From positions 62,001 through 126,000 of the forward strand of contig NZ_CAAHFG010000004.1 in assembly GCF_900890425.1 (NCBI RefSeq): a stretch of 64,000 nt of DNA, given 5' to 3'. Of this stretch, positions 1 through 64,000 are shown in pieces (position 1 is the stretch's first letter; each line of letters begins with the position of its first letter). The DNA is from Pontiella desulfatans. Its GTDB lineage: Bacteria; Verrucomicrobiota; Kiritimatiellia; Kiritimatiellales; Pontiellaceae. Under the pieces are notes generated by a model, which was not told where the DNA came from, ran no database searches, and saw nothing but the letters and a program-made list of their open reading frames with translations. A program made the translations under genes and the position numbers.

Positions 1-61
1 CAACGCCAAGCAACAGCGCGGCGCCCAACCCCGCACATCCTATTCTTCTTCCTAAAAACAT
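1..61 (-). CDS. Secreted protein, 5' end only (runs off the left edge)
   Basis: The reverse strand opens with an ATG at 61 followed by about 20 codons reading MFLGRRIGCAGLGAALLLGV. This is a typical signal-peptide start: two arginines, then a hydrophobic run. The reading frame is open to the window edge. No clear Shine-Dalgarno is visible upstream. It lies downstream of, and in the same direction as, the BNR_4/LacI pair, so it may belong to the same polysaccharide locus. Function cannot be inferred from so short a piece. Confidence 0.5.
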   Translation of the reverse strand, partial: MFLGRRIGCAGLGAALLLGV

Positions 62-108
62 GCGGATAAAAATACAGCGGCCGGACTCCCCAGCCAATCC
101 ATGAGGAT

Positions 109-132
109 TTCACATTGTTGAAACAAAATGTG
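109..132 (-). promoter_or_regulatory. Candidate operator upstream of the partial secreted gene
   Basis: An inverted repeat CACATT-N10-AATGTG spans 111-132. Its left part, TTCACATTGTTGA (109-121), occurs again at 4115-4127, about 60 bases upstream of the BNR_4 gene and in the same orientation. The spacing to the partial gene start is similar. The shared site next to a LacI regulator suggests a common operator or promoter element. This is inference. Confidence 0.35.
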
Positions 133-190
133 TAAGGCATTTCGCAAGTCGACGCCCCGCAGGACGATACGCCACCGTCCCGGCACGCAT

Positions 191-214
191 TATCACACCT
201 TATGAGGTGTGATA
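191..214. repeat. Perfect inverted repeat, 10-bp arms, 4-bp spacer
   Basis: TATCACACCT and AGGTGTGATA flank TATG. The run of A on the + side lies on the wrong side for an intrinsic terminator of the minus-strand gene that ends at 334. An operator or a simple cruciform is more likely than a terminator. No other copy was noticed in the window. Confidence 0.5.
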
Positions 215-333
215 AAAAAACACCCGAGGGAACGGCAGCTCTGTGGCTCCGTGTCCTCTGGCATAGCGGGTGGTTAAGCCCGCAGGCATCCAGCCTGCCC
301 CGCCGCCATGCAGGGCTGTTCCCTACAAACCAC

Positions 334-3300
334 TTAGGGTTCGACGAGGCGGAAGAAAGCGTTGGAGTTGGTGGTGGGTATGGCCATGGGCGATGCGGTG
401 ACGCCGGGAAGATCGAACCAGTCGCCGCTTGCGAGGCCATTGGTGAGCATCTGCACCTTAAGTCCATCGCCCTCCCAGATGAGTTCAAGATTTTCGTCGA
501 ACGCATCCAGGGAAAGTTCCGGAAGCCGGGTGCCGACGGTAATGGTTCCGCTGCCCTCGAACAGTGTGCTGCTCATCGCGTTGAGTTCTTCAACGGTATA
601 GACGCCCTTGGAAAGATCCATCGATCCCAACTGCATCCCGGCCACCACCCAATGGTGGTTCCCCAGTTCGATGCTTGTGATGGAGGAATTGGCAACGGTG
701 AGCGAAGCGCCGAGCCAGGACTGGTTCCAGTCGCCGTCGATCCGCAGCCCGCCGTAGGTCTCCACCAGGATATCCGCCGCACCGACGGCTCCGGCGGAGG
801 TGAAATGAAGCTTCCCCCTGCGACTGATCCAAGTGCCGGAGAATGTGTTGCCGGGATTGTCAATGATCCACTCGTGGGTGGAGGCAGACGAGGACGCGGA
901 GCCCGTGAGCGTGGCATCGCCCTCGACCAATGCGAGCAGCCTGATGCTGCGGGGCCCGCTCTCTCCCCAGTAGCCGGAAACGAAGGAATTCGCCACAACG
1001 GTAATGCAACCGTCGAGCGTGTTCGTTTCGTTGTTTCCGGTCCCGGCGTAGATCGTACCGCCCGCGAGAATCAAATCGGGCACGGTGATGATTTCGTTCC
1101 CGATGTTCCGCAACTGGAACTGCGAAGTCACGTCGCCGGACGGCAGGATGTAGAGGGCATCGCCTGGGAAGGTGGCGGTGGTCGATGGCGTACGCAGACG
1201 CATGTTCGCCGTGTAGATTTCCCCGGAAACAGGTACTCCGTCCGGATCCCACACTGCGGGATCGTCCCACGGGAGCAGGTCGGTGTCCTGCACGATGGCG
1301 CCCGCGATGGAAAGCCCGACGGAGATGTTGCCGCTGCCGGAAAAGACGGCATCGCCCAGGGCATTGAGTTGGTCGGCGGTGTATTCGCCTTCGCCCAGAG
1401 CGGTGTCGCCAATCGATAGGACGGCCACCTTCCAGTGGTTGGTGCCGATTTCCACCCGTGCGGACGGAGAGTTCGATACGGTCAGGGTTGCCGAAGAAAA
1501 GGATTGGTCCCAATTGCCGTGGATGGCGAGTTTCCCGTGATCGCCGACCACGATGGAACCCTTGCCCACCGCTTCGGCGCCTGCAAATTCGATGGTTCCG
1601 CTCTCGCTGATCCAAACACCGCCAAAATCGTTGGCGGGATTTTCGATGTAGAGCGTGTGGGTGGAGGCCTCCACGGACGCGAGGCTGATCAAATCGGAAC
1701 CGCCGCTTATTTTCGATCGGATGCGCAGGCTCCTCGCGTCGCCGGTCGTATTATTCCAGTAGCCTCTCAAGTAGGATGCGGAGCGGACGGTGATGGCACC
1801 GTCGAGCGTACTTACGACCTCGCCGCCGGTTCCTGCATAGACCGTGCCGCCCTCAAGGATGAGGTCAGGGACGGTGACCACCGGATCGCCCGTATTCCGC
1901 AGCTGCAGCTGCCCTCCGGGGAGAATGGTTAGTGAATCGCCCAGGAATTCGGCCGTGGTGGTCGGCGTGCGCAGGCGCATGGTGGTTTCGTATTGGTTGC
2001 CGACGACGGGCACGCCATCGGGATCCCACGTTTCCGCCGTGCTCCATGTGCCGAGATCGACGTCTTGGACGACGAGATTGTGGACGGTCAGTGTGAAGCT
2101 TTCGTATGCGGTCAGGGCGCCGTCGCTTGCGCTGACCAGCACGCCGACGCTCCCCGAGGCGCCGGCAACCGGAACAAGCATGAGCGTTCGGCTGGTTCCG
2201 CTGCCCGAGATGGAGATGTCCGAATCCCGCAGGAGGCCTTGGTTGGACGAGGTGGCGGAAAGCAACAGGTCGTCCGGCGGCGTAAAGTCGTCGTGGACGG
2301 TGAGGGGAATGGAGATCGCTCCCTCCCCGGCGAATAGGCTTTGGTTCGGGATGGGTTCGATGACCGGAGGAAGGTCGATTGCCGTGGTATAATTCCAGAC
2401 CGCGCCCGTCGCCACGCCGCCATCGCCGGCCACCTCGTCGATGCGCCAATAATACGTTGCAGGCTCCGAGCCGCCAGTTGGCGAAAACGAAGTTCCGGCC
2501 TGCTCGCCGTGGTATGCCATGGCCGCTTCATTCGTGCCCCAATACACCCGGTGCGCAACCGCGCCGATACCGGCCGTCCATTCCAGCGAATGATCGAACG
2601 CGACATCGTCCGCCCCATCGGTGGGTTCGGGCAGGATGGCGCGGGATGTGACATGCAGGTCGTGAATATACAGCGCGGAGGGCAGGCCGTCGAACGGCAC
2701 CCCGTCGCCATAGTCCAACACGACCGAAGGGTTTTCCTGCCCGTAGACCGAAAGTATCCGATCCCGATCCCACCGGGTGAAATCGACACAGGCCTCGCCG
2801 CCGGTGCTCGGATCAATGATTTCATGGATCAGCGACCAGCTCCAGGCCGACATCGAGGCATTGGGCACACCCTTGTGGATGCTCAGCATGCCACCGCCGG
2901 TGTTGAAGAGAAACAGGTTGCCGTCGTCGTCGCCCAGCAGTTTCGGCCGTCCGCCCGAAAAGGAGAGGACTTCGCTGCTCCATACGCCGTCCACCGTCCG
3001 CCAGTAATGGTGGTAATACATGGTAGTGGTTCCATCCGCATAGTGCGGCAGCATGGCATGGACACGCCCGTCGGCATAGGCAAAGTGCGTGTTCTGGTTT
3101 TTCAGCCCCGAGTTGCGCGGAATGGAACCGATGTGCAGTCCCGGCGAATCGATGGAGATGACGGACGACGATCCGGTTTCCCCGATCAGCGTGCCGTCTG
3201 AATTGCGCCAGGTCCGGCCGTTGTCATCGCTGTAGGTATAGCAGAGATCATGGTTGTTGGTTATCGAGGTGCCGTTGAACTTATCGCGCCACACCCAGGA

Positions 3301-4056
3301 GCAATGCAGACGGTCGCCGGCATAGGCAATGCAGTTGAGATAGGGGCAGCGGTATGCGCTGGTCTCACCGCCCTCGGTATAGATGCCCTCGTCGCGCGCA
3401 ACGAAGCGCCCGAGGCCGGGAGTCCAGTCGTGCGCCGCTCCGTCATATTCCTGGATCATGCCGTCGCCGTTGGCGGAGGTGACATAGCGGTAGTAGAGCA
3501 TCAGGTTGCCGTTGGGCGCGGAGAAGAAGCGCGGATAGGTCACACGGTCGATCTTTCCGGCGGAACCCAGCGTGTCGGTCACCGAACCGAAAAGCGATGC
3601 ATCCCACGCGAAGGTTTCCGGGTTGGAGGCCAGCCCCTGAACCGAGGCGCGGTAGTGCAGGTCCGATCCGTGGTGGTCGAACACCAGATGAATGGTCCCG
3701 TCCTTTTCGCAGATGCCGACGACGACCGCATTGTGCGTGTCGTGGACTTCGATCGAATAGTCCGTGAAGCGGATGGTTTCCCAGCCGCTACCGGGCAGCT
3801 TCCGCCGCGCCAGACAGACATGGCGGTTTTGGTCGTAGAAGGTTGCATATTGCCAACCGTTGAAGGTTGCCATTGGAAGCTGCTGATGGGTACGGCCGTT
3901 TATCGTGGTGCCGAACTTGGTGAGGGCGCCCGTGGCGAAATTGAGGGCATTGCTTTCCACCACCGACTCGACCAGTGGAACGATATCTACGGCTAACACC
4001 GATGAAACCAAAACCATAAGGGCAATACCCGCCCCCAAACCTTGCGCTATTTTCAT
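334..4056 (-). CDS. BNR_4 beta-propeller protein with autotransporter-type repeats, secreted
   Basis: About 1240 aa. The chosen start (second of two adjacent ATGs, 4059 and 4056) follows a GAGGTG ribosome site and gives a clean signal peptide (MKIAQGLGAGIALMVLVSSV). Residues about 30-460 resemble the BNR_4 propeller family: FNGWQYATFYDQNRHVCLAR, then HDTHNAVVVGICEKDGTIHL, then FDHHGSDLHYR. This family is found among secreted polysaccharide-active proteins, including fold relatives of ulvan lyases. An Fn3-like domain follows (about 470-550), then a cadherin-like segment. Two homologous beta-strand repeats of about 300 aa follow, each starting VQD-D and TWDPDGVPV or VWDPDGVPV. The short C-terminal domain ends NSNAFFRLVEP. 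It lies directly downstream of the LacI gene. Exact substrate unknown; catalytic residues were not identified. Confidence 0.8.
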   Translation of the reverse strand: MKIAQGLGAGIALMVLVSSVLAVDIVPLVESVVESNALNFATGALTKFGTTINGRTHQQLPMATFNGWQYATFYDQNRHVCLARRKLPGSGWETIRFTDYSIEVHDTHNAVVVGICEKDGTIHLVFDHHGSDLHYRASVQGLASNPETFAWDASLFGSVTDTLGSAGKIDRVTYPRFFSAPNGNLMLYYRYVTSANGDGMIQEYDGAAHDWTPGLGRFVARDEGIYTEGGETSAYRCPYLNCIAYAGDRLHCSWVWRDKFNGTSITNNHDLCYTYSDDNGRTWRNSDGTLIGETGSSSVISIDSPGLHIGSIPRNSGLKNQNTHFAYADGRVHAMLPHYADGTTTMYYHHYWRTVDGVWSSEVLSFSGGRPKLLGDDDGNLFLFNTGGGMLSIHKGVPNASMSAWSWSLIHEIIDPSTGGEACVDFTRWDRDRILSVYGQENPSVVLDYGDGVPFDGLPSALYIHDLHVTSRAILPEPTDGADDVAFDHSLEWTAGIGAVAHRVYWGTNEAAMAYHGEQAGTSFSPTGGSEPATYYWRIDEVAGDGGVATGAVWNYTTAIDLPPVIEPIPNQSLFAGEGAISIPLTVHDDFTPPDDLLLSATSSNQGLLRDSDISISGSGTSRTLMLVPVAGASGSVGVLVSASDGALTAYESFTLTVHNLVVQDVDLGTWSTAETWDPDGVPVVGNQYETTMRLRTPTTTAEFLGDSLTILPGGQLQLRNTGDPVVTVPDLILEGGTVYAGTGGEVVSTLDGAITVRSASYLRGYWNNTTGDARSLRIRSKISGGSDLISLASVEASTHTLYIENPANDFGGVWISESGTIEFAGAEAVGKGSIVVGDHGKLAIHGNWDQSFSSATLTVSNSPSARVEIGTNHWKVAVLSIGDTALGEGEYTADQLNALGDAVFSGSGNISVGLSIAGAIVQDTDLLPWDDPAVWDPDGVPVSGEIYTANMRLRTPSTTATFPGDALYILPSGDVTSQFQLRNIGNEIITVPDLILAGGTIYAGTGNNETNTLDGCITVVANSFVSGYWGESGPRSIRLLALVEGDATLTGSASSSASTHEWIIDNPGNTFSGTWISRRGKLHFTSAGAVGAADILVETYGGLRIDGDWNQSWLGASLTVANSSITSIELGNHHWVVAGMQLGSMDLSKGVYTVEELNAMSSTLFEGSGTITVGTRLPELSLDAFDENLELIWEGDGLKVQMLTNGLASGDWFDLPGVTASPMAIPTTNSNAFFRLVEP

Positions 4057-4114
4057 CATCCACCTCAAATCGCCATGGAACCGCAAAACGGGATTCCGGG
4101 CAACGCCCCATGGA

Positions 4115-4127
4115 TTCACATTGTTGA
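4115..4127 (-). promoter_or_regulatory. Second copy of the 13-base candidate operator
   Basis: TTCACATTGTTGA, identical to 109-121, sits between the LacI gene and the BNR_4 gene, about 60 bases upstream of the BNR_4 start. A short CCCC-GCA-GGGG hairpin (4129-4139) lies just 3' of the LacI stop, next to it. Confidence 0.35.
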
Positions 4128-4140
4128 CCCCCGCAGGGGC

Positions 4141-5163
4141 TCATACCCGGTAGCGCGCCGTCGATCCTGCATTCCAGTTTCCGCTCACGGTGATGTGGTG
4201 CGGCGAGCCCACCAACCCGAACTGGTTGTGGTGGATGCGCTCGAACAGCATTTCCAACGCGAGCTTGCCGCAGGCGCGGGCGTTTTCGACGATCCCACTG
4301 TATTCGCCATCCATAACGGCGGTGCCCACGGTCACCAGACTAATGTCGCCAGGCACCTTCAGCCCCATCCGGTCAAGCCATTCGAGCACCCGTTGGGGGC
4401 GGACGCAAATAATGGCGTCGGGTTGCGCTTGCTCGAACCACTTCGCAAAACTATCGAAGGAAGGCTCCGGATCGAGCCACGGCTCAAGCCTGTTTTTTTC
4501 GGGGGCGGCATACCGCCGCATAAGGTAGGCCGAAAGCCAACGGTTATCGTTCAGATACGGATACGGCGTCTCCATCGCGAACCCTACCTTTTCGAACCCA
4601 TTTTCCCTCAGGATTCCGAGCGTGCTCTCCATGTTGCCGTAATAGTCGCCCCGGACCGAATCAATATTGAGGGATACTTCGTAGATGCCATAGCTGACCA
4701 AGGCCACATCGTGCCATTCATGGACCAACTTTTCACGATGTGCCCCTGCGGGCACGAGAATGGTACCGCGGATGCCCCGCGAGTAAAGGATGTCGTTCAA
4801 CCGCTCCGCACTCATGCCCTTCTCACCGACCCAAAACATGTCGATCCGGATCCCGAGGTTTTGCGCCGCGTCCTCGCAGCCTTCGATAAACTTGCTGGTG
4901 TTGTATCGGCTCTTCCACTCGTCCGCCGTCTCCCCCGCCACGATCAGAGCAATGACCGGCAGGTCGTCCGGATTCCGACCGTTGCGACGCGCGCTCATCA
5001 GGGCGGATACATAGGGGTTTTTCCGGTAGCCCATCGCCTCGGCCGTCGTCTGGATTTTCCTGCGGGTTTCTTCGGCAATCTTCGGCGATTCACTCAATGC
5101 AAGCGACACCGTTGACGAATGAATCCCCAACTCCTTCGCAATATCCTGCATCGTGACCTTCAT
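4141..5163 (-). CDS. LacI-family transcriptional regulator
   Basis: 340 aa. The N-terminus is a canonical LacI helix-turn-helix and hinge (MQDIAKELGIHSSTVSLAL, then TAEAMGYRKNPYVSALMS). A periplasmic-binding-protein-like sensor domain follows (residues about 65-330), with the family's IRGTILVPAG and PDAIICVRPQRVLEWL segments. An AGGGG ribosome site precedes ATG at 5163. LacI proteins bind palindromic operators and respond to sugars or sugar phosphates. Here the adjacent BNR_4 gene is the likely target, and the repeated 13-mer is a candidate operator. Confidence 0.92.
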   Translation of the reverse strand: MKVTMQDIAKELGIHSSTVSLALSESPKIAEETRRKIQTTAEAMGYRKNPYVSALMSARRNGRNPDDLPVIALIVAGETADEWKSRYNTSKFIEGCEDAAQNLGIRIDMFWVGEKGMSAERLNDILYSRGIRGTILVPAGAHREKLVHEWHDVALVSYGIYEVSLNIDSVRGDYYGNMESTLGILRENGFEKVGFAMETPYPYLNDNRWLSAYLMRRYAAPEKNRLEPWLDPEPSFDSFAKWFEQAQPDAIICVRPQRVLEWLDRMGLKVPGDISLVTVGTAVMDGEYSGIVENARACGKLALEMLFERIHHNQFGLVGSPHHITVSGNWNAGSTARYRV

Positions 5164-5622
5164 TGAAACCCCTTATGGAAATCTATTCACTCTACATATT
5201 TATCGGAAGACCGCTAGATCCATATTCACACATATTCCACGTCGCCCCTCTTGCAGCAAAGCCGAACCCTGCACCTAGTCGGCCCGGCTGGTCGGTTATG
5301 CGAACTCCGGCCCTTCCGAAACCCCAGTTTCCCGAACAGGATTTCGAACCTCTCCATCCGGTTTTTCTCGTTCCAGTTTCGGCTATGGAGGGGTTCGGAA
5401 TCCTCCACTTCGATAAGTTTACGAATTGATTGAGTTTCCGAGGGCTACGGAAACATCTCCGATGCCGTATCATGTTGTCGGCGAGGTTGATTTGATTTAT
5501 GGGATGCAAGGGTAGATGCAGAGTATTGCATCGGATCGCATGACCGGGGGTTTAGAAACGATACGCTGCAGATAAAGGCTTAACGGGATTGCGCAGGCTT
5601 GCAATTCGCCCCCTCCGACTGA
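5164..5622. other. Intergenic stretch without a recognisable gene
   Basis: It holds the LacI promoter region and a block rich in imperfect inverted repeats around 5281-5410, including GGAGG...CCTCC in 5387-5406. Short open frames exist but show no domain or ribosome site. No tRNA-Asp 5' half and no tmRNA core could be found here. Confidence 0.5.
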
Positions 5623-5667
5623 CTGTCATGCTGGAGGTTGCGAGTTCGAGTCCCGTCATCCTCGCCA
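5623..5667 (+). pseudogene. tRNA-Asp(GTC) 3' half, remnant
   Basis: The segment reads as a canonical tRNA from position 32 to CCA. The anticodon loop is CTGTCAT with U33, anticodon GTC and A37. Then come stem strand GCTGG, variable loop AGGTT, T loop TTCGAGT, acceptor 3' strand CATCCTC, discriminator G and CCA. The T stem has one A-C mismatch. The bases 5' of the loop (ACTGA) do not pair with GCTGG, and no GAGGATG acceptor strand or D arm lies upstream. It is therefore a 3' half only, as expected at an integration scar. Confidence 0.7.
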
Positions 5668-5680
5668 TACTTTAAAGGCC
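5651..5680 (+). repeat. Left attachment-type direct repeat (attL candidate)
   Basis: A 30-base sequence beginning TCCCGTCATCCTCGCCA and ending TTTAAAGGCC is repeated perfectly at 40565-40594. It covers the tRNA T stem 3' strand, acceptor strand and CCA, plus 13 bases downstream. An integrase gene starts 190 bases inside, the standard arrangement for tyrosine-recombinase islands. Confidence 0.75.
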
Positions 5681-5704
5681 CGATCTTCGGATCGGGCCTT
5701 TTTT
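5677..5704 (+). terminator. Intrinsic terminator after the tRNA-Asp remnant
   Basis: A 9-bp GC-rich stem with a TTCG tetraloop (GGCCCGATC / GATCGGGCC) is followed by six T. It starts inside the attachment repeat. Confidence 0.85.
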
Positions 5705-5870
5705 ATTGCCTTTTTCGATAATTCCCAATGTTTACAGGGCCTAGATCGACCCCAACCGTTGTTTTACCGCGTTCGCTGCCGTGGTGTGCTGTGTGGCTTT
5801 GTGCTTGTCTTTCGACCACCAAAGAAGCTATATCACCACCAACCACCACCAGAAAGGCAAGGGTCTAGCC

Positions 5871-6992
5871 ATGCCGAAACAAGCGGTTCTGCGAAAAATC
5901 GAACGCGACGACGGGCGCGCATCCAAGTTCGGAATCTCAATTCCGCAAAAGGGAAGCCGACCAAAGCGGTTGTTTTTCAAAACCGTGAGGGAGCGGGATA
6001 TCCAGTTCAATAGGCTGAAGCGCGTGGCGCGCCATGAGGGGCACGATGTGCTGTCGGAGGTGTCGGCTTCAGATTTGGCCCTGCTAAAGGATTTGCGGGA
6101 AATCCTGGGCGAGCACGATCCGCGCGAAGCGGCGCGCTTCTTCATGGAGCAGAAGCACCCGAATTCAAAGACGACCATTGGCGAGGCCCTGCGGTTGTTC
6201 CAAGCGGATCAGGAACTGCAGAACCTGACGGAAACGCATCTGCACCAGCAAAACCATAAACTTGATATTCTGGCACTGGGCGTGGGCAAAGAGCGCCGAT
6301 TGGTGGAAATCGCCCCGAAAGACATTACGGCCCTCCTCCGGGGGCTGGGGTTCGAACCGGTTACCCAGCGCGGCTATCAGGCCAACTGGATGGTCTTCTT
6401 TTCTTGGTGCGTGGCAAACCGGCTTTGCCCGGTGTCGCCGATGGCCGGCATGAAGAAAATCAAGGTGGTGCGTGGCGAGGTTGATTTTATGCAGGTGGCC
6501 GATGTGAAGGCGTTCTTCGGCAAGGCGGTCGAAATCCACAAGGAACTTGCCCCAGCGCTAGCGCTGGCGTTTTTTGCGGGGATGCGGTCAGCCTCGATCG
6601 AGCGAATGGTGCGCGACGATATCGATTTCGAACACCGCCGGATCCGCTTCCAGGCGCAACGACAAAAAACAAACAAGCGGTTCATGGTGCAGGGTTATCC
6701 GGACAACCTATGGGACTGGCTCGAACCGTGGCGAACGGAAAAGGAGCTGCCGCATTGGCCGGGCTCGACCTTCACCAAATACCGCAACCAAATCTATTCG
6801 GCGGCCAAGGTGCGGTTCCCAAACAATGCAGGGCGGCACAGCTTCTGTACCCACCACGTCGCCCTGTACGGGTCGGCCGACCGTACGGCCACCCTGCTAA
6901 CGCACCGCGGCAGCGTGTCCACGCTTTACGACCACTACTGTGGATGCACCACCAAAGACGAGGCGGAGCGCTATTTCCAGATCATGCCGTAA
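5871..6992 (+). CDS. Tyrosine recombinase/integrase
   Basis: 373 aa from ATG 5871 (MPKQAVLRKIERDDG). An upstream in-frame extension has no ribosome site and looks non-coding. A SAM-like core-binding domain occupies about 100-215. The catalytic domain shows the first Arg in FFAGMRSASIERM, a second-Arg box in AGRHSFCTHH and the tyrosine nucleophile in LLTHRGSVSTLYDHYCG. The normal H-x-x-R box is written G-R-H-S, a variant arrangement. It would catalyse integration and excision between the 30-bp repeats. The gene is transcribed away from the left repeat. Confidence 0.88.
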   Translation: MPKQAVLRKIERDDGRASKFGISIPQKGSRPKRLFFKTVRERDIQFNRLKRVARHEGHDVLSEVSASDLALLKDLREILGEHDPREAARFFMEQKHPNSKTTIGEALRLFQADQELQNLTETHLHQQNHKLDILALGVGKERRLVEIAPKDITALLRGLGFEPVTQRGYQANWMVFFSWCVANRLCPVSPMAGMKKIKVVRGEVDFMQVADVKAFFGKAVEIHKELAPALALAFFAGMRSASIERMVRDDIDFEHRRIRFQAQRQKTNKRFMVQGYPDNLWDWLEPWRTEKELPHWPGSTFTKYRNQIYSAAKVRFPNNAGRHSFCTHHVALYGSADRTATLLTHRGSVSTLYDHYCGCTTKDEAERYFQIMP

Positions 6993-7188
6993 TCAAAAAC
7001 CACCCTCTAGGCATTAAAGATGCGAAATACGAGGAAGTGAAGCTTCCTCTTCCGAATTGGGCCTATGAACTGATCAAAAACAGAACAGCAACAACTGGAA
7101 AGAAATCCAAAAGGAGCTACTGGCCGTTCAAGCATCTATCCAGCCATCCCAACAAATAGAAGGATGAGAAAAACCAAACCGCCCCAAG

Positions 7189-7887
7189 CTATTGCACATG
7201 GGCATAGATCATCAGCTCCTTTGCCTTGGCTTGGCCGGGAGGAGGTTCGGGAATAATGCGCACGAAGGAACGGATGCCTCGATCTGGAATTTTTCGGGTA
7301 ATGGCCACTTCGTATTCGTAGCCTTCACGAATCGTTTTCAACTCCGCGGCAAGGTGCCCGTGCGACGACCGCACGGCCTGTAGCTTGATGGGTAGCTTAT
7401 TATCGTTCACCAACCGAACGGACTTGGACTCGGCATCGTCACCCTGATGCCACGTCACCATTCGTGGCAAGATCCGGTATGCCTGCGGGATATTGACCTC
7501 AACCATCAGTTGGGCTCTGCGTCCATCACTCGTACGCACAGTGGTGGTTTTCTTTTGTTTCCCCGTCCGGTTCCGCAAATCCATCTTGATTTCCAGCAGC
7601 CCCTTTTCGCCGGGGACATAGGTCTCCTTGGCCATTCTGGAAGAGAGGCATCCGCAACCGGCCTTGACCTCCTGCAACGCAATGGTTTCTTCCCCGGCAT
7701 TCTCAAACCGGAAAACGGCAGTAGCCGAAACCTGGCTTGGATGCACCTCCAGCGAGACCTTCTTCTGCTCCCATTCAAGTGACGCTTCGGCACTCAAAGA
7801 GAGCAGGAACATTGACACAAGGCAGACCCAACCATTTCGGCTCATAGAGCCGACGCTACACCCAAATATTCGTTGCTTTACATTCAT
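7189..7887 (-). CDS. DUF1573 secreted protein
   Basis: About 232 aa from ATG 7887, which follows GGATAGG. ATG 7845 would give a tighter signal peptide (MSRNGWVCLVSMFLLSLSAEA). The mature N-terminal half matches the DUF1573 pattern: beta-sandwich strands, FRFENAGEETIALQEVKAGC, then GCL, with the family's paired cysteines. The second half is another beta-rich region without a named domain. DUF1573 proteins are exported, and their biochemical role is unknown. It lies downstream of the giant gene, on the same strand, after a hairpin-rich spacer. Confidence 0.75.
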   Translation of the reverse strand: MNVKQRIFGCSVGSMSRNGWVCLVSMFLLSLSAEASLEWEQKKVSLEVHPSQVSATAVFRFENAGEETIALQEVKAGCGCLSSRMAKETYVPGEKGLLEIKMDLRNRTGKQKKTTTVRTSDGRRAQLMVEVNIPQAYRILPRMVTWHQGDDAESKSVRLVNDNKLPIKLQAVRSSHGHLAAELKTIREGYEYEVAITRKIPDRGIRSFVRIIPEPPPGQAKAKELMIYAHVQ

Positions 7888-7921
7888 TCGTTGCCTATCC
7901 CACAACATGTGGAATGAAAGC

Positions 7922-8035
7922 GGAGACACCGTCTCCGCACTCCATGGCGGCTACGCCGCAATCTTATACGGGCAGGCTGGGAAGCCTGCCCCACATTCAC
8001 TTTCGTGTGTTTCGTGTATTTCGTGGTTCTCAACC
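7922..8035. repeat. Hairpin pair and TTCGTG-type short repeats
   Basis: GGAGAC-acc-GTCTCC (7922-7936) and a 9-bp stem GGGCAGGCT / AGCCTGCCC (7970-7991) precede a tract with three TTTCGTG-type repeats (8000-8027). A similar GGCAGG/CCTGCC flavour occurs at 281-302. These look like dispersed intergenic repeats. They may also end transcription from the giant gene, though no T tract supports that. Confidence 0.4.
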
Positions 8036-8093
8036 ATCTGATTTGAAAGCGGTGTCGCCCCTTGGTTGCCACCGCACTCCAAAACTTATTTTT

Positions 8094-11000
8094 TTACTCC
8101 GCCGGACGGCTGACCTGCACGTCCACCTTCATCAACCCGGAAGCGGATTCGATGTTGTTTGAGACCACGTTGAACGGCCCCTGGATTTCCGGCAGGGGCG
8201 TGTTGGTGCCGCCCGAAAGATCCATCACCACAGGCGTGTAGGTGCGTCCAGGAATCGATGGCTCCCATTCGACTACCCACGTGTTGCTGACCACCTCGTT
8301 GCGGGTGATGCGGAAATAGGACGCGGCATTGGTCGGCTCCGACCCGGCCACGAATTCCTGCCAGGTTGCGAATCCGTCGGCATCGGCGTCGTTGGTAATT
8401 GCCGCCGCAAAACCGGAGGTTATGCCATGATTCGCCATCCAGTATTCCGGCACTTGCACCGGCGCATTGGTTACCATGTTCGGGGCAAACTCAGCCGTGA
8501 TCAGAATGTTGTCGGTAATGTTGTCCAGTTCAAGCAAGCCCGGCGTGCCCGCTGATATGCCGTTCGTCACCACATCCACTGTGTGGTGCCATGCGCGTGG
8601 GGCAATGGCAAAACTCAGCGAGTTGGAGCCATAGGTCACATACTGGATGCCCGAGGGCGAAATCGTACCACCACCGCTGGCGGTCGAAAGCACCACCCAC
8701 TTCGGCGGAGACTGGTACAACTCGACTTCCAGCCTCAGCATGCCAACGGCAAGGCTGGCAGGAACCTTGACTGAATTGGCCGGCCCCTCCAGCGTTGCGA
8801 GGACTTCCGAGAACGGGCTGCCGAGAGCCGGCGCCTGCATCAGCTTGTAGCGCCGGTTCGCCACCGACGGCGTCCAGCTTACCAACAGATCGCCCTCCAG
8901 GTTGCGGATCTGCGTGATTCGGAAATAGGACGCCTTATTCGTTGGCTCCGATCCGGCCAGGTATTCCTTCCACGTCGCGAATCCATCGCCATCGGCATCG
9001 TTGGTGACCACCGTCGCCAGATCGTTCGTCCAGCCATATTCCGCGAGCCAGCGATGCGATACATCTACCGGCGCATTTGTTTCCATGGTCAGCGCAAACT
9101 CGGCTCGGATACCGATGTTGTCGGTAATGTTCGACAGCACCAGCGAATCCATCGCACCTGCGGAAACCCCGTTCGTCTTCACATCCGCCACGTGATACCA
9201 CTCCTCAGGTGTTAGCGAGAAGCTCAGCGTGTTCGAACCATGGGTCACATATTGCAGTCCCGATGGACTAATGGTGCCGTGGTCGCCCGCAAAGGCCATC
9301 ACGATCCACTGCGGTGGAGCATCCTTCATTTCCACCTGCAACCGCAACATGCCGCAATCATTGCTTGCCGACACTGTTGCCGAATTCGCCGGCCCCGTCA
9401 CCGTCGCCAGCGACTCCGCATACGGCCCGCCCGGCGCACCGGCCTGCATCACCCTGTATTGCCGGTTGGAGACCGATGGCTCCCAACTGACCAGGAACTC
9501 ACCACTCTCCAGCCTGCGGAATTCCGTGATCCGGAACTTCGACGACTTGTTTGTTGGCGAAGACCCGACCACATATTCCTGCCACGTCGCAAAACCATCC
9601 CCATCTGGATCATTGGTCACCGCCGCTGACAGGTTGTTCGTCCAGCCATGCTGAGCCAGCCACTCCTCCGGCACATCCGCCGGGGCATTCGTAACCATGT
9701 TCCGCGCAAACTGCGCATGCAGTAAACCATCCGCCTGCACATCGAAGAAGGTGTATGATGATACGGCACCTTTCGGTATCCCATCCGCCCATACCTCTTC
9801 AACATGCCAATATGGTTCCGGCACCATGTTGAAGATGTGATACGTACCTCCGAAGGCTATGATTTCCCCTTCTGGATCGACATGTCCCCCAGTACCTGAG
9901 GTCACCGTCAATTTATAGATCGGCACAACGTTGAACTCGAATTCCATAGCATGGTTCTGCGGGCGGACTCCTTGAAGGAGATTTACTTCGCCACTGGCCA
10001 TTCCCAAAAGGACATCCACCACACCATCGGTATTTACATCGGAAGTGAACGGCCTGCTTCGGCTCGCACCTATCGGTACGTCCGCCAAACGAAACGCATG
10101 GGAATTCAGTCCATTGGCACCACCGAGATGCGCCCAAAGGTCTCCACCGCTATCGCCAACAGCCAGATCGGGCACAGCGTCACCCGTCAAATCCATCATC
10201 GATGGAGCGGCACGTCCACCCGCAACCGCCAGCGGGACATCGTCCGCTCCAATAAGAGAGAAAGCACTGCATGTATTCGAAGCAATACTGTATTCCAACA
10301 CCTGGATACCGCCGTCCATCCTGCCAAGAAGAACTTCCTGATCGCCATCGGCATCCACATCAACTACATCCACCATGGCACGAGCCGCCAAGCTGTTTGT
10401 ATTGCTCCAGATTTCGACTGCATCCATGGTTTGCCAGTTGTTGGATGCTTGCGAGATCATTTCATATAGCCACACACTGCCATCCGAGCGTCCCGTCACT
10501 AGATCGTCCACGCCATCCCCAGTAAGGTCAGCCAACCTGAAACTGACACCAAGGCAACCGTTTGCCGGAATCGTGAACGGAACATCATTAATCATGAGAT
10601 GTTCGTAGGAAACGAACGAAGGAGTGTTCGTAGTCCCCTGATTTACATAAAGACGGATCATGGCATTGGAAGCCGTAGCCTTTTCGCCCACCAGCAAATC
10701 GGCAACGCCATCAGCATCAAAATCATACCAAACAGGTGCCGCGTACGCTTCGACGGTCGCCAACGTACCGCTGTTGGTGAATGACGGGACGCCGAAACCG
10801 ACCGTTGGGGTATTCGAGGCCACGGCGAGGGCATTGCCCGCCAGATCGGCTATCAACCTGGAGTCCGCATAGAACAGTTTCCTACCATCCGAAAACTCAT
10901 AATCCGTAAGATTCCAACTCAACGTATTCGATTGTGTAGCCCAGTCAAAGGTATCAGCTCCAGTGACCACCGACCCCGTCGGATTCCCGTCCTGCATGTC

Positions 11001-14000
11001 CATTATCCTGACGGCATTCTCGATCAACCCATTACCAATGAGCTCCGGCATGTTAACCGCTTCGGAGAACACGACATCGATTTTTGAAATGTAGACATAA
11101 CCAATCTGGTTCGTAAGTCCGTCGATTCGAATATCGGTGATATACGGAGGTTCGGCATCCGCCGCCTCATGCTCCCATTGCACCGCCACCAGACCGCTGC
11201 CGCTTCTGCCGGAAAGCTTCTCATGCAGGCCGCCTAAATCAACGGAAAGTTCATAGGTTCCACCCACCGTTGCAGCCAACCCCGAAACCTCGAACTCGCG
11301 CGCACCGGTTTTCGCAATGGAAATACCGGCAACAGACAGGCTCGTTCCATCCAATGTCAGCGACAAGGACGCGGAAGTGAACTCCGCTTCGATGATTTCA
11401 TCGCTGAAAACAATGGTCAACGCATCGACCGCCACTTCGGGATCTTCCGGAACTCCTGACAGTTCTGCCTGTAGGTCTATGTTGTCGATAAAGACCGGGA
11501 ACCGACTGTCGCTCGTGTTGCCTGCCGCATCTGAACAGCGCACCAGCAGATCCAGATGTCCGCCACGATCAAAAGACAGAGGCACGTCAAGCAACGTGGA
11601 CACCGGATCCAATTCCGCAAGCAGACTTGGATCGCCGACAAGCACCTCTTCATAGACTTCGACATGCAGATTCGTTTCGGGCAGGGTTGCCGCGAGTGAA
11701 AATGCATCCACAGCCGTAATGCCGTCGGAATCGGAGATTCCGGTATCCGGCGAAATGGACAGGTCTGCGAGTTCCTCTGGCGGTGTGTTGTCCGTATGCC
11801 AGGAAACGGATGAAAATCCCACGCCTGGATTGCCGGCGATGTCCGTGATGCTTCCTGCATTGAATACCACCTCGTAATGCCCGTCATCCATGGACAGTGC
11901 ACCAAGACCGGAAACCAGATACGTTGCGTCATCGGTTTTTTCCAGGCTAGCCGTTCCTGCCACTCCAGGAACAGAAACAGAATCACGCAACAGGTCAATG
12001 GCCGCAAGGGAAACGGTGTCGTAGGGAATCGTCTCGCTGAATTCCAGACGGATGTTGTATTCGCCCTCAAGCCCGGCAGGAGGAACCTCCTTCACGAGCA
12101 CTACTTCAGGTGGAACTCGGTCAATCGACCAACTCAGGGCAAAGACCACCAAGCCCGTATTACCCAGGGCACTTTCAACACCGCGTGTATCGATCTCAAG
12201 CCCATACAATCCGTTCGATTCCATGGAGCCGGAGAAACCATCGACTTCATAGAGCGTGTTCAGATCGTCGATGACGACAACGGATAGGTTGGAGATCGAC
12301 TCCCCTTGAAGGGCAATATCGTCCGCCGTGAAAGATCCTGGTTCCAGCGGCTCCGAGAACCGCACAATGATCGAATCCACATTGGTGACGACAGCTCCCT
12401 CTTCAAGATTGAGCACTTCGACAACTGCAGGAGCCATGGACGCAGCAATCCACGAAATCGACTTGCCATGGGTTCCAGGATTACCGACCGGATCAGTGAC
12501 GCCGGCCGCTTGAACCGTCAGTTCATAGTAACCATCCTGCACTGCCACGGCAGCAAGGTTGCCAATGCGGTAGCGCAACTCATCAATCCCAGAGACATTT
12601 AGATTGCTCACCGCGATCCCCGAACCCTGATGCCTCAAGGAAAGATCGGTGACCGTGAATGATGCCGGATCAATGGGTTCCGTAAACACCACATCAATCG
12701 AATCCAAGGCGGATGTCAGTACTTCTCCGCTGGCAATACCTTCGAACCGCTCAACCGCAGGTGGATTGGTATCGGTGGCCTCCCATTCAATCGTGTAGGT
12801 ATTCGTTCCCGACAAACCAAACTCGTCCAGCAAATGCAACCGGTGTTCATATACCGGATCGCCCCCATCCGGCAATGTACGATCCGTCAACCAGCAATTC
12901 CGCAACGGGAGCTCACTGCCATCCGAGCGCATGATCTGGACGATTTCATAGTTGCCACCCCCCGGATCGGGCAAGGATGCATAATGCCAACCAGCGTCAC
13001 CAGCCACTACCGTCACTATGGAAGTCGATACAATTCCAACCGGAGTGTTCGAGGCACTCGTGGTTGCATGGAATACGTCCGCAATGGTTCCATCCGGGAA
13101 ATAGAGTTCATCCGGCAAGTCCTTCACGTCGCGAGCCGTCACGAGGAAAGATGGCAGATCATGACCATCCACCTCCACACTGCGGATCAACTCGTGAATA
13201 TCCACGGATTCGATCAGGCTGATGTCCGGATTACCCGAACTGTTCAAATGCGTGAAGTTCGCATCCATGCTGGTAAAATGGCCTTGCAGGGAAGCCGTCA
13301 ACCACCATTGCGCCAGCGCCGACTCCTGTGCCCCGATGTCGCCCAGGTTGACCTCTTCCAGTCCGATGGCTTCCTCGAAGCCATTCAACGCGGAATTATA
13401 AAGCGCGAAATCGATCAACAATCCTTTTTCGTTTTCCACAATCTGCGGCTGGGCGGAATCGATCCTGAAGTTATTCGCCGTCCCATAACCCTTGTTGCAA
13501 ACCAGCACCGCCAATTCGGCAGGAACCATGGGTTCAACAACATCCTCCGTCAAAGGATCATCACCCATCACATCGCGCTGGAGGAAATAGTGAAGCTCCA
13601 GGTTCGGACATGGATTCACTTCCAACGCCACCGGGAATAAGTCCACAACCACCTGCTCGCCCGTGAACGGATCAACATAGGAAAGCGTGCCGCCGAAGCG
13701 ATAGGTCTTCGCATAAACCGGCGCGGCACCGTGCTCTGGAATAAACAGGATGGTTGCCGCCCCCTCCGTATTGCCCGCCAAAGAACCGGTTCCATCAATG
13801 TCCGTCAAAGCAACCAACGACTCGGTCGAAATCTCGAACAGGTCATTACAAACATCGCCGTTCTCATCCGTCACCCTCAGCTCAAGCTGCACATCCTGCA
13901 TGGCATCCGTTTCATGGCCGTTAAAGATCGTCAACACACCCTCGAACGCCTCGCGCGTCATCGTCGCCGTTTGCGTGATGTTCATAGAGACTTTTGCACA

Positions 14001-17000
14001 GACAGAACCTCTGTTTGCCTCAAGGAAGTTCTCAACATAGGTGTAGGCATCCTCAGCCATTTCAACGACATTCGAAAAACTCTCGGCAGTCGCAAAATCC
14101 ATACTGTCGTTCATCGCGCTTGCATAGTTGCTCACCACCGCCATGTCGATGAAGTTGGTATTCCATCCCACTGGAAGCTGATAGCCATATTCATAGCCTG
14201 CATCCCAATAGTCGATGCTTCGGTTCCAGCGCTCCCCAAAGGCAATAATATCGGAGGACTCTACTTTGGATCCAATAAAGGAGCTTGATAGATTCTCCAG
14301 ATCCTGAGCGGCAATCTTCTTGGTCTGCCCATCAAGCTTTGCAAGAAACTGACCATAGAATTCGCCTATGTAGTCTTCCCCTCTCCACTTGGAATCTCCG
14401 AAAACAAAATAAGTCATATCCAGATTGTTGTCCAAGAAGCTGATATAAGCTTCCAAGTAACTAGATATTTGCTCGAAATCATCACCCGATTCGTCGGCAG
14501 CAGAGGCAGGCAGCACATATATGTCACCAAAAGCCTGCATGGCAAATATATCGCCATTCTCCCCCATTGGAATAGTTGTTATGCGAGTACAACCTGCCAC
14601 AGCATCAAATATCGATTTCACACAGGAAATCGCACTTCCACCAGGCAAAGAGCCAATTATCTCTCCCAAAACCTCTCCTGAGGCATAGTCCCAAAAGCAC
14701 TGCCAAGGACTTCCATTTCCATTGAGAGCCTCCCGTTGACACGATAGATAGTCCCAAACAGACCAAACCATCCCAACTCCTGGCAAGCACCCCGTACTGG
14801 CTTTAAATAGTTGGCCAAAACATGGATCACACTCTGAGTCTTCGTGTAGTGGAGGGATTCCAGGCACTGTAATTTGTGATCCTGCTTCACCATTGCCCCC
14901 TCCATCACGATGGGGTGGCAAAACTGATCCAGAACCACCAGTATTAGGAGGTATAGGCGTAGGCCATCGTGATCCTCCATCTCCACCAGAGCCCGAAGAA
15001 GAACCCTTACAATGGTTGTAGGTGATTGGAATCGAGAATGCGAGTTCCCAATGACCATCTACAAACCAACCGGCACAATAGTAGACGTAATAAGTTTTAA
15101 TGATTCCCGAACATGGTTTTGTGTCATCCGAATCGGAAGCCTCTGCCAGCGCTATTGACATGGGCTCGTCGGCGGGACGTTTCATCAGCACCGGCACTCT
15201 CACACTCGACTTGGCCGGTAGCACGCTGATCTGCGAAACCATGGATTCGAATTCATACCGAGGATGTTCCGGTAGGATGATGCTTACCTCATGCGCACTG
15301 ATGAGACCATGGTTGTTGATTACCGCCTCGAAGACATGGGACTCGCCATAGTCAAGATCGGGCAAGGATTTCGGTACATCAATGGTGACCACGGGCTTGG
15401 GCACACTGGTTTCGTATTCGGTTTTCAACACAATCTCGTAACGATCCTCCAATTCCACTTTCTTGACTTCCCACCGATAGGTGATGGCCTGATAAGAGAG
15501 GAAGACGGTTTCCGCCGTTGTGCGTCCGGGTGCGATTTCGACTACACCGTTCCAAGAACTATGCCTGTTGGCGGACACCGCCACCGTATATCTCCCAACT
15601 GGCAAGTCGCTGACTTGGAAGGTGCCGTCGGGTGCCGTCATTCCCTGAGCAACGGTTGCTCCGGTGTAGGGATTGCGCACCTTGACGGTCGCGTTGGAGA
15701 CGTGCGGAGAGGATTCGACATAGTAGGTATATTCATCCACCACGTCTATCAGCAGTCCGCCCGTTTCGTCGGAAACCGACTCGAAGCGGAACGGCACGCG
15801 GATGCCATCAGCATTTTCGGCGTTAATGGCAATGGAACCATTGAGCGGTGCGTTGAGGGGAACCGACTCATCAGCCTTGAGTTCAAGTGTAATGGTTGCA
15901 GACGCACCATTTGTCAGGTTGTCAATGTACTGACCACCAACCACGCGCATCCAATCCACGCTGGGAATATCAACAGAAACCAATCCGCTGTCACCTGCGC
16001 CGGCATTGTAAACCGAGAACTCGACCAGGCGCGGGATGTCCCGCGTCATGGTCGTGTCGAGCCTGGTTGGAACGGTTCGCAGCAAGGCATGCTCGCACTC
16101 GGAATAGAACCAGCACGGGATTTCCAAAACCACGCCCTCGTCCGTCGTGATCCGGATCAGGATTTTTTCATAGTCGCTGCCTTCGCTGACTGCGGTCGCC
16201 TCGACCGTGTAGCCCAGCGGAATGACGCTACCGCCCGGCAGGGTGGCTGGAAGGGTCAGTTCGAGATTACAGTTGGTCGGCACTTCAAGGATTTCGACAC
16301 TCAGGTTGGTCAACTCCGCCTGACTTCGGTTGCGGATATTGATCGTGCCATTCGAGATGACATCGCCCACCGTCATATCCCAAATGATGTGCCCAGAACT
16401 TGTCCGACCCATTCCCAGGATTTCAAACGAATCCTGTTCGACGGTGGAGCCCAACCCCGGATAGCAGGCGCCGATAGAATAGTGCCCGGCCTCGCCCGGC
16501 AACGGAACAAACTCTGTCTCAAACAGTCCTTCGGCATCGCTCTGCACAGATATTACCCGGCGGATACCGTTCACCACCACATAGACATCCACATCCACGT
16601 TCGCGGCAGGAGACATGCCATCCGGAAGCGTTGCGCTTCCAGTAATTGGAATGACATCGGAATCCATCGCCGTTTCCACATCGGTTTCGGCTGAAGCCGT
16701 ATAGGATGGACTAACCGACAACGTTGCTGACCAGGCAATGTTGTTGGCATCGTTCAGTTCCTTGACCAGCTTGTCCGGATCGGCCACCACGGCAATCCGG
16801 TAGTCGCCGGGTGTTAGCGGAGCCGTTGCCTGCGCAGTGATGGTCAGGTTGCTGCCCATCGGCAAAGCCGCCTCGGTTTGATATTCGAACATGAAGGTCG
16901 AAGAATTGACATAGTTCCCCGGACTGCAATGGATGGCCAGAGGCAGGCCAGCCCCCGCATCACGGAAACCAATATTGGCTAGGACGGCGCTCAATTCAAG

Positions 17001-20000
17001 TTCTTCCCCAGTCGTCAAAGCAACGGAAGCCAGCACATTGGAAACCACTAGATCGGGATGGTTTTGATCGCTCACCATTAGCCAGGTCGTACCGGAGGAA
17101 TAGCCATCGGCATCCACATAGACCGATACCAGCTTGCCGCCATCCTCCACTCCGTCATCCAAGGTTTCCACAGGAACCTGAATGCTTGATGCGCCAGCGG
17201 GAATGACCGCATTCGTTGGGATCGTAACCTCATCCGGCTGATCGTGCGAAATCGCCACCGACAGCGGCTCGGTCAACGTCGTGTTATGCGTAATGGATAA
17301 GAGACCGGCGGCGTCCCTGCCCTCCGGCATGTTGGCCGGTGAAGCCGAAACGGACAAGGTTGCCCCGTCGTCATCCAGAATCCGCAAGTTAGCTTCAATC
17401 ATTCCACCATCGGAAGGCGACCCCGTGCATCCGCACGAATCTATCACCACGCCACCGCTGACCAATACATCGCGATGTCCATCAACTACCGCATTGTCGA
17501 TGGTGCCAATGGCAAACTGAACCGACTCCTCTCCATCGGCCAGCACAACCTCGGATGGAAGGATCAACGCATCGTCCTCCGATGCCTGAAGCTGGATGCG
17601 AACCTCCCCATTGGTCTGGCCAAACCGGGTCAGCGTCCCCATGCAGGCAAACAATCCTGCGCCTTCCGACACTTCTTCCGGAGACAATGTGAGATATGCA
17701 CCCGGCACATCGTCGTCCTCAATTCGCAAGATTTGGTCAACAGAATCAAATCCAGTCGCATTTGCATGGATCAACACATCCAGATCAATCTCCGCAATTT
17801 CGTCATCAACCACCGTGCAGGCAAACGCGACCGACCCCGTATTGGCCGGAATGGTTACAGAGGCCGGAACCGTGCATTGCACATCGGACGAACTTTGCAG
17901 ATAGACTGTCACCGGCTGATCCGTCACAAAGTCGCGCGTCACTGTTCCTGCCACAACTTCGCCTTCCACAGCATTGGTAGCCGAGAGAGCCATCGACAAA
18001 GACGGCACCTCGTTATCCACAACAGCAATAGTCCCCGACGAAGCAACATATCCTGCAGCGGAAACCATCAAATCCACGGTTTGGTCGCCATCCACCACGG
18101 CATCGTCATGGACAACCGCATAGAACACGGCGCTGTTCGCATTTGAAGAAATCACGACCGAAGCCGGCACCGAGATTTCATCTGGCGCAGAGGAGGCGAC
18201 AGCAACGCTCAGATCATTGCTAAACGATCCTCCGCGACTGACGATGCAACGGATGTCACTACCGACCGCATTCTCCGCTATTTCATCAGCAGCCAGTTCC
18301 AGCAACAACTCGGGAATAACCGGTTCCGGCTGTTCCCGGATATACACCGTAACCGGGCCGGCACATGAACCGCCAAAAATCCCTGGGCGATCCTGGCAGA
18401 GCTGAACATGGGCAATGGATGGATCTTTATAACTACTGTAATATACGAGGCATTTGTATCTATTCCCTGGCCCACTGCTGCCGCCAACGCCATAACGCTG
18501 GTGCTCGCTACTGGGCGTGATATTGAAACTTCCCTCGCTGGTACCATCTGAATAGTAATAAGTCCCGTATAGATCCTTGCCGGAATTCCAATCCCACACG
18601 AGATCAGATACCGGGGTGCGGTACCATAACGGAGTACCGTTCTTGACATACAAGTATTCCCTACCCGTATCGGGATTTGTGTTGAGCACACTATCGGCAA
18701 CCGTGGACGTAAGCTTAGTCCAGCCCCCGCCCGCCAGCGACATCAAACAGTAGGCATTGAACGGCTCCTCGCCAGCATCCCCGTCGGGATCGATCAAGTA
18801 TTCGCCATCCTCGGTGAATCCTAGCTCATACAACTCCTGTGCCGATCCAACAATATCATGAACGGCCAGCACCGCATCCCGAGTATTGACAGACGTATCG
18901 ACATTACTGACCACGCACCGATAGTTCCCGGAAGCACCAACCTGCACATTGGTCAAAACAAGTGTGTCGTTAGTTGCACCAACAATGTCCGAACCATTGT
19001 ATTGCCACTGGTAACTCAATAGATATTTGTTCGTTGCAACAACAGCAAAGCTCAGATTCCGACCAACCAACGTCATTTGGTCTTGGGGTTCTGAAATGAT
19101 CTGAGGCACCGAAATAGTTCCAACTTCTATACCATCAATGAACCATCCTGGGCCGTCGTAGCTATCGGCTATGTGCTGGAAGGCTATGCGGATACGAGCA
19201 CCTGCATAGGAGGTCAAATCAAGAACAATTCTAGACCAGTCGCTTGAAGAGCGGCTCGGAGCCGTGATAGCTAAACTGCTCCAAGACGACCAGACGCCCG
19301 TCCCGCCATTATAGGCGGAAACCTGCACCTCGCCCCAGTCGTTCGCATATGTGTGTGTAGGATAGTTGTACCATTGCCAGAAACGGATCTGTAGACGCTC
19401 ATCCCCCGAAACCGACGGCAGTACGATCTCAGGGCTTATCAGGCGACTGTCCGTGTAGTCGGGGTAGTTGCCGTTCAACACCGTCGCGGCAACCTTGCTC
19501 CCCGAATGGGCAGAACCCGGCCCGCTAGACGGAACACCGATTTGCCACAAGCCGTGGTCAGTATGCCAATCGCCCCAGCCGTCCTCGAACCCCTCAAACG
19601 ACGACATCTCCGGAACGCCCTTCCAAATCTCTATATCATCGATGTACCAACCCGCGCCATTGTAGCTGTCGGCCGTATGCAGGAAACCGATCCGGATACG
19701 CTGGCCAGCGTAGGAGGTCAGGTCTAGCGCGATGCGCGACCACCAGCTTGAAGAGCGGTCGGTTGCCGTGACTGAAAGGCGGCTCCAGGACGACCAAGCA
19801 CCTGTCCCGGCATTATAGGAGGAAACCTGTACCTCGCCCCAGTCGTTCGCATGGGTTGCAAAGGGATAGTAGAATGCCTGCCAAAAGCGGAACTGCAGAC
19901 GCTCATCCCCCGAAACCGACGGCAGTACGATCTCAGGGCTTATCAGGCGACTGTCCGTGTAGTCGGGGTAGTTGCCGTTCAACACCGTCGCGGCAACCTT

Positions 20001-23000
20001 GCTCCCCGAATGGGCAGAACCCGGCCCGCTAGATGGAACACCGATTTGCCACAAGCCGTGGTCAGTATGCCAATCGCCCCAACCGTCCTCGAACCCCTCA
20101 AACGACGACATCTCCGGAACGCCCTTCCAAATCTCTATATCATCGATGTACCAACCCGCGCCATTGTAGCTGTCGGCCGTATGCAGGAAACCGATCCGGA
20201 TACGCTGGCCAGCGTAGGAGGTCAGGTCTAGCGCGATGCGCGACCACCAGCTTGAAGAGCGGTCGGTTGCCGTGACTGAAAGGCGGCTCCAGGACGACCA
20301 AGCACCTGTCCCGGCATTATAGGAGGAAACCTGTACCTCGCCCCAGTCGTTCGCATGGGTTGCAAAGGGATAGTAGAATGCCTGCCAAAAGCGGAACTGC
20401 AGACGCTCATCCCCCGAAACCGACGACAGTACGATCTCAGGGCTTATCAGGCGACTGTCCGTGTAGTCGGGGTAGTTGCCGTTCAACACCGTCGCGGCAA
20501 CCTTGCTCCCCGAATGGGCAGAACCCGGGCCACTTGTCGGTACTCCGACCTGCCAGACACCATTATCAATTTGCCAATCGCCCAAACCGTTTTCAAAGCC
20601 TTCGGGATTGTTGAATACCGGATCTCGGCTTGAGAGCGTGGCGGTTGTGCTGTTTGTTATTCCTGCCAGATTACTAACCACCACGGAATAGCTCCCCAGA
20701 TGGTTGGTTTTCAGGGAGGTAATAGAATAAGTTGAGGCAGTTGCTCCGGGAATGTCCATGCCATCTAAGCGCCACTGGTAGGTTTCCGGCGAGAGGCTAT
20801 CGGCAACCACGCTGAAGGATACGGGATAGCCCAGCGGCCAGGACTGGCTTTCGGGCTGGACTGTAATGACGGGCAGTGGAACCACCGTGATTTCCGCCAC
20901 GGAACTGGTTACCGCACCATACGCATTGCTCACCACCACGCTGTAGAATCCGCTGTCGTTGGTCTGGGCGGTGGTGACGAACAGGGAGATGTTCGTTGCT
21001 CCGACAAGGATGTTTGTGCCATTGAATAACCATTGATAGTCAAGCGGCGCTGTTCCAACGGCGACGACACTTGATGTCATGTTACTACCGAGTGCCACAT
21101 ATTGGTCGTCTGGGTTATCCAAAATCGTAGGCGGGAGTGCATTCTTGCACATACCGGCAACTCCGGCAGCATAAACGGAAGCTATTTCGTTGGAGCTCAA
21201 TGCAGTGTCGAACAGCATAACCTCGTCAACCAACCCGGGGAAATAATAGCCATCGCCACGTCGTCCAATGTAGAACGGAGCAGTTCCATCCCCGGTGTTG
21301 CCAGAGAAGGTGGTGTCTTCGCCCACCAAAACTCCATCAAGATATATCCGAGCAAACTGGCCTTTTCGCAGGGTTCCGACCACATGGTGCCATTGATTCG
21401 GAGCAACGCTCCCTCCGCTTGCCGCCGCATATCCAGACCCGCTCAAAGTCCATATCGAGAACCGAACCGAACCATCGTTCTTCAGATACAGCGCGTATTC
21501 CCATGCACCACTTGTTCCCTTGGCAATAAAAGGTCGTTCGGAGCTGGGCAACGACGGAACCTTTATCCAACCCATGACGGTCATTTCTCCATCCGCTCCA
21601 ACGTGCGGACTATATAGGGATGAATCGGGTGCGGCGAAATAGTCGTTGGCGCCATCGAAGCTGAACGCCTCTGCGACAATACCCTGAAGGTTGGTCGCCC
21701 CGTTATAAAGCGTTCCGTGGTTTGTGCCGACGAGATTATCTGCATTCCCATCGCCAGGCCACCAAGCAACAATTCCATTGGGGCACTGAACACACGGTGT
21801 TGGAGGTTGCCCGCCATCCGACAAGACCGCCTCCATGCTTGGAGTGACACCAGCAAAGTTGCTCACTTCAACTACATAACTACCCAAATCATTAGTGCGA
21901 ATGGGTGAAATTGTGTAGAAGGCACTGTTGGCACCCGGAATCACCTCTCCATCCTTTAGCCATTGGTATGCAATTTCTGTTATACTTGTTGCTGCCACGA
22001 TAAACTGAACAATCGGAGAGCCAACAAGCATCGTTTGGCTCTGTGGTTGTTGCGTAATTACCGGAGGGGGAACCACGGTGATTTCGGCAACGGAGCTAGT
22101 GACGGAACCATATGCATTGCTCACCACCACGCTGTAGAATCCGCTGTCGTTGGTTGTAGCATTAACGATGGGATAGTTCGTTCCTGTTGCTCCTACGATA
22201 TTCGTGCCATTGAAAAACCATTGGAAATTGAGGGGTTCTCCCCCAACAGCCCAAATGTTCAATGTGGAATTACTACCCAAGGCGACATAGGACTCCGCTG
22301 TCAACTCGACGATGGTTGGGGGATCAGTCGGCTTTACAAGGAACTCATAGGCTCCCAGATCCACTGAACCGGCAAGAATCCGGGGATTCCCATCAATATC
22401 GGTGGAGGTGGAAACATGGTTCGTACTTCCAGCATCGATGCAAAGAGAGTTGGCCATCAGACGGTAATCGCCGCCATCACCATACACGAACAAAGGATCA
22501 TCGGAAAAGTTGTTGTTTCCAGCACCAATGCCTTGGACGCAACTATACGATACCGATGCGCCTCCAGTATACTGATACGACGAGTTTCCCCAGAGAATGC
22601 TGTTTACGATGCTACCCGTAAAACGCACGCCACCCGGCCTGTTGTTTCCGGCGATAGTGCAGTTCTCGATCAATCCATTCCCTGCATAGATTCCACCACC
22701 CGCACCATTGCTGATACGAGTACTATTGTTGACAACGATACAATTCTTCAGATCCAAGGTGGAACCGCAATAGATCCCACCGCCATATCCTCTCGCTCCA
22801 TTCCCAATATTGCATCCACCGGCTCCGGCATTGTTGCCAAGGAATATGCAATTAGTAGCATGTAGATTCTTCGAGGTGTAGATGCCGCCACCACGACTGT
22901 TTTCACTCCCACCTCGAGATGATGCCGTATTATACAGCACCTCGACATTATCCATGAAAACATCTGAAGAAGAATAGATGCCCCCTCCATATGTTGTTGC

Positions 23001-23885
23001 ATTGACTCCGCTGGAGCAGTTGCCCTGATAGTCTGAAATCACATTGTTTCTTACTTCGCACCGAATCAAGGACAAGGGGGCGGTTGTATGAATTCCGCCG
23101 CCTCGTGGATTATGTCCGTAGTAGGTGTTTTCATTGATCGAGCAGTCTTCGAGAGTGACCGGCTGTGATCCAGTTATTCTAATACCAGCCCCATATATCG
23201 CTTGATTATTCTTAACCTCACAATGCCGAAGGATCGGGCTGGCGTCATTGATTCGAATGCCACTGTTTTGGGATTTTTCCACGATGCAATGTGTCAACTC
23301 GCTATCATTCGTACTTGCAACGAAGCTGATCCCTTGCCACTTCGTGGCTGCGTTGGTCGAGGAGAAAACAATGGGCAGGTCTTCTGTTCCAATAGCATTC
23401 AAGCCACCGAATACATTGATTCCAAAATTCCCAACGGCTTCGATACGCACTCCAGGTTCTATAACCACATTCACCATGTCCACATCGCATGTCAGCAGAT
23501 AGGGCGCCCCACTTGCATAAAGAGTCGCATTCGACAACGAAGAATAATTAATGGCTGACATTTGCACCGTCACCTCTGCAACGGAACTGGTGGCCACACC
23601 AAAGGCATTGCTGACCGCCACACTGTAGAATCCGCTGTCGTTGGTTGTGGCGTTGGTAATTGGATAATTTGTTTCCGTTGCGCCGGAAATCATTACCCCG
23701 CTTTCTAACCATTGGAAATAGAGAGGTTCTGCTCCGGATACCGTGATACTCAGCACCGCATTACTACCCAAAGCCACATATTGACCAACCGGATCCTCAA
23801 CGAGGACTGGAGCATTGCTCTGCGCAAAGCAGACTGAACCCACGAACAGACCAACCAACACGACCCAACGAAACATTCCCTTCAT
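8094..23885 (-). CDS. Giant multidomain secreted protein (5263 aa)
   Basis: The start is ATG 23885 after GGGAGG, giving signal peptide MKGMFRWVVLVGLFVGSVCF. Domains in order, with approximate residues: Ig-like (20-110); right-handed beta-helix closing with CIDAGS (115-510); two Ig-like (520-690); LamG/concanavalin-like (700-905); two Ig-like (915-1085); three MAM-like units of 168 aa (1090-1585); Ig-like (1585-1670); fibrinogen-like with GGGWTKL (1680-1850); several Calx-beta (1860-2285); CARDB-like (2270-2395); a carboxypeptidase-regulatory-like domain (2700-2795); a Cys-rich segment (3010-3105); a series of SbsA-like Big_5 domains (3700-4260); FG-GAP-like propeller (4370-4645); three C-terminal units with DPDGDGFATWQEYV-type calcium motifs (4650-5263). 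No sorting signal is visible at the C-terminus. It is probably a surface adhesin or matrix protein. It is one uninterrupted frame. Confidence 0.85.
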   Translation of the reverse strand: MKGMFRWVVLVGLFVGSVCFAQSNAPVLVEDPVGQYVALGSNAVLSITVSGAEPLYFQWLESGVMISGATETNYPITNATTNDSGFYSVAVSNAFGVATSSVAEVTVQMSAINYSSLSNATLYASGAPYLLTCDVDMVNVVIEPGVRIEAVGNFGINVFGGLNAIGTEDLPIVFSSTNAATKWQGISFVASTNDSELTHCIVEKSQNSGIRINDASPILRHCEVKNNQAIYGAGIRITGSQPVTLEDCSINENTYYGHNPRGGGIHTTAPLSLIRCEVRNNVISDYQGNCSSGVNATTYGGGIYSSSDVFMDNVEVLYNTASSRGGSENSRGGGIYTSKNLHATNCIFLGNNAGAGGCNIGNGARGYGGGIYCGSTLDLKNCIVVNNSTRISNGAGGGIYAGNGLIENCTIAGNNRPGGVRFTGSIVNSILWGNSSYQYTGGASVSYSCVQGIGAGNNNFSDDPLFVYGDGGDYRLMANSLCIDAGSTNHVSTSTDIDGNPRILAGSVDLGAYEFLVKPTDPPTIVELTAESYVALGSNSTLNIWAVGGEPLNFQWFFNGTNIVGATGTNYPIVNATTNDSGFYSVVVSNAYGSVTSSVAEITVVPPPVITQQPQSQTMLVGSPIVQFIVAATSITEIAYQWLKDGEVIPGANSAFYTISPIRTNDLGSYVVEVSNFAGVTPSMEAVLSDGGQPPTPCVQCPNGIVAWWPGDGNADNLVGTNHGTLYNGATNLQGIVAEAFSFDGANDYFAAPDSSLYSPHVGADGEMTVMGWIKVPSLPSSERPFIAKGTSGAWEYALYLKNDGSVRFSIWTLSGSGYAAASGGSVAPNQWHHVVGTLRKGQFARIYLDGVLVGEDTTFSGNTGDGTAPFYIGRRGDGYYFPGLVDEVMLFDTALSSNEIASVYAAGVAGMCKNALPPTILDNPDDQYVALGSNMTSSVVAVGTAPLDYQWLFNGTNILVGATNISLFVTTAQTNDSGFYSVVVSNAYGAVTSSVAEITVVPLPVITVQPESQSWPLGYPVSFSVVADSLSPETYQWRLDGMDIPGATASTYSITSLKTNHLGSYSVVVSNLAGITNSTTATLSSRDPVFNNPEGFENGLGDWQIDNGVWQVGVPTSGPGSAHSGSKVAATVLNGNYPDYTDSRLISPEIVLSSVSGDERLQFRFWQAFYYPFATHANDWGEVQVSSYNAGTGAWSSWSRLSVTATDRSSSWWSRIALDLTSYAGQRIRIGFLHTADSYNGAGWYIDDIEIWKGVPEMSSFEGFEDGWGDWHTDHGLWQIGVPSSGPGSAHSGSKVAATVLNGNYPDYTDSRLISPEIVLPSVSGDERLQFRFWQAFYYPFATHANDWGEVQVSSYNAGTGAWSSWSRLSVTATDRSSSWWSRIALDLTSYAGQRIRIGFLHTADSYNGAGWYIDDIEIWKGVPEMSSFEGFEDGWGDWHTDHGLWQIGVPSSGPGSAHSGSKVAATVLNGNYPDYTDSRLISPEIVLPSVSGDERLQIRFWQWYNYPTHTYANDWGEVQVSAYNGGTGVWSSWSSLAITAPSRSSSDWSRIVLDLTSYAGARIRIAFQHIADSYDGPGWFIDGIEVGTISVPQIISEPQDQMTLVGRNLSFAVVATNKYLLSYQWQYNGSDIVGATNDTLVLTNVQVGASGNYRCVVSNVDTSVNTRDAVLAVHDIVGSAQELYELGFTEDGEYLIDPDGDAGEEPFNAYCLMSLAGGGWTKLTSTVADSVLNTNPDTGREYLYVKNGTPLWYRTPVSDLVWDWNSGKDLYGTYYYSDGTSEGSFNITPSSEHQRYGVGGSSGPGNRYKCLVYYSSYKDPSIAHVQLCQDRPGIFGGSCAGPVTVYIREQPEPVIPELLLELAADEIAENAVGSDIRCIVSRGGSFSNDLSVAVASSAPDEISVPASVVISSNANSAVFYAVVHDDAVVDGDQTVDLMVSAAGYVASSGTIAVVDNEVPSLSMALSATNAVEGEVVAGTVTRDFVTDQPVTVYLQSSSDVQCTVPASVTIPANTGSVAFACTVVDDEIAEIDLDVLIHANATGFDSVDQILRIEDDDVPGAYLTLSPEEVSEGAGLFACMGTLTRFGQTNGEVRIQLQASEDDALILPSEVVLADGEESVQFAIGTIDNAVVDGHRDVLVSGGVVIDSCGCTGSPSDGGMIEANLRILDDDGATLSVSASPANMPEGRDAAGLLSITHNTTLTEPLSVAISHDQPDEVTIPTNAVIPAGASSIQVPVETLDDGVEDGGKLVSVYVDADGYSSGTTWLMVSDQNHPDLVVSNVLASVALTTGEELELSAVLANIGFRDAGAGLPLAIHCSPGNYVNSSTFMFEYQTEAALPMGSNLTITAQATAPLTPGDYRIAVVADPDKLVKELNDANNIAWSATLSVSPSYTASAETDVETAMDSDVIPITGSATLPDGMSPAANVDVDVYVVVNGIRRVISVQSDAEGLFETEFVPLPGEAGHYSIGACYPGLGSTVEQDSFEILGMGRTSSGHIIWDMTVGDVISNGTINIRNRSQAELTNLSVEILEVPTNCNLELTLPATLPGGSVIPLGYTVEATAVSEGSDYEKILIRITTDEGVVLEIPCWFYSECEHALLRTVPTRLDTTMTRDIPRLVEFSVYNAGAGDSGLVSVDIPSVDWMRVVGGQYIDNLTNGASATITLELKADESVPLNAPLNGSIAINAENADGIRVPFRFESVSDETGGLLIDVVDEYTYYVESSPHVSNATVKVRNPYTGATVAQGMTAPDGTFQVSDLPVGRYTVAVSANRHSSWNGVVEIAPGRTTAETVFLSYQAITYRWEVKKVELEDRYEIVLKTEYETSVPKPVVTIDVPKSLPDLDYGESHVFEAVINNHGLISAHEVSIILPEHPRYEFESMVSQISVLPAKSSVRVPVLMKRPADEPMSIALAEASDSDDTKPCSGIIKTYYVYYCAGWFVDGHWELAFSIPITYNHCKGSSSGSGGDGGSRWPTPIPPNTGGSGSVLPPHRDGGGNGEAGSQITVPGIPPLHEDSECDPCFGQLFKASTGCLPGVGMVWSVWDYLSCQREALNGNGSPWQCFWDYASGEVLGEIIGSLPGGSAISCVKSIFDAVAGCTRITTIPMGENGDIFAMQAFGDIYVLPASAADESGDDFEQISSYLEAYISFLDNNLDMTYFVFGDSKWRGEDYIGEFYGQFLAKLDGQTKKIAAQDLENLSSSFIGSKVESSDIIAFGERWNRSIDYWDAGYEYGYQLPVGWNTNFIDMAVVSNYASAMNDSMDFATAESFSNVVEMAEDAYTYVENFLEANRGSVCAKVSMNITQTATMTREAFEGVLTIFNGHETDAMQDVQLELRVTDENGDVCNDLFEISTESLVALTDIDGTGSLAGNTEGAATILFIPEHGAAPVYAKTYRFGGTLSYVDPFTGEQVVVDLFPVALEVNPCPNLELHYFLQRDVMGDDPLTEDVVEPMVPAELAVLVCNKGYGTANNFRIDSAQPQIVENEKGLLIDFALYNSALNGFEEAIGLEEVNLGDIGAQESALAQWWLTASLQGHFTSMDANFTHLNSSGNPDISLIESVDIHELIRSVEVDGHDLPSFLVTARDVKDLPDELYFPDGTIADVFHATTSASNTPVGIVSTSIVTVVAGDAGWHYASLPDPGGGNYEIVQIMRSDGSELPLRNCWLTDRTLPDGGDPVYEHRLHLLDEFGLSGTNTYTIEWEATDTNPPAVERFEGIASGEVLTSALDSIDVVFTEPIDPASFTVTDLSLRHQGSGIAVSNLNVSGIDELRYRIGNLAAVAVQDGYYELTVQAAGVTDPVGNPGTHGKSISWIAASMAPAVVEVLNLEEGAVVTNVDSIIVRFSEPLEPGSFTADDIALQGESISNLSVVVIDDLNTLYEVDGFSGSMESNGLYGLEIDTRGVESALGNTGLVVFALSWSIDRVPPEVVLVKEVPPAGLEGEYNIRLEFSETIPYDTVSLAAIDLLRDSVSVPGVAGTASLEKTDDATYLVSGLGALSMDDGHYEVVFNAGSITDIAGNPGVGFSSVSWHTDNTPPEELADLSISPDTGISDSDGITAVDAFSLAATLPETNLHVEVYEEVLVGDPSLLAELDPVSTLLDVPLSFDRGGHLDLLVRCSDAAGNTSDSRFPVFIDNIDLQAELSGVPEDPEVAVDALTIVFSDEIIEAEFTSASLSLTLDGTSLSVAGISIAKTGAREFEVSGLAATVGGTYELSVDLGGLHEKLSGRSGSGLVAVQWEHEAADAEPPYITDIRIDGLTNQIGYVYISKIDVVFSEAVNMPELIGNGLIENAVRIMDMQDGNPTGSVVTGADTFDWATQSNTLSWNLTDYEFSDGRKLFYADSRLIADLAGNALAVASNTPTVGFGVPSFTNSGTLATVEAYAAPVWYDFDADGVADLLVGEKATASNAMIRLYVNQGTTNTPSFVSYEHLMINDVPFTIPANGCLGVSFRLADLTGDGVDDLVTGRSDGSVWLYEMISQASNNWQTMDAVEIWSNTNSLAARAMVDVVDVDADGDQEVLLGRMDGGIQVLEYSIASNTCSAFSLIGADDVPLAVAGGRAAPSMMDLTGDAVPDLAVGDSGGDLWAHLGGANGLNSHAFRLADVPIGASRSRPFTSDVNTDGVVDVLLGMASGEVNLLQGVRPQNHAMEFEFNVVPIYKLTVTSGTGGHVDPEGEIIAFGGTYHIFNMVPEPYWHVEEVWADGIPKGAVSSYTFFDVQADGLLHAQFARNMVTNAPADVPEEWLAQHGWTNNLSAAVTNDPDGDGFATWQEYVVGSSPTNKSSKFRITEFRRLESGEFLVSWEPSVSNRQYRVMQAGAPGGPYAESLATVTGPANSATVSASNDCGMLRLQVEMKDAPPQWIVMAFAGDHGTISPSGLQYVTHGSNTLSFSLTPEEWYHVADVKTNGVSAGAMDSLVLSNITDNIGIRAEFALTMETNAPVDVSHRWLAEYGWTNDLATVVTNDADGDGFATWKEYLAGSEPTNKASYFRITQIRNLEGDLLVSWTPSVANRRYKLMQAPALGSPFSEVLATLEGPANSVKVPASLAVGMLRLEVELYQSPPKWVVLSTASGGGTISPSGIQYVTYGSNSLSFAIAPRAWHHTVDVVTNGISAGTPGLLELDNITDNILITAEFAPNMVTNAPVQVPEYWMANHGITSGFAAAITNDADADGFATWQEFVAGSEPTNAASYFRITRNEVVSNTWVVEWEPSIPGRTYTPVVMDLSGGTNTPLPEIQGPFNVVSNNIESASGLMKVDVQVSRPAE
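19417..20530 (-). repeat. 504-bp in-gene tandem repeats (MAM-like units)
   Basis: The block containing CCCGAATGGGCAGAACCCGG occurs at 19504, 20008 and 20512 (offset 504). The two central units are almost identical at the DNA level, and the flanking parts of the third diverge. Each unit encodes one 168-aa EGFEDGWGDWHTDHGLWQIG-type domain. Near-identity implies recent duplication or gene conversion. Confidence 0.85.
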
Positions 23886-23981
23886 CACAAGCCTCCCTAA
23901 CACCTAATCTCTGTTTCCCTACATTTTAAGTCCTGAATCAGAATCGCTAAACTCCATTTGGAATACGCTCAATATCCATTT

Positions 23982-25319
23982 TCATTCGATCCGCCGCGTC
24001 CGATAGAACATGGGAATATCGGCCGGGCTGATGACCCATGGGCTGGCGGGTTGCGGCGAGACATCCAACCATGTTTCCGACGTTAGATTTGTTGTGGATT
24101 CGAGTATGCCGCTGTATTCGAGCTGCAACTGCCCCGTCCCAATGGATTCGAGTTGCACATGGGCGGAGGAGTCAATCATGACGGCATAAACGTTGCCGCC
24201 TGATCCAAAAGCATCCGTTGTAATGAGCGCCATGGCTTTCCCCTGAGAAGCACTCAAACCGGTGATAAAATCCATTGCACCCGCAACATCCGGGGAGGAG
24301 TCGATCACGAACGGGGACCCGAGCATATTCCCATCGGAATCTACATACTGCCCGTATGAAATATCGTCCACTCCCACTCCAAAATCGCTCGCAACCCACG
24401 CAAGCAGAAAATAGTCGCCGTCGTGCGCAAGACAGTGACCAACAGACATCTCGTTTAATGCATCGGACACCAAGTCCAGCTCGGGGCCGACTAACGTACC
24501 GTTCGGTAGCACCATTCGACCCTTCAGGTCAATATTCCCTCCTGTATGACTCCAAGCCGTCATAAAACGGCCGTCGCCGTATGCAACATTCAGACTCTCA
24601 TAATAGAGTGAAGACGAGCCGAGCGTCAGTGTGCTGCCCATTGTCCCGTCAGATGAAACCAGCCTGCACTGAGGAAGGCTGTTCCCGTCCGAGCTTGTCA
24701 TCCACCCCACAAGGTACTGTCCGCCGCCATAAGCCACCGACGCAATATCGTTAGCGAATGAGATTTCAACTTGAGAACCCAACGCACCGGAGGAGGAAAC
24801 AAACCGCCCCTCTGTGCCTCCCCAATCAGTCCAGATCACAAAGAAATTTGTTCCATCGGAGGCAACATCGGGAAGATATTTATCCCCATCGAACGAAATG
24901 GCAAAAGCGCTGCCGACCAGCGTTCCCACTGTACTGATAAACTGACCGTAAACTTTGCCGCCGGACGCATGATCCACCCATACCATTAGGTATTTCCCCC
25001 CGCCAAAGGCCACAAACGGGGCTCTAAAGGGGGGAAGGTCGCCATCCGTAGGTGTGTGAATGAGTCGCCCGGTTTGGATCAAAGAGCCGATTATTAGGCC
25101 ATCAGAAGACATCAACTGAGCGCAGGCTTCATCTGCATTGCCGGAAGAGCCCCGGACTGCCACCAGCCAATTGCTCCCATCGGTGGCGGTAGATTCCGAA
25201 AACTCATGCACCACCGTATCTGCGACCGGGATCAAGGCGCTGACGACACGACCCTGCACCTGTCCGATAGAAACCACGAATAAACCAACCGATACCGCCA
25301 GACGAACTTTCCCCTTCAT
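23982..25319 (-). CDS. Secreted beta-propeller-like protein
   Basis: 445 aa from ATG 25319 after a strong GGGAGG site, with signal peptide MKGKVRLAVSVGLFVVSIGQ. The body consists of repeated blades of the type GGGKYLMVWVD...KVYGQFISTVG. The C-terminus (STTNLTSETWLDV...FYRTRRIE) is the short beta domain seen on other secreted proteins here. The ribosome-site and signal-peptide region resembles that of the downstream 5263-aa gene, and only about 100 bases separate them, so co-transcription is likely. Ligand unknown. Confidence 0.7.
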   Translation of the reverse strand: MKGKVRLAVSVGLFVVSIGQVQGRVVSALIPVADTVVHEFSESTATDGSNWLVAVRGSSGNADEACAQLMSSDGLIIGSLIQTGRLIHTPTDGDLPPFRAPFVAFGGGKYLMVWVDHASGGKVYGQFISTVGTLVGSAFAISFDGDKYLPDVASDGTNFFVIWTDWGGTEGRFVSSSGALGSQVEISFANDIASVAYGGGQYLVGWMTSSDGNSLPQCRLVSSDGTMGSTLTLGSSSLYYESLNVAYGDGRFMTAWSHTGGNIDLKGRMVLPNGTLVGPELDLVSDALNEMSVGHCLAHDGDYFLLAWVASDFGVGVDDISYGQYVDSDGNMLGSPFVIDSSPDVAGAMDFITGLSASQGKAMALITTDAFGSGGNVYAVMIDSSAHVQLESIGTGQLQLEYSGILESTTNLTSETWLDVSPQPASPWVISPADIPMFYRTRRIE

Positions 25320-25892
25320 CCCGAACCTCCCTATATGGCCTTACCTATAACTGGATACGCAGCAACCCATGGAACCTTTCACGACTTAGCTACTTATTTT
25401 TCTGTTTTGGTATCTAGGAAGGGGGTACGGGAAAACGCCTATGAAACAACGCACTTCCCCGCAAAACCATACCGCACCTCCCGATGATACGGGACAACGG
25501 TATCAGAAGATTATGACTACGACAAGGAATGCGATTCCCTTATTAAGACCGGCGCAAAATAATACATTATATATTTGATCATGATGTAGGAGATTCGAGA
25601 TCATGCAGCAGGGTGCTTGGAAACATCATTCGAATACCGATCTATTCGCTTTGGTGCTCCGGCCCTCTCAGGTGCCGGCGGCTGAATAGATGATTTATGT
25701 CCCGTATGCCCAACAGATCCCACTTTGTAAACCGCGCGCCGAATTCGGTGAACGTCCTTAGCCGGAACCGATAGTATAAAGTACTAAATTCTATCCGTGA
25801 TTTATATTGAATGCCTCCGAAAAGGGCGTAAGTAAAGTTCCAGTACAGATGGATTAAAGGAATCTGAGATAATCTAAAACAATCTTCTGCAA
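25320..25892. other. Gene-less stretch
   Basis: This AT-rich spacer separates the minus-strand secreted genes from the plus-strand four-gene group and should hold promoters in both directions. A 28-codon frame at 25603-25689 has a TAGGAG site but no recognisable content. No strong palindrome or terminator stands out. Confidence 0.45.
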
Positions 25893-26483
25893 ATGTGTAA
25901 TCTTCTAGAGAAGCTGATATTGGAAGAAGTCGGGGGGAAGAATACCGCGATTCATGCATACGACGGCATCATTTGGAAGATTCGCACTGGTTTCCTGACT
26001 TTGCTGTTTGTGGGCTGGTCGGTACTGCTGAAATCCATCGCCGATGATCCTGGGCAGCCGATTAATCGACTTGGGATCCTGTGCATCGCCATGCTGGTCT
26101 TCAGTTTGTGCTTGGCGTTGGGCGCATGGCTTGTGGACATAAACTACCTCCATCGCAAATACCGGGTCATTCTGGCCTTGAACTCACTCACAGACAAAAT
26201 CAAGGCGTCACCGGATGATTTGAGCTCCATACCTAATCGTTTGCTGCAAGTTTCGGGGGACAGTAGCGATAATCCCTATAAATGCGAGGGCTACAAACTG
26301 GCTTACAGGACAAGTCTGGGTGTGTTTTTCCTGCCCCCATTAATATTGTCTGTTGCCGCGGCTGTCATCATTTGCTTTGCGGGAAACGGCACTGCCCCAC
26401 TTAAACCAAACACATCAACGACACCATCCCAAATGGAGACAATGAATACGTCGGGGAACATGATCGATACGAACCACACATAG
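25893..26483 (+). CDS. Small membrane protein with two TM regions
   Basis: 196 aa. Hydrophobic segments lie at about 32-48 (GFLTLLFVGWSVLL) and 62-82 (LGILCIAMLVFSLCLALGAW), with a further one at about 145-165 (LGVFFLPPLILSVAAAVIIC). The first pair is followed by a basic HRKYR stretch. The layout recalls SLATT-like accessory membrane proteins, but no diagnostic motif is seen. It is followed after 12 bases by the helical protein gene, so the two probably form an operon. Confidence 0.6.
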   Translation: MCNLLEKLILEEVGGKNTAIHAYDGIIWKIRTGFLTLLFVGWSVLLKSIADDPGQPINRLGILCIAMLVFSLCLALGAWLVDINYLHRKYRVILALNSLTDKIKASPDDLSSIPNRLLQVSGDSSDNPYKCEGYKLAYRTSLGVFFLPPLILSVAAAVIICFAGNGTAPLKPNTSTTPSQMETMNTSGNMIDTNHT

Positions 26484-26495
26484 GAGGCAGAAAAA

Positions 26496-27050
26496 ATGAA
26501 CCTTTTTAGTGATCTTATTGAGGTGCTCAGCAAAGTCTGCAAGGGACTGAAGGTATTGACCGATTTAACCAAGAAAGAACGTGAAAAATATCGGGATGTA
26601 CTGGATGAGACATATCGCCTGATCGACACGACGCTCAATATGGTGATTATCCGTTTGGGCGACATTCTTCAAGAGGAAGACGATGTCTTTCTGAAAGGGG
26701 TCGAAGGCTTGGGCAATTATGATGACTGGATGAAAGCTGAACGCGAGTTCCGCCTGTGCAAGAGCCTCCGCGCAGCAGTTCGTGAAACCGAAACAATAAG
26801 AGACAAGCTCGCGGGGAAAATCAGTACTGCAGATTGGGATGCATTGCTAGGGCTGATGAATAATGTGCTTTGCACCGAAGGCGCGGTTGCGGGCTATATG
26901 TGCGATAAGTTTTGGGAGCTTTCCGACTCAGCCTATCAATCAGCCGATCTGGCTAATCTTAGAACGGGGGTAACCGATCTCCGCACAACGCTTGTCAAGG
27001 AACGGCAACAGCTTATCAAACAGGAAACTGAACTGTACGACATCCTATAG
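26496..27050 (+). CDS. Helical cytoplasmic protein of unknown function
   Basis: 184 aa with a strong GGAGG site 8 bases before ATG 26496. The sequence is almost wholly alpha-helical and charged (LTKKEREKYRDVLDETYRLI, and KERQQLIKQETELYDIL at the end), with no signal or membrane segment. No family recognised. Tight spacing to the membrane-protein gene suggests a joint function. Confidence 0.6.
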   Translation: MNLFSDLIEVLSKVCKGLKVLTDLTKKEREKYRDVLDETYRLIDTTLNMVIIRLGDILQEEDDVFLKGVEGLGNYDDWMKAEREFRLCKSLRAAVRETETIRDKLAGKISTADWDALLGLMNNVLCTEGAVAGYMCDKFWELSDSAYQSADLANLRTGVTDLRTTLVKERQQLIKQETELYDIL

Positions 27051-27109
27051 CAGAATATTGTTTTCTCTAGGTTGGCATGGTTGCAATACAGGATAAAGGG
27101 TTCGGGGCC

Positions 27110-27961
27110 ATGGGAAAGCAATCATCGTCGGAAATCGAACACTGCACCGATATTCTGGAGAAAACACGGGGATTGTTGGTGATCTCGGGTGCTGGGATCT
27201 CCGCCGAAAGCGGCATACCCACTTACCGCGGCCCCGGTGGCATCTACGAGAATAACCCCGGACTACCACCGATGCTCAGCGCGGAAGGGCTGGCCAAAGA
27301 TCCCGACCGCATCTGGAACCATTTCAACGAACTCCGCACACTCGTTGCCGGAGCGCAACCCAACCCGGCACACCGCATCCTGGCAAAATGGGAAACCGAA
27401 CAACGTTTCCCCCGAATGCTGATAGCCACGCAAAACATTGATGGACTGCACCAGAAGGCCGGCAGCGGGCGGGTCAGCGAGCTCCACGGCAGCATGTGGC
27501 AGATGGCCTGCCCACGCACGGTCGATTATGCGGAAGACGAACAGTTCTCGGACGATTTTTCCGAAATGATGTCATCCGGAGGAAACGCCGACATCCTGCG
27601 GCGCTGGAGCGAGGAGAATAACCGCACCATCTGGAACGATCACCAAGTTCCGTTCTCCACCATTCCGCCCTACACCGATCCGGCAATTCGCCCCAACGTG
27701 CTCTTCTTCAACGAAGATTACGGAAACCGCCTCCTTTGGGTGGAGGACTTCATCCGGAAAGGCGTGGATACGGTGCTCGTAGTCGGCTGTTCCGGCGGAG
27801 TTGCCGTTCTGGATCGCCTGCTCAGACAATGCCGCAAAGAGAATCCCGCCTGCTCGATCATCAACATTAATCCCCACCAGGACTGCATTGAACACGCCCA
27901 TACCTTCATTCATATGCAAGCCGGTTCTGCCATGGAACAAATCCAAACCTGCCTGAAATGA
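27110..27961 (+). CDS. Sirtuin-type NAD-dependent deacylase (SIR2 family)
   Basis: 283 aa from ATG 27110; ATG 27077 would add 11 residues. The Rossmann NAD site reads ISGAGISAESGIPTYRGPGG. TQNIDGLHQKAGS and ELHGSMWQMAC carry the catalytic His. GCSGG occurs near the C-terminus. The usual two C-x-x-C zinc pairs are not present: only one Cys follows the catalytic His, and the WFGE-type motif is replaced by LFFNEDY. It may therefore be a zinc-less or divergent sirtuin. Its stop overlaps the next start (ATGA), implying translational coupling to the VanY-type gene. Confidence 0.85.
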   Translation: MGKQSSSEIEHCTDILEKTRGLLVISGAGISAESGIPTYRGPGGIYENNPGLPPMLSAEGLAKDPDRIWNHFNELRTLVAGAQPNPAHRILAKWETEQRFPRMLIATQNIDGLHQKAGSGRVSELHGSMWQMACPRTVDYAEDEQFSDDFSEMMSSGGNADILRRWSEENNRTIWNDHQVPFSTIPPYTDPAIRPNVLFFNEDYGNRLLWVEDFIRKGVDTVLVVGCSGGVAVLDRLLRQCRKENPACSIININPHQDCIEHAHTFIHMQAGSAMEQIQTCLK

Positions 27962-28458
27962 AAACCCCCCTACCCATTTTCACCGAAGAGAAAAATCTTA
28001 TGGAACTCGAAGACGAGGGCCGCACCTTCCTGCTCCAGCCCAACACCGCCGAGTCCTGGAAGGCGATGAAGGCCAAAGCCGCAAGCGACGGCATCCATCT
28101 ATATATGGTCTCCGCCTTTCGCAGCATCGAACGCCAATCCCAAATCATCGAAAACAAAAAGGCCAAGGGTATCCCGGACGACGAAATCTATGCCGTGAGC
28201 GCTCCGCCCGGTCGTAGTGAGCACCACACCGGCCGCGCCATCGACCTCAACACCGTCGATTGCCCCGTGTTGGAAGAAGAATTCGAAGACACGCCGGCCT
28301 TCGAATGGTTGCGGGAAAATGCCGCCAGCTTTGGTTTCACCCTTAGTTACCCGCGCAATAATCCATACGGAATCGCCTACGAACCTTGGCACTGGAAATT
28401 TAGAGGGAACCAAGCATTCGAGACAGCTCGTCAAAGTACCGAATCGGAACCACGATGA
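27958..28458 (+). CDS. VanY/LdcB-type D-Ala-D-Ala carboxypeptidase domain protein
   Basis: 166 aa. It shows the peptidase M15B pattern: VSAFRSIERQ, the zinc motif SEHHTGRAIDLNT (S-x-H-x-x-G-x-A-x-D) and EPWHWKF with the final His ligand. No signal peptide or membrane anchor is visible, which is unusual for an enzyme expected to trim peptidoglycan stem peptides. Either export is lost or the substrate is cytoplasmic. It is translationally coupled to the sirtuin gene. Confidence 0.82.
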   Translation: MKTPLPIFTEEKNLMELEDEGRTFLLQPNTAESWKAMKAKAASDGIHLYMVSAFRSIERQSQIIENKKAKGIPDDEIYAVSAPPGRSEHHTGRAIDLNTVDCPVLEEEFEDTPAFEWLRENAASFGFTLSYPRNNPYGIAYEPWHWKFRGNQAFETARQSTESEPR

Positions 28459-28783
28459 ATCCGATGATCACCAGCACATGGTAATACTTGCAAAACCTGT
28501 CGAAAAATCGGGGCTTTGACCTCAGCAAAAAGGGCCGAACAAACAGCGTTGATCTTGGGCCTGTGGCCCGCGCCCCTCTCGACATATTCTACAACTACAT
28601 GACACATTACACGAATGCACACTAAACCACTGATCGAAACTTTTAGATTCTGACCATGGTGGCTTGTTTGTTCGAAACAACTGTGGCAGAAGTAAAAATA
28701 TAAAGAAACATGTCGCCTTGTATTCAAAGAATAGACATAGCGCATTTTATTAAGAGGTTCTTGCCTAAAGGAGTATGACAGCC
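28459..28783. other. Gene-less stretch upstream of the repeat protein
   Basis: It contains the leader of the 2180-aa gene, ending in AAAGGAG. A weak 61-codon reverse frame at 28400-28585 has one hydrophobic segment and no ribosome site, and is not called. No other structure was seen. Confidence 0.4.
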
Positions 28784-31700
28784 ATGAAACTATTAAATGC
28801 ATTATCTCATACACCATTACTGAAGCCTGGATCAGAGCTCTCCAAGAAGTTCATCCTGATGCTATCACTACTGGCATTTTTCGTCTCTTATGCCCAAGCA
28901 ACCGATGTTTCCGGCACGATCATCAGTGACACGACTTGGGAGCCCGCAGGCTCTCCATATGTACTAAGCGGAACAATTCGCATCTACCAGAACGCCACGC
29001 TAACCATCCTTCCCGGCACGGTCATTGACGGTGCGGCAGGTTCTTTGACCGTTGGCTACGACAGCTACAGTACGTCATCCCTTCGGGCCGGAACCCTGGA
29101 TGCAGACGGCGCCACCTTTCTCGACTCCGCCACCGCGATCAGCGTGGAGGATAACGGCTCAGCATTGTTGAGCGGTTGCGAGTTCCGCGACACGAACACC
29201 CAGAGCTCCTACCCCATCTACTCCGAGGGCAGCCTCTCCTTGGACGGCTGCACAGTCACCAACTATACCTATCCCGTATACTGGAACCTCAATGACGTGA
29301 ACGACCTTTCGTTCTCCGGGGCCAACGACTTCGCGGGATGCGGCTCCGACGGCCCCTATGTCGGAGGCAGCATCATCACGGACATGACCTTCTCGCCGAC
29401 CGCGACCCAGAACCGGACCTATTTTCTTAGCGGCACGGTTCGAATCTACCAAAACGCCACGCTAACGATCCTTCCCGGAACGGTCGTCGACGGCACATCG
29501 GATTCGTTGATTGTTGGATACGACAGCTTCGGTACGTCGTCCCTTCGCCCCGGCTATCTCAACGCCGACGGCGCAATCTTTCTGGACGACAGCATCGCGG
29601 TCAACGTGGAAGACAGCGGCACCGCGGTGCTGGCCAACTGCGAGTTCCGCGACACGAACACCCAGAGCTCCTACCCCATCTACTCCGAGGGCAGCCTCTC
29701 CTTCGACGGCTGCACAGTCACCAACTACACCTATCCCGTGTACTGGTACCTCAATGACGTAAACAACCTTTCTTTCTCCGGGGCCAACGACTTCAACGGG
29801 TGCAGCTCCGACGGCCCCTATGTCGGAGGCAGCATCATCACGGACATGACTTTCTCGCCGGCCGCAACACAGAACCGGACCTATTTTCTTAACGGCACGG
29901 TTCGAATCTACCAAAACGCCACGCTAACGATCCTTCCCGGAACGGTCGTCGACGGCACATCGGATTCGTTGATTGTTGGATACGACAGCTTCGGTACGTC
30001 GTCCCTTCGCCCCGGCTATCTCAACGCCGACGGCGCAACCTTTCTGGACGACAGCACCGCGGTCAACGTGGAAGAAAGCGGCACCGCGGTGCTGGCCAGC
30101 TGCGAGTTCCGCGACACGGGCAGCCGGAGCTCCTACCCCATCTACTCCGAGGGCAGCCTCTCCTTCGACGGCTGCACAGTCACCAACTACACCTATCCCG
30201 TGTACTGGTACCTCAATGACGTAAACAACCTTTCTTTCTCCGGGGCCAACGACTTCAACGGGTGCAGCTCCGACGGCCCCTATGTCGGAGGCAGCATCAT
30301 CACGGACATGACTTTCTCGCCGGCCGCAACACAGAACCGGACCTATTTTCTTAACGGCACGGTTCGAATCTACCAAAACGCCACGCTAACGATCCTTCCC
30401 GGAACGGTCGTCGACGGCACATCGGATTCGTTGATTGTTGGATACGACAGCTTCGGTACGTCGTCCCTTCGCCCCGGCTATCTCAACGCCGACGGCGCAA
30501 CCTTTCTGGACGACAGCACCGCGGTCAACGTGGAAGAAAGCGGTACCGCGGTGCTGGCCAGCTGCGAGTTCCGCGACACGGACAGCCGGAGCTCCTACCC
30601 CATCTACTCCGAGGGCAGCCTCTCCTTCGACGGCTGCACAGTCACCAACTACACCTATCCCGTGTACTGGTACCTCAATGACGTAAACAACCTTTCTTTC
30701 TCCGGGGCCAACGACTTCAACGGGTGCAGCTCCGACGGCCCCTATGTCGGAGGCAGCATCATCACGGACATGACTTTCTCGCCGGCCGCAACACAGAACC
30801 GGACCTATTTTCTTAACGGCACGGTTCGAATCTACAAAAACGCCACGCTAACCATCCTCCCCGGAACGGTCATCGACGGCACATCGGATTCATTGATTGT
30901 TGGATACGACAGCTACGGCACGTCGTCCCTTCGCCCCGGCTATCTCAACGCCGACGGCGCAACCTTTCTGGACGACAGCACCGCGGTCAACGTGGAAGAC
31001 AGCGGCACCGCGGTGCTGGCCAACTGCGAGTTTCGCGACACGGGCAGCCGGAGCACCTACCCCATCTTCTCCGAGGGAAACCTCTCGCTTGACAGCTGCA
31101 CTGTCACCAACTATTCCTATCCCGTGCAGTGGAATTCAGGAAACCTTCAGACCTCCGTGTCCTGCGATTTTACCGACTGCACGTACGACGCAATTACAGT
31201 TGGTGCCAGCATGGTTGATGACTGGACATGGCACCCTGGCGCGACAGGAGGCCGCCCCATAAAGCTTCGCCAAACATTTACGATCAACGGCGGTGCGACA
31301 TTAACCATCGAGCCGGGACTAACTGTAGATTGTGGCTCTAGCTATCTGAAAGTGGGATCATCCTCGGCAGGAGCACTGAATGCCATTGGCGTATTGTTTA
31401 CCAGCAGCGCCTCACAAACATACCTGGTGTATCTGGATGACACCGGCGATGCCTATTTCCGGAACTGCCGATTCAACCATACCGGCTCCGTCGATGAGGC
31501 CATCAGGAACTATCGAGGACAACTCAATGTGCAGTATTGCAACCTTGAAGGGTTTGATACCGCCATTCACATCCTCTCCGGCACCACCACCACTACCCTC
31601 TGCAACAAGACTGATTTTTCGGGGAATACGAGCTACGCAATTAATAACGAAGGAACTGCAGAAGTTGACGCGAGCCAGTGCTACTGGGGTGCTGCCTCCG

Positions 31701-34700
31701 GCCCGGGGCCTGTCGGTACCGGTGACCCGGTAACCTTCAACATAGACTACGGCGAATTTTCAACCACGCCCTGCAGCGGAGGGGTGTTTGTCTTTTTTAC
31801 CAACAACCTGCCGGCAGGTACTGCGCCAGGTGCCATCATGCTTGACTTTGCAGTAGATGGATCCGGCAATGTCGCACTTGACGCTTCAACGACATCAACG
31901 AATCACGATGTCATTGCCGCCGTAGATGCCTGGGATGGTTTTGCTGGCTACACAGGTTATACGCCCTCCTACGGAACCAGCTTCTTCATCGACATAACGG
32001 GCAGTGGCGACCTGCATTTGACAGATCAGGGAGACCACGGTGGACTGGGAGTTCAGGGAATGGATCAGAATAAGCTCGATGATCCGGGCAGTGAAGAGAT
32101 CTACGCATCGCTGGATGCGTCCTATGCCCACGGACTGAATATTCTTAGCATGAGCTGGACTGATTGCAGCGGTGGAGAAGGAGTTCAGAGGGCACAACTG
32201 GATGCGTCCGCGAGAACCTATATCTATCCCATCGATATGCCGGAATCCAATGGAACATGGGATGTATCTGATTCGAATATTGTGGTGGTTGCCGGAGAAA
32301 GCCTTACCTTCGGCAACGATCATTCCTACATCAACAGCAACCCAGGATACGTCCTTGCCGGCTTCTCCTTCAATATCCAGTCGACAATGTTCGAGATTTG
32401 GGCGTCAGACCACGGCCTGTACGGCGAGGATGCTACGACGGATGCGGATCCGGATGGCGATGGACTCGACAACCAGGGAGAATTCAATGCAGGAACGGAT
32501 CCAACCAATTCCGATGGTGACGGCGATGGCATTGCAGATGGAATTGAGGTCGAGCTCGGTATGGATCCCACAACAGCAGCGTTCGCAATCGGTTTGCCAA
32601 TCAATCTTTATTCTGCGAATTGGTGGGATTCGAGCAACTCACTTCAAGTGGCCTGGCAGACAAGTCCCGGTTTTCGCTATGAGCTTCAGGCTTCAACCAA
32701 CCTGTTCGATTGGTTCCCGGTTGAAGGCTACCCTGCCCTATCTTTGCGATATGCCGACTCATATGCCTTCAATGTAACTGAGAAAGCCGAATTTTACCGA
32801 GTAGTACAGTATGATGTCGAGCCCCCGGAAATTGATTCGTATTACCCTGCCGATGGAGGCTATGCCATTCCCCGGTTTGACACGATTTCCGTTGCGCTCA
32901 ACGATTCCTCAGGAATCGACACTAACAGCATTCACCTGTCAGTTGGAGGCATTGGCACTTTTTCACTGGAAGATGCCCAGCTTTCCTACGGGAACGGCGT
33001 ATTAACTTTTGATGGAGGTGGCGATGATGCATTGGGCTATTACGGAGAAGAGATCGTTGTTTCACTGATCGCCGCCGATGTCTTAGGGCAGGCAATGACC
33101 AATACGTGGTCGTTTGATCTGGAATTGGATTCCGTGGTCGATACCAACTTGTTTGTCTTTGGTTCTCCGGACGCCCAACGCTCAGGCCAACAAATCGGCT
33201 CCATTCCAACTCGAATTATCGCCGAGAAGATGGCGGGCGGTCCAATCCGGATGTCCGGCACTGCTGATTCATGGATGCTGGAACGAGTTGAACCAGGTGC
33301 TCTTGTGATTTCATACACCGGGCAGGCTCCCCTTTTTGCGATCGGCACAAAACTCGCCAATCTTACACCAGAGAGCGAGGAAGAAATATTCTACCGGGAA
33401 ATTACCGGTATTTCCGATGATTCCGCCAATCAGTTATTAACACTATCCACAACGGAGATTACACTTACCGATATTGTCATGGATGGCACGATGGGCATCA
33501 GTGATAGCTCCGTACTGCTGGAACCAGATTTCAACGGAAACTTCACGAAGGCAATTGCAATAGAAAATATCGTGCAATTTAACGATGTGGGATTTTCCTT
33601 GGACGGATCTACGTACACAGTAAACCAAGCGGGAAAATATGAAGCATACCTGACGACTGGAAATGAGGAAATGACGGTCTGGAACAGTGGCCATGAATAC
33701 ATCGTTGATGGAGAAGTGGTCAGCTCAGCGGGCAGCATGCATGCTGATAATTGGGATGCTGTAAGCATTCAATTCCACGCTGACAGGCTCCATTTTCTAC
33801 TTACTCCGAAACTAGTTACGAGACTACAAATCCGAGGTGGAGAACTGGAACGCTTTCTAGCAAAGGCCGTAGCAAATATTGATGCGGCGGCGGTATGTAC
33901 TCTTGAGCTTTCAGCTCAATTTACCGACACCATCCAAGTGTTCGAGTTGCCGGAAAAGGCAAAACCGTCGGGGTGGCTATACCTAGGAAGCATTGGAGGA
34001 TTCCTCCCGGTTTATGCCAAGATCCAACTAGGCATGACGGTCGATGCGGATTATGTGGCAGGGGGCTCTTTAACAATTCAAGGAGGTGTCGAGCTACCTA
34101 TGGAAGCCGAATTTGGACTGAATTATAATTATGGTGAGTTTAAGGCCATCTCTGATTTTAGTGTCTCTACCGGGATCGTTCCCTTTGAAAACAGGCAGGA
34201 AATAACGCTTGGTGCCGGCTTAACGCTAAATCCCAGAGTTGAAATGCTGGTGTATGGCCTGGCTGGCTTGTCAACGGGTCCTAGCGTGCGCGGTGGATTC
34301 CGAATTGGAAACAGCAATGTTGAGGAGGAGTGGCGTGGATACGTCGATGCTAATGCCGCCTGGGTGTTAGAGACGGCCGGGATTGCTTTTGAAAGTCTCG
34401 GGTGGTCGGCCAATCTCTACGAGAACAATTGGAGCTGGAAAATCTTCCCGGATGATGAATTGGAGTTTACCAAGCAACCTGAGTCCATCACTGTAGTTAA
34501 AGGAGATGATGCCGGTTTCGACTGCATTACATCACCATTTGAGGGAGTGGAATACAATTGGTTCCAGAGGCTCTATAAGCACGAGTATGGATCGCCCCTA
34601 TACAACAACTCCGAAGATTCTGCCTTCGTCATCCCAAACACCTCGAAAATGAGCCCCGGTTATTACTATGTTGAGGCGGAAATGGGCGAACAACGCATCA

Positions 34701-35326
34701 CATCCGATGAAGCAATCCTAACCGTTCGTAGCGGTGATATGATCATGGTCTTTGTTGATGAAGCCGACAGTGTATATTACCCTAGCGGCACAGATAATTG
34801 GGATGCCGATGTAGAATGGTGGGCTGACCTCGTTAAAAAATATGGAGAGCCTGAACACGCTGCAGTCTATGAGGTTTCCGGCGATACGAGTGGCGACATT
34901 TTTCCGATTGGGCAAACAACATATCCATCAGGAATTGATAGTAGCTCAATTGCACGGAACCCTGCCTTTGAGCACTTGGTTTCTGCATACAACAGTTGTA
35001 AAGGCGGAAGTAATGAACTGCACCCTCGTGAAGTTGTTATCTGTATTGATACCTCCGGATCGATGACTCGTGTGGATATGGCTCCCGGTATAGATGAGTT
35101 TGAGGCATGGCTTGATAACGGAGGAACGAATGTGCCTGACCCTAACAACCCACTCGAACCGATTAAATGGCGCGAAGTTCATTTTGCTAATGAACGTTGG
35201 CTAAATCTGACGTGTGAGTGGTATAGGGACTATCGATTGCAACAGACAGGTGAGGTACTCGATGCATCAACATCCCAGTCTATACTTTCATCCGATTTTC
35301 AAATACCGGCCGATGCACAACAATAA
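28784..35326 (+). CDS. 2180-aa secreted beta-helix repeat protein
   Basis: ATG 28784 is spaced correctly from AAAGGAG (ATG 28775 is too close). The signal peptide includes KKFILMLSLLAFFVSYAQA. Residues about 40-810 are five 154-aa beta-helix units (NATLTILPGTV, SLSFDGCTVTNYTYPVYW). Next come a further beta-helix part (to about 980), calcium-type repeats DADPDGDGLDN and NSDGDGDGIADG (about 1220-1255), a short beta domain, Big_5- and Ig-like segments (about 1340-1440 and 1890-1980), and a C-terminal stretch with a vWA MIDAS-like VVICIDTSGSM (about 2090). Little of a vWA fold follows that motif. Probable adhesin or surface protein; the serine protease gene follows after 44 bases. Confidence 0.82.
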   Translation: MKLLNALSHTPLLKPGSELSKKFILMLSLLAFFVSYAQATDVSGTIISDTTWEPAGSPYVLSGTIRIYQNATLTILPGTVIDGAAGSLTVGYDSYSTSSLRAGTLDADGATFLDSATAISVEDNGSALLSGCEFRDTNTQSSYPIYSEGSLSLDGCTVTNYTYPVYWNLNDVNDLSFSGANDFAGCGSDGPYVGGSIITDMTFSPTATQNRTYFLSGTVRIYQNATLTILPGTVVDGTSDSLIVGYDSFGTSSLRPGYLNADGAIFLDDSIAVNVEDSGTAVLANCEFRDTNTQSSYPIYSEGSLSFDGCTVTNYTYPVYWYLNDVNNLSFSGANDFNGCSSDGPYVGGSIITDMTFSPAATQNRTYFLNGTVRIYQNATLTILPGTVVDGTSDSLIVGYDSFGTSSLRPGYLNADGATFLDDSTAVNVEESGTAVLASCEFRDTGSRSSYPIYSEGSLSFDGCTVTNYTYPVYWYLNDVNNLSFSGANDFNGCSSDGPYVGGSIITDMTFSPAATQNRTYFLNGTVRIYQNATLTILPGTVVDGTSDSLIVGYDSFGTSSLRPGYLNADGATFLDDSTAVNVEESGTAVLASCEFRDTDSRSSYPIYSEGSLSFDGCTVTNYTYPVYWYLNDVNNLSFSGANDFNGCSSDGPYVGGSIITDMTFSPAATQNRTYFLNGTVRIYKNATLTILPGTVIDGTSDSLIVGYDSYGTSSLRPGYLNADGATFLDDSTAVNVEDSGTAVLANCEFRDTGSRSTYPIFSEGNLSLDSCTVTNYSYPVQWNSGNLQTSVSCDFTDCTYDAITVGASMVDDWTWHPGATGGRPIKLRQTFTINGGATLTIEPGLTVDCGSSYLKVGSSSAGALNAIGVLFTSSASQTYLVYLDDTGDAYFRNCRFNHTGSVDEAIRNYRGQLNVQYCNLEGFDTAIHILSGTTTTTLCNKTDFSGNTSYAINNEGTAEVDASQCYWGAASGPGPVGTGDPVTFNIDYGEFSTTPCSGGVFVFFTNNLPAGTAPGAIMLDFAVDGSGNVALDASTTSTNHDVIAAVDAWDGFAGYTGYTPSYGTSFFIDITGSGDLHLTDQGDHGGLGVQGMDQNKLDDPGSEEIYASLDASYAHGLNILSMSWTDCSGGEGVQRAQLDASARTYIYPIDMPESNGTWDVSDSNIVVVAGESLTFGNDHSYINSNPGYVLAGFSFNIQSTMFEIWASDHGLYGEDATTDADPDGDGLDNQGEFNAGTDPTNSDGDGDGIADGIEVELGMDPTTAAFAIGLPINLYSANWWDSSNSLQVAWQTSPGFRYELQASTNLFDWFPVEGYPALSLRYADSYAFNVTEKAEFYRVVQYDVEPPEIDSYYPADGGYAIPRFDTISVALNDSSGIDTNSIHLSVGGIGTFSLEDAQLSYGNGVLTFDGGGDDALGYYGEEIVVSLIAADVLGQAMTNTWSFDLELDSVVDTNLFVFGSPDAQRSGQQIGSIPTRIIAEKMAGGPIRMSGTADSWMLERVEPGALVISYTGQAPLFAIGTKLANLTPESEEEIFYREITGISDDSANQLLTLSTTEITLTDIVMDGTMGISDSSVLLEPDFNGNFTKAIAIENIVQFNDVGFSLDGSTYTVNQAGKYEAYLTTGNEEMTVWNSGHEYIVDGEVVSSAGSMHADNWDAVSIQFHADRLHFLLTPKLVTRLQIRGGELERFLAKAVANIDAAAVCTLELSAQFTDTIQVFELPEKAKPSGWLYLGSIGGFLPVYAKIQLGMTVDADYVAGGSLTIQGGVELPMEAEFGLNYNYGEFKAISDFSVSTGIVPFENRQEITLGAGLTLNPRVEMLVYGLAGLSTGPSVRGGFRIGNSNVEEEWRGYVDANAAWVLETAGIAFESLGWSANLYENNWSWKIFPDDELEFTKQPESITVVKGDDAGFDCITSPFEGVEYNWFQRLYKHEYGSPLYNNSEDSAFVIPNTSKMSPGYYYVEAEMGEQRITSDEAILTVRSGDMIMVFVDEADSVYYPSGTDNWDADVEWWADLVKKYGEPEHAAVYEVSGDTSGDIFPIGQTTYPSGIDSSSIARNPAFEHLVSAYNSCKGGSNELHPREVVICIDTSGSMTRVDMAPGIDEFEAWLDNGGTNVPDPNNPLEPIKWREVHFANERWLNLTCEWYRDYRLQQTGEVLDASTSQSILSSDFQIPADAQQ
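28913..31110 (+). repeat. 462-bp in-gene tandem repeats (five units)
   Basis: The block GGCAGCATCATCACGGACAT starts at 29366, 29828, 30290 and 30752, exactly 462 bases apart. The units from 29828 and 30290 are nearly identical, the 29366 unit slightly different, and the first (28913-29365) and last diverge. The identity runs through silent sites, so recent expansion or conversion is likely, and unit number may vary between strains. Confidence 0.9.
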
Positions 35327-35370
35327 GGATAAAGCTATTGAACATGCTTTGCCTTCTCAGGGTGGTTAAG

Positions 35371-36252
35371 ATGCCAGCTATGCGGGTTATATATATTGTG
35401 TCGCTGCTCCTTCTGGCACCGCATGTATACGCGATCCTCGCAGGGGGGGAATTCTCTCTCCCCGATGATTCGCCATCCAGCCGCCTCGATACTGTGGATA
35501 GATATAGCTATGTAGGAGCTCTCGACATCTTGGCCGGCGGTTATAACTATCGTGGATCGGCAGTGGCGCTCTCAGAAAATTGGGTTCTGACGGCAGGGCA
35601 CAATGTTGATTTCAATGACGATGGCTTAGTGGACGATGGGCTTGGCGTTGATCTTCATCTGCCGGGCTACGGTGTGTATACTCCCAGCAGTTACAGTATC
35701 CATCCTGATTTTACAGGTTTTTCCAATCCATCCATCCATCACGACCTTTCGCTGCTCTATTTTGACGATCCGTTGCCTGATCTTCTTTTTCCAACTCTTG
35801 GTGATTCCCTGGCACAGGATGCGACCGCAACGCTGGTCGGTTACGGCCGCTCCGGCTACGGCAGCTATGGGTACACCACATCGGCCTCACTTACAGACAG
35901 GCGCATTGGCTACAATGTGATTGATGATTTTCAGACCTCCGGGGACGGCATACTTTTTCGGTATGACTTTGATGATCCAAATACCGGGGACGGTTTAGGA
36001 AACAATATTGAAACCATCATTGGCCCGGGGGACTCCGGCGGCCCATTACTGGTCGGTGATTCACTGGTTGGACTAAATACCTTTACCGAAGGCTACGGAG
36101 GACTTTTCGGCGACATCGGCGGCGGAATATCTCTCAACAACGAGTGGGAGTGGATTGCCTCCACCACCGGGCTGACGGTGCCTGAGCCATCTAGCGTACT
36201 GCTGCTTGGAGTTGGAGTCATTACGGTTTATCTCTGTGGTCGCAAGAAATGA
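35371..36252 (+). CDS. Trypsin-like serine protease with PEP-CTERM signal
   Basis: About 293 aa from ATG 35371 (AGGGTGG upstream), with signal peptide MRVIYIVSLLLLAPHVYA. The chymotrypsin-fold triad is visible: His in LTAGHNVDFND, Asp in HHDLSLLYFD and Ser in GPGDSGGPLL. The C-terminus is a complete PEP-CTERM tag: VPEPSS, then hydrophobic LLLGVGVITVYLC, then GRKK. Such tags direct exosortase-dependent sorting in Gram-negative exopolysaccharide producers. It follows the repeat-protein gene closely and could process it or be co-displayed. Confidence 0.88.
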   Translation: MPAMRVIYIVSLLLLAPHVYAILAGGEFSLPDDSPSSRLDTVDRYSYVGALDILAGGYNYRGSAVALSENWVLTAGHNVDFNDDGLVDDGLGVDLHLPGYGVYTPSSYSIHPDFTGFSNPSIHHDLSLLYFDDPLPDLLFPTLGDSLAQDATATLVGYGRSGYGSYGYTTSASLTDRRIGYNVIDDFQTSGDGILFRYDFDDPNTGDGLGNNIETIIGPGDSGGPLLVGDSLVGLNTFTEGYGGLFGDIGGGISLNNEWEWIASTTGLTVPEPSSVLLLGVGVITVYLCGRKK

Positions 36253-36280
36253 GGCGCTGTTTTCATTAAACCACTCCCCT

Positions 36281-36418
36281 TCACGGTTCATCATCCTCCA
36301 CCGGAATCAACCGAGGTCCGACATCCCCGAAATTCTGTTCCAGGACTTCCTTTCCATCCGCACGCACCAGGAAAGTTCCATACCGCGGGTGCCGATCACG
36401 GACTTCATCCTGATTCAT
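36281..36418 (-). CDS. Possible small protein, 45 aa
   Basis: ATG 36418 to TGA 36281 encodes a charged, protein-like sequence containing RYGTFLVRADGKEVLEQNFG and ending in PVEDDEP. An AGGTG lies about 12 bases upstream. It sits 50 bases downstream of a decayed secreted-gene 3' end on the same strand. It could be a real small gene or another 3' remnant. No family recognised. Confidence 0.3.
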   Translation of the reverse strand: MNQDEVRDRHPRYGTFLVRADGKEVLEQNFGDVGPRLIPVEDDEP

Positions 36419-36467
36419 ATCTGCACATTCACCTAATCATTACTGCCAACCTAGACTTTATTCCTAT

Positions 36468-36610
36468 CTAGTTCTGAATCAAGCGGGTTCTGATAAACGC
36501 CGCGTTGTTGCTGGTGCCGGCACTGCCGGAATAGACCGGCGTCCAACTTTGCAAGTCGGTGCTGGTTTCCACCAATATCTCAACATCACCATTGTTGTCA
36601 TCGGGTACCC
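36468..36610 (-). pseudogene. 3' remnant of a secreted-protein gene
   Basis: In the frame ending at TAG 36468 the DNA encodes LRWVPDDNNGDVEILVETST, then DLQSWTPVYSG, and ends NNAAFIRTRLIQN. This is the C-terminal beta domain carried by several secreted proteins in this window. Nothing upstream in frame continues it, and the neighbouring phage-like gene reads through it in another frame. It is a truncated 3' end at a recombination junction. Confidence 0.6.
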
Positions 36611-37195
36611 ATCGTAGCTGTCGAGTAACCTAGCCAATCCCTCTCGATTATTCCGTGTTAAGAAATCCGCCCCGAAAAAATGATCATCCTTAATCCTGCC
36701 CGTAGCCATGAGTGCGCCTCTAATTACGCATACGACCTGCGTGAGCAATTCAAAGTTGGATGCAATCTGGTGACCATATCCTGACTCCTGCTCTTCCCGG
36801 TCACTCGGTTGAGTATAACTCAGGATTTCCAGCTTGGCGTCATAAAGCTCTCGCACCGTTGCCAAGTGAATGAGCTGCAACTGGTGCTGTTGAATGAAAT
36901 CCTCCAGGTGCTCGTTAATATCCATGGCAAGTATGGTGAGCATGTATGTTTCCGTCGCATTTCCCCGATGAGCCCCGCTGTTCTTCCTGTCTCTTTGGCT
37001 CTTGTCGGCACCAATGGTCTGGGGGCGCCAAAAGTCGCAGCGCTGCATGTCGGAACATGAATAGGCATTCAGAAGGTATTCGTCCACTGAGCCGCAACAG
37101 GAAAAGCGGCCCGCGATCCAGGTAGCCCATTCCTTCGGTGTTTTTTTCTCCTCCAACTTGTGCTCGATCGATTTCATTTGCTTCTTCCTGATCAT
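36479..37195 (-). CDS. Unknown protein of the right-end module, C-terminus probably aberrant
   Basis: 238 aa. The start overlaps the stop of the upstream gene (ATGA). The first 205 residues look genuine: KKTPKEWATWIAGRFSCCGS, a Cys-containing middle part and helical segments (MDINEHLEDFIQQHQLQLIH). No family recognised. The last 35 or so residues (VGRRSIPAVPAPATTRRLSE) are read out of frame through a secreted-gene remnant, so the original C-terminus has been replaced. Confidence 0.55.
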   Translation of the reverse strand: MIRKKQMKSIEHKLEEKKTPKEWATWIAGRFSCCGSVDEYLLNAYSCSDMQRCDFWRPQTIGADKSQRDRKNSGAHRGNATETYMLTILAMDINEHLEDFIQQHQLQLIHLATVRELYDAKLEILSYTQPSDREEQESGYGHQIASNFELLTQVVCVIRGALMATGRIKDDHFFGADFLTRNNREGLARLLDSYDGYPMTTMVMLRYWWKPAPTCKVGRRSIPAVPAPATTRRLSEPA

Positions 37196-37569
37196 TGCAT
37201 ACCTGCCAGTTCTTCAAGTTGTTCCAATCGCTTCTCCAGATCATCGACAGACTTCAGCTTAAACACCATATCCAGAAGATCTCGGGCTGCCGCCCGACGA
37301 ACCGTCGGCTTATCCGACTCCAGCAAATCAATCAAGGTGTCCACCGCCTTCTGCATATGCGAAAGCAGGTTGCTCATCGCCGCGTCAGCCAGAGCCATCT
37401 GGCGGGAGCGGAGTTCATCACGGAATGGTTTCGATTCCTGGAGCCAGCGATAAATCTGCTTCGCCGACACCCGCGCCTCTTGCGCCGCCTGGGCAACACA
37501 GGAGTTGCTGATCAGGAAGGGCAGCACCCGCAACTGATTTTCACTCAAATCTGAGACATTTCTGGACAT
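37192..37569 (-). CDS. Helix-turn-helix protein, phage small-terminase-like
   Basis: About 125 aa from ATG 37569 after GAGGG. The N-terminal part (ENQLRVLPFLISN, then AQEARVSAKQIYRWLQE, then KPFRDELRSRQMALADAA) matches the helix-turn-helix pattern of phage/ICE-type small terminase-like DNA-binding proteins. The C-terminal half is a coiled coil (LKSVDDLEKRLEQLEELAG). DNA recognition is inferred. A packaging role is unproven because no large terminase is present. It overlaps the next gene by 4 bases. Confidence 0.6.
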   Translation of the reverse strand: MSRNVSDLSENQLRVLPFLISNSCVAQAAQEARVSAKQIYRWLQESKPFRDELRSRQMALADAAMSNLLSHMQKAVDTLIDLLESDKPTVRRAAARDLLDMVFKLKSVDDLEKRLEQLEELAGMQ

Positions 37570-37616
37570 TATTACCCTCGGCTCGACTTGCATGGTATCC
37601 GATTAAATACAATCTG

Positions 37617-38090
37617 TTATAACGCGCGACCAACGGGAGGCATTCGTGTTGCGGCTGCATTCTTATTGGCCCTGATTTTAGCCGCTATGGAGAGAAGTGT
37701 ATCTTGCTCAAATGCATAATGTTTATCCGCCCCAATGATGACCGGACAAGTCGCGGCCGCCTCAATCAACGCAATGTGGAGTATTGAAGATTCGGGACCA
37801 TCATTAAACACACCTCTCTCTTCTGGCATATGCTGCAAAACGAAGCCGTGAAGTACGATTATACGGGTTACTACCGACATTACATAAGTTTTATCATCAA
37901 ACCCGTATTCTCGAACGACAGATCCGCAAACAAGCACCATCATCCGGATACGGAATTCACTGTGCTCTGCCGGCGTCATATCATCCCAGTGCTTGGGAAG
38001 ACCCTTGTTTAAATCACCCCAAGCAATGCTGCTCATCCGGCGGAACTCGACAGGTTCAACTTCGATTTGAGTGTCTACAGATTCTTCCAT
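37617..38090 (-). CDS. Unknown element protein
   Basis: About 157 aa from ATG 38090, which follows GGAGA; ATG 38108 adds six residues. Segments such as HWDDMTPAEHSEFRIRMMVL and IALIEAAATCPVIIGADKHY look well structured. No motif recognised. It is part of the minus-strand right-end module, between the replication-type and helix-turn-helix genes. Confidence 0.55.
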   Translation of the reverse strand: MEESVDTQIEVEPVEFRRMSSIAWGDLNKGLPKHWDDMTPAEHSEFRIRMMVLVCGSVVREYGFDDKTYVMSVVTRIIVLHGFVLQHMPEERGVFNDGPESSILHIALIEAAATCPVIIGADKHYAFEQDTLLSIAAKIRANKNAAATRMPPVGRAL

Positions 38091-38109
38091 TATACTTTCT
38101 CCATTCATT

Positions 38110-39507
38110 TTAGTTCACGTCTTTCCATCCAGCTAGATCCGCCTCTAAATCCATCAGCTTTTCAAACAGCACCGAAGCATCGCAGTCGAACGGTTTCTGG
38201 TCATGCCGCTTCTGCTCCTGGATATCCTCCACAAACTCCACCAACACCCGCCGCACCTTATCGTCCGCCGCACTCGCGCCACCCGCCGCTATATTGATCC
38301 GGCCCAGCGCATACTTGAACAGGCTTTCCTGCCCGCCCTCCTCCTTGGCCGGGTTCGGCGGCTTGCCGTCCGGCGCAAGGTACAACATCCCGTCAATCAG
38401 GTCGCAATCGTGTACATGCACCGACCGGAACTCCACCAACTCATCCTTCGTACGCCGCGGGTGCGGATGCGTTCCATCCACCCAGCCCCGGTACACCTTA
38501 CCCGACAACGACCGGTCGAAACCGCCCAGGCGTTGGTTTCGCCGCGCACGTCTCTTTCCGCCCGGCGTCGGAACTACCGCCGGCAGCCCGGCTACCCCGC
38601 CGCCCGACTTTCTACCTGCATGGCTGCCCCTGCCTTGACCAACGGGAATGGGTGGAGAATCGGGGTCAACGTGCACCTTCGGCGGCTCGCCCCCCCCCTC
38701 TCCCGCCGATGCGGTTCCTAGCCCCGCGCTAGCGGGGTTAGGGGCATCGCCCCCTATAGGATCTATAGGGATTTCAGAGAAATCCTCTCCTGCTATAGGT
38801 TCTATATCTTCTGTAGGAAAAGTCTCCGGCGCAGCCGGAGCTTCCGTCTCCTGCTCTCCTGCCTCTCCCGAACGAGGGGGGGGGCGAGCCGCCGAAGGCG
38901 GCGAGGGAAGATACTCACCCGAAACCGAAAGAACCCCGTCCTCGATCAACAATACACCGCCAGCTTCCAACAGCTCCACGATGCGCGGCATTGTCCGCAC
39001 CGGACACTTCTTTAACTTTGCCCCGAGCCAATGGCACAGAGCATCCACCGTCCGGGGCTCCCCCGAACGCAAATACCAGCCAAGCAATTCTACCGATGCC
39101 GAAACGATCTCCTCGTCCGACCTCAGCGTCTTATCCTCGCTTGCACTGTTCTTCGACCGCTTCTTATCCGCCGCCCAATGCTTTAGATAAGGCCTACCCC
39201 GTTTATCGAACGACACTTCGTCGGCAGCCCGCAAGGCCGTCAGGTTCCGATCCACCGCAGCTATCCGCGACGGATTCATCCGCGCCAACCGACGCCGAAC
39301 CCAATCCTTGTCCGCCTTCTGTCCCGTATCCGTGTAGACACAGCCATCACCCTTCACGCCCGCAGCATTCCGTTTCACCAGCATCTCCAACCGCGCCAGG
39401 CACGCCAATGCTCCGTCATCCAGCATCGGCATCCCCGCCTCGATCTTCCGGCGTATCGGATCCAGCGCCCAGATCACATGGTTTAGTTTTAGTTTTTTAC
39501 TGCTCAC
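38110..39507 (-). CDS. Replication-initiator-like protein of the element
   Basis: 465 aa from GTG 39507. An N-terminal helical/winged-helix-like part (residues 1-215; VELLGWYLRSGEPRTVDALC, VRTMPRIVELLEAGGVLLIE) is joined by a Pro/Gly/Glu-rich linker (about 215-330) to a basic C-terminal domain (GGKRRARRNQRLGGFDRSLS onward). The two-domain layout, its place behind an excisionase-like gene, and repeats within the linker DNA recall initiators with an internal origin such as lambda O. This is inference, as no signature motif is present. Confidence 0.45.
   Translation of the reverse strand: MSSKKLKLNHVIWALDPIRRKIEAGMPMLDDGALACLARLEMLVKRNAAGVKGDGCVYTDTGQKADKDWVRRRLARMNPSRIAAVDRNLTALRAADEVSFDKRGRPYLKHWAADKKRSKNSASEDKTLRSDEEIVSASVELLGWYLRSGEPRTVDALCHWLGAKLKKCPVRTMPRIVELLEAGGVLLIEDGVLSVSGEYLPSPPSAARPPPRSGEAGEQETEAPAAPETFPTEDIEPIAGEDFSEIPIDPIGGDAPNPASAGLGTASAGEGGGEPPKVHVDPDSPPIPVGQGRGSHAGRKSGGGVAGLPAVVPTPGGKRRARRNQRLGGFDRSLSGKVYRGWVDGTHPHPRRTKDELVEFRSVHVHDCDLIDGMLYLAPDGKPPNPAKEEGGQESLFKYALGRINIAAGGASAADDKVRRVLVEFVEDIQEQKRHDQKPFDCDASVLFEKLMDLEADLAGWKDVN
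38717..38815. repeat. Palindrome and CTATAGG repeats inside the initiator-like gene
   Basis: A strong palindrome (CCCCGC-GCTA-GCGGGG, extended on both sides) is followed by three CTATAGG copies (38754-38760, 38763-38769, 38793-38799) and an inverted repeat GATTTC...GAAATC, in a locally AT-rich patch within GC-rich DNA. It resembles an iteron/origin block, but function is unproven. Confidence 0.4.
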
Positions 39508-39569
39508 CAAACATTCCTAATTATGTTCGCTCTTTATTATTGCTTTCGTACTCATCTGGGTTCCTAAAC

Positions 39570-39794
39570 TCAGATTTCCCCATTGAATACATCGCGAACA
39601 CTCCTTCCCGTGTATCTGACCGGATTGCTGAAGCCTGGATGCACCTTCAGGTAACCCTCGTACTGCAGCCGCTTCACCTGCTCATACCCAAGTTCAAGAA
39701 TCCGCATAACCGTCTTCCGATCACAAATAGGTGGTATCACCACCTGCTTGACTATCGCTTTCTCGGTCGATTCAATTGTTAAATTCCGAGCCAA
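39570..39794 (-). CDS. Excisionase-like small helix-turn-helix protein
   Basis: 74 aa from TTG 39794, preceded by GAGGTGA. The sequence MARNLTIEST then ICDRKTVMRILELGYEQVKR, LQYEGYLKVHPGF, SNPVRYTGRSVRDVF has the MerR-like/HTH_17 plan of excisionases: a short winged helix, then a wing strand with VRY. It is the first gene of the minus-strand module at the integrase-distal end. It would bias recombination to excision or repress the module promoter. Confidence 0.6.
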   Translation of the reverse strand: MARNLTIESTEKAIVKQVVIPPICDRKTVMRILELGYEQVKRLQYEGYLKVHPGFSNPVRYTGRSVRDVFNGEI

Positions 39795-40100
39795 AAATCA
39801 CCTCATTGGGACGCAACCTAGCACGCCCGCCGGGCTGCGCAAACACCCGCCCCCGTACTGTCGCCCCTGGATGGTTTCGCGATCGATTCAATTTCAAATT
39901 CCGGTCCATAATCACCTCAATTGGGGGGAACATAGCATCGTGGCGGCTCGGCTCAAACACCCGCCCCCGTACTGTCGCCCTGAGTGGTTTTGCGATCTGT
40001 TCAATTGTCAAATTCCGGGCCATAAATCGCCTCATTCGGGGAGCAACCTAGCACCGCCGCGGCCTGGTGGGAACACCCGCCCCCGTACTGTCGGAGAACT
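39780..40100 (-). repeat. Three tandem 115-bp leader repeats upstream of the excisionase-like gene
   Basis: Each unit holds a GAGGTGA-type ribosome site, a start codon and codons MARNL or MDRNL, then a conserved CGACAGTACGGGGGCGGGTG block (+ strand positions 39844-39863, 39958-39977, 40074-40093). The unit nearest the gene supplies its real start. The other two encode short frames with ATVRGRVF. It could be a reiterated operator or leader. Confidence 0.65.
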
Positions 40101-40290
40101 CATGGGAAACGTCTTTTCAGATCCAAATGAGTCTTCTTTTCGACACTTTTTACCGCGCCTCCAAGATAGAGCTTCCAAACTGGGTCTAAGCACTTGGTCG
40201 CCGGAAGGTCGGTAAGGATAGGGTGCAAGTGGGACTGAAAGATATTGGATGGGGAGCTCGGGCTAACCCGACACTTCAACTCTAAGCCTG

Positions 40291-40334
40291 AAAAGGCCAA
40301 TTGCTTTTAGCGGAAAGGGAGCAATGGCCCTTTT
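40291..40334. terminator. Bidirectional terminator candidate
   Basis: AAAAGGCCAATTGCT pairs with AGCAATGGCCCTTTT around a short loop. A-rich and T-rich flanks allow termination from either side. It separates the element's right-end repeats from the attachment repeat. Confidence 0.55.
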
Positions 40335-40564
40335 ACCCCCCGTCACCAAACCACTTGCTCTGGCTCCCACCAAGGAGAGCACACCTGAGGAAAGATTAAG
40401 TCGTATGACCGGCATATATATCGAAGTCCGTGCAAAGTACCGCAAAGCCTACAACTCCATCCGTGGCTGCTCGTACGGCAGTGTAATCCTCCCACAGATT
40501 TTCCATAACACCACCTATTAACCACCAATGAATTTATACGCTCATATTATTACATGAATCCAAC

Positions 40565-40594
40565 TCCCGTCATCCTCGCCATACTTTAAAGGCC
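40565..40594 (+). repeat. Right attachment-type direct repeat (attR candidate)
   Basis: A perfect copy of the 30-base sequence at 5651-5680, including the tRNA acceptor 3' strand and CCA. No tRNA body precedes it, as expected for the distal scar of a tRNA-targeting element. Confidence 0.75.
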
Positions 40595-40616
40595 TGCAAT
40601 TGCAGGTCTTCTTTTT
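40591..40616 (+). terminator. Intrinsic terminator after the right repeat
   Basis: A 7-bp stem (GGCCTGC / GCAGGTC with one G-T pair) and loop AATT are followed by TTCTTTTT. It mirrors the terminator at 5677-5704 but with a different stem, so the two scar ends carry different downstream DNA. Confidence 0.7.
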
Positions 40617-40775
40617 GCCCGGATCTGGAGTCGCCAACCTTGAAGCAAGTCCCACAAAGGGTTTATTTCGTTTCGCATTTCCATTCCTGTGTCGCACATC
40701 CTTTTTTTCGCAGAACTGAAAAGTTTTCAGCATCATATAATTGGAATTAAGCCCTGAACGGTTCCGTAGCACGAG

Positions 40776-40791
40776 TGGCATGCAATCTGCT
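40776..40791 (+). promoter_or_regulatory. Sigma-54 (-24/-12) promoter candidate
   Basis: TGGCATG-CAAT-CTGCT matches the consensus TGGCACG-N4-TTGCW in GG, GC and their exact spacing, with one change in each half. It lies 55 bases upstream of the motor gene start. Activation would need an enhancer-binding protein not present in this window. Confidence 0.55.
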
Positions 40792-40846
40792 TCACTAGCC
40801 GGCGATGCATATGAACCAGTTAACCAACGAACGGGAGTAACCACTA

Positions 40847-42253
40847 ATGAAGACCAAGATCAAACCGATAGTATCGTGGAGCATATGGGCTGGCGGCCTA
40901 TCGCTCGTGATGGGTATTGTTACCCGAAACCAACTGCTCGCAGGCTTCGAAGCCGATGGCACGGGAATGAGCTTTGTCATTGCCGCCTTCTTCGGAGCCG
41001 GCCTGCTTCTTTCTTTCCGTGCCGCGAAACAGCTGCATTCCGAATGGGGAGTGCTGGCAAAAATCAGCGAGTCCAATTCGATTCCGGAATCCAAGGGGAA
41101 CAAGGATCTCGCCTCGGTCTTCCAGCGGCTCCAGGAATATAAGGAAAAGGGCGAAACCGTTGATGTGTATACCGCCATCGACACCTACCACTCCAAACAC
41201 AACTCCCGCGTACGTGTGGTTACGATCATGGCAGGTCTGATCATTTCCATGGGATTGCTGGGCACGGTTGTGGGATTGATCATGTCGATCTCCGGACTGG
41301 GCAGCATGGTCGAGAACATCGGCCTATCGCGCACCACGATGATGGAAGCGCTGAAGGCCACCGTATCGGGCATGGGCACCGCCTTCTACACCACCTTCTT
41401 CGGCGCCATGGGCGGCCTGATCCTGCGCGCGGTTGCGGTATCCCAGCTCAACTCCCTTTCGGAACTATGCGCGGAAGCGGCTGAATATGCCGGCAGCCAC
41501 CTCGTGGCCAAGCTCGAAAGCAAGGAAGAGGAGCTCAACCAGCAGGTTTCGAAGGTTATCGACAGCTTCGGTGCCATGCAGAAGGAAATCGAATCCATTA
41601 CGGTCAAGCTGACCGAATCGTTCGAAGCCACCATGAAGAGCTTCGGGAACTCGCTGACCGAAGCGGGCAACCACGCCATGGATGCCACCAAGGAATGCAT
41701 CAACGGCATGACCGACCAGATGGCCGTGTTCGGCAGCGAAATCGGCAGCTCCTTCGGTACCTTCAACGAATCCATCGAGAAGGCCGGCGAAGATGTGCAC
41801 GAAGCCTTTGGCACGGTGAAAGCCTCGATTGAAAAATCGGGCGAAGAGATGCACGACTCGTTTGGTGGAATCAACGCAACCCTGGCGACGTGCGGCGAAA
41901 GCGTGACCGAAGCCTTCGGCGGAATCAATGCAACCCTCGGCACCTGCGGCGAGGGCGTAAGCGAAGCCTTCGAGAGCCTCAACAGCTCCGTCCAGCAGGC
42001 AGGCGACACGGTTGCCGGCTCCCTGGCCGACTTCAAACTTTCCGTCGATGGCACTAGCCAGGAACTGAAGGGCGCGGTTGGCGAGCTGCATGGCGCCATC
42101 AGCAAGGCCACCGGCGAGATGGTCACCATGGCCAAGGCGAAGCTCGACAGCGAGGCCGTGGAAATTGCCGGGCACCTCTCGACTGCGGCCAACTCGATCC
42201 AGCAGTTCATCAGCCAGAAGACGACTCACGAAGCAACCCAGAAGGTGGCGTAA
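40847..42253 (+). CDS. MotA/TolQ/ExbB-type channel with long cytoplasmic tail (ZorA-like)
   Basis: 468 aa. Predicted TM segments lie at about 10-28, 40-57, 125-150 and 168-195. The channel signature is LLGTVVGLIMSISGL and GMGTAFYTTFFGAMGGLI, as in MotA/ExbB/ZorA. After residue 200 the protein is a long helical tail with five exact-length 18-residue repeats (303-392; FGGINATLATCGESVTEA type). The stator-plus-tail plan is that of ZorA rather than classical ExbB. ATG follows CGGGAG at some distance. The stop overlaps the start of the partner gene (TAATG). It would form an ion-driven inner-membrane motor with its partner. Confidence 0.78.
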   Translation: MKTKIKPIVSWSIWAGGLSLVMGIVTRNQLLAGFEADGTGMSFVIAAFFGAGLLLSFRAAKQLHSEWGVLAKISESNSIPESKGNKDLASVFQRLQEYKEKGETVDVYTAIDTYHSKHNSRVRVVTIMAGLIISMGLLGTVVGLIMSISGLGSMVENIGLSRTTMMEALKATVSGMGTAFYTTFFGAMGGLILRAVAVSQLNSLSELCAEAAEYAGSHLVAKLESKEEELNQQVSKVIDSFGAMQKEIESITVKLTESFEATMKSFGNSLTEAGNHAMDATKECINGMTDQMAVFGSEIGSSFGTFNESIEKAGEDVHEAFGTVKASIEKSGEEMHDSFGGINATLATCGESVTEAFGGINATLGTCGEGVSEAFESLNSSVQQAGDTVAGSLADFKLSVDGTSQELKGAVGELHGAISKATGEMVTMAKAKLDSEAVEIAGHLSTAANSIQQFISQKTTHEATQKVA

Positions 42254-43470
42254 TGCGTGCGGCAACCCGTCATGAAGCGCCCTCGGATTCCGAGGGCATC
42301 TATGAGTCCTTCTCGGACATGGTTCTTTGCACGGTCATCGTGTTGATCACCCTCGTGGTGGTGCTTGCCCTGAATGTGGTGGAACAGCTCAACGTCTATA
42401 TCGAGCCGAACCACTTCAGCGGCGGGGCAACCCGCCCCTGGCTCTATGTCCAGGCCCAGAATGCGGACTATTCCAAGACGACGTCCGACCGCCTCGCGGT
42501 CGAGCGGGCCGTCTATGGGGGCCATCCGTTCGTGATGGTCAACCTGTTCAGCCCCTCGTCCGCCCATTCGGAAACGACCGTCAAGGACGGCCTCACCGTT
42601 TCGGCGAAGGAAGGGCAGTCGTTCCTCGGGCAGTGCGACCTCACGGCGTACAACTTCCTGCTGCTGGCGGCAGGCATCGAGCCCGGTTCGTTCCCGGTCG
42701 CCGGAAACCAGACCGCGCTCATGCTTCCGAAGTTTTCGCACAAGAGCATTTTGCTTGAGCCTGGAAAGGCCGACGGCTACGCCGCCACGCCCGACAACGA
42801 GCTGGCACTCAAGACGATGGCGATGGCCTGGCCGGTGTACGACCACCAGCTCTTCCCGCGCCGTGCGGCGAACGATTATTTGAACGCCCGTACCAAGATC
42901 TTCATCGAGGTGCTGGAGTCGGACGACGACGCACACCGCATCATGATCGGCCACAGCGTATTCACGTTGCCGCAGGACGTCGAGAACGGGCGCCTGGGTT
43001 GGCTGGCCGGCTTCTCGTCGGGTCTCACGGAGGTGGTCTATCTGGGCAAAGCCTGGAGCAGCCCCGCCGAGCACACCAACAAGCGCATCGACTTTTTCGA
43101 GAAGAGCGGATTCGCGGAAGCGGCAGAGGATTACCGCCGGTTCAGCTATCCGCAGGGCACCACTTCCGAGCAGGACAAATTGATGCGTCTGGCCACTACG
43201 GCCGGCAGCACGATGCCGGTCGAGCAGGAAGAGGAGTATGCCCGAGCGGCCGAAGCCCAGCGCAAGATCTCGGAGGCCATCGTCGATGGCTCCAGTGCCA
43301 AGGCCTATCTGCCGCCGTTGCTGGTTCATCGCGACGCCTGGAACGCCTATGCCGACTATTGCATCAAGACGGCAGTAGGCGGCACACCCCCGGAATGGCT
43401 GATGGGCGAGTTCCTCGAACCGCTCGGGTTCGACCAGGCCGTGGTTCGCGGACTTCGGCAGGATGGCTAG
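42253..43470 (+). CDS. MotB/ExbD/ZorB-type partner with novel C-terminal domain
   Basis: 405 aa. A short cytoplasmic N-terminus is followed by one TM helix (SFSDMVLCTVIVLITLVVVL, residues about 20-42). Its start carries an Asp placed like the ion-carrying Asp of MotB, ExbD and ZorB. The remaining 360 residues are outside. No OmpA-like peptidoglycan-binding motif is seen; segments such as PVYDHQLFPRRAANDYLNAR are not recognised. Translational coupling to the MotA-like gene supports a stator complex. No flagellar, TonB, or ZorC/D/E gene is adjacent. Confidence 0.68.
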   Translation: MRAATRHEAPSDSEGIYESFSDMVLCTVIVLITLVVVLALNVVEQLNVYIEPNHFSGGATRPWLYVQAQNADYSKTTSDRLAVERAVYGGHPFVMVNLFSPSSAHSETTVKDGLTVSAKEGQSFLGQCDLTAYNFLLLAAGIEPGSFPVAGNQTALMLPKFSHKSILLEPGKADGYAATPDNELALKTMAMAWPVYDHQLFPRRAANDYLNARTKIFIEVLESDDDAHRIMIGHSVFTLPQDVENGRLGWLAGFSSGLTEVVYLGKAWSSPAEHTNKRIDFFEKSGFAEAAEDYRRFSYPQGTTSEQDKLMRLATTAGSTMPVEQEEEYARAAEAQRKISEAIVDGSSAKAYLPPLLVHRDAWNAYADYCIKTAVGGTPPEWLMGEFLEPLGFDQAVVRGLRQDG

Positions 43471-43591
43471 CCCGCTTGCGCGGGAAATCCCAACGAAGCA
43501 AAGCCGCTACCAACAGATGAAGGATGAACCACGAGGGATGAAGTCGCAGACCCGATTTCATAGTTCATCTTTCATACTTCATATTTAACTA

Positions 43592-43626
43592 ACCGCCGTA
43601 GCATCGGTTGCTCCGGCGTTTTTTCT
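43592..43626 (+). terminator. Terminator of the motor operon
   Basis: An extended stem with CGCCG...CGGCG is followed by six T. Another GC hairpin, CCCGC-TTGC-GCGGG, lies directly after the coding sequence. The opposite-strand htrA gene ends at the same place. Confidence 0.7.
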
Positions 43627-44780
43627 TAGTAGAGGGTAATGCCCGGAAACTCTTCAAGCTCCAGCTCAACCTCCTGCTTTTGTTCATTCAGCAGCAGAAG
43701 GAGTTTGATGCTTTTGCCCACCGACTTGTTGAAGATGATGCGCTTAACGTCGTATTCATCCTTCACCGGGATCCCGTCCACGGCAAACACGGCCGTCCCC
43801 GGCTGGAGGCTGGCCCGGGCCGCCGGGGTATCGGCAAAGACATCCGAGATGACCACGCTGGCGCCGTCGTAGATTCCCTTGTATTCCGTCCCGGTGGACT
43901 GGAAGAAACAACCGACCCACGGCCATTCATGCCGTTTTTTTTCGATGATGGAATTGGCGACACTGACCGCCAGGTTTACCGGGATGGCAAAGGCAATGCC
44001 CACCCCCTTCTTTTCGGCCTCGGTCTTGACGGCGGCATTCACGCCGATCAAACGGCCGTCCACATCGATCAAGGGGCCTCCGCTATTGCCTTCGTTGATT
44101 GCGGCATCGGTCTGGATGAAGTCTTCGTAGGGCAGGATTTGCACCCGCCGCCCTTTCTGGCTGATGTGCCCGACGGTCACCGAGCTTTGCAGGCTGAACG
44201 GCGAACCGATCGCAATGGCCACCTCCCCGACGCGCACCTTGTCGGAATCCCCGAATTCGACGGCCGGGCATAGCGGTTTTTTCGGTTCGAACTTCAAGAC
44301 AGCCAGATCGGTCGCCTTATCATGCCCGATTTCGTGCGCCGGCAGCTTGGTTCCATCGTTCAAGACAATTTCGATGAACTCCGCCTTGTCAATCACATGC
44401 CAGCTGGTCAAGACATAGCCGTTCTCATCGATAATGATTCCCGAGCCTTCGCCCATGAGCTCTTCCCACTCGACCCGCCCCCATCCGGGGATAATGGGCC
44501 GGACTACCTTCTGCTGCCTCCCCGTGCGGATGACCACCACGGAGCACATCACCTTTTCCACGGCATCGGCGATGGCTTCGCTGTAGGTGCGTGCGGGGTT
44601 GTATTCGTCCACCGGGCGCTGCCGCGGCGAAAAACGGCTTTCGGGCACATGCATGACCGGCTCATGCTGCTCGACCGGCTCACCGGGCACAACCTGCTGC
44701 CGGCGGACGGCGGAGACCAATGCACTCAAAACCATCACCCCGCAGAACCCAACCAACATCCATCGATTGCGACCCATCAT
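43626..44780 (-). CDS. htrA: HtrA/DegP-type serine protease with PDZ domain
   Basis: 384 aa with an N-terminal membrane or signal segment (WMLVGFCGVMVLSALVSAV). The trypsin-like domain (about 65-270) has the triad in LTSWHVIDKAEF (His), HDKATDLAVLKF (Asp) and INEGNSGGPLIDVDGR (Ser). A PDZ domain follows (about 285-375; DTPAARASLQPGTAVFAVDG). Envelope protein quality control is the usual role. Its start overlaps the xseB stop by 4 bases, so it is the last gene of the ymdB-xseA-xseB-htrA run. Confidence 0.92.
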   Translation of the reverse strand: MMGRNRWMLVGFCGVMVLSALVSAVRRQQVVPGEPVEQHEPVMHVPESRFSPRQRPVDEYNPARTYSEAIADAVEKVMCSVVVIRTGRQQKVVRPIIPGWGRVEWEELMGEGSGIIIDENGYVLTSWHVIDKAEFIEIVLNDGTKLPAHEIGHDKATDLAVLKFEPKKPLCPAVEFGDSDKVRVGEVAIAIGSPFSLQSSVTVGHISQKGRRVQILPYEDFIQTDAAINEGNSGGPLIDVDGRLIGVNAAVKTEAEKKGVGIAFAIPVNLAVSVANSIIEKKRHEWPWVGCFFQSTGTEYKGIYDGASVVISDVFADTPAARASLQPGTAVFAVDGIPVKDEYDVKRIIFNKSVGKSIKLLLLLNEQKQEVELELEEFPGITLY

Positions 44781-45010
44781 TCCTCAACCTCGAACGGGAC
44801 TTGCTTCAGCTCGCCATCCTTCTTGACGAGCTTTTCGATCTTCTGCTCAACCTCGTTCAATTTCCTGGAACAGACCTCGACCAGCTTGGACCCCTCCTCG
44901 AAATGCCTGATCATCTCCTCGAGGCTCAGCTCGCCGCTCTCCATCTGCTCGACCAATTCCTCCAGCCGCTCCAGCGACTGCTCGAAATCCGCGCTTTTCT
45001 TTTCCGTCAT
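44777..45010 (-). CDS. xseB: Exodeoxyribonuclease VII small subunit
   Basis: 77 aa, the usual length. FEQSLERLEELVEQMESGEL, then LSLEEMIRHFEEGSKLVEVC, is the XseB signature of two antiparallel helices. It pairs with XseA to form the single-strand exonuclease VII. It lies 24 bases after xseA and overlaps htrA. Confidence 0.93.
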   Translation of the reverse strand: MTEKKSADFEQSLERLEELVEQMESGELSLEEMIRHFEEGSKLVEVCSRKLNEVEQKIEKLVKKDGELKQVPFEVEE

Positions 45011-45034
45011 CGTTCGTCTCCCAACCGGAGTTGC

Positions 45035-46366
45035 TTACTCTTTTCCTGTAACATTTGAAACCAATTTCCCGTCGGCGAGCAAGGTAACAAGGGGCTCGCC
45101 CACCTCGACCCCATCGGCGCTCCGCACCACCGTGCCATCGGGCTTGCGGGTCAGGCTGTAGCCGCGCCCCAGCACCGCCAACGGATTGAGCATGCGCAGC
45201 TGGCTCCCCAAACGCTGGAGCTTTTGGCGGTCGTGCTCGGCCTTGCGCTCCATCTGGTGCTGCATCACCATGCCCAGCTCATCCACCCGCTGATGCGCCT
45301 GCCGGACGCCGGATTGCAGCAGGTGCGCCATGCGGACATTCGCGTTCTCCAGCCGGCTCGCTTTTGCCTGCGCATCCAGCTTGAGCAAATCGGCCATGCG
45401 CGTTTCCATCGCCTGAACCGTCTGCCGGTATTGCTTCACCAAAGTCGCCGGCTCGCGGAACACATAGCTATGTTCCGCCCGGTTGAGCCGCAGCCGGAAA
45501 TCCTGGCTCATCGTCTTCAGGCTTTGCTTCAGGCGCCGGTCATAGAGCGAAAGCGTGTCTTCAAGATCGCCCTTCTCGCGAACCGCCAGCTCGGCGGCGG
45601 CCGAGGGCGTCGGCGCACGTACATCCGCCACAAAGTCGGCGATCGTGAAATCGATCTCGTGCCCCACGGCGGAAATGACCGGAATTCCGGATTCAAAGAT
45701 CGCCCGCGCGACAACCTCTTCATTGAACGCCCAAAGATCCTCGATCGATCCCCCGCCGCGTCCGACGATCATCACATCGATGTCGTTGCGGGTATTCAAA
45801 TAGCGGATGGCCTTGGCAATGCCCAGCTCCGCCCCGGCTCCCTGCACCTTCGCGGGAATCAGCAGAATGCCGATGTTCGGGAAGCGCCGCGTCAGCACAT
45901 TGATGATGTCGCGGATCGCCGCGCCCGTCGGCGAGGTGACCACCCCGATCTTCCTGGGCAGGATGGGCAACGGCCTCTTGCGGGCCTCGTCGAAAAGCCC
46001 TTCGTCCCGGAGCTTGGCCTTTAGTTTTTCAAACTGCTCCTGCAGGTTGCCCTTGCCCGCCTCCTCCATCTCGGAGGCAATCAGCTGATAGCGGCCGCTT
46101 GCTTCATACAGGCTCGGGCGCGCAAGCATCTGCACCTTCAGCCCATCCTTCGGCCTGAACCCCACAGCGGCATTGTCGCGGGAAAACATCGCGCACGAGA
46201 CCGCGGCGGCTTCATCCTTGAGCGTGAAATACCAATGCCCGCTCGAGTGGATCGTAACCCGCGAGAGCTCGCCCTCCACCCACACTTCGCCGATGCCCCC
46301 CTCCAGCACCATCCGCGCCTTGCGGTTGATGTCGGATACGGAATAAAGCTGACGCTTTGCGCCCAT
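45035..46366 (-). CDS. xseA: Exodeoxyribonuclease VII large subunit
   Basis: 443 aa, typical length. An N-terminal OB-fold (residues about 1-100; GEVWVEGELSRVTIHSSGHW) precedes the catalytic core with VTSPTGAAIRDIINVLTRRF, GRGGGSIEDLWAFNEE and SAVGHEIDFTIADFVADVRA. A coiled-coil region (about 270-400) and a C-terminal RGYSLTRKPDGTVV segment follow. It degrades single-stranded DNA with XseB. ATG overlaps the stop of ymdB (TAATG), so expression is coupled. Confidence 0.94.
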   Translation of the reverse strand: MGAKRQLYSVSDINRKARMVLEGGIGEVWVEGELSRVTIHSSGHWYFTLKDEAAAVSCAMFSRDNAAVGFRPKDGLKVQMLARPSLYEASGRYQLIASEMEEAGKGNLQEQFEKLKAKLRDEGLFDEARKRPLPILPRKIGVVTSPTGAAIRDIINVLTRRFPNIGILLIPAKVQGAGAELGIAKAIRYLNTRNDIDVMIVGRGGGSIEDLWAFNEEVVARAIFESGIPVISAVGHEIDFTIADFVADVRAPTPSAAAELAVREKGDLEDTLSLYDRRLKQSLKTMSQDFRLRLNRAEHSYVFREPATLVKQYRQTVQAMETRMADLLKLDAQAKASRLENANVRMAHLLQSGVRQAHQRVDELGMVMQHQMERKAEHDRQKLQRLGSQLRMLNPLAVLGRGYSLTRKPDGTVVRSADGVEVGEPLVTLLADGKLVSNVTGKE

Positions 46367-47145
46367 TAAATCTCAATCCGGATCCGTTCAATGGAGTGGG
46401 CTTTTCCGGTCTTCATGTCCACATCGACGATGGCACCCTCGAGGGTGGGCTTGCCTTTGGCGACATCGAACTTGTGCGGGACACCGGTGAGGAACTTCGC
46501 GACCACCGGCTCGACCTCGCGCCCGAGGATCGAATCCTTGGGGCCGGTCATGCCGAGATCGGTGATGTAGGCCGTTCCCTTTTCAAAGACGGTCTCGTCG
46601 GAGGTTTGGCAGTGGGTATGCGTGCCGAAAACGGCGGAGACCCGGCCATCGAGGTAGCGCCCCATCGCCATGCGCTCGGAGGAGGCTTCGCCGTGGACAT
46701 CCACAAAGATAACCGAATCGGAACCCAGTTGCCCGTTGAGCATGCGGTCGGCCATTTGGAACGGGCAATCATAGCCGGGTTGCATGAAAACCCGGCAGAT
46801 CAGCTGCATGACCACCAGCGGCCCTTCCGGCGTGTCCACCCGAACAAAGCCCTTCCCGGGCGCACCCTTCGGAAAATTGGCCGGACGGATGATGCGCTCC
46901 TCCAGATCGATCCCGGCCACCATTTCCTTGGCATCCCAGGCGTGGTCGCCGAGCGTCACCACATCGGCGCCGGCATTGAGCAAGGCATTGGCGATCTCCG
47001 GCGTGGGGCCCCGCCCTGAAGCGGCGTTCTCGCCGTTGGCGATGATGAAATCCACCTGCCCCTCCTGCTTCATGCGCGCCGCCACCTGCGTGAAGGCATT
47101 GCGCCCCGGCTTCCCGACAATATCCCCAACCATTAAAACTCTCAT
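46366..47145 (-). CDS. ymdB: YmdB-type metallophosphoesterase (cyclic nucleotide phosphodiesterase family)
   Basis: 259 aa. The family motifs are in order: MRVLMVGDIVGKPGR, ANGENAASGRG, TLGDHAWD, FVDVHGEASSE and GTHTHCQTSDE. They supply the two-metal site ligands. Members hydrolyse 2',3'-cyclic nucleotides, and in Bacillus the protein affects RNA and biofilm decisions. Head of the housekeeping run with xseA, xseB and htrA. Confidence 0.9.
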   Translation of the reverse strand: MRVLMVGDIVGKPGRNAFTQVAARMKQEGQVDFIIANGENAASGRGPTPEIANALLNAGADVVTLGDHAWDAKEMVAGIDLEERIIRPANFPKGAPGKGFVRVDTPEGPLVVMQLICRVFMQPGYDCPFQMADRMLNGQLGSDSVIFVDVHGEASSERMAMGRYLDGRVSAVFGTHTHCQTSDETVFEKGTAYITDLGMTGPKDSILGREVEPVVAKFLTGVPHKFDVAKGKPTLEGAIVDVDMKTGKAHSIERIRIEI

Positions 47146-47222
47146 CTGTTCTCTCCCAATAATTGGAACGGAGAATACATGAAAGCCCCTCGGTGTCGAG
47201 GAATCCGCACCTTCTCTTCCTG

Positions 47223-47276
47223 CTGCAAGCGTCTAATTAGAATTCACGGCCGTGAATTCTAATTAGACGCTTGCAG
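47223..47276. repeat. 54-bp perfect palindrome, copy 1
   Basis: The sequence is self-complementary over its whole length, with central CACGGCCGTG and outer arms starting CTGCAAGCGTCTAATTA. It lies 5 bases 3' of the vWA gene stop and about 80 bases before ymdB. It shares its core with the palindrome at 54005-54052. It may be a terminator, REP-like element or protein-binding site; no T tract follows on the minus strand. Confidence 0.85.
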
Positions 47277-47280
47277 GGGG

Positions 47281-49365
47281 TTAGCGGTCGAGGAGTTGGG
47301 CTTTTTCGACGAGGCGGATGAACTCGGCGCGGTAGCCTTCTTCGTCGGCGCCTTTCGCGGCCTTGGCGCGGCGGAGGATGGCGTCGTAGTTGGCGGAGCC
47401 CTTGTGCTCGGAGTGGCGGAGCAGGAGGCCGAATTCGGCGACGGCACTGGCAAAGCCAATGTTGGGAGCCTCTTCCATGGCCAGGGCGGCGCTCGCGGCA
47501 ACGGTTTCGGTGATGAGCTTGCTGACGTCGGCATCGGGCTGCTTGTAGCGCAACTTGACGGTCATCAGCTCATCGCTGGCGAGCAGCTTGGTCTTTTGGT
47601 ATTTGAGCTTTCCGGCCACGGGGATTTCTTCGTCGGAACCGGCGGGGACGAGCTCGTAGAGCGCGGTGACGGTGTGGCCGGCCCCGAGTTCGCCGGCATC
47701 CTTCTGGTCGTTGTCGAAGTCTTCCTTGGCCAGGATGCGGTTTTCATAGCCGATCAGGCGGTAGGCCTTGACCTTGCGCGGATTGAATTCGACCTGCACC
47801 TTGACATCCTTGGCGATGGTGACGAGGGTGCCGCCCATTTCGCTGACGAGTACCTTCTTGGCTTCGAGGATGTCGTCGATGTAGGCATAGTTGCCGTTGC
47901 CTTGGTCGGCCAGTTTTTCCATCTTGGAATCCTTGTAGTTCCCGGTGCCGAACCCGAGCACGGTGAGGAAGATGCCGGACTCGCGCTTTTCCTCGATCAG
48001 GCGGGTGAGCGCGCCGTCGGAGCTGACGCCGACGTTGAAGTCGCCGTCGGTGGCGAGGATGACGCGGTTGTTGCCTTCCTTGATGAAGTTTTGCTGCGCG
48101 GTTTTGTAGGCCAGTTCGATGCCCGCGCCGCCTGCGGTGGAGCCGCCGGCGTTGAGGCGCTCGATGGCCTCGAGGATCCGGCCTTTTTCGGAAGTGGGTT
48201 CGAGCACGATTCCGGCGGCGCCGGCGTAAACCACGATCGAAACGCGGTCTTCGGGCCGGAGCTGTTCGACGAGCAGGCGCATGGCGGACTTGAGCAGGGG
48301 CAGTTTGGCCGGGTTGTTCATTGAATCGGAGACATCGAGCAGGAAGACCAGGTTGTTGGGCGGCAGATCCTTGGTTTCGATCTCCAGGCCTTGCAGGCCG
48401 ATCAGCGCGAGCTGGTGCCCGGCGTTCCACGGGCAGTCGGCGAGCTCCATCGAGACCACGAACGGATCCTCGCCCTTGGGCTGGGGATAGTCGTAGTCGA
48501 AATAGTTGACCATCTCCTCGATCCGCACCGCGTCCGGAGGGGGTAGCCGGTTGCTCTGCGTCAGGAAGCGGCGGACGTTGGCATAGGCCGCCCGGTCGAC
48601 ATCGATCGAGAAGGTCGAGAGCGGATTTTCCATCGAGGCCTTGAAGGCGTTATCGACAATCCGGTCGTACTGCTCGGTGTTGAATTGGGCCGGGGTATCG
48701 CGCCAAACAGCGCCCCTGGCCAGAACTTCCTTTCCAACCACCACTGTTGACCCACTGAAGTTTCCGGCATGACCAAACGCAAGCCCATCCGTGGCAGCCA
48801 CTGATTCAGCATATACGATCGGCGCCGGTTCGGGTGCGGTGGCCTGCGGGAATTCGGGCCCGGACTTGGCAACGATCCGTTTGCGGAGCGCGGGCTTGGG
48901 CATGGCCACCTTCTCCTTGACCGGAACCTTCAATTTCTTGAGTTCCATGCGGGGACCTTCCGGCACCGGAGCTTCGAAGGCGACTTCATCGGCGACGAAG
49001 GCCTTTTCCTCCTTTTGGACGACGTTGAATACGACGAGGCTGAGGCTGAGGAAGATGAATACACTGCAAGCCGCGGCGGTAACGAGGCCGGCGCGGAAGC
49101 GGGGGTTGAACCACCAGTCGGCCAGTGTCATGCGATGTGCGGACGGACGGTGCGGCAGATCCCGCCAGGCATCCAACCGTTCGGGGGCGGGCGCGGTTTC
49201 GAGCGCTTCGCCGAGCAGTTCGAGCGTGGAGCGCCGGGCTTCGAGCTCGGCGCGGCAGGAGGTGCAGGTTTCGAGGTGCCGATCCAGCGCCTGGAAATCG
49301 GTTTCGGATAGTTCGCCGTGGAGATAGGCGACGAGTTGTTTTTCAAATGGTTTGCAGTTTTTCAT
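47281..49365 (-). CDS. Anti-sigma zinc-finger fused to YfbK-type vWA protein
   Basis: 694 aa from ATG 49365, which overlaps the sigma-factor stop (ATGA). Residues 1-50 have the anti-sigma H-x3-C-x2-C motif (DRHLETCTSCRAELE). One TM helix follows (about 97-122; TAAACSVFIFLSLSLVVF). The rest is the YfbK layout: the vWF_A N-terminal region (NPLSTFSIDVDRAAYANVRR), a vWA domain with MIDAS FLLDVSDSMN and an ATDGDFNVG strand, then the C-terminal YfbK domain (EFIRLVEKAQLL at the end). It should hold the ECF sigma factor and sense envelope or surface ligands. Upstream in-frame codons back to 50082 are not coding. Confidence 0.85.
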   Translation of the reverse strand: MKNCKPFEKQLVAYLHGELSETDFQALDRHLETCTSCRAELEARRSTLELLGEALETAPAPERLDAWRDLPHRPSAHRMTLADWWFNPRFRAGLVTAAACSVFIFLSLSLVVFNVVQKEEKAFVADEVAFEAPVPEGPRMELKKLKVPVKEKVAMPKPALRKRIVAKSGPEFPQATAPEPAPIVYAESVAATDGLAFGHAGNFSGSTVVVGKEVLARGAVWRDTPAQFNTEQYDRIVDNAFKASMENPLSTFSIDVDRAAYANVRRFLTQSNRLPPPDAVRIEEMVNYFDYDYPQPKGEDPFVVSMELADCPWNAGHQLALIGLQGLEIETKDLPPNNLVFLLDVSDSMNNPAKLPLLKSAMRLLVEQLRPEDRVSIVVYAGAAGIVLEPTSEKGRILEAIERLNAGGSTAGGAGIELAYKTAQQNFIKEGNNRVILATDGDFNVGVSSDGALTRLIEEKRESGIFLTVLGFGTGNYKDSKMEKLADQGNGNYAYIDDILEAKKVLVSEMGGTLVTIAKDVKVQVEFNPRKVKAYRLIGYENRILAKEDFDNDQKDAGELGAGHTVTALYELVPAGSDEEIPVAGKLKYQKTKLLASDELMTVKLRYKQPDADVSKLITETVAASAALAMEEAPNIGFASAVAEFGLLLRHSEHKGSANYDAILRRAKAAKGADEEGYRAEFIRLVEKAQLLDR

Positions 49366-49934
49366 GACACCACCCCCGCCTGGCGCAGGCTTTGGGAAAG
49401 CTTCTTGGTCGCGTTGTGGATGAGGGTTCCAACATAGCCCTCGGAGCGTTTGAGAACGCCGGCGATCTCCTTGTAGGACATCCCTTCCTGGAGCCGCAGC
49501 ACGAGCACCTCGCGTTCCTTGGGTTTGAGCGTGTTGAGGTGCCGCATCACGAGTGCCTGTTTTTCGTCGCGCTCGTGCTGGGCGCCGGGATCGTTCGCAA
49601 AGAGGTCGGCCTGCTTCGACTGGCGTTCGTGCAGGCTGCGCCGGCGGGATTCCCTGCGGATATAATCGACCGCGGCGTTGTGGGTGGTGCGGAAGAGCCA
49701 ACCCTTGAGCTGGACTCCGCGAGCTGAGATTTTTTCGAGGTTTCCGTGCAGGCGGATGAAGGCTTCCTGCACGACATCCTGCGCGGCATCCTCGCTGTTG
49801 AGCACGCGGGTGGCGTAGCGCAACAGGGCGGTTTGATATTCTTGCATGGCGTCCTCCAACGTTGAGGGATTGGATATGGGGTGGGAGGGCTTGCTGGATT
49901 CCTGGCCCTTCACCTGTTTTTTCGAATCCATCAT
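49362..49934 (-). CDS. ECF-type RNA polymerase sigma factor
   Basis: 190 aa. Region 2 reads LRYATRVLNSEDAAQDVVQE then AFIRLHGNL and GWLFRTTHNAAVDYIRR. Region 4 reads LKPKEREVLVLRLQEGMSYK then EIAGVLKRSEGYVGTLIHNA. ATG follows AAGGGA. It is coupled to the anti-sigma/vWA gene, the usual pairing for autoregulated extracytoplasmic-function circuits. Confidence 0.93.
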   Translation of the reverse strand: MMDSKKQVKGQESSKPSHPISNPSTLEDAMQEYQTALLRYATRVLNSEDAAQDVVQEAFIRLHGNLEKISARGVQLKGWLFRTTHNAAVDYIRRESRRRSLHERQSKQADLFANDPGAQHERDEKQALVMRHLNTLKPKEREVLVLRLQEGMSYKEIAGVLKRSEGYVGTLIHNATKKLSQSLRQAGVVS

Positions 49935-50103
49935 TCCCTTCTTCCCTTCTTCCTTTCATTCGCCAGCACCCGCTGGCAATGGGGATACGCCTGCCGCCGG
50001 GGGCATCTTTGCAAATGCCGGAAAAAAGTTCGCGGAAAAATTGTTGGCAAGATGGCAATCGTCTATGGTTTCGCCGTTCCATGAACCTTGGGGGAAGATA
50101 CGC

Positions 50104-51198
50104 ATGCCATTCAGTGAATACATCAAGCGCGTGCTGGCCACCGTATTGCTTCTCGCCGTGGCGACGGCGCTTTGGTCGACCCGCTCCATCCTGGTGCTGG
50201 CCTTTGCCTCAGTTGTCATTGCGATCGCGATTGCCCAGCCGATGCTGTTTCTGCAGCGGAAAGGGGTCAAGCGCGGGCTGGCGCTCGCCTTGGCGATTGG
50301 CTTCAGCTTTACGGCCATCACCCTGCTTTCGCTGTGGATCATCCCGACGCTCGGGAAAGGGGTTGGCGAGCTGGTGAACGAAGTCCCCGCCGCCGCTGAA
50401 AAGGCCAAGGTGGCCTATGGGGAGTGGTGGCATGCAACGCCTTCCGCCCAGGGCATCATGCCGAAGATTCCGGAGGCCAATGCCAAGGAGCCGCTGGATG
50501 CCAACGCCATCCGGAACGTGTTCAACTGGTTGGTCAAGTCCGGCATGGCGATTGCGCCCGACCTGCTCGGGGGGATCGGGATCATTGCGAGCATCCTGGT
50601 CAACCTGGGCCTTGTGTTGTTCATTGCCGTCTTTTTCCTGCTCGATCCCCAGAGCTATATCAAGGCCTTCCTCTACCTTGTCCCCAAAGACAACCACGAA
50701 CGGACGAAGGAAATTGTCCGCACCCTCTATACCACGCTCACGAAATGGCTGAATGCCCAGCTCTTTTCCGTTACCGTGATCGTGCTGTTGGTCTGGTTCA
50801 TTCTCGGCGTCATCCTAGGCATGCCCAACGCGATGGTGGTGGCGCTGTTCGCCGGCCTCGCCACGTTTATCCCGAACATCGGCGCCGTGCTACCGATCAT
50901 CCCGATCGGCATCTTCACGCTGGCCTATGCCGACCCGGGCAAGCTACTCGTCTATATTCCCGTCTACCTCGCCATCCAATTCACCGAAAGCAACATCATC
51001 ACCCCGCAGGTGGTGAAGGCGCAGCTCAACATTCCGGCCGGCTTCCTGATGCTGTTCCAGCTGCTGATCACCATGGCGCTGGGTGCGTTGGGGCTGGTGC
51101 TGGCCGTTCCGATCCTCGCCACCCTGATTGTCTTCGTCCGCGAGGTCTATTCCTACGACGTGCTGAAACTCAAAAACGTGAAAGTCCACATCGACTAA
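50104..51198 (+). CDS. AI-2E/PerM-family permease
   Basis: 364 aa from ATG 50104. Multiple TM segments include ATVLLLAVATALW, LVLAFASVVIAIAIAQPMLF, LVNLGLVLFIAVFFLLDPQS and VIVLLVWFILGVILGMPNAM. The family signature ATFIPNIGAVLPIIPIGIF and the late FTESNIITPQVVKAQLNIP are clear. Family members export AI-2 or act as Na+/H+ antiporters; the substrate here is unknown. It is divergent from the sigma-factor operon and one base from glpD. Confidence 0.88.
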   Translation: MPFSEYIKRVLATVLLLAVATALWSTRSILVLAFASVVIAIAIAQPMLFLQRKGVKRGLALALAIGFSFTAITLLSLWIIPTLGKGVGELVNEVPAAAEKAKVAYGEWWHATPSAQGIMPKIPEANAKEPLDANAIRNVFNWLVKSGMAIAPDLLGGIGIIASILVNLGLVLFIAVFFLLDPQSYIKAFLYLVPKDNHERTKEIVRTLYTTLTKWLNAQLFSVTVIVLLVWFILGVILGMPNAMVVALFAGLATFIPNIGAVLPIIPIGIFTLAYADPGKLLVYIPVYLAIQFTESNIITPQVVKAQLNIPAGFLMLFQLLITMALGALGLVLAVPILATLIVFVREVYSYDVLKLKNVKVHID

Positions 51199-51199
51199 C

Positions 51200-52789
51200 A
51201 TGAGTGAATTGCGCACCCAGTGCATCGAACACGCCAAACGCGACATCCAGGATTGCCTGGTGATCGGCGCGGGAATCAACGGCGCCGTGGCCGCCGCCGC
51301 GCTGGCCGGCAAGGGGGCGAAGGTGACGGTGATCGACAAGGCCGACTTCGCCTCGTTCACCTCGCAGGAAAGTTCGAACCTCGCCTGGGGCGGCATCAAA
51401 TATCTTGAGAACTATGAGTTTCCCCTGGTATGGGGATTGTGCAAAAGCCGCAACCAGCTGATGGATGCCTACCCCGGCCAGGTGCGGGAAATCCGCTTCT
51501 TCACCAGCATTGCCAAAGGCTTCCGGAAACCCAGGGTTCTGATCTATCTCGGCGCCCTGCTCTACTGGTTCATGGGGCGTTGCCGCACGCGGCCGCCGCG
51601 CCTGCTTTCGGTGGCCCGCATCCGCAAGGAGGCGCCGAGGGTGAACACCGCGCCCCTGGCCGGAGGGCTGGAATATTCCGACTGCTACTTTGTCGAAAAC
51701 GACACCCGCTTTGCCTTCAGCTTTATCCGCAAGGTGCTGCAGAAGGGTTGCAACGCCATCAACTATATGGAACTGGTTTCCGGCGAGTGGAAAAACGGAC
51801 ACTGGGAATGCGCCCTGCGCGATCCTATTTCCGGCGAGGCCTTTTCGCTGCGGGCCAAAACGCTCGTCAACGCGGCCGGCCCCTACACCGACCGGATCAA
51901 TGCCATGCTGCGGATCGACAGCCCCTTCAAACATATCTTTTCAAAGGGCGCGCACATCATTGTCCGGCAAATCACCAAGACCAACCACGTGCTAACCTTC
52001 TTTGCATCGGACGGCCGACTGTTTTTCATGATTCCCATGGGCAACCGCACCTGCATCGGCACCACCGACACACGCGTGGATAACGAGGTGGCCGAACCCT
52101 CCAACGACGATGTGGAATTCCTGCTGCAAAACGCCAACACCTTGCTGAAACTCGATCAACCGCTAACCAAGAACGATGTCATCGCCCAGCGCTGCGGCGT
52201 CCGCCCGCTGGTGGTGAAGAAGGAAGCCAACGTCGGCAATTCCGAATGGACGGCGCTCTCCCGCAAGCACGAGATCGACGTTCATCCCGAGCGCCACCTC
52301 TGCAGCATCTATGGCGGCAAGCTGACCGACTGCATCAATGTCGGCGAAGAGGTTACGGAAATCATCGAATCGTTCGGCGTCCACATGTTCCAATCGCTGG
52401 AATCCTGGTATGGCGAACCCTCGATCCAAAAGCGCAACCGCTTTGAATCCGAATGCCGGAAACACCAACTGGACGGGGAACAGATCGACCGGCTCTGGAG
52501 GCGCTATGGCAAGGAAGCCTTCCAATGCCTGGAAAAGATTCGCTTCAGTCCGGCCTTGGCCGAAAAAACGATGGGCGGCTTGCTGCGCGCCGAGCTGCAC
52601 CTGATGGCCGAACGCGAAATGGTGGTCTGCCTCGACGACCTCCTGCGCCGCCGCACCCGCCTCGCGCTCACCGAACACCGCGCATCGCTGCGGTGCGATC
52701 CGGGGCTGGCCGAGGCCGCCAAAATCCTCTTCGGAAAGAACGCCGAAGCCGAGATCGAACGCTACTTCGGCCAACCGCTTCGGTCTTGA
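51200..52789 (+). CDS. glpD: FAD-dependent glycerol-3-phosphate dehydrogenase
   Basis: 529 aa. An N-terminal FAD Rossmann motif (CLVIGAGINGAVAAAALAGK) is followed by SSNLAWGGIKYLENYEF, TLVNAAGPYTDRINAM, MGNRTCIGTTDTRVDNE, GVRPLVV and LCSIYGGKLTDCINVGEEV, and by the C-terminal helical domain. It oxidises glycerol-3-phosphate to dihydroxyacetone phosphate, passing electrons to quinone at the membrane. No glpK or glpF lies nearby. It is almost contiguous with the permease gene. Confidence 0.9.
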   Translation: MSELRTQCIEHAKRDIQDCLVIGAGINGAVAAAALAGKGAKVTVIDKADFASFTSQESSNLAWGGIKYLENYEFPLVWGLCKSRNQLMDAYPGQVREIRFFTSIAKGFRKPRVLIYLGALLYWFMGRCRTRPPRLLSVARIRKEAPRVNTAPLAGGLEYSDCYFVENDTRFAFSFIRKVLQKGCNAINYMELVSGEWKNGHWECALRDPISGEAFSLRAKTLVNAAGPYTDRINAMLRIDSPFKHIFSKGAHIIVRQITKTNHVLTFFASDGRLFFMIPMGNRTCIGTTDTRVDNEVAEPSNDDVEFLLQNANTLLKLDQPLTKNDVIAQRCGVRPLVVKKEANVGNSEWTALSRKHEIDVHPERHLCSIYGGKLTDCINVGEEVTEIIESFGVHMFQSLESWYGEPSIQKRNRFESECRKHQLDGEQIDRLWRRYGKEAFQCLEKIRFSPALAEKTMGGLLRAELHLMAEREMVVCLDDLLRRRTRLALTEHRASLRCDPGLAEAAKILFGKNAEAEIERYFGQPLRS

Positions 52790-52870
52790 GTTCTCCTTTA
52801 AAGTTTTTGACACCGATTGTCGCGCGCAATATGCTACTTCCTTGAACCTGAGAGGCAAAGGGAGGACACG

Positions 52871-53992
52871 ATGACGGTAAAAACCTTGTTTGCACCGGCG
52901 GAGCGGGCAACGCCCGAACAAGTTGAACACGATGCCCAGGTGCTGGCCCAGGCCGGCATCGTCGACCACATCACCCATGTGATTCCATCCATCCTGATGG
53001 TGCTCAACAAGGAACGGCAGGTGGTCTATTCCAACCAACGGCTCCAGGAATTCCTCGACGTTTCACCCGACCACGATGTTCTCGGATTGCGGCCGGGGGA
53101 AATCCTCGATTGCATTCATTCAACCAACGGTTGCGGTGGATGCGGCACCACCGAATTCTGCAGCCAATGCGGAGCAGTGAAGGCCATCCTGAAATCACAG
53201 GATGAGCAAGTCGGGGTCGAGGCCGAATGCCGGATCACCACCCAATCCGGCAAGGCATTGGAATTCAATGTCTGGGCCTCGCCCTACCACTGCGGGGATT
53301 CCGATTTCACCATCTTCACCATCATCGACATCCACAATGAGAAACGGCGGCAGGCGCTCGAACAGACCTTCTTCCACGATATGGCCAATGTGCTCATGGC
53401 CATCACCGGGCATTCGAAGCTGCTTGAAATGCCGCACGATGAAGAAGAAGCCGTTCACTCCATCGAAGCCATCCGGATGGCCAGCAAGGAACTCACCTCC
53501 GAAATCTGGTGCCATCGCAAGCTCCTTCAGGCGGAGCACGGGGAGTTGGAAGTGGAACTGAAGCCGGGAATCAATTCCCTCGTGCTCGTCAACGAACTCA
53601 GAACACTCTGCTCGGAGCGGAAACTGGAGCTGGACAGCAACTCCGAAGAGTTTGAACTCACCACCGACCGAACCCTGTTGTTCCGCGTTTTATTCAACAT
53701 GGTGAAGAACGCCAACGAAGCAGCGGCCCTGGACGAGACGGTAACCATCAGCTGCCGGCGGGAGGACGACACCGGCATCTTCAGCGTACACAACCCCAAC
53801 TACATGCCCCGCCCCGTCCAGTTGCAAGTCTTCCAGCGTTCGTTCACCACCAAGGGCACCGGGCATGGAGTGGGCTCCTACAGCATGCGACTGTTCGGCG
53901 AAACATTCCTCAAGGGCAAAGTCGGTTTCAGCACCTCGGAGCAAACCGGCACCACCTTCTACATCGCCGTGCCGCTGGAATATCCCGGTTGA
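52871..53992 (+). CDS. PAS-domain sensor histidine kinase with Cys cluster
   Basis: 373 aa from ATG 52871 behind GGAGGA. The PAS-like domain (about 25-165) carries a Cys-rich loop, NGCGGCGTTEFCSQCGA, of the type seen in redox- or metal-sensing PAS modules. The dimerisation helix has a non-canonical His box, FFHDMANVLMAITGHSKLL. The ATPase domain has NMVKNANEAA (N box), GTGHGVGSYSMRLF (G box) and GTTFYIAVPL. No TM segment, so it is a soluble kinase. No response regulator is adjacent. Confidence 0.82.
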   Translation: MTVKTLFAPAERATPEQVEHDAQVLAQAGIVDHITHVIPSILMVLNKERQVVYSNQRLQEFLDVSPDHDVLGLRPGEILDCIHSTNGCGGCGTTEFCSQCGAVKAILKSQDEQVGVEAECRITTQSGKALEFNVWASPYHCGDSDFTIFTIIDIHNEKRRQALEQTFFHDMANVLMAITGHSKLLEMPHDEEEAVHSIEAIRMASKELTSEIWCHRKLLQAEHGELEVELKPGINSLVLVNELRTLCSERKLELDSNSEEFELTTDRTLLFRVLFNMVKNANEAAALDETVTISCRREDDTGIFSVHNPNYMPRPVQLQVFQRSFTTKGTGHGVGSYSMRLFGETFLKGKVGFSTSEQTGTTFYIAVPLEYPG

Positions 53993-54004
53993 CCCCGACC
54001 CCCC

Positions 54005-54052
54005 AAAGCGTCTAATTAAAACTCACGGCCGTGAGTTTTAATTAGACGCTTT
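54005..54052. repeat. 48-bp perfect palindrome, copy 2
   Basis: Fully self-complementary with centre CTCACGGCCGTGAG and arms containing AGCGTCTAATTA. It differs from copy 1 (47223-47276) at two positions per core arm, and each change is matched in the other arm. It lies between the convergent kinase and vWA genes. Four T follow on the plus strand. Confidence 0.85.
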
Positions 54053-54124
54053 TCGTGATGGACGAGCGCGGGGTGTTGCGCGGTCGCCAAGGCCGGCGGC
54101 CCTCCACCCGGGTGGCTGGATTAT

Positions 54125-55693
54125 TTAGAATGCCGAGCCATCGAGCAGCTGCGCCTTTTCGAGCAGGCGAATGAACTCGGCGCGGTAGCCCTCTTCGTCT
54201 TGCCCCTTGGCGGCCTTGGCGCGGCGGACGGTTTCCTTGAAGGAGGCGTCGCCCTTGTGCTCGGAGTCGCGCAACAGCATGCCGAATTCGGCGACGGCGG
54301 AAGCAAAGCGCAGGTTTTCGGAGGGGGCCGAGGACTGCATCTTGACCGAATGCGAAATCAGTTTGCTGGTGTCGCCATCCGGTCGCTTGTAGCGCAACTT
54401 GACCGTCATCAGGTCGTCGCTCGGGACGACTTCGGATTTTTGGTAGACCAGCGTTCCAGCCGCATGCACCGGTTCGGGGGAGCCGGCGGGAATGATTTCG
54501 TAGAGCGCGGTCACCGTATGTCCTGCGCCGAGCTCGCCGGCATCCTTCTTGTCGTCGTCGAAATCCTCGTTGGCCAGCATCCGGTTTTCATAGCCGACCA
54601 GACGGTAGGCCTTCACCTGCGCCGGATTGAATTCCACCTGGATCTTCACATCCTTGGCAATGGTCACGAGCGTGCCGCCCATTTCGCTAACGAGCACCTT
54701 CTTGGCTTCGAGGATGTCGTCGATGTAGGCATAGTTGCCGTTACCTTTGTCGGCCAGCTTTTCCATCTTGGAATCCTTGAGGTTGCCGGATCCGAATCCC
54801 AGCACCGTCAGGAAGACGCCGCTTTCGCGCTTTTCCTCAATCAGCCGCACCAGCTCGCCGTCGGAACTCGCACCCACATTGAAGTCGCCGTCGGTGGCGA
54901 GGATGACCCGGTTGTTACCGTTCTTGATCAAGTTGTCCTGCGCCACCTGGTAGGCCAGCTTGATCCCGGCTCCGCCGGCGGTGGAGCCCCCGGCCTGTAG
55001 TCGGTCGATCGCTTCGAGAATCTCCCCCTTGTCGGAAGTCGGTTCCAGCACGAGCCCGGCGGCGCCGGCATAGACCACGATCGAAACCTTGTCGGTCGGT
55101 CGCAGGTTATCGGCCAGCAGCTGCATGGCCTTTTTCAGCAGGGGCAACTTATCGTAGTTGTTCATTGAACCGGAGACATCCAGCAGGAAAACCAGGTTGT
55201 TGGGCGGCAGCTCGCCGAGCTCCACCCGTTGCCCCTGCAGGCCGATCATCGCCAACTGATGCTCCTTGTTCCATGGGCACTGCGCCAGCTCCATGCTTAC
55301 GGAGAAGGGATCCTTTCCATCGGGCTGGGGATAGTCGTAGGAAAAATAGTTGATCATCTCCTCGATGCGCACGGCATCGGGCGGCGGAAGCCTGCCGTCG
55401 TTGAGGAAGCGCCGCACGTTGGCATACGACGCCGTATCGACATCGATCGAAAAGGTGGAGAGCGGGTTTTCCAAAGCCGTCTTGAAACCCGGTTCATCGA
55501 TCTTGTCATACTGCTCCGTATTGAACGCAACGCCGCGACCAACGGAAGCCTTGGGCATAGCCATGAATTGCGCGCTATAGACCTCCCGCGAATATCCATC
55601 CGCCGGAGAACGCCCGCCCAACCGCGGTGTACTCACGCAACCAATCACCACCACGCTCAACACACCCACCGAAATCCATATCCACTGCTTCAT
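54125..55693 (-). CDS. YfbK-type vWA lipoprotein
   Basis: 522 aa from ATG 55693 behind AAGGAG. A lipoprotein signal ends in VVVIGC (MKQWIWISVGVLSVVVIGC). It then has the vWF_A N-terminal region (NPLSTFSIDVDTASYANVRR), a vWA domain with MIDAS FLLDVSGSMNNYDKLP and a YfbK C-terminal domain. It is strongly similar to the fusion at 47281-49365 but lacks the anti-sigma head. Likely surface- or periplasm-anchored metal-dependent binding protein. Confidence 0.88.
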   Translation of the reverse strand: MKQWIWISVGVLSVVVIGCVSTPRLGGRSPADGYSREVYSAQFMAMPKASVGRGVAFNTEQYDKIDEPGFKTALENPLSTFSIDVDTASYANVRRFLNDGRLPPPDAVRIEEMINYFSYDYPQPDGKDPFSVSMELAQCPWNKEHQLAMIGLQGQRVELGELPPNNLVFLLDVSGSMNNYDKLPLLKKAMQLLADNLRPTDKVSIVVYAGAAGLVLEPTSDKGEILEAIDRLQAGGSTAGGAGIKLAYQVAQDNLIKNGNNRVILATDGDFNVGASSDGELVRLIEEKRESGVFLTVLGFGSGNLKDSKMEKLADKGNGNYAYIDDILEAKKVLVSEMGGTLVTIAKDVKIQVEFNPAQVKAYRLVGYENRMLANEDFDDDKKDAGELGAGHTVTALYEIIPAGSPEPVHAAGTLVYQKSEVVPSDDLMTVKLRYKRPDGDTSKLISHSVKMQSSAPSENLRFASAVAEFGMLLRDSEHKGDASFKETVRRAKAAKGQDEEGYRAEFIRLLEKAQLLDGSAF

Positions 55694-55961
55694 CCCGAAC
55701 TCCTTTCCGCATCTCCGTTCAACGCACACCCCGCCGCTTTAGTGCAACGGACATGGTGGATACGTTTGGGGAGAGGCGGGCCTTTGGCTTTTTCCCGAAA
55801 AACTCAGAGGCCAGGCGCTATCCCAGAGACCCGACCCTGAACCGCTGCTGAATATATGCATACACTTAACCCGTATTTATATATTAAATTTTATAGACGA
55901 TTAAAGCACAAGGGCGTATTCCGTATGGATCATACGTATTATGCTTACAAAAGGAGATAGG

Positions 55962-57911
55962 ATGAGTGTCAGTAATGAATGTTTGGGTGGTCGGCTGATC
56001 GGCGTAGTTTCTGCATTTTTTGTTTTCGGCACACCAGCAATGGCAGCAAGCGTGGATGACTTGAGCTATGTGACCAATGGCGCGGCCATTACGATCACGG
56101 ATTGCGCCTTGAATGCCTCAGGCGAACTTCTTATTCCGGCGGAAATCGATCTTTTTCCGGTAACTGAGATCGGCGCAAGCGCCTTCCGCGATTGTACGGC
56201 CCTGGAACAGGTGATACTGCCGCCCAGCATCACCCATATCGGAGACTATGCCTTCCGCAACTGTGATGCGTTGGGCGAATTCACGGTGCCGGGCGGGGTT
56301 TCCAACTGGGGCGTCAACATCTTCCGCTCCAGCGACGGGCTGACCAATGTGGTCATTGAATCCGGAGCAACAGATCTTGCTGTGGGAATGTTTCAGTACT
56401 GCGGCAACCTGGCTCAGGTCTCGATTCCCGGCAGTGTAACCAACCTCGCCAAAGACGCTTTTTACGGTTGCGAAACCCTGAGTGCAATTACGATTCCCAA
56501 CTCCGTTTCAGTCATCGGGGAGCAGGCTTTTTACGGATGCGAAGGATTGCTGCGTGTTGATTTGCCAAGCGGACTATCACGAATCGAGTACGGAACCTTT
56601 TACCAGTGTATCGCCATGACCAATGCGGTGATTCCTTCGACGGTCACCTACATTGGCGGCTCTGCGTTTAAATATTGTTATGACCTTGAGGACGTGACCA
56701 TCCCGGAAGCCGTCACCACCATCGGCTACGAATCCTTCGTTCACTGCGAGAGTCTCAAACACGTTCAAATTCCAGATGGGGTAACGGATTTAACCGTCGC
56801 TTTCGTGAATTGCCCCAGTCTGACGAATGTGGTCATCGGAACGGATTTGACCTACCTCCATGGCAACAACTTTACCTATTGCTCGAACCTGACCGCAGTT
56901 GTGGTTGCCCCTTCCAACACCGCTTTCACAAGTTTGGACGGGGTGCTGTTCAACAAGGACATGACCACGCTAGTGATGTTCCCCGACGGGAAACCAGGCG
57001 ATTACAGCGTGCCCGGCACCGTGGCGGACATCAAGGCAAGCGCCTTTGAAGACGCCGAAAGGCTGACCAAAATCGAGACCTCTGTCTTTTCTTATTGCCC
57101 CAACCTGACATCGATAGAAATTCCACTCAGTGTTACCTCAATCGGCAACAGCGCGTTCAGCCACTCCGGATTGCAGCGCATCGACCTACACTCCGGCGTA
57201 ACCGACATCGGAAACGACGCATTCAATGCGAACAACCTGGAAGAAGTGACGCTTCACGAAGGCCTTGAATCCATCGGCAGCCGGGCCTTTGCCTATTGCC
57301 CTCTCCTGAAATCCATCACGATTCCGTCTACCGTGGATAATTTGGGTGCATACGGCGCCGCCTACTGCGGCACGCTAACGAATGCCACCTTCAACGGCAA
57401 CGTTCCGGCCACCCTCGGATCCGCTCCATTCGCTTCGGCCTCTGCCGAGTTCAAGGTTTTCTGCTATGACGGTGCCATCGGCTTCACCACACCGCTTTGG
57501 AACGGATATCCATGTGAGTTCCTTTCCATGAAATCCTTCGGAACCTGGATCAATGCAATCATCGATCCGAATCAAACCAAGCCCGCTGACACCCCGGCAG
57601 GCGACGGCATTCCCAACCTGCTCAAATATGCCGCCGGCCTCGAGCCCGAGACAGGTTACAACGAAACCAACCTCTATACCTATGCATGGGAAGGCTCCGA
57701 ATTGGTCGTGACCTACTATCAGGCAACCAATACGGTCGGCGTTGGGCTCTCGCCCATCGTGGCCGAGACCCTGATGGACGACTGGAGCAACGAAGGAATC
57801 GTCCCGGTCAATACCGGCGCATTTGATGCACTCGGACGGGCTGTCATGGAAGTCCGGCTGCCCTGCGATGACAGCACCGGCTTCCTTCGCATGGGAGCAA
57901 TACATTATTGA
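55962..57911 (+). CDS. BspA-type leucine-rich-repeat secreted protein
   Basis: 649 aa from ATG 55962 behind AAAGGAG, with signal peptide ending PAMAASVDD. The body is a run of LRR_5 repeats of about 23 residues (FRDCTALEQVILPPSITHIG, FYGCETLSAITIPNSVSVIG). The C-terminal 130 residues (DTPAGDGIPNLLKYAAGLEP; TGFLRMGAIHY) are the calcium/dockerin-like tail frequent in this group. BspA-type LRR proteins mediate adhesion or glycan binding. The last 520 bases are duplicated downstream. Confidence 0.85.
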   Translation: MSVSNECLGGRLIGVVSAFFVFGTPAMAASVDDLSYVTNGAAITITDCALNASGELLIPAEIDLFPVTEIGASAFRDCTALEQVILPPSITHIGDYAFRNCDALGEFTVPGGVSNWGVNIFRSSDGLTNVVIESGATDLAVGMFQYCGNLAQVSIPGSVTNLAKDAFYGCETLSAITIPNSVSVIGEQAFYGCEGLLRVDLPSGLSRIEYGTFYQCIAMTNAVIPSTVTYIGGSAFKYCYDLEDVTIPEAVTTIGYESFVHCESLKHVQIPDGVTDLTVAFVNCPSLTNVVIGTDLTYLHGNNFTYCSNLTAVVVAPSNTAFTSLDGVLFNKDMTTLVMFPDGKPGDYSVPGTVADIKASAFEDAERLTKIETSVFSYCPNLTSIEIPLSVTSIGNSAFSHSGLQRIDLHSGVTDIGNDAFNANNLEEVTLHEGLESIGSRAFAYCPLLKSITIPSTVDNLGAYGAAYCGTLTNATFNGNVPATLGSAPFASASAEFKVFCYDGAIGFTTPLWNGYPCEFLSMKSFGTWINAIIDPNQTKPADTPAGDGIPNLLKYAAGLEPETGYNETNLYTYAWEGSELVVTYYQATNTVGVGLSPIVAETLMDDWSNEGIVPVNTGAFDALGRAVMEVRLPCDDSTGFLRMGAIHY

Positions 57912-57923
57912 GTCTGCCTGGTT

Positions 57924-58034
57924 AAACCCAAAGCTGCCGATCCAACGTCCGGTACTGTACGGGCGACTTTTAGGATGCGGTCGCAGGCGCGGGCGCTGAA
58001 GTTGAGGTCGGACATCGCGGTGCGGAGGATTTGC
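57924..58034 (-). pseudogene. Decayed comM 3'-end fragment, copy A
   Basis: AAACCCAAAGCTGCCG and GGGCGACTTTTAGGATGCGG through GAGGATTTGC match the 3' end of the intact comM gene (62396-62565). About 60 bases are missing in the middle. A short third piece lies at 58085-58107. It implies that comM once lay next to the LRR gene or was copied there. Confidence 0.65.
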
Positions 58035-58713
58035 ACGACACCAATATCAAAGGCCTGGTACCTTCGCCGATGAAAATCATCTCCGACATGGCGGTGCGGA
58101 GGATTCCCTTTGCATCAACAACAAAGGGCTGCCCCCTCACCCGCTTGTCTTGAATCTTGAGACCTGACCCTGCCGCCTCTTCAACGGCAACGTTCCGGCC
58201 ACCCTCGGATCCGCTCCATTCGCTTCGGCATCTGCGGAGTTCAAGGTTTTCTGCTATGACGGTGCCATCGGCTTCACCACACCGCTTTGGAACGGATATC
58301 CATGTGAGTTCCTTTCCATGAAATCCTTCGGGACCTGGGTCAATGGAATCATCGATCCGAATCAAATCAAGCCCGCAGACACCCCGGCAGGCGACGGCAT
58401 TCCCAACCTGCTCAAATATGCCGCCGGGCTCGAGCCCGAGACAGGTTACAACGAAACCAACCTCTATACCTATGCATGGGAAGGCTCCGAATTGGTCGTG
58501 ACCTACTATCAGGCAACCAATACGGTCGGCGTTGGGCTCTCGCCCATCGTGGCCGAGACCCTGATGGACGACTGGAGCAACGAAGGAATCGTCCCGGTCG
58601 ATACCGGCGCATTTGATGCACTCGGACGGGCTGTCATGGAAGTCCGGCTGCCCTGCGATGACAGCACCGGCTTCCTTCGCATGGGAGCAATACATTATTG
58701 AGTCTGCCTGGTT

Positions 58714-58824
58714 AAACCCAAAGCTGCCGATCCAACGACCGGTACTGTACGGGCGACTTTTAGGATGCGGTCGCAGGCGCGGGCGCAGAAGTTGAGGCCG
58801 GACATCGCGGTGCGCAGGATTTGC
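58714..58824 (-). pseudogene. Decayed comM 3'-end fragment, copy B
   Basis: The same fragment as copy A, carried along by the 790-bp tandem duplication. Both copies lie in the same orientation as the intact comM gene. Confidence 0.6.
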
Positions 58825-59195
58825 TCTGCACCAATGTCAAAGGACTGGTACCTTCGCCGATGAAAATCATCTCCGACATGGCGGTGCGGAGGATTCCCTT
58901 TGCATCAACAACAAAGGGCTGCCCCCTCACCCGCTTGTCTTGAGTCTTGAGACCTGACCCTGCCGCCTCAAAACCGCTCGTTATCTTCTGTATCAAACCC
59001 TTGTATTCTCAGCCTTTTCCAACGCCATTCGGAACCTCTTGGATGACCCTTAGTTCATCAAACACAAAGATCAAAGGACCCCTTTGCCAAAAATGACGAT
59101 TTAGGCGGCCTGATAATCATAAAGAGGTTCTTTGAAATAAGCCTTGGTCGAGCGCAAACTATCCTTGGGTTAAACCACTAACTAAAGGAGCAGTT

Positions 59196-60178
59196 ATGCA
59201 AACGACCAAAGCAAATGCACTATACGCAGGTGCCGACCTGCATGGAAACAATGTTTTCCTCTCCCTTTGTGATCAGGAGGGGAACACGGTGTTCCGCAAA
59301 CGCGTGAAAGCGAACCTTGCGGCCGTCAATGCTGCGCTCGACCCGTTCTGGGATCGGATCGTGGCGCTGGGCGTAGAATCGACCTTTAACTGGTACTGGT
59401 TCGTCGATGGACTTCGCGAGAAAGACCGTAATGTAAAGCTGGGCAACCCGGCGAAGATGGAGCAGTACAAGGGGATCAAGATCACTAACGATCTGACGGA
59501 TGCGGACTGGCTGTCCGAGCAGCTCCGGCTGGGTATCTTTCCGGAAAGCTACATCTATTCGTGCGCCGTCGGACACAGGTGCTGCTGAGCTTCGGCGGCC
59601 TGCTCGAACGCTATGGCCTGGATGCTCCGGGTGCGCGCAAGTTGGAACAGTGGACATTAAAAGATATTCAGGCCACCGGACTCGACGAATTCGTTCAGCT
59701 TCAGCTCGAAACCCTGCTTGAAGCCATCCGTGAGTCGGATCGCCTGGCGAAAAAGGTCGAGCAGCAGGTGCTGGCAGTCGCAAAACCGACAAAGCAATAC
59801 CGACGGGCGCAGCAGGTTCCGGGAATCGGGGTTGCGCTGGGAATGCTTGTCGCCCTTGAGAGCGGGGATTTCAGCCGCTTCAAAAGCGCGGGCGACTACG
59901 CCTCCTACTGCCGGGCGGTAAAAAGTGAATGCAGTTCGAACGGAAAAAAGAAGGGTAAAAACAACGCGAAGAACGGCAACCGTTATCTCGCATGGGCATT
60001 CGTTGAGGCCGCAACCTATGCCGCGCGCTTCAACCCGCGCATCCACGCCTGGTACGAACGTAAAAAAAGAACGAGCGGCGTGCCGAAGGCGAAAAAAGCG
60101 CTGGCCTGCAAGTTGGCCAAGGCGATGTGGCATGTAATGAACGGAAAGGATTTTGATGAAAAGCTGATGTTTGGATAA
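59196..60178 (+). pseudogene. IS110-family transposase, frameshifted
   Basis: The N-terminal RuvC-like DEDD domain (YAGADLHGNNVFLSLCDQEG; ALGVESTFNWYWF; KITNDLTDADWLSEQLRLG) breaks at YIYSCAVGHRCC with a stop at 59586. The Transposase_20 part resumes in another frame (RRRTQVLLSFGGLLERYG; VPGIGVALGMLVALESGDFS). The expected segment between YIYP and the RT motif is absent, so an internal deletion of about 60 bases broke the frame. AAAGGAG precedes ATG 59196. It is probably inactive. Confidence 0.85.
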
Positions 60179-60804
60179 ACGGGATGCCGCCGGGAACCGG
60201 AAAAGGGTCTGGTAAAACCAACGGACTGATTGGAATCCGGCGGCGTCCCAACTCTATCGTTTGAAACGGGGTTGCCCCGTTGCCAGCCCCCAAGGGTCTG
60301 GAAACCCGGAGGACCCGCAGATGCGGGACCGAAGGCAAACCACTTTGACTGAATGGGCGGTGGACGGGTACAGAAGGTTTTCTGGTTCTGCAATAGCGGA
60401 ATGGGGATGCGGCACAAAGCGCAGGTGGTTGCCTTCGCCGCCGGCATCCGAGATCCAGATGGGTGACTGAACAACCACGTGATGAATCACGCGGCAAACC
60501 ACGCGACGAAGACCCTGATGGCAGCAAACGTTCAGCGATGGGGATTAACGTAGAACCGATCAACGAAAAGGGAAAATAAGCAGGTCGTTGAGAAACGACC
60601 ATGGAAGGGTTTTTTGTGTTTGACCGGAACCTCTAATGGGTGACCCCTTTTCCCGGAACCTCTAATGGGTGACCCCTTGCTTGACCCCTTGCCCTGACCC
60701 CTTGCTTGTGGATAGCAGGGCGTGGTTGGCTCCTAGAGCTAGTCAGCAAATGTTTTCAACGATTCCAGTACGCCATATATTTGCAGGAACGGTGGCTCTT
60801 GGTG
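60179..60804. other. Noncoding stretch after the IS110 transposase
   Basis: No supported gene. It holds the structured RNA region, then a direct repeat of CGGAACCTCTAATGGGTGAC (60625-60650 and 60654-60679) and three TGACCCCTTG-type repeats to about 60715. It then holds the 3' flank of the KAP gene. Confidence 0.5.
60181..60340 (+). ncRNA. Structured region downstream of the IS110 transposase (bridge/seek RNA candidate)
   Basis: A 13-bp stem with one G-U pair joins 60181-60193 to 60237-60249 (GGGATGCCGCCGG / CCGGCGGCGTCCC). It encloses a small hairpin with internal loops. Further hairpins are ACGGGG-TTG-CCCCGT (60266-60280) and CCCGC-AGAT-GCGGG (60314-60327). IS1111-group members encode their guide RNA between the transposase and the right end, as here. 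Transcription is not shown. Confidence 0.45.
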
Positions 60805-62133
60805 CTACATGTCGCCGAATGAGTCATACGCTTTCCTATACTCTTGCAGTTTTTGGTCAAAAGCTTCTTGGTCTCCATCGTCTTCTGACCACGAGCCCAA
60901 TGCCTTGAACTCAGTCATTAGAACCTCATTTCCCACATTACAATATGCCCCTAGAAAGATTAAAGATGCCCACCAAAAGCGTCGCCGCTTACCGTCCGCA
61001 TTGCCCAGATTTTTTTCTTCAAGCCAGTTCGTCATTTCCCCTATGGGCAAATGCCCTTTTCCTAGACGGTGGTACATGCCTTCATCAACCATGGACAACC
61101 CAACCAAAAACAGGGTTCCATATTTAAATCCCCACATCATCCTGCCGCTATTCGAATCATGTGCAACAGCTATAGCATGAGTAACAACCCGTGCAAATTC
61201 ATGCAATTGTCGGGCATTAAGAGGTAGTCCTTTGTATAGCTCCATTCCAACCGTTGCCATTGATCTGTCAAATTCGGCAAACGAGCTTTTGGATTTCACG
61301 GCAAATGCATTTGGAGAGAAATACTCGATCATCATTTTCGAACAGAACTTATCTTGCTTGGAAACCACATGAACGGGCAGAGAGACATTTCGATGAGCAT
61401 ACTTCCGATAGTATTCTTCAAACTTCAGATCTTGCCCAAACATGCTTTTTACAGAGGAGGCTAGATGGTGCTTATCTACGCCCAGCACAAAGCTGAATCC
61501 TTGGATATCGAAGAAATGTTTTATGGTCTCCAAGAACTCGACAGCGTAATCAGGGCGGCAACGATCCAACTCATCAACGATGACTATAATGTGCTTATCC
61601 GAGTCTTCGGCTAACTTGGTCAACAGCACCTTTAATTCATCGAAAAGCTTCTGCCGCTCCCGATACACCTCAAAGCATGCATGACCAATGCCAACAGCCT
61701 CTGTTGACTCAGCCCTCTCACCTGCTTTGATAGCGTCAATTCCTGTAAATTTCTTAACGACATCGTTGCCGATTGAAAGGGCGAACTTCCCCAACTTCCC
61801 TGTCGTCTCCTTCAACTGGTCTGCTTTCTTCTCTTCATCCAGTCTCAAACCAGATATCAAGCCTGAAACTATTGCCAACAGTGCATCCCCCTGAAAATCA
61901 GACTCCCATGCATTCAACAGAACAATGTGTGGAGGGTCTTCCTTCCCCTCAAGATCATTTTTCCACATTTCAAGGAAGGTTGTCTTGCCGCTCCCGAACT
62001 CACTATTCAGGCTCAGTACAAAACTGCCCTCAACGAACTTGGATTCGACTTCGAGATATAGAGTCAGTTGGTCGGCGAATTCCTTCAATCCGAATTTATC
62101 GAAATCATCAAATGTCATGATTGCTTTACCCAT
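60805..62133 (-). CDS. KAP-family P-loop NTPase
   Basis: 442 aa from ATG 62133 behind GAGGGG. Walker A reads NSEFGSGKTTFLEMW and Walker B IIVIVDELDRCRPDY, followed by FLETIKHFFDIQGFSFVLGV as in KAP ATPases. KAP members normally carry membrane helices inserted in the fold. Here only a weak hydrophobic stretch occurs (FWWASLIFLGAYC). KAP NTPases are known in plasmid- or phage-encoded interference and in defence settings. It sits between an IS110 remnant and comM, with a truncated gene just upstream. Base composition looks AT-richer than comM. Confidence 0.85.
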   Translation of the reverse strand: MGKAIMTFDDFDKFGLKEFADQLTLYLEVESKFVEGSFVLSLNSEFGSGKTTFLEMWKNDLEGKEDPPHIVLLNAWESDFQGDALLAIVSGLISGLRLDEEKKADQLKETTGKLGKFALSIGNDVVKKFTGIDAIKAGERAESTEAVGIGHACFEVYRERQKLFDELKVLLTKLAEDSDKHIIVIVDELDRCRPDYAVEFLETIKHFFDIQGFSFVLGVDKHHLASSVKSMFGQDLKFEEYYRKYAHRNVSLPVHVVSKQDKFCSKMMIEYFSPNAFAVKSKSSFAEFDRSMATVGMELYKGLPLNARQLHEFARVVTHAIAVAHDSNSGRMMWGFKYGTLFLVGLSMVDEGMYHRLGKGHLPIGEMTNWLEEKNLGNADGKRRRFWWASLIFLGAYCNVGNEVLMTEFKALGSWSEDDGDQEAFDQKLQEYRKAYDSFGDM

Positions 62134-62167
62134 TAATTTCCCCTCAACTTCCTACCCATAATGTTCT

Positions 62168-62392
62168 TCACGATGACATTCCCTTGGCTTGCCAACCTCT
62201 GGAATACGCCGAGTCCATACCGAGCACATCTCGATCCATACCCCGAAAACTTTTCCCCTCAAACAGATAACATTTTACGATTTCAGACCTCTGAACGAGC
62301 GAATAACTGTCATACTCCCGATGTCTTTCAGCGCGTTCCAAAAGAGGAAATTCAAGCCAAAGGGTCAGAACGCTTTTTTCGTCATTTTTCAT
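62168..62392 (-). pseudogene. Truncated gene, N-terminal part only
   Basis: 74 codons from ATG 62392, two bases after the comM stop. The sequence (FPLLERAERHREYDSYSLVQ; RSEIVKCYLFEGKSFRGMDR; DVLGMDSAYSRGWQAKG) looks like a conserved N-terminal domain of HNH- or restriction-type proteins, from memory only. It ends abruptly at MSS and a stop just before the KAP gene, suggesting truncation by the incoming DNA. Confidence 0.45.
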
Positions 62393-62393
62393 A

Positions 62394-63929
62394 TCAAACC
62401 CAAAGCTGCCGGTCGAGGGTGCGGTATTGGATGGCCTCGGAAATGTGGTGGGGTTGGATGGTTTCGGCGGCGGCGAGGTCGGCGATGGTGCGGGCGACTT
62501 TTAGGATGCGGTCGTAGGCGCGGGCGCTGAAGTTGAGGTCGGACATGGCAGCGCGGAGGATTTGCTCGGCGTCGGATTCCATGCGGCAGATTTGGTGGAG
62601 GGTCTTGCTGCGCATGTTGGCGTTGCAATGGGTGCCGGGTTGGTTCTTGTAGCGCTCCTGCTGGATTTCGCGGGCGCGGACGACCCGCTTGCGGATGGCG
62701 GAGGAGGGTTCCCCCTTTTCGAGCTTGGTGATTTGCTCGTAGGAGATGGCGGGGACTTCGACGTGGATGTCGATGCGGTCGAGCAGCGGGCCGGATATCT
62801 TGGAGCGGTAGCGGGCAATCTGCGTGGGCGAGCAGCGGCATTCGCGCTTGGGGTCGGTCTGGTAGCCGCACGGGCATGGGTTCATGGCGGCCACGAGCAT
62901 GAAGCGGCAGGGATAGGTGACGCTGGCGGCGGCGCGGGCGATGGTGACTTCGCCGTCCTCGAGCGGCTGGCGCATCACTTCGAGGACGCTGCGCTGGAAC
63001 TCGGGCAGCTCGTCGAGGAACAACACGCCGTTGTGCGCCATGCTGACGGCGCCGGGCATGGGATTGGTGCCGCCCCCGAGCAGGCCGGCATCGGAAATGG
63101 TGTGGTGCGGCGAGTGGAACGGGCGGGTGGCCACCAACGCCTGGTGCGACTTCAGCGATCCGGTTATGCTGTGGATCTTGGTGGTTTCCAAGGCCTCGTC
63201 GAGCGACATGGATGGAAGGATGGAGGGGATGCGTTTGGCGAGCATGCTCTTGCCGGTGCCGGGCGGGCCCAGCAGAAGCAGATTATGCCCTCCGGAAATG
63301 CCAACCTCGACGGCGCGTTTTGCAAACTCCTGCCCCTTCACATCGGAAAAGTCGTCCTCGTAGAGGCTGTTGGCCTCGAAGACGGATTGGATGTCGAGGT
63401 GGTAGGGATCGATCTTCTTGTCCTGGTTGAGGAAGTCGGCGGCTTCGCGCAGGTTGCGGACGGGAAAGACCTTGATGCCATCCACCACGGCGGCTTCCTC
63501 GGCATTTTCAACCGGAACCATGATGGCCTTGAGTCCGGCGTTGCGCGCCATGAGGGTGATCGGCAAAATACCGCGCACCTTGCGCACGGCGCCGCTGAGC
63601 GCAAGTTCGCCGACCACGCAAATACGTGGGAGCAGGTCGGCATTCATGTCGTCGAGCGCGGCGATGATGCCCAGCGCAATGGGGAGGTCGAAGCTCGGCC
63701 CCTCCTTTTTCATGTCGGCCGGGGCGAGGTTGATGGTGGTGCGGCCCATCGGCGGGCGGAAGCCGGAATTGATGAGCGCCGTCCAGACGCGGTCGGAGCT
63801 TTCCTTCACGGCGGCATCGGGCAGGCCAACAATCACGACCTTGGGCTCGCCATGCCCGGCGTTGACCTCGATCTCGACCGGATAGGCCTCGATCCCAACC
63901 ACCGCACCAGAATTGACCTGTGAAAGCAT
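62394..63929 (-). CDS. comM: ComM/YifB-type Mg-chelatase-like AAA+ ATPase
   Basis: 511 aa from ATG 63929 behind GGGGGAC. The N-terminal ribosomal-S5-like part (VVIVGLPDAAVKESSDRVW; NLAPADMKKEGPSFDLPIAL; VVGELALSGAVRKVRGILP) leads to the AAA+ core with Walker A LLLLGPPGTGKSMLAKR and Walker B GVLFLDELPEF. A Cys cluster, MNPCPCGYQTDPKRECRC, precedes the C-terminal domain (SARAYDRILKVARTIADLA). ComM is a branch-migration helicase used in natural transformation. comM is a known site for genomic islands elsewhere, but this copy is intact. Confidence 0.93.
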   Translation of the reverse strand: MLSQVNSGAVVGIEAYPVEIEVNAGHGEPKVVIVGLPDAAVKESSDRVWTALINSGFRPPMGRTTINLAPADMKKEGPSFDLPIALGIIAALDDMNADLLPRICVVGELALSGAVRKVRGILPITLMARNAGLKAIMVPVENAEEAAVVDGIKVFPVRNLREAADFLNQDKKIDPYHLDIQSVFEANSLYEDDFSDVKGQEFAKRAVEVGISGGHNLLLLGPPGTGKSMLAKRIPSILPSMSLDEALETTKIHSITGSLKSHQALVATRPFHSPHHTISDAGLLGGGTNPMPGAVSMAHNGVLFLDELPEFQRSVLEVMRQPLEDGEVTIARAAASVTYPCRFMLVAAMNPCPCGYQTDPKRECRCSPTQIARYRSKISGPLLDRIDIHVEVPAISYEQITKLEKGEPSSAIRKRVVRAREIQQERYKNQPGTHCNANMRSKTLHQICRMESDAEQILRAAMSDLNFSARAYDRILKVARTIADLAAAETIQPHHISEAIQYRTLDRQLWV

Positions 63930-64000
63930 TACGTCCCCCTTGCATTCCCTGTTGCACAAACGTGCAGACATTAAACCCTTTCCAATAAAACGGGGCTAGG

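Follow-up and report, generated by a model that had tools for sequence, protein, structure and literature searches.

The window, a stretch of 64,000 nucleotides from the 8.66 Mb genome of Pontiella desulfatans, carries on its forward strand two genes, here termed A and B, which overlap, as the original prediction had stated, and share one base (TAATG). Their features, the genes that follow them and the position of an unlinked lipoprotein gene, P, are collected in Table 1.

Table 1. Features of the A and B genes, their conserved neighbours in the window, and the unlinked gene P.
Feature	Coordinates	Strand	Evidence
Gene A, 468-aa channel subunit of the MotA/TolQ/ExbB family with a long cytoplasmic tail	40847..42253	+	Start ATG; MotA_ExbB, hhalign and motifs
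Predicted transmembrane (TM) helices, four in A: residues 8-26, 39-57, 127-145, ~176-198	40868..41440	+	Hydropathy; positions kept among orthologues
Tail of A, residues 302-427: 18-residue unit in seven tandem copies, spaced 7+11 (heptad plus hendecad)	41750..42127	+	Autocorrelation
54-bp direct tandem duplication within the tail repeats of A	41867..41972	+	Tandem Repeats Finder score 133, 84% matches
Gene B, 405-aa axle subunit with one TM helix and a large periplasmic domain	42253..43470	+	Start ATG; 29-member alignment; AF2
Asp22 codon, start of B TM helix, presumed ion-binding residue	42316..42318	+	Invariant in 29/29 homologues
B residues 46-272, alpha/beta periplasmic lobe without confident fold match	42388..43068	+	AF2 domain model
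C-terminal lobe of B (residues 273-405), mostly helices, last element a strand	43069..43467	+	AF2 secondary structure
Intrinsic-terminator-like hairpin and T run, 3' of B, ahead of the convergent htrA-like gene	43594..43624	+	RNA fold -14.4 kcal/mol, z -3.2
Conserved convergent neighbour, coding for a PDZ-containing trypsin-like protease (HtrA/DegP type)	43626..44780	-	Trypsin_2 2.7e-30, PDZ_2 1.3e-7 (Pfam); synteny
xseA (exonuclease VII large subunit), conserved neighbour	45035..46366	-	Pfam 1.1e-106; synteny
P, PEGA-repeat lipoprotein, unlinked to the window pair	G000:C3:1213700-1215040		PF08308 4.7e-35, five stretches

The assignment of A to the channel subunits is carried by several lines of evidence. 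The Pfam domain MotA_ExbB is matched over residues 108-185 (6.7e-9), a profile of 18 A sequences aligns in hhalign with ExbB/TolQ proteins from P. desulfatans itself (E 8e-7 (8.4e-7)), and the motifs GLLGT..GLI and T..GMGTAFYTT..G are invariant in the 18-sequence alignment. The closest solved structure spanning the channel region is 8VVN (E 1.3e-7 over residues 97-385), a type I ZorA (PMC11890865). The ZorA profiles of PADLOC are matched weakly (down to 1.5e-8), and those of NCBIfam reach at most 28 bits against cut-offs of 100-500, which are not attained. Matches of A to apolipoproteins, syntaxin and designed bundles were set aside as reflecting coiled-coil composition.

Downstream of the fourth TM helix are approximately 265 residues with an 18-residue periodicity, in keeping with the helical tail originally ascribed to this MotA/ExbB-type channel. 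At a lag of 18 the tail has an autocorrelation of 0.80, whereas 300 shuffled versions never exceed -0.09, and differences in tail length are exact multiples of 18 in nine of ten type I A orthologues. As the hydrophobic spacing is that of a heptad plus a hendecad, the sequence suggests a straight helical rod, the length of which would evolve through duplication of the repeat unit.

Weak homologues of A elsewhere in the phylum were excluded as members because some are ExbB/TolQ-like proteins of the usual sort and the others are a different kind of tailed MotA protein, encoded ahead of two small ExbD-like genes. Other families of the Kiritimatiellae (L056, L066, L067) have a distinct tailed MotA/ExbB protein of approximately 500 aa, followed at L056 and L067 by two small ExbD-like single-TM proteins, which together constitute another uncharacterised motor. 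The P. desulfatans genome itself (contigs C1-C5) contains 10 further MotA/ExbB-family and 12 ExbD-family matches, several of them arranged in rows of one ExbB and two ExbDs, and the bacterium is described as non-motile.

The second gene, B, encodes a protein with a single TM segment (residues ~24-42 by hydropathy), and the aspartate that had been picked out in it, Asp22, is unchanged in all 29 homologues; its counterpart in ZorB is D24/D21 (PMC11890865). The outer part of B (residues 46-405, approximately 360 aa) has no recurring Pfam or NCBIfam match in B and 28 homologues, and the OmpA domain of Pfam is absent from all of them, which bears out the earlier reading of this region. When B was compared, alone and as a profile, with Pfam, NCBIfam, PADLOC and all PDB sequences, no family was matched; more specifically, the PADLOC ZorB profile does not match B, and neither GldM nor ExbD of Pfam matches B or its relatives, with hhalign comparisons to 11 ExbDs of the same genome giving E-values of 0.2-0.29. 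Scattered Pfam and NCBIfam matches of single members, for example to phosphatidylserine decarboxylase (6.4e-4), were dropped as they do not recur in the B family, and a match to the PADLOC profile PDC-M18B (E 0.038) spans the TM segment alone. In the AF2 model of B (pLDDT 85.5, pTM 0.82), the TM helix is followed by an alpha/beta lobe and then by a lobe made mainly of helices. A fold search with the whole protein and with residues 46-272 returned nothing at E < 0.001, and the only match of the alpha/beta lobe with Z of at least 2, to TolR (5by4; Z 2.3, 75 aligned residues, rmsd 3.8), is too weak to claim. Comparison with known families places A with ExbB/TolQ and yields no clear assignment of B to the TolR, ExbD or GldM families.

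The genomic position of the pair is conserved. In related genomes with flanking sequence rsmB usually comes first, followed by A and B and then by the convergent htrA-like gene and xseA, often with ymdB nearby; the HtrA-like protease and xseA are markers of this fixed site, and neither is claimed as a member of the machine. In P. desulfatans rsmB lies 780 kb away from the pair, as opposed to its usual adjacency in relatives, and the 'island edge' that had been placed exactly here is therefore a rearrangement private to this genome, not a general feature of the locus. Three direct repeats of approximately 115 bp are found just 5' of A at the rearrangement junction (window 39759-40096); they were checked as a possible driver of the rearrangement and have no other copy in the genome. 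Also beside the junction, on the reverse strand (window 36479-39510), are four small genes without clear families, one having a weak match to a transposase helix-turn-helix, and this block is probably what remains of a mobile element. On the 3' side of B, a consensus terminator scan gave finds at chance level with no excess; the terminator proposed there is nevertheless reasonable given the stability of the hairpin and its T run (Table 1). A separate observation concerns XseA, which at L079:10015-12054 (reverse strand), and also in the Pontiellaceae genomes G012, G006 and G002, has an in-frame insertion of approximately 230 aa near residue 193; in L079 it contains a Y1 transposase (IS200/RAYT-like) domain (PF01797, 1.2e-5), and the XseA of the window has no such insertion.

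The identities of A and B correlate with each other (r 0.88), and the divergence of B tracks that of ymdB (0.87), xseA (0.72) and rsmB (0.70), as would be expected under vertical inheritance. Type I AB is intact in 17 of the 28 genomes of the genus, and, of 346 genomes from the class, 23 contain B, these belonging to two genera. Among GTDB genomes B is found at 30 loci, all titled Kiritimatiellales, Pontiella or Verrucomicrobia, the nearest named relative with B being Pontiella sulfatireligans (77%), and no B homologues were found in phage, plasmid and IMG/VR collections. The suggested association with defence and with an island is unsupported, because the pair keeps its site across relatives and diverges in step with the housekeeping genes around it.

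A paralogous pair, A2-B2, is found in the same genome (C4:741179-743999), with 28% and 43% identity to A and B, respectively. We refer to the window pair, with P unlinked, as type I and to the A2-B2-P2 operon as type II. A gene for a PEGA lipoprotein follows the type II pair at all seven loci where both genes were called, and at two further loci by direct reading; the protein, P2, has PEGA repeats (2e-18, Pfam) and a signal ending in GTFGC. As the third gene of type II is a PEGA lipoprotein, an equivalent was sought for type I, and P, with the lipobox MAISGC read from its sequence, is such a protein. P occupies a conserved site adjoining phoH and, in many genomes, also nifJ. Within the genus AB and P are unlinked; in the outgroup G039 a type-I-like AB directly adjoins a PEGA lipoprotein gene, the product of which is the sister of P in the tree (support 100/99, both branches being long).

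Full-length P occurs in exactly the 17 congeners that have intact type I B, and the two states agree in all genomes compared; the presence of type II, which serves as a control, does not track that of type I. A clean empty AB site, with rsmB directly beside htrA, is seen in G004, G014, G023 and G026. In three of these (G004, G023 and G026) all that is left of P, between phoH and nifJ, is its final 21-26 codons, and at the P site of G014 there is no remnant. The surviving codons end in LLNTPSSF (L213:2704-2781, L214:1142-1204, L229:2828-2902), and this retained 3' stretch may also act in regulation or as a terminator. In G025 B has in-frame stops and a break, P is decayed and the type II B gene is open. 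On a marker tree of XseA, PhoH and RsmB, AB and P agree in every change, at least three of these being forced by supported branches and five occurring on the best tree; the sign test on these events gives p 0.25, the three to five independent events being too few for significance. The absence of AB is confirmed by synteny in only four genomes, and several of the genomes are incomplete MAGs. Linkage in the paralogue and the outgroup, together with shared loss, implies a partnership, and we consider P a likely functional partner of A and B. The description of the pair as 'stand-alone' is not supported, and 'isolated' is incorrect in a functional sense, given that the paralogous operon includes a PEGA lipoprotein gene and that the unlinked P shares presence, absence and remnants with AB.

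A and B very probably form an ion motor. By analogy with the family, five copies of A would make up the channel ring in the inner membrane and two B helices its axle, with Asp22 of B presumably carrying the ion and either H+ or Na+ powering the motor. The repeat tail of A may extend into the cytoplasm as a rod of variable length, as in ZorA, where it could stiffen the ring, or sense or signal to a cytoplasmic partner. The two-lobed periplasmic domain of B would relay rotation or a conformational change across the periplasm to P, a predicted lipoprotein that is probably anchored in the outer membrane. The most likely job of such a system would be to apply force, much as Tol-Pal does, in maintaining or remodelling the outer membrane and surface layer of these non-motile cocci; Pontiella is Gram-negative and non-motile (PMC7356697). 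We lean towards this combined reading, in which a trans-envelope 5:2 motor of A and B acts on the lipoprotein P in an envelope role. What had been proposed as an ion-driven two-gene machine accordingly survives as a motor pair with an axle of no known family, the 'two-gene' part giving way to an implied third component, and between envelope work and surface transport, both of which had been raised, envelope work is favoured.

Three other explanations were weighed against this reading. An unlikely one is a motor of the GldLM type, serving surface transport or the secretion of surface polymers or proteins with P as a GldK-like lipoprotein. The two share the logic of an inner-membrane motor, a long periplasmic axle with a large domain and an outer-membrane lipoprotein (the last inferred here), and Pontiella makes sulfated exopolymers (PMC7356697); however, B lacks a GldM sequence match, the organism is described as non-motile, and neither a secretion channel gene nor type 9 genes were recognised beside any locus. 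It is decidedly improbable that AB is an independent ion-leak or sensor unit and that the pattern shared with P reflects general genome streamlining, an idea consistent with the lack of linkage to P in the genus and with the small number of independent losses, but at odds with the linkage of a P-type lipoprotein gene to AB in the outgroup and to A2-B2 in the paralogous operon, the different pattern of type II, and the unbroken agreement between full-length P and intact B. Slightly less probable still is a Zorya-like anti-phage system, cut down to an AB sensor or with its effectors encoded elsewhere: the ZorA structure is the best relative of the channel region, the weak PADLOC matches and the long helical tail of A recall ZorA (PMC11890865), and patchy loss inside a genus is also typical of defence genes, but membership of AB in Zorya is not supported, since B has neither a ZorB profile match nor an OmpA domain and, as originally noted for this locus, ZorC, ZorD and ZorE are beside no locus (the neighbours being rsmB, htrA, xseA, ymdB or lipoprotein genes), and the unmet NCBIfam cut-offs, the fixed housekeeping site with its co-divergence, the lack of B homologues in phages, plasmids and IMG/VR, and the tie to a lipoprotein all count against it.

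The envelope motor that we favour is related to several known systems without coinciding with any of them. With ZorAB (8VVN, 8VVI) it shares a ring subunit of the MotA/ExbB type, extended at its C-terminus by a long helical tail, and a single-TM partner with an Asp at approximately position 21-24, and it differs in having no OmpA-like peptidoglycan-binding domain in B, no neighbouring ZorC/D/E, a chromosomal housekeeping site and an inferred lipoprotein partner. A is homologous to ExbB/TolQ, and, as in TolQR-Pal and ExbBD-TonB, force is proposed here to be passed to an outer-membrane component, which in Tol-Pal is also a lipoprotein. Unlike in those systems, A is predicted to cross the membrane four times and carries a long tail, B is approximately three times the size of ExbD and has no ExbD profile match, and P is built of PEGA repeats rather than being of the Pal/OmpA type. 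The flagellar stator MotAB similarly combines a four-TM A subunit with a single-TM, Asp-bearing B subunit, whereas the OmpA-type anchor is absent from the B protein described here, in an organism described as non-motile. The generic ion transporters surveyed by Puente-Lelievre et al. in 2025 (PMC12505986) are non-flagellar and likewise have an A protein with a C-terminal extension and a B protein with a large non-OmpA periplasmic domain, but the survey defines a loose class, into which AB can be placed, without function or partner.

Literature text searches found no paper on a system of PEGA proteins with ExbB/TolQ/ExbD, the AB family with a PEGA lipoprotein was not met in the literature searched, and no function for PEGA repeats was found there. 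The chances seem evenly balanced that AB and a PEGA outer-membrane lipoprotein make up a new kind of trans-envelope rotary machine, with an unclassified two-lobed axle and two paralogous versions, limited, as searched, to the Pontiellaceae and a close relative. One caution that follows is that the third part of an apparently 'stand-alone' AB pair may sit elsewhere in the genome. Among 5:2 motors outside the flagellum, those whose large periplasmic domains fit no class are known to be diverse, but a partner or a job has been assigned to few of them. Comparative genomics here gives two paralogous motors a candidate partner in the PEGA lipoprotein, which yields a proposed three-part envelope machine that can be tested and suggests a possible role for PEGA repeats.
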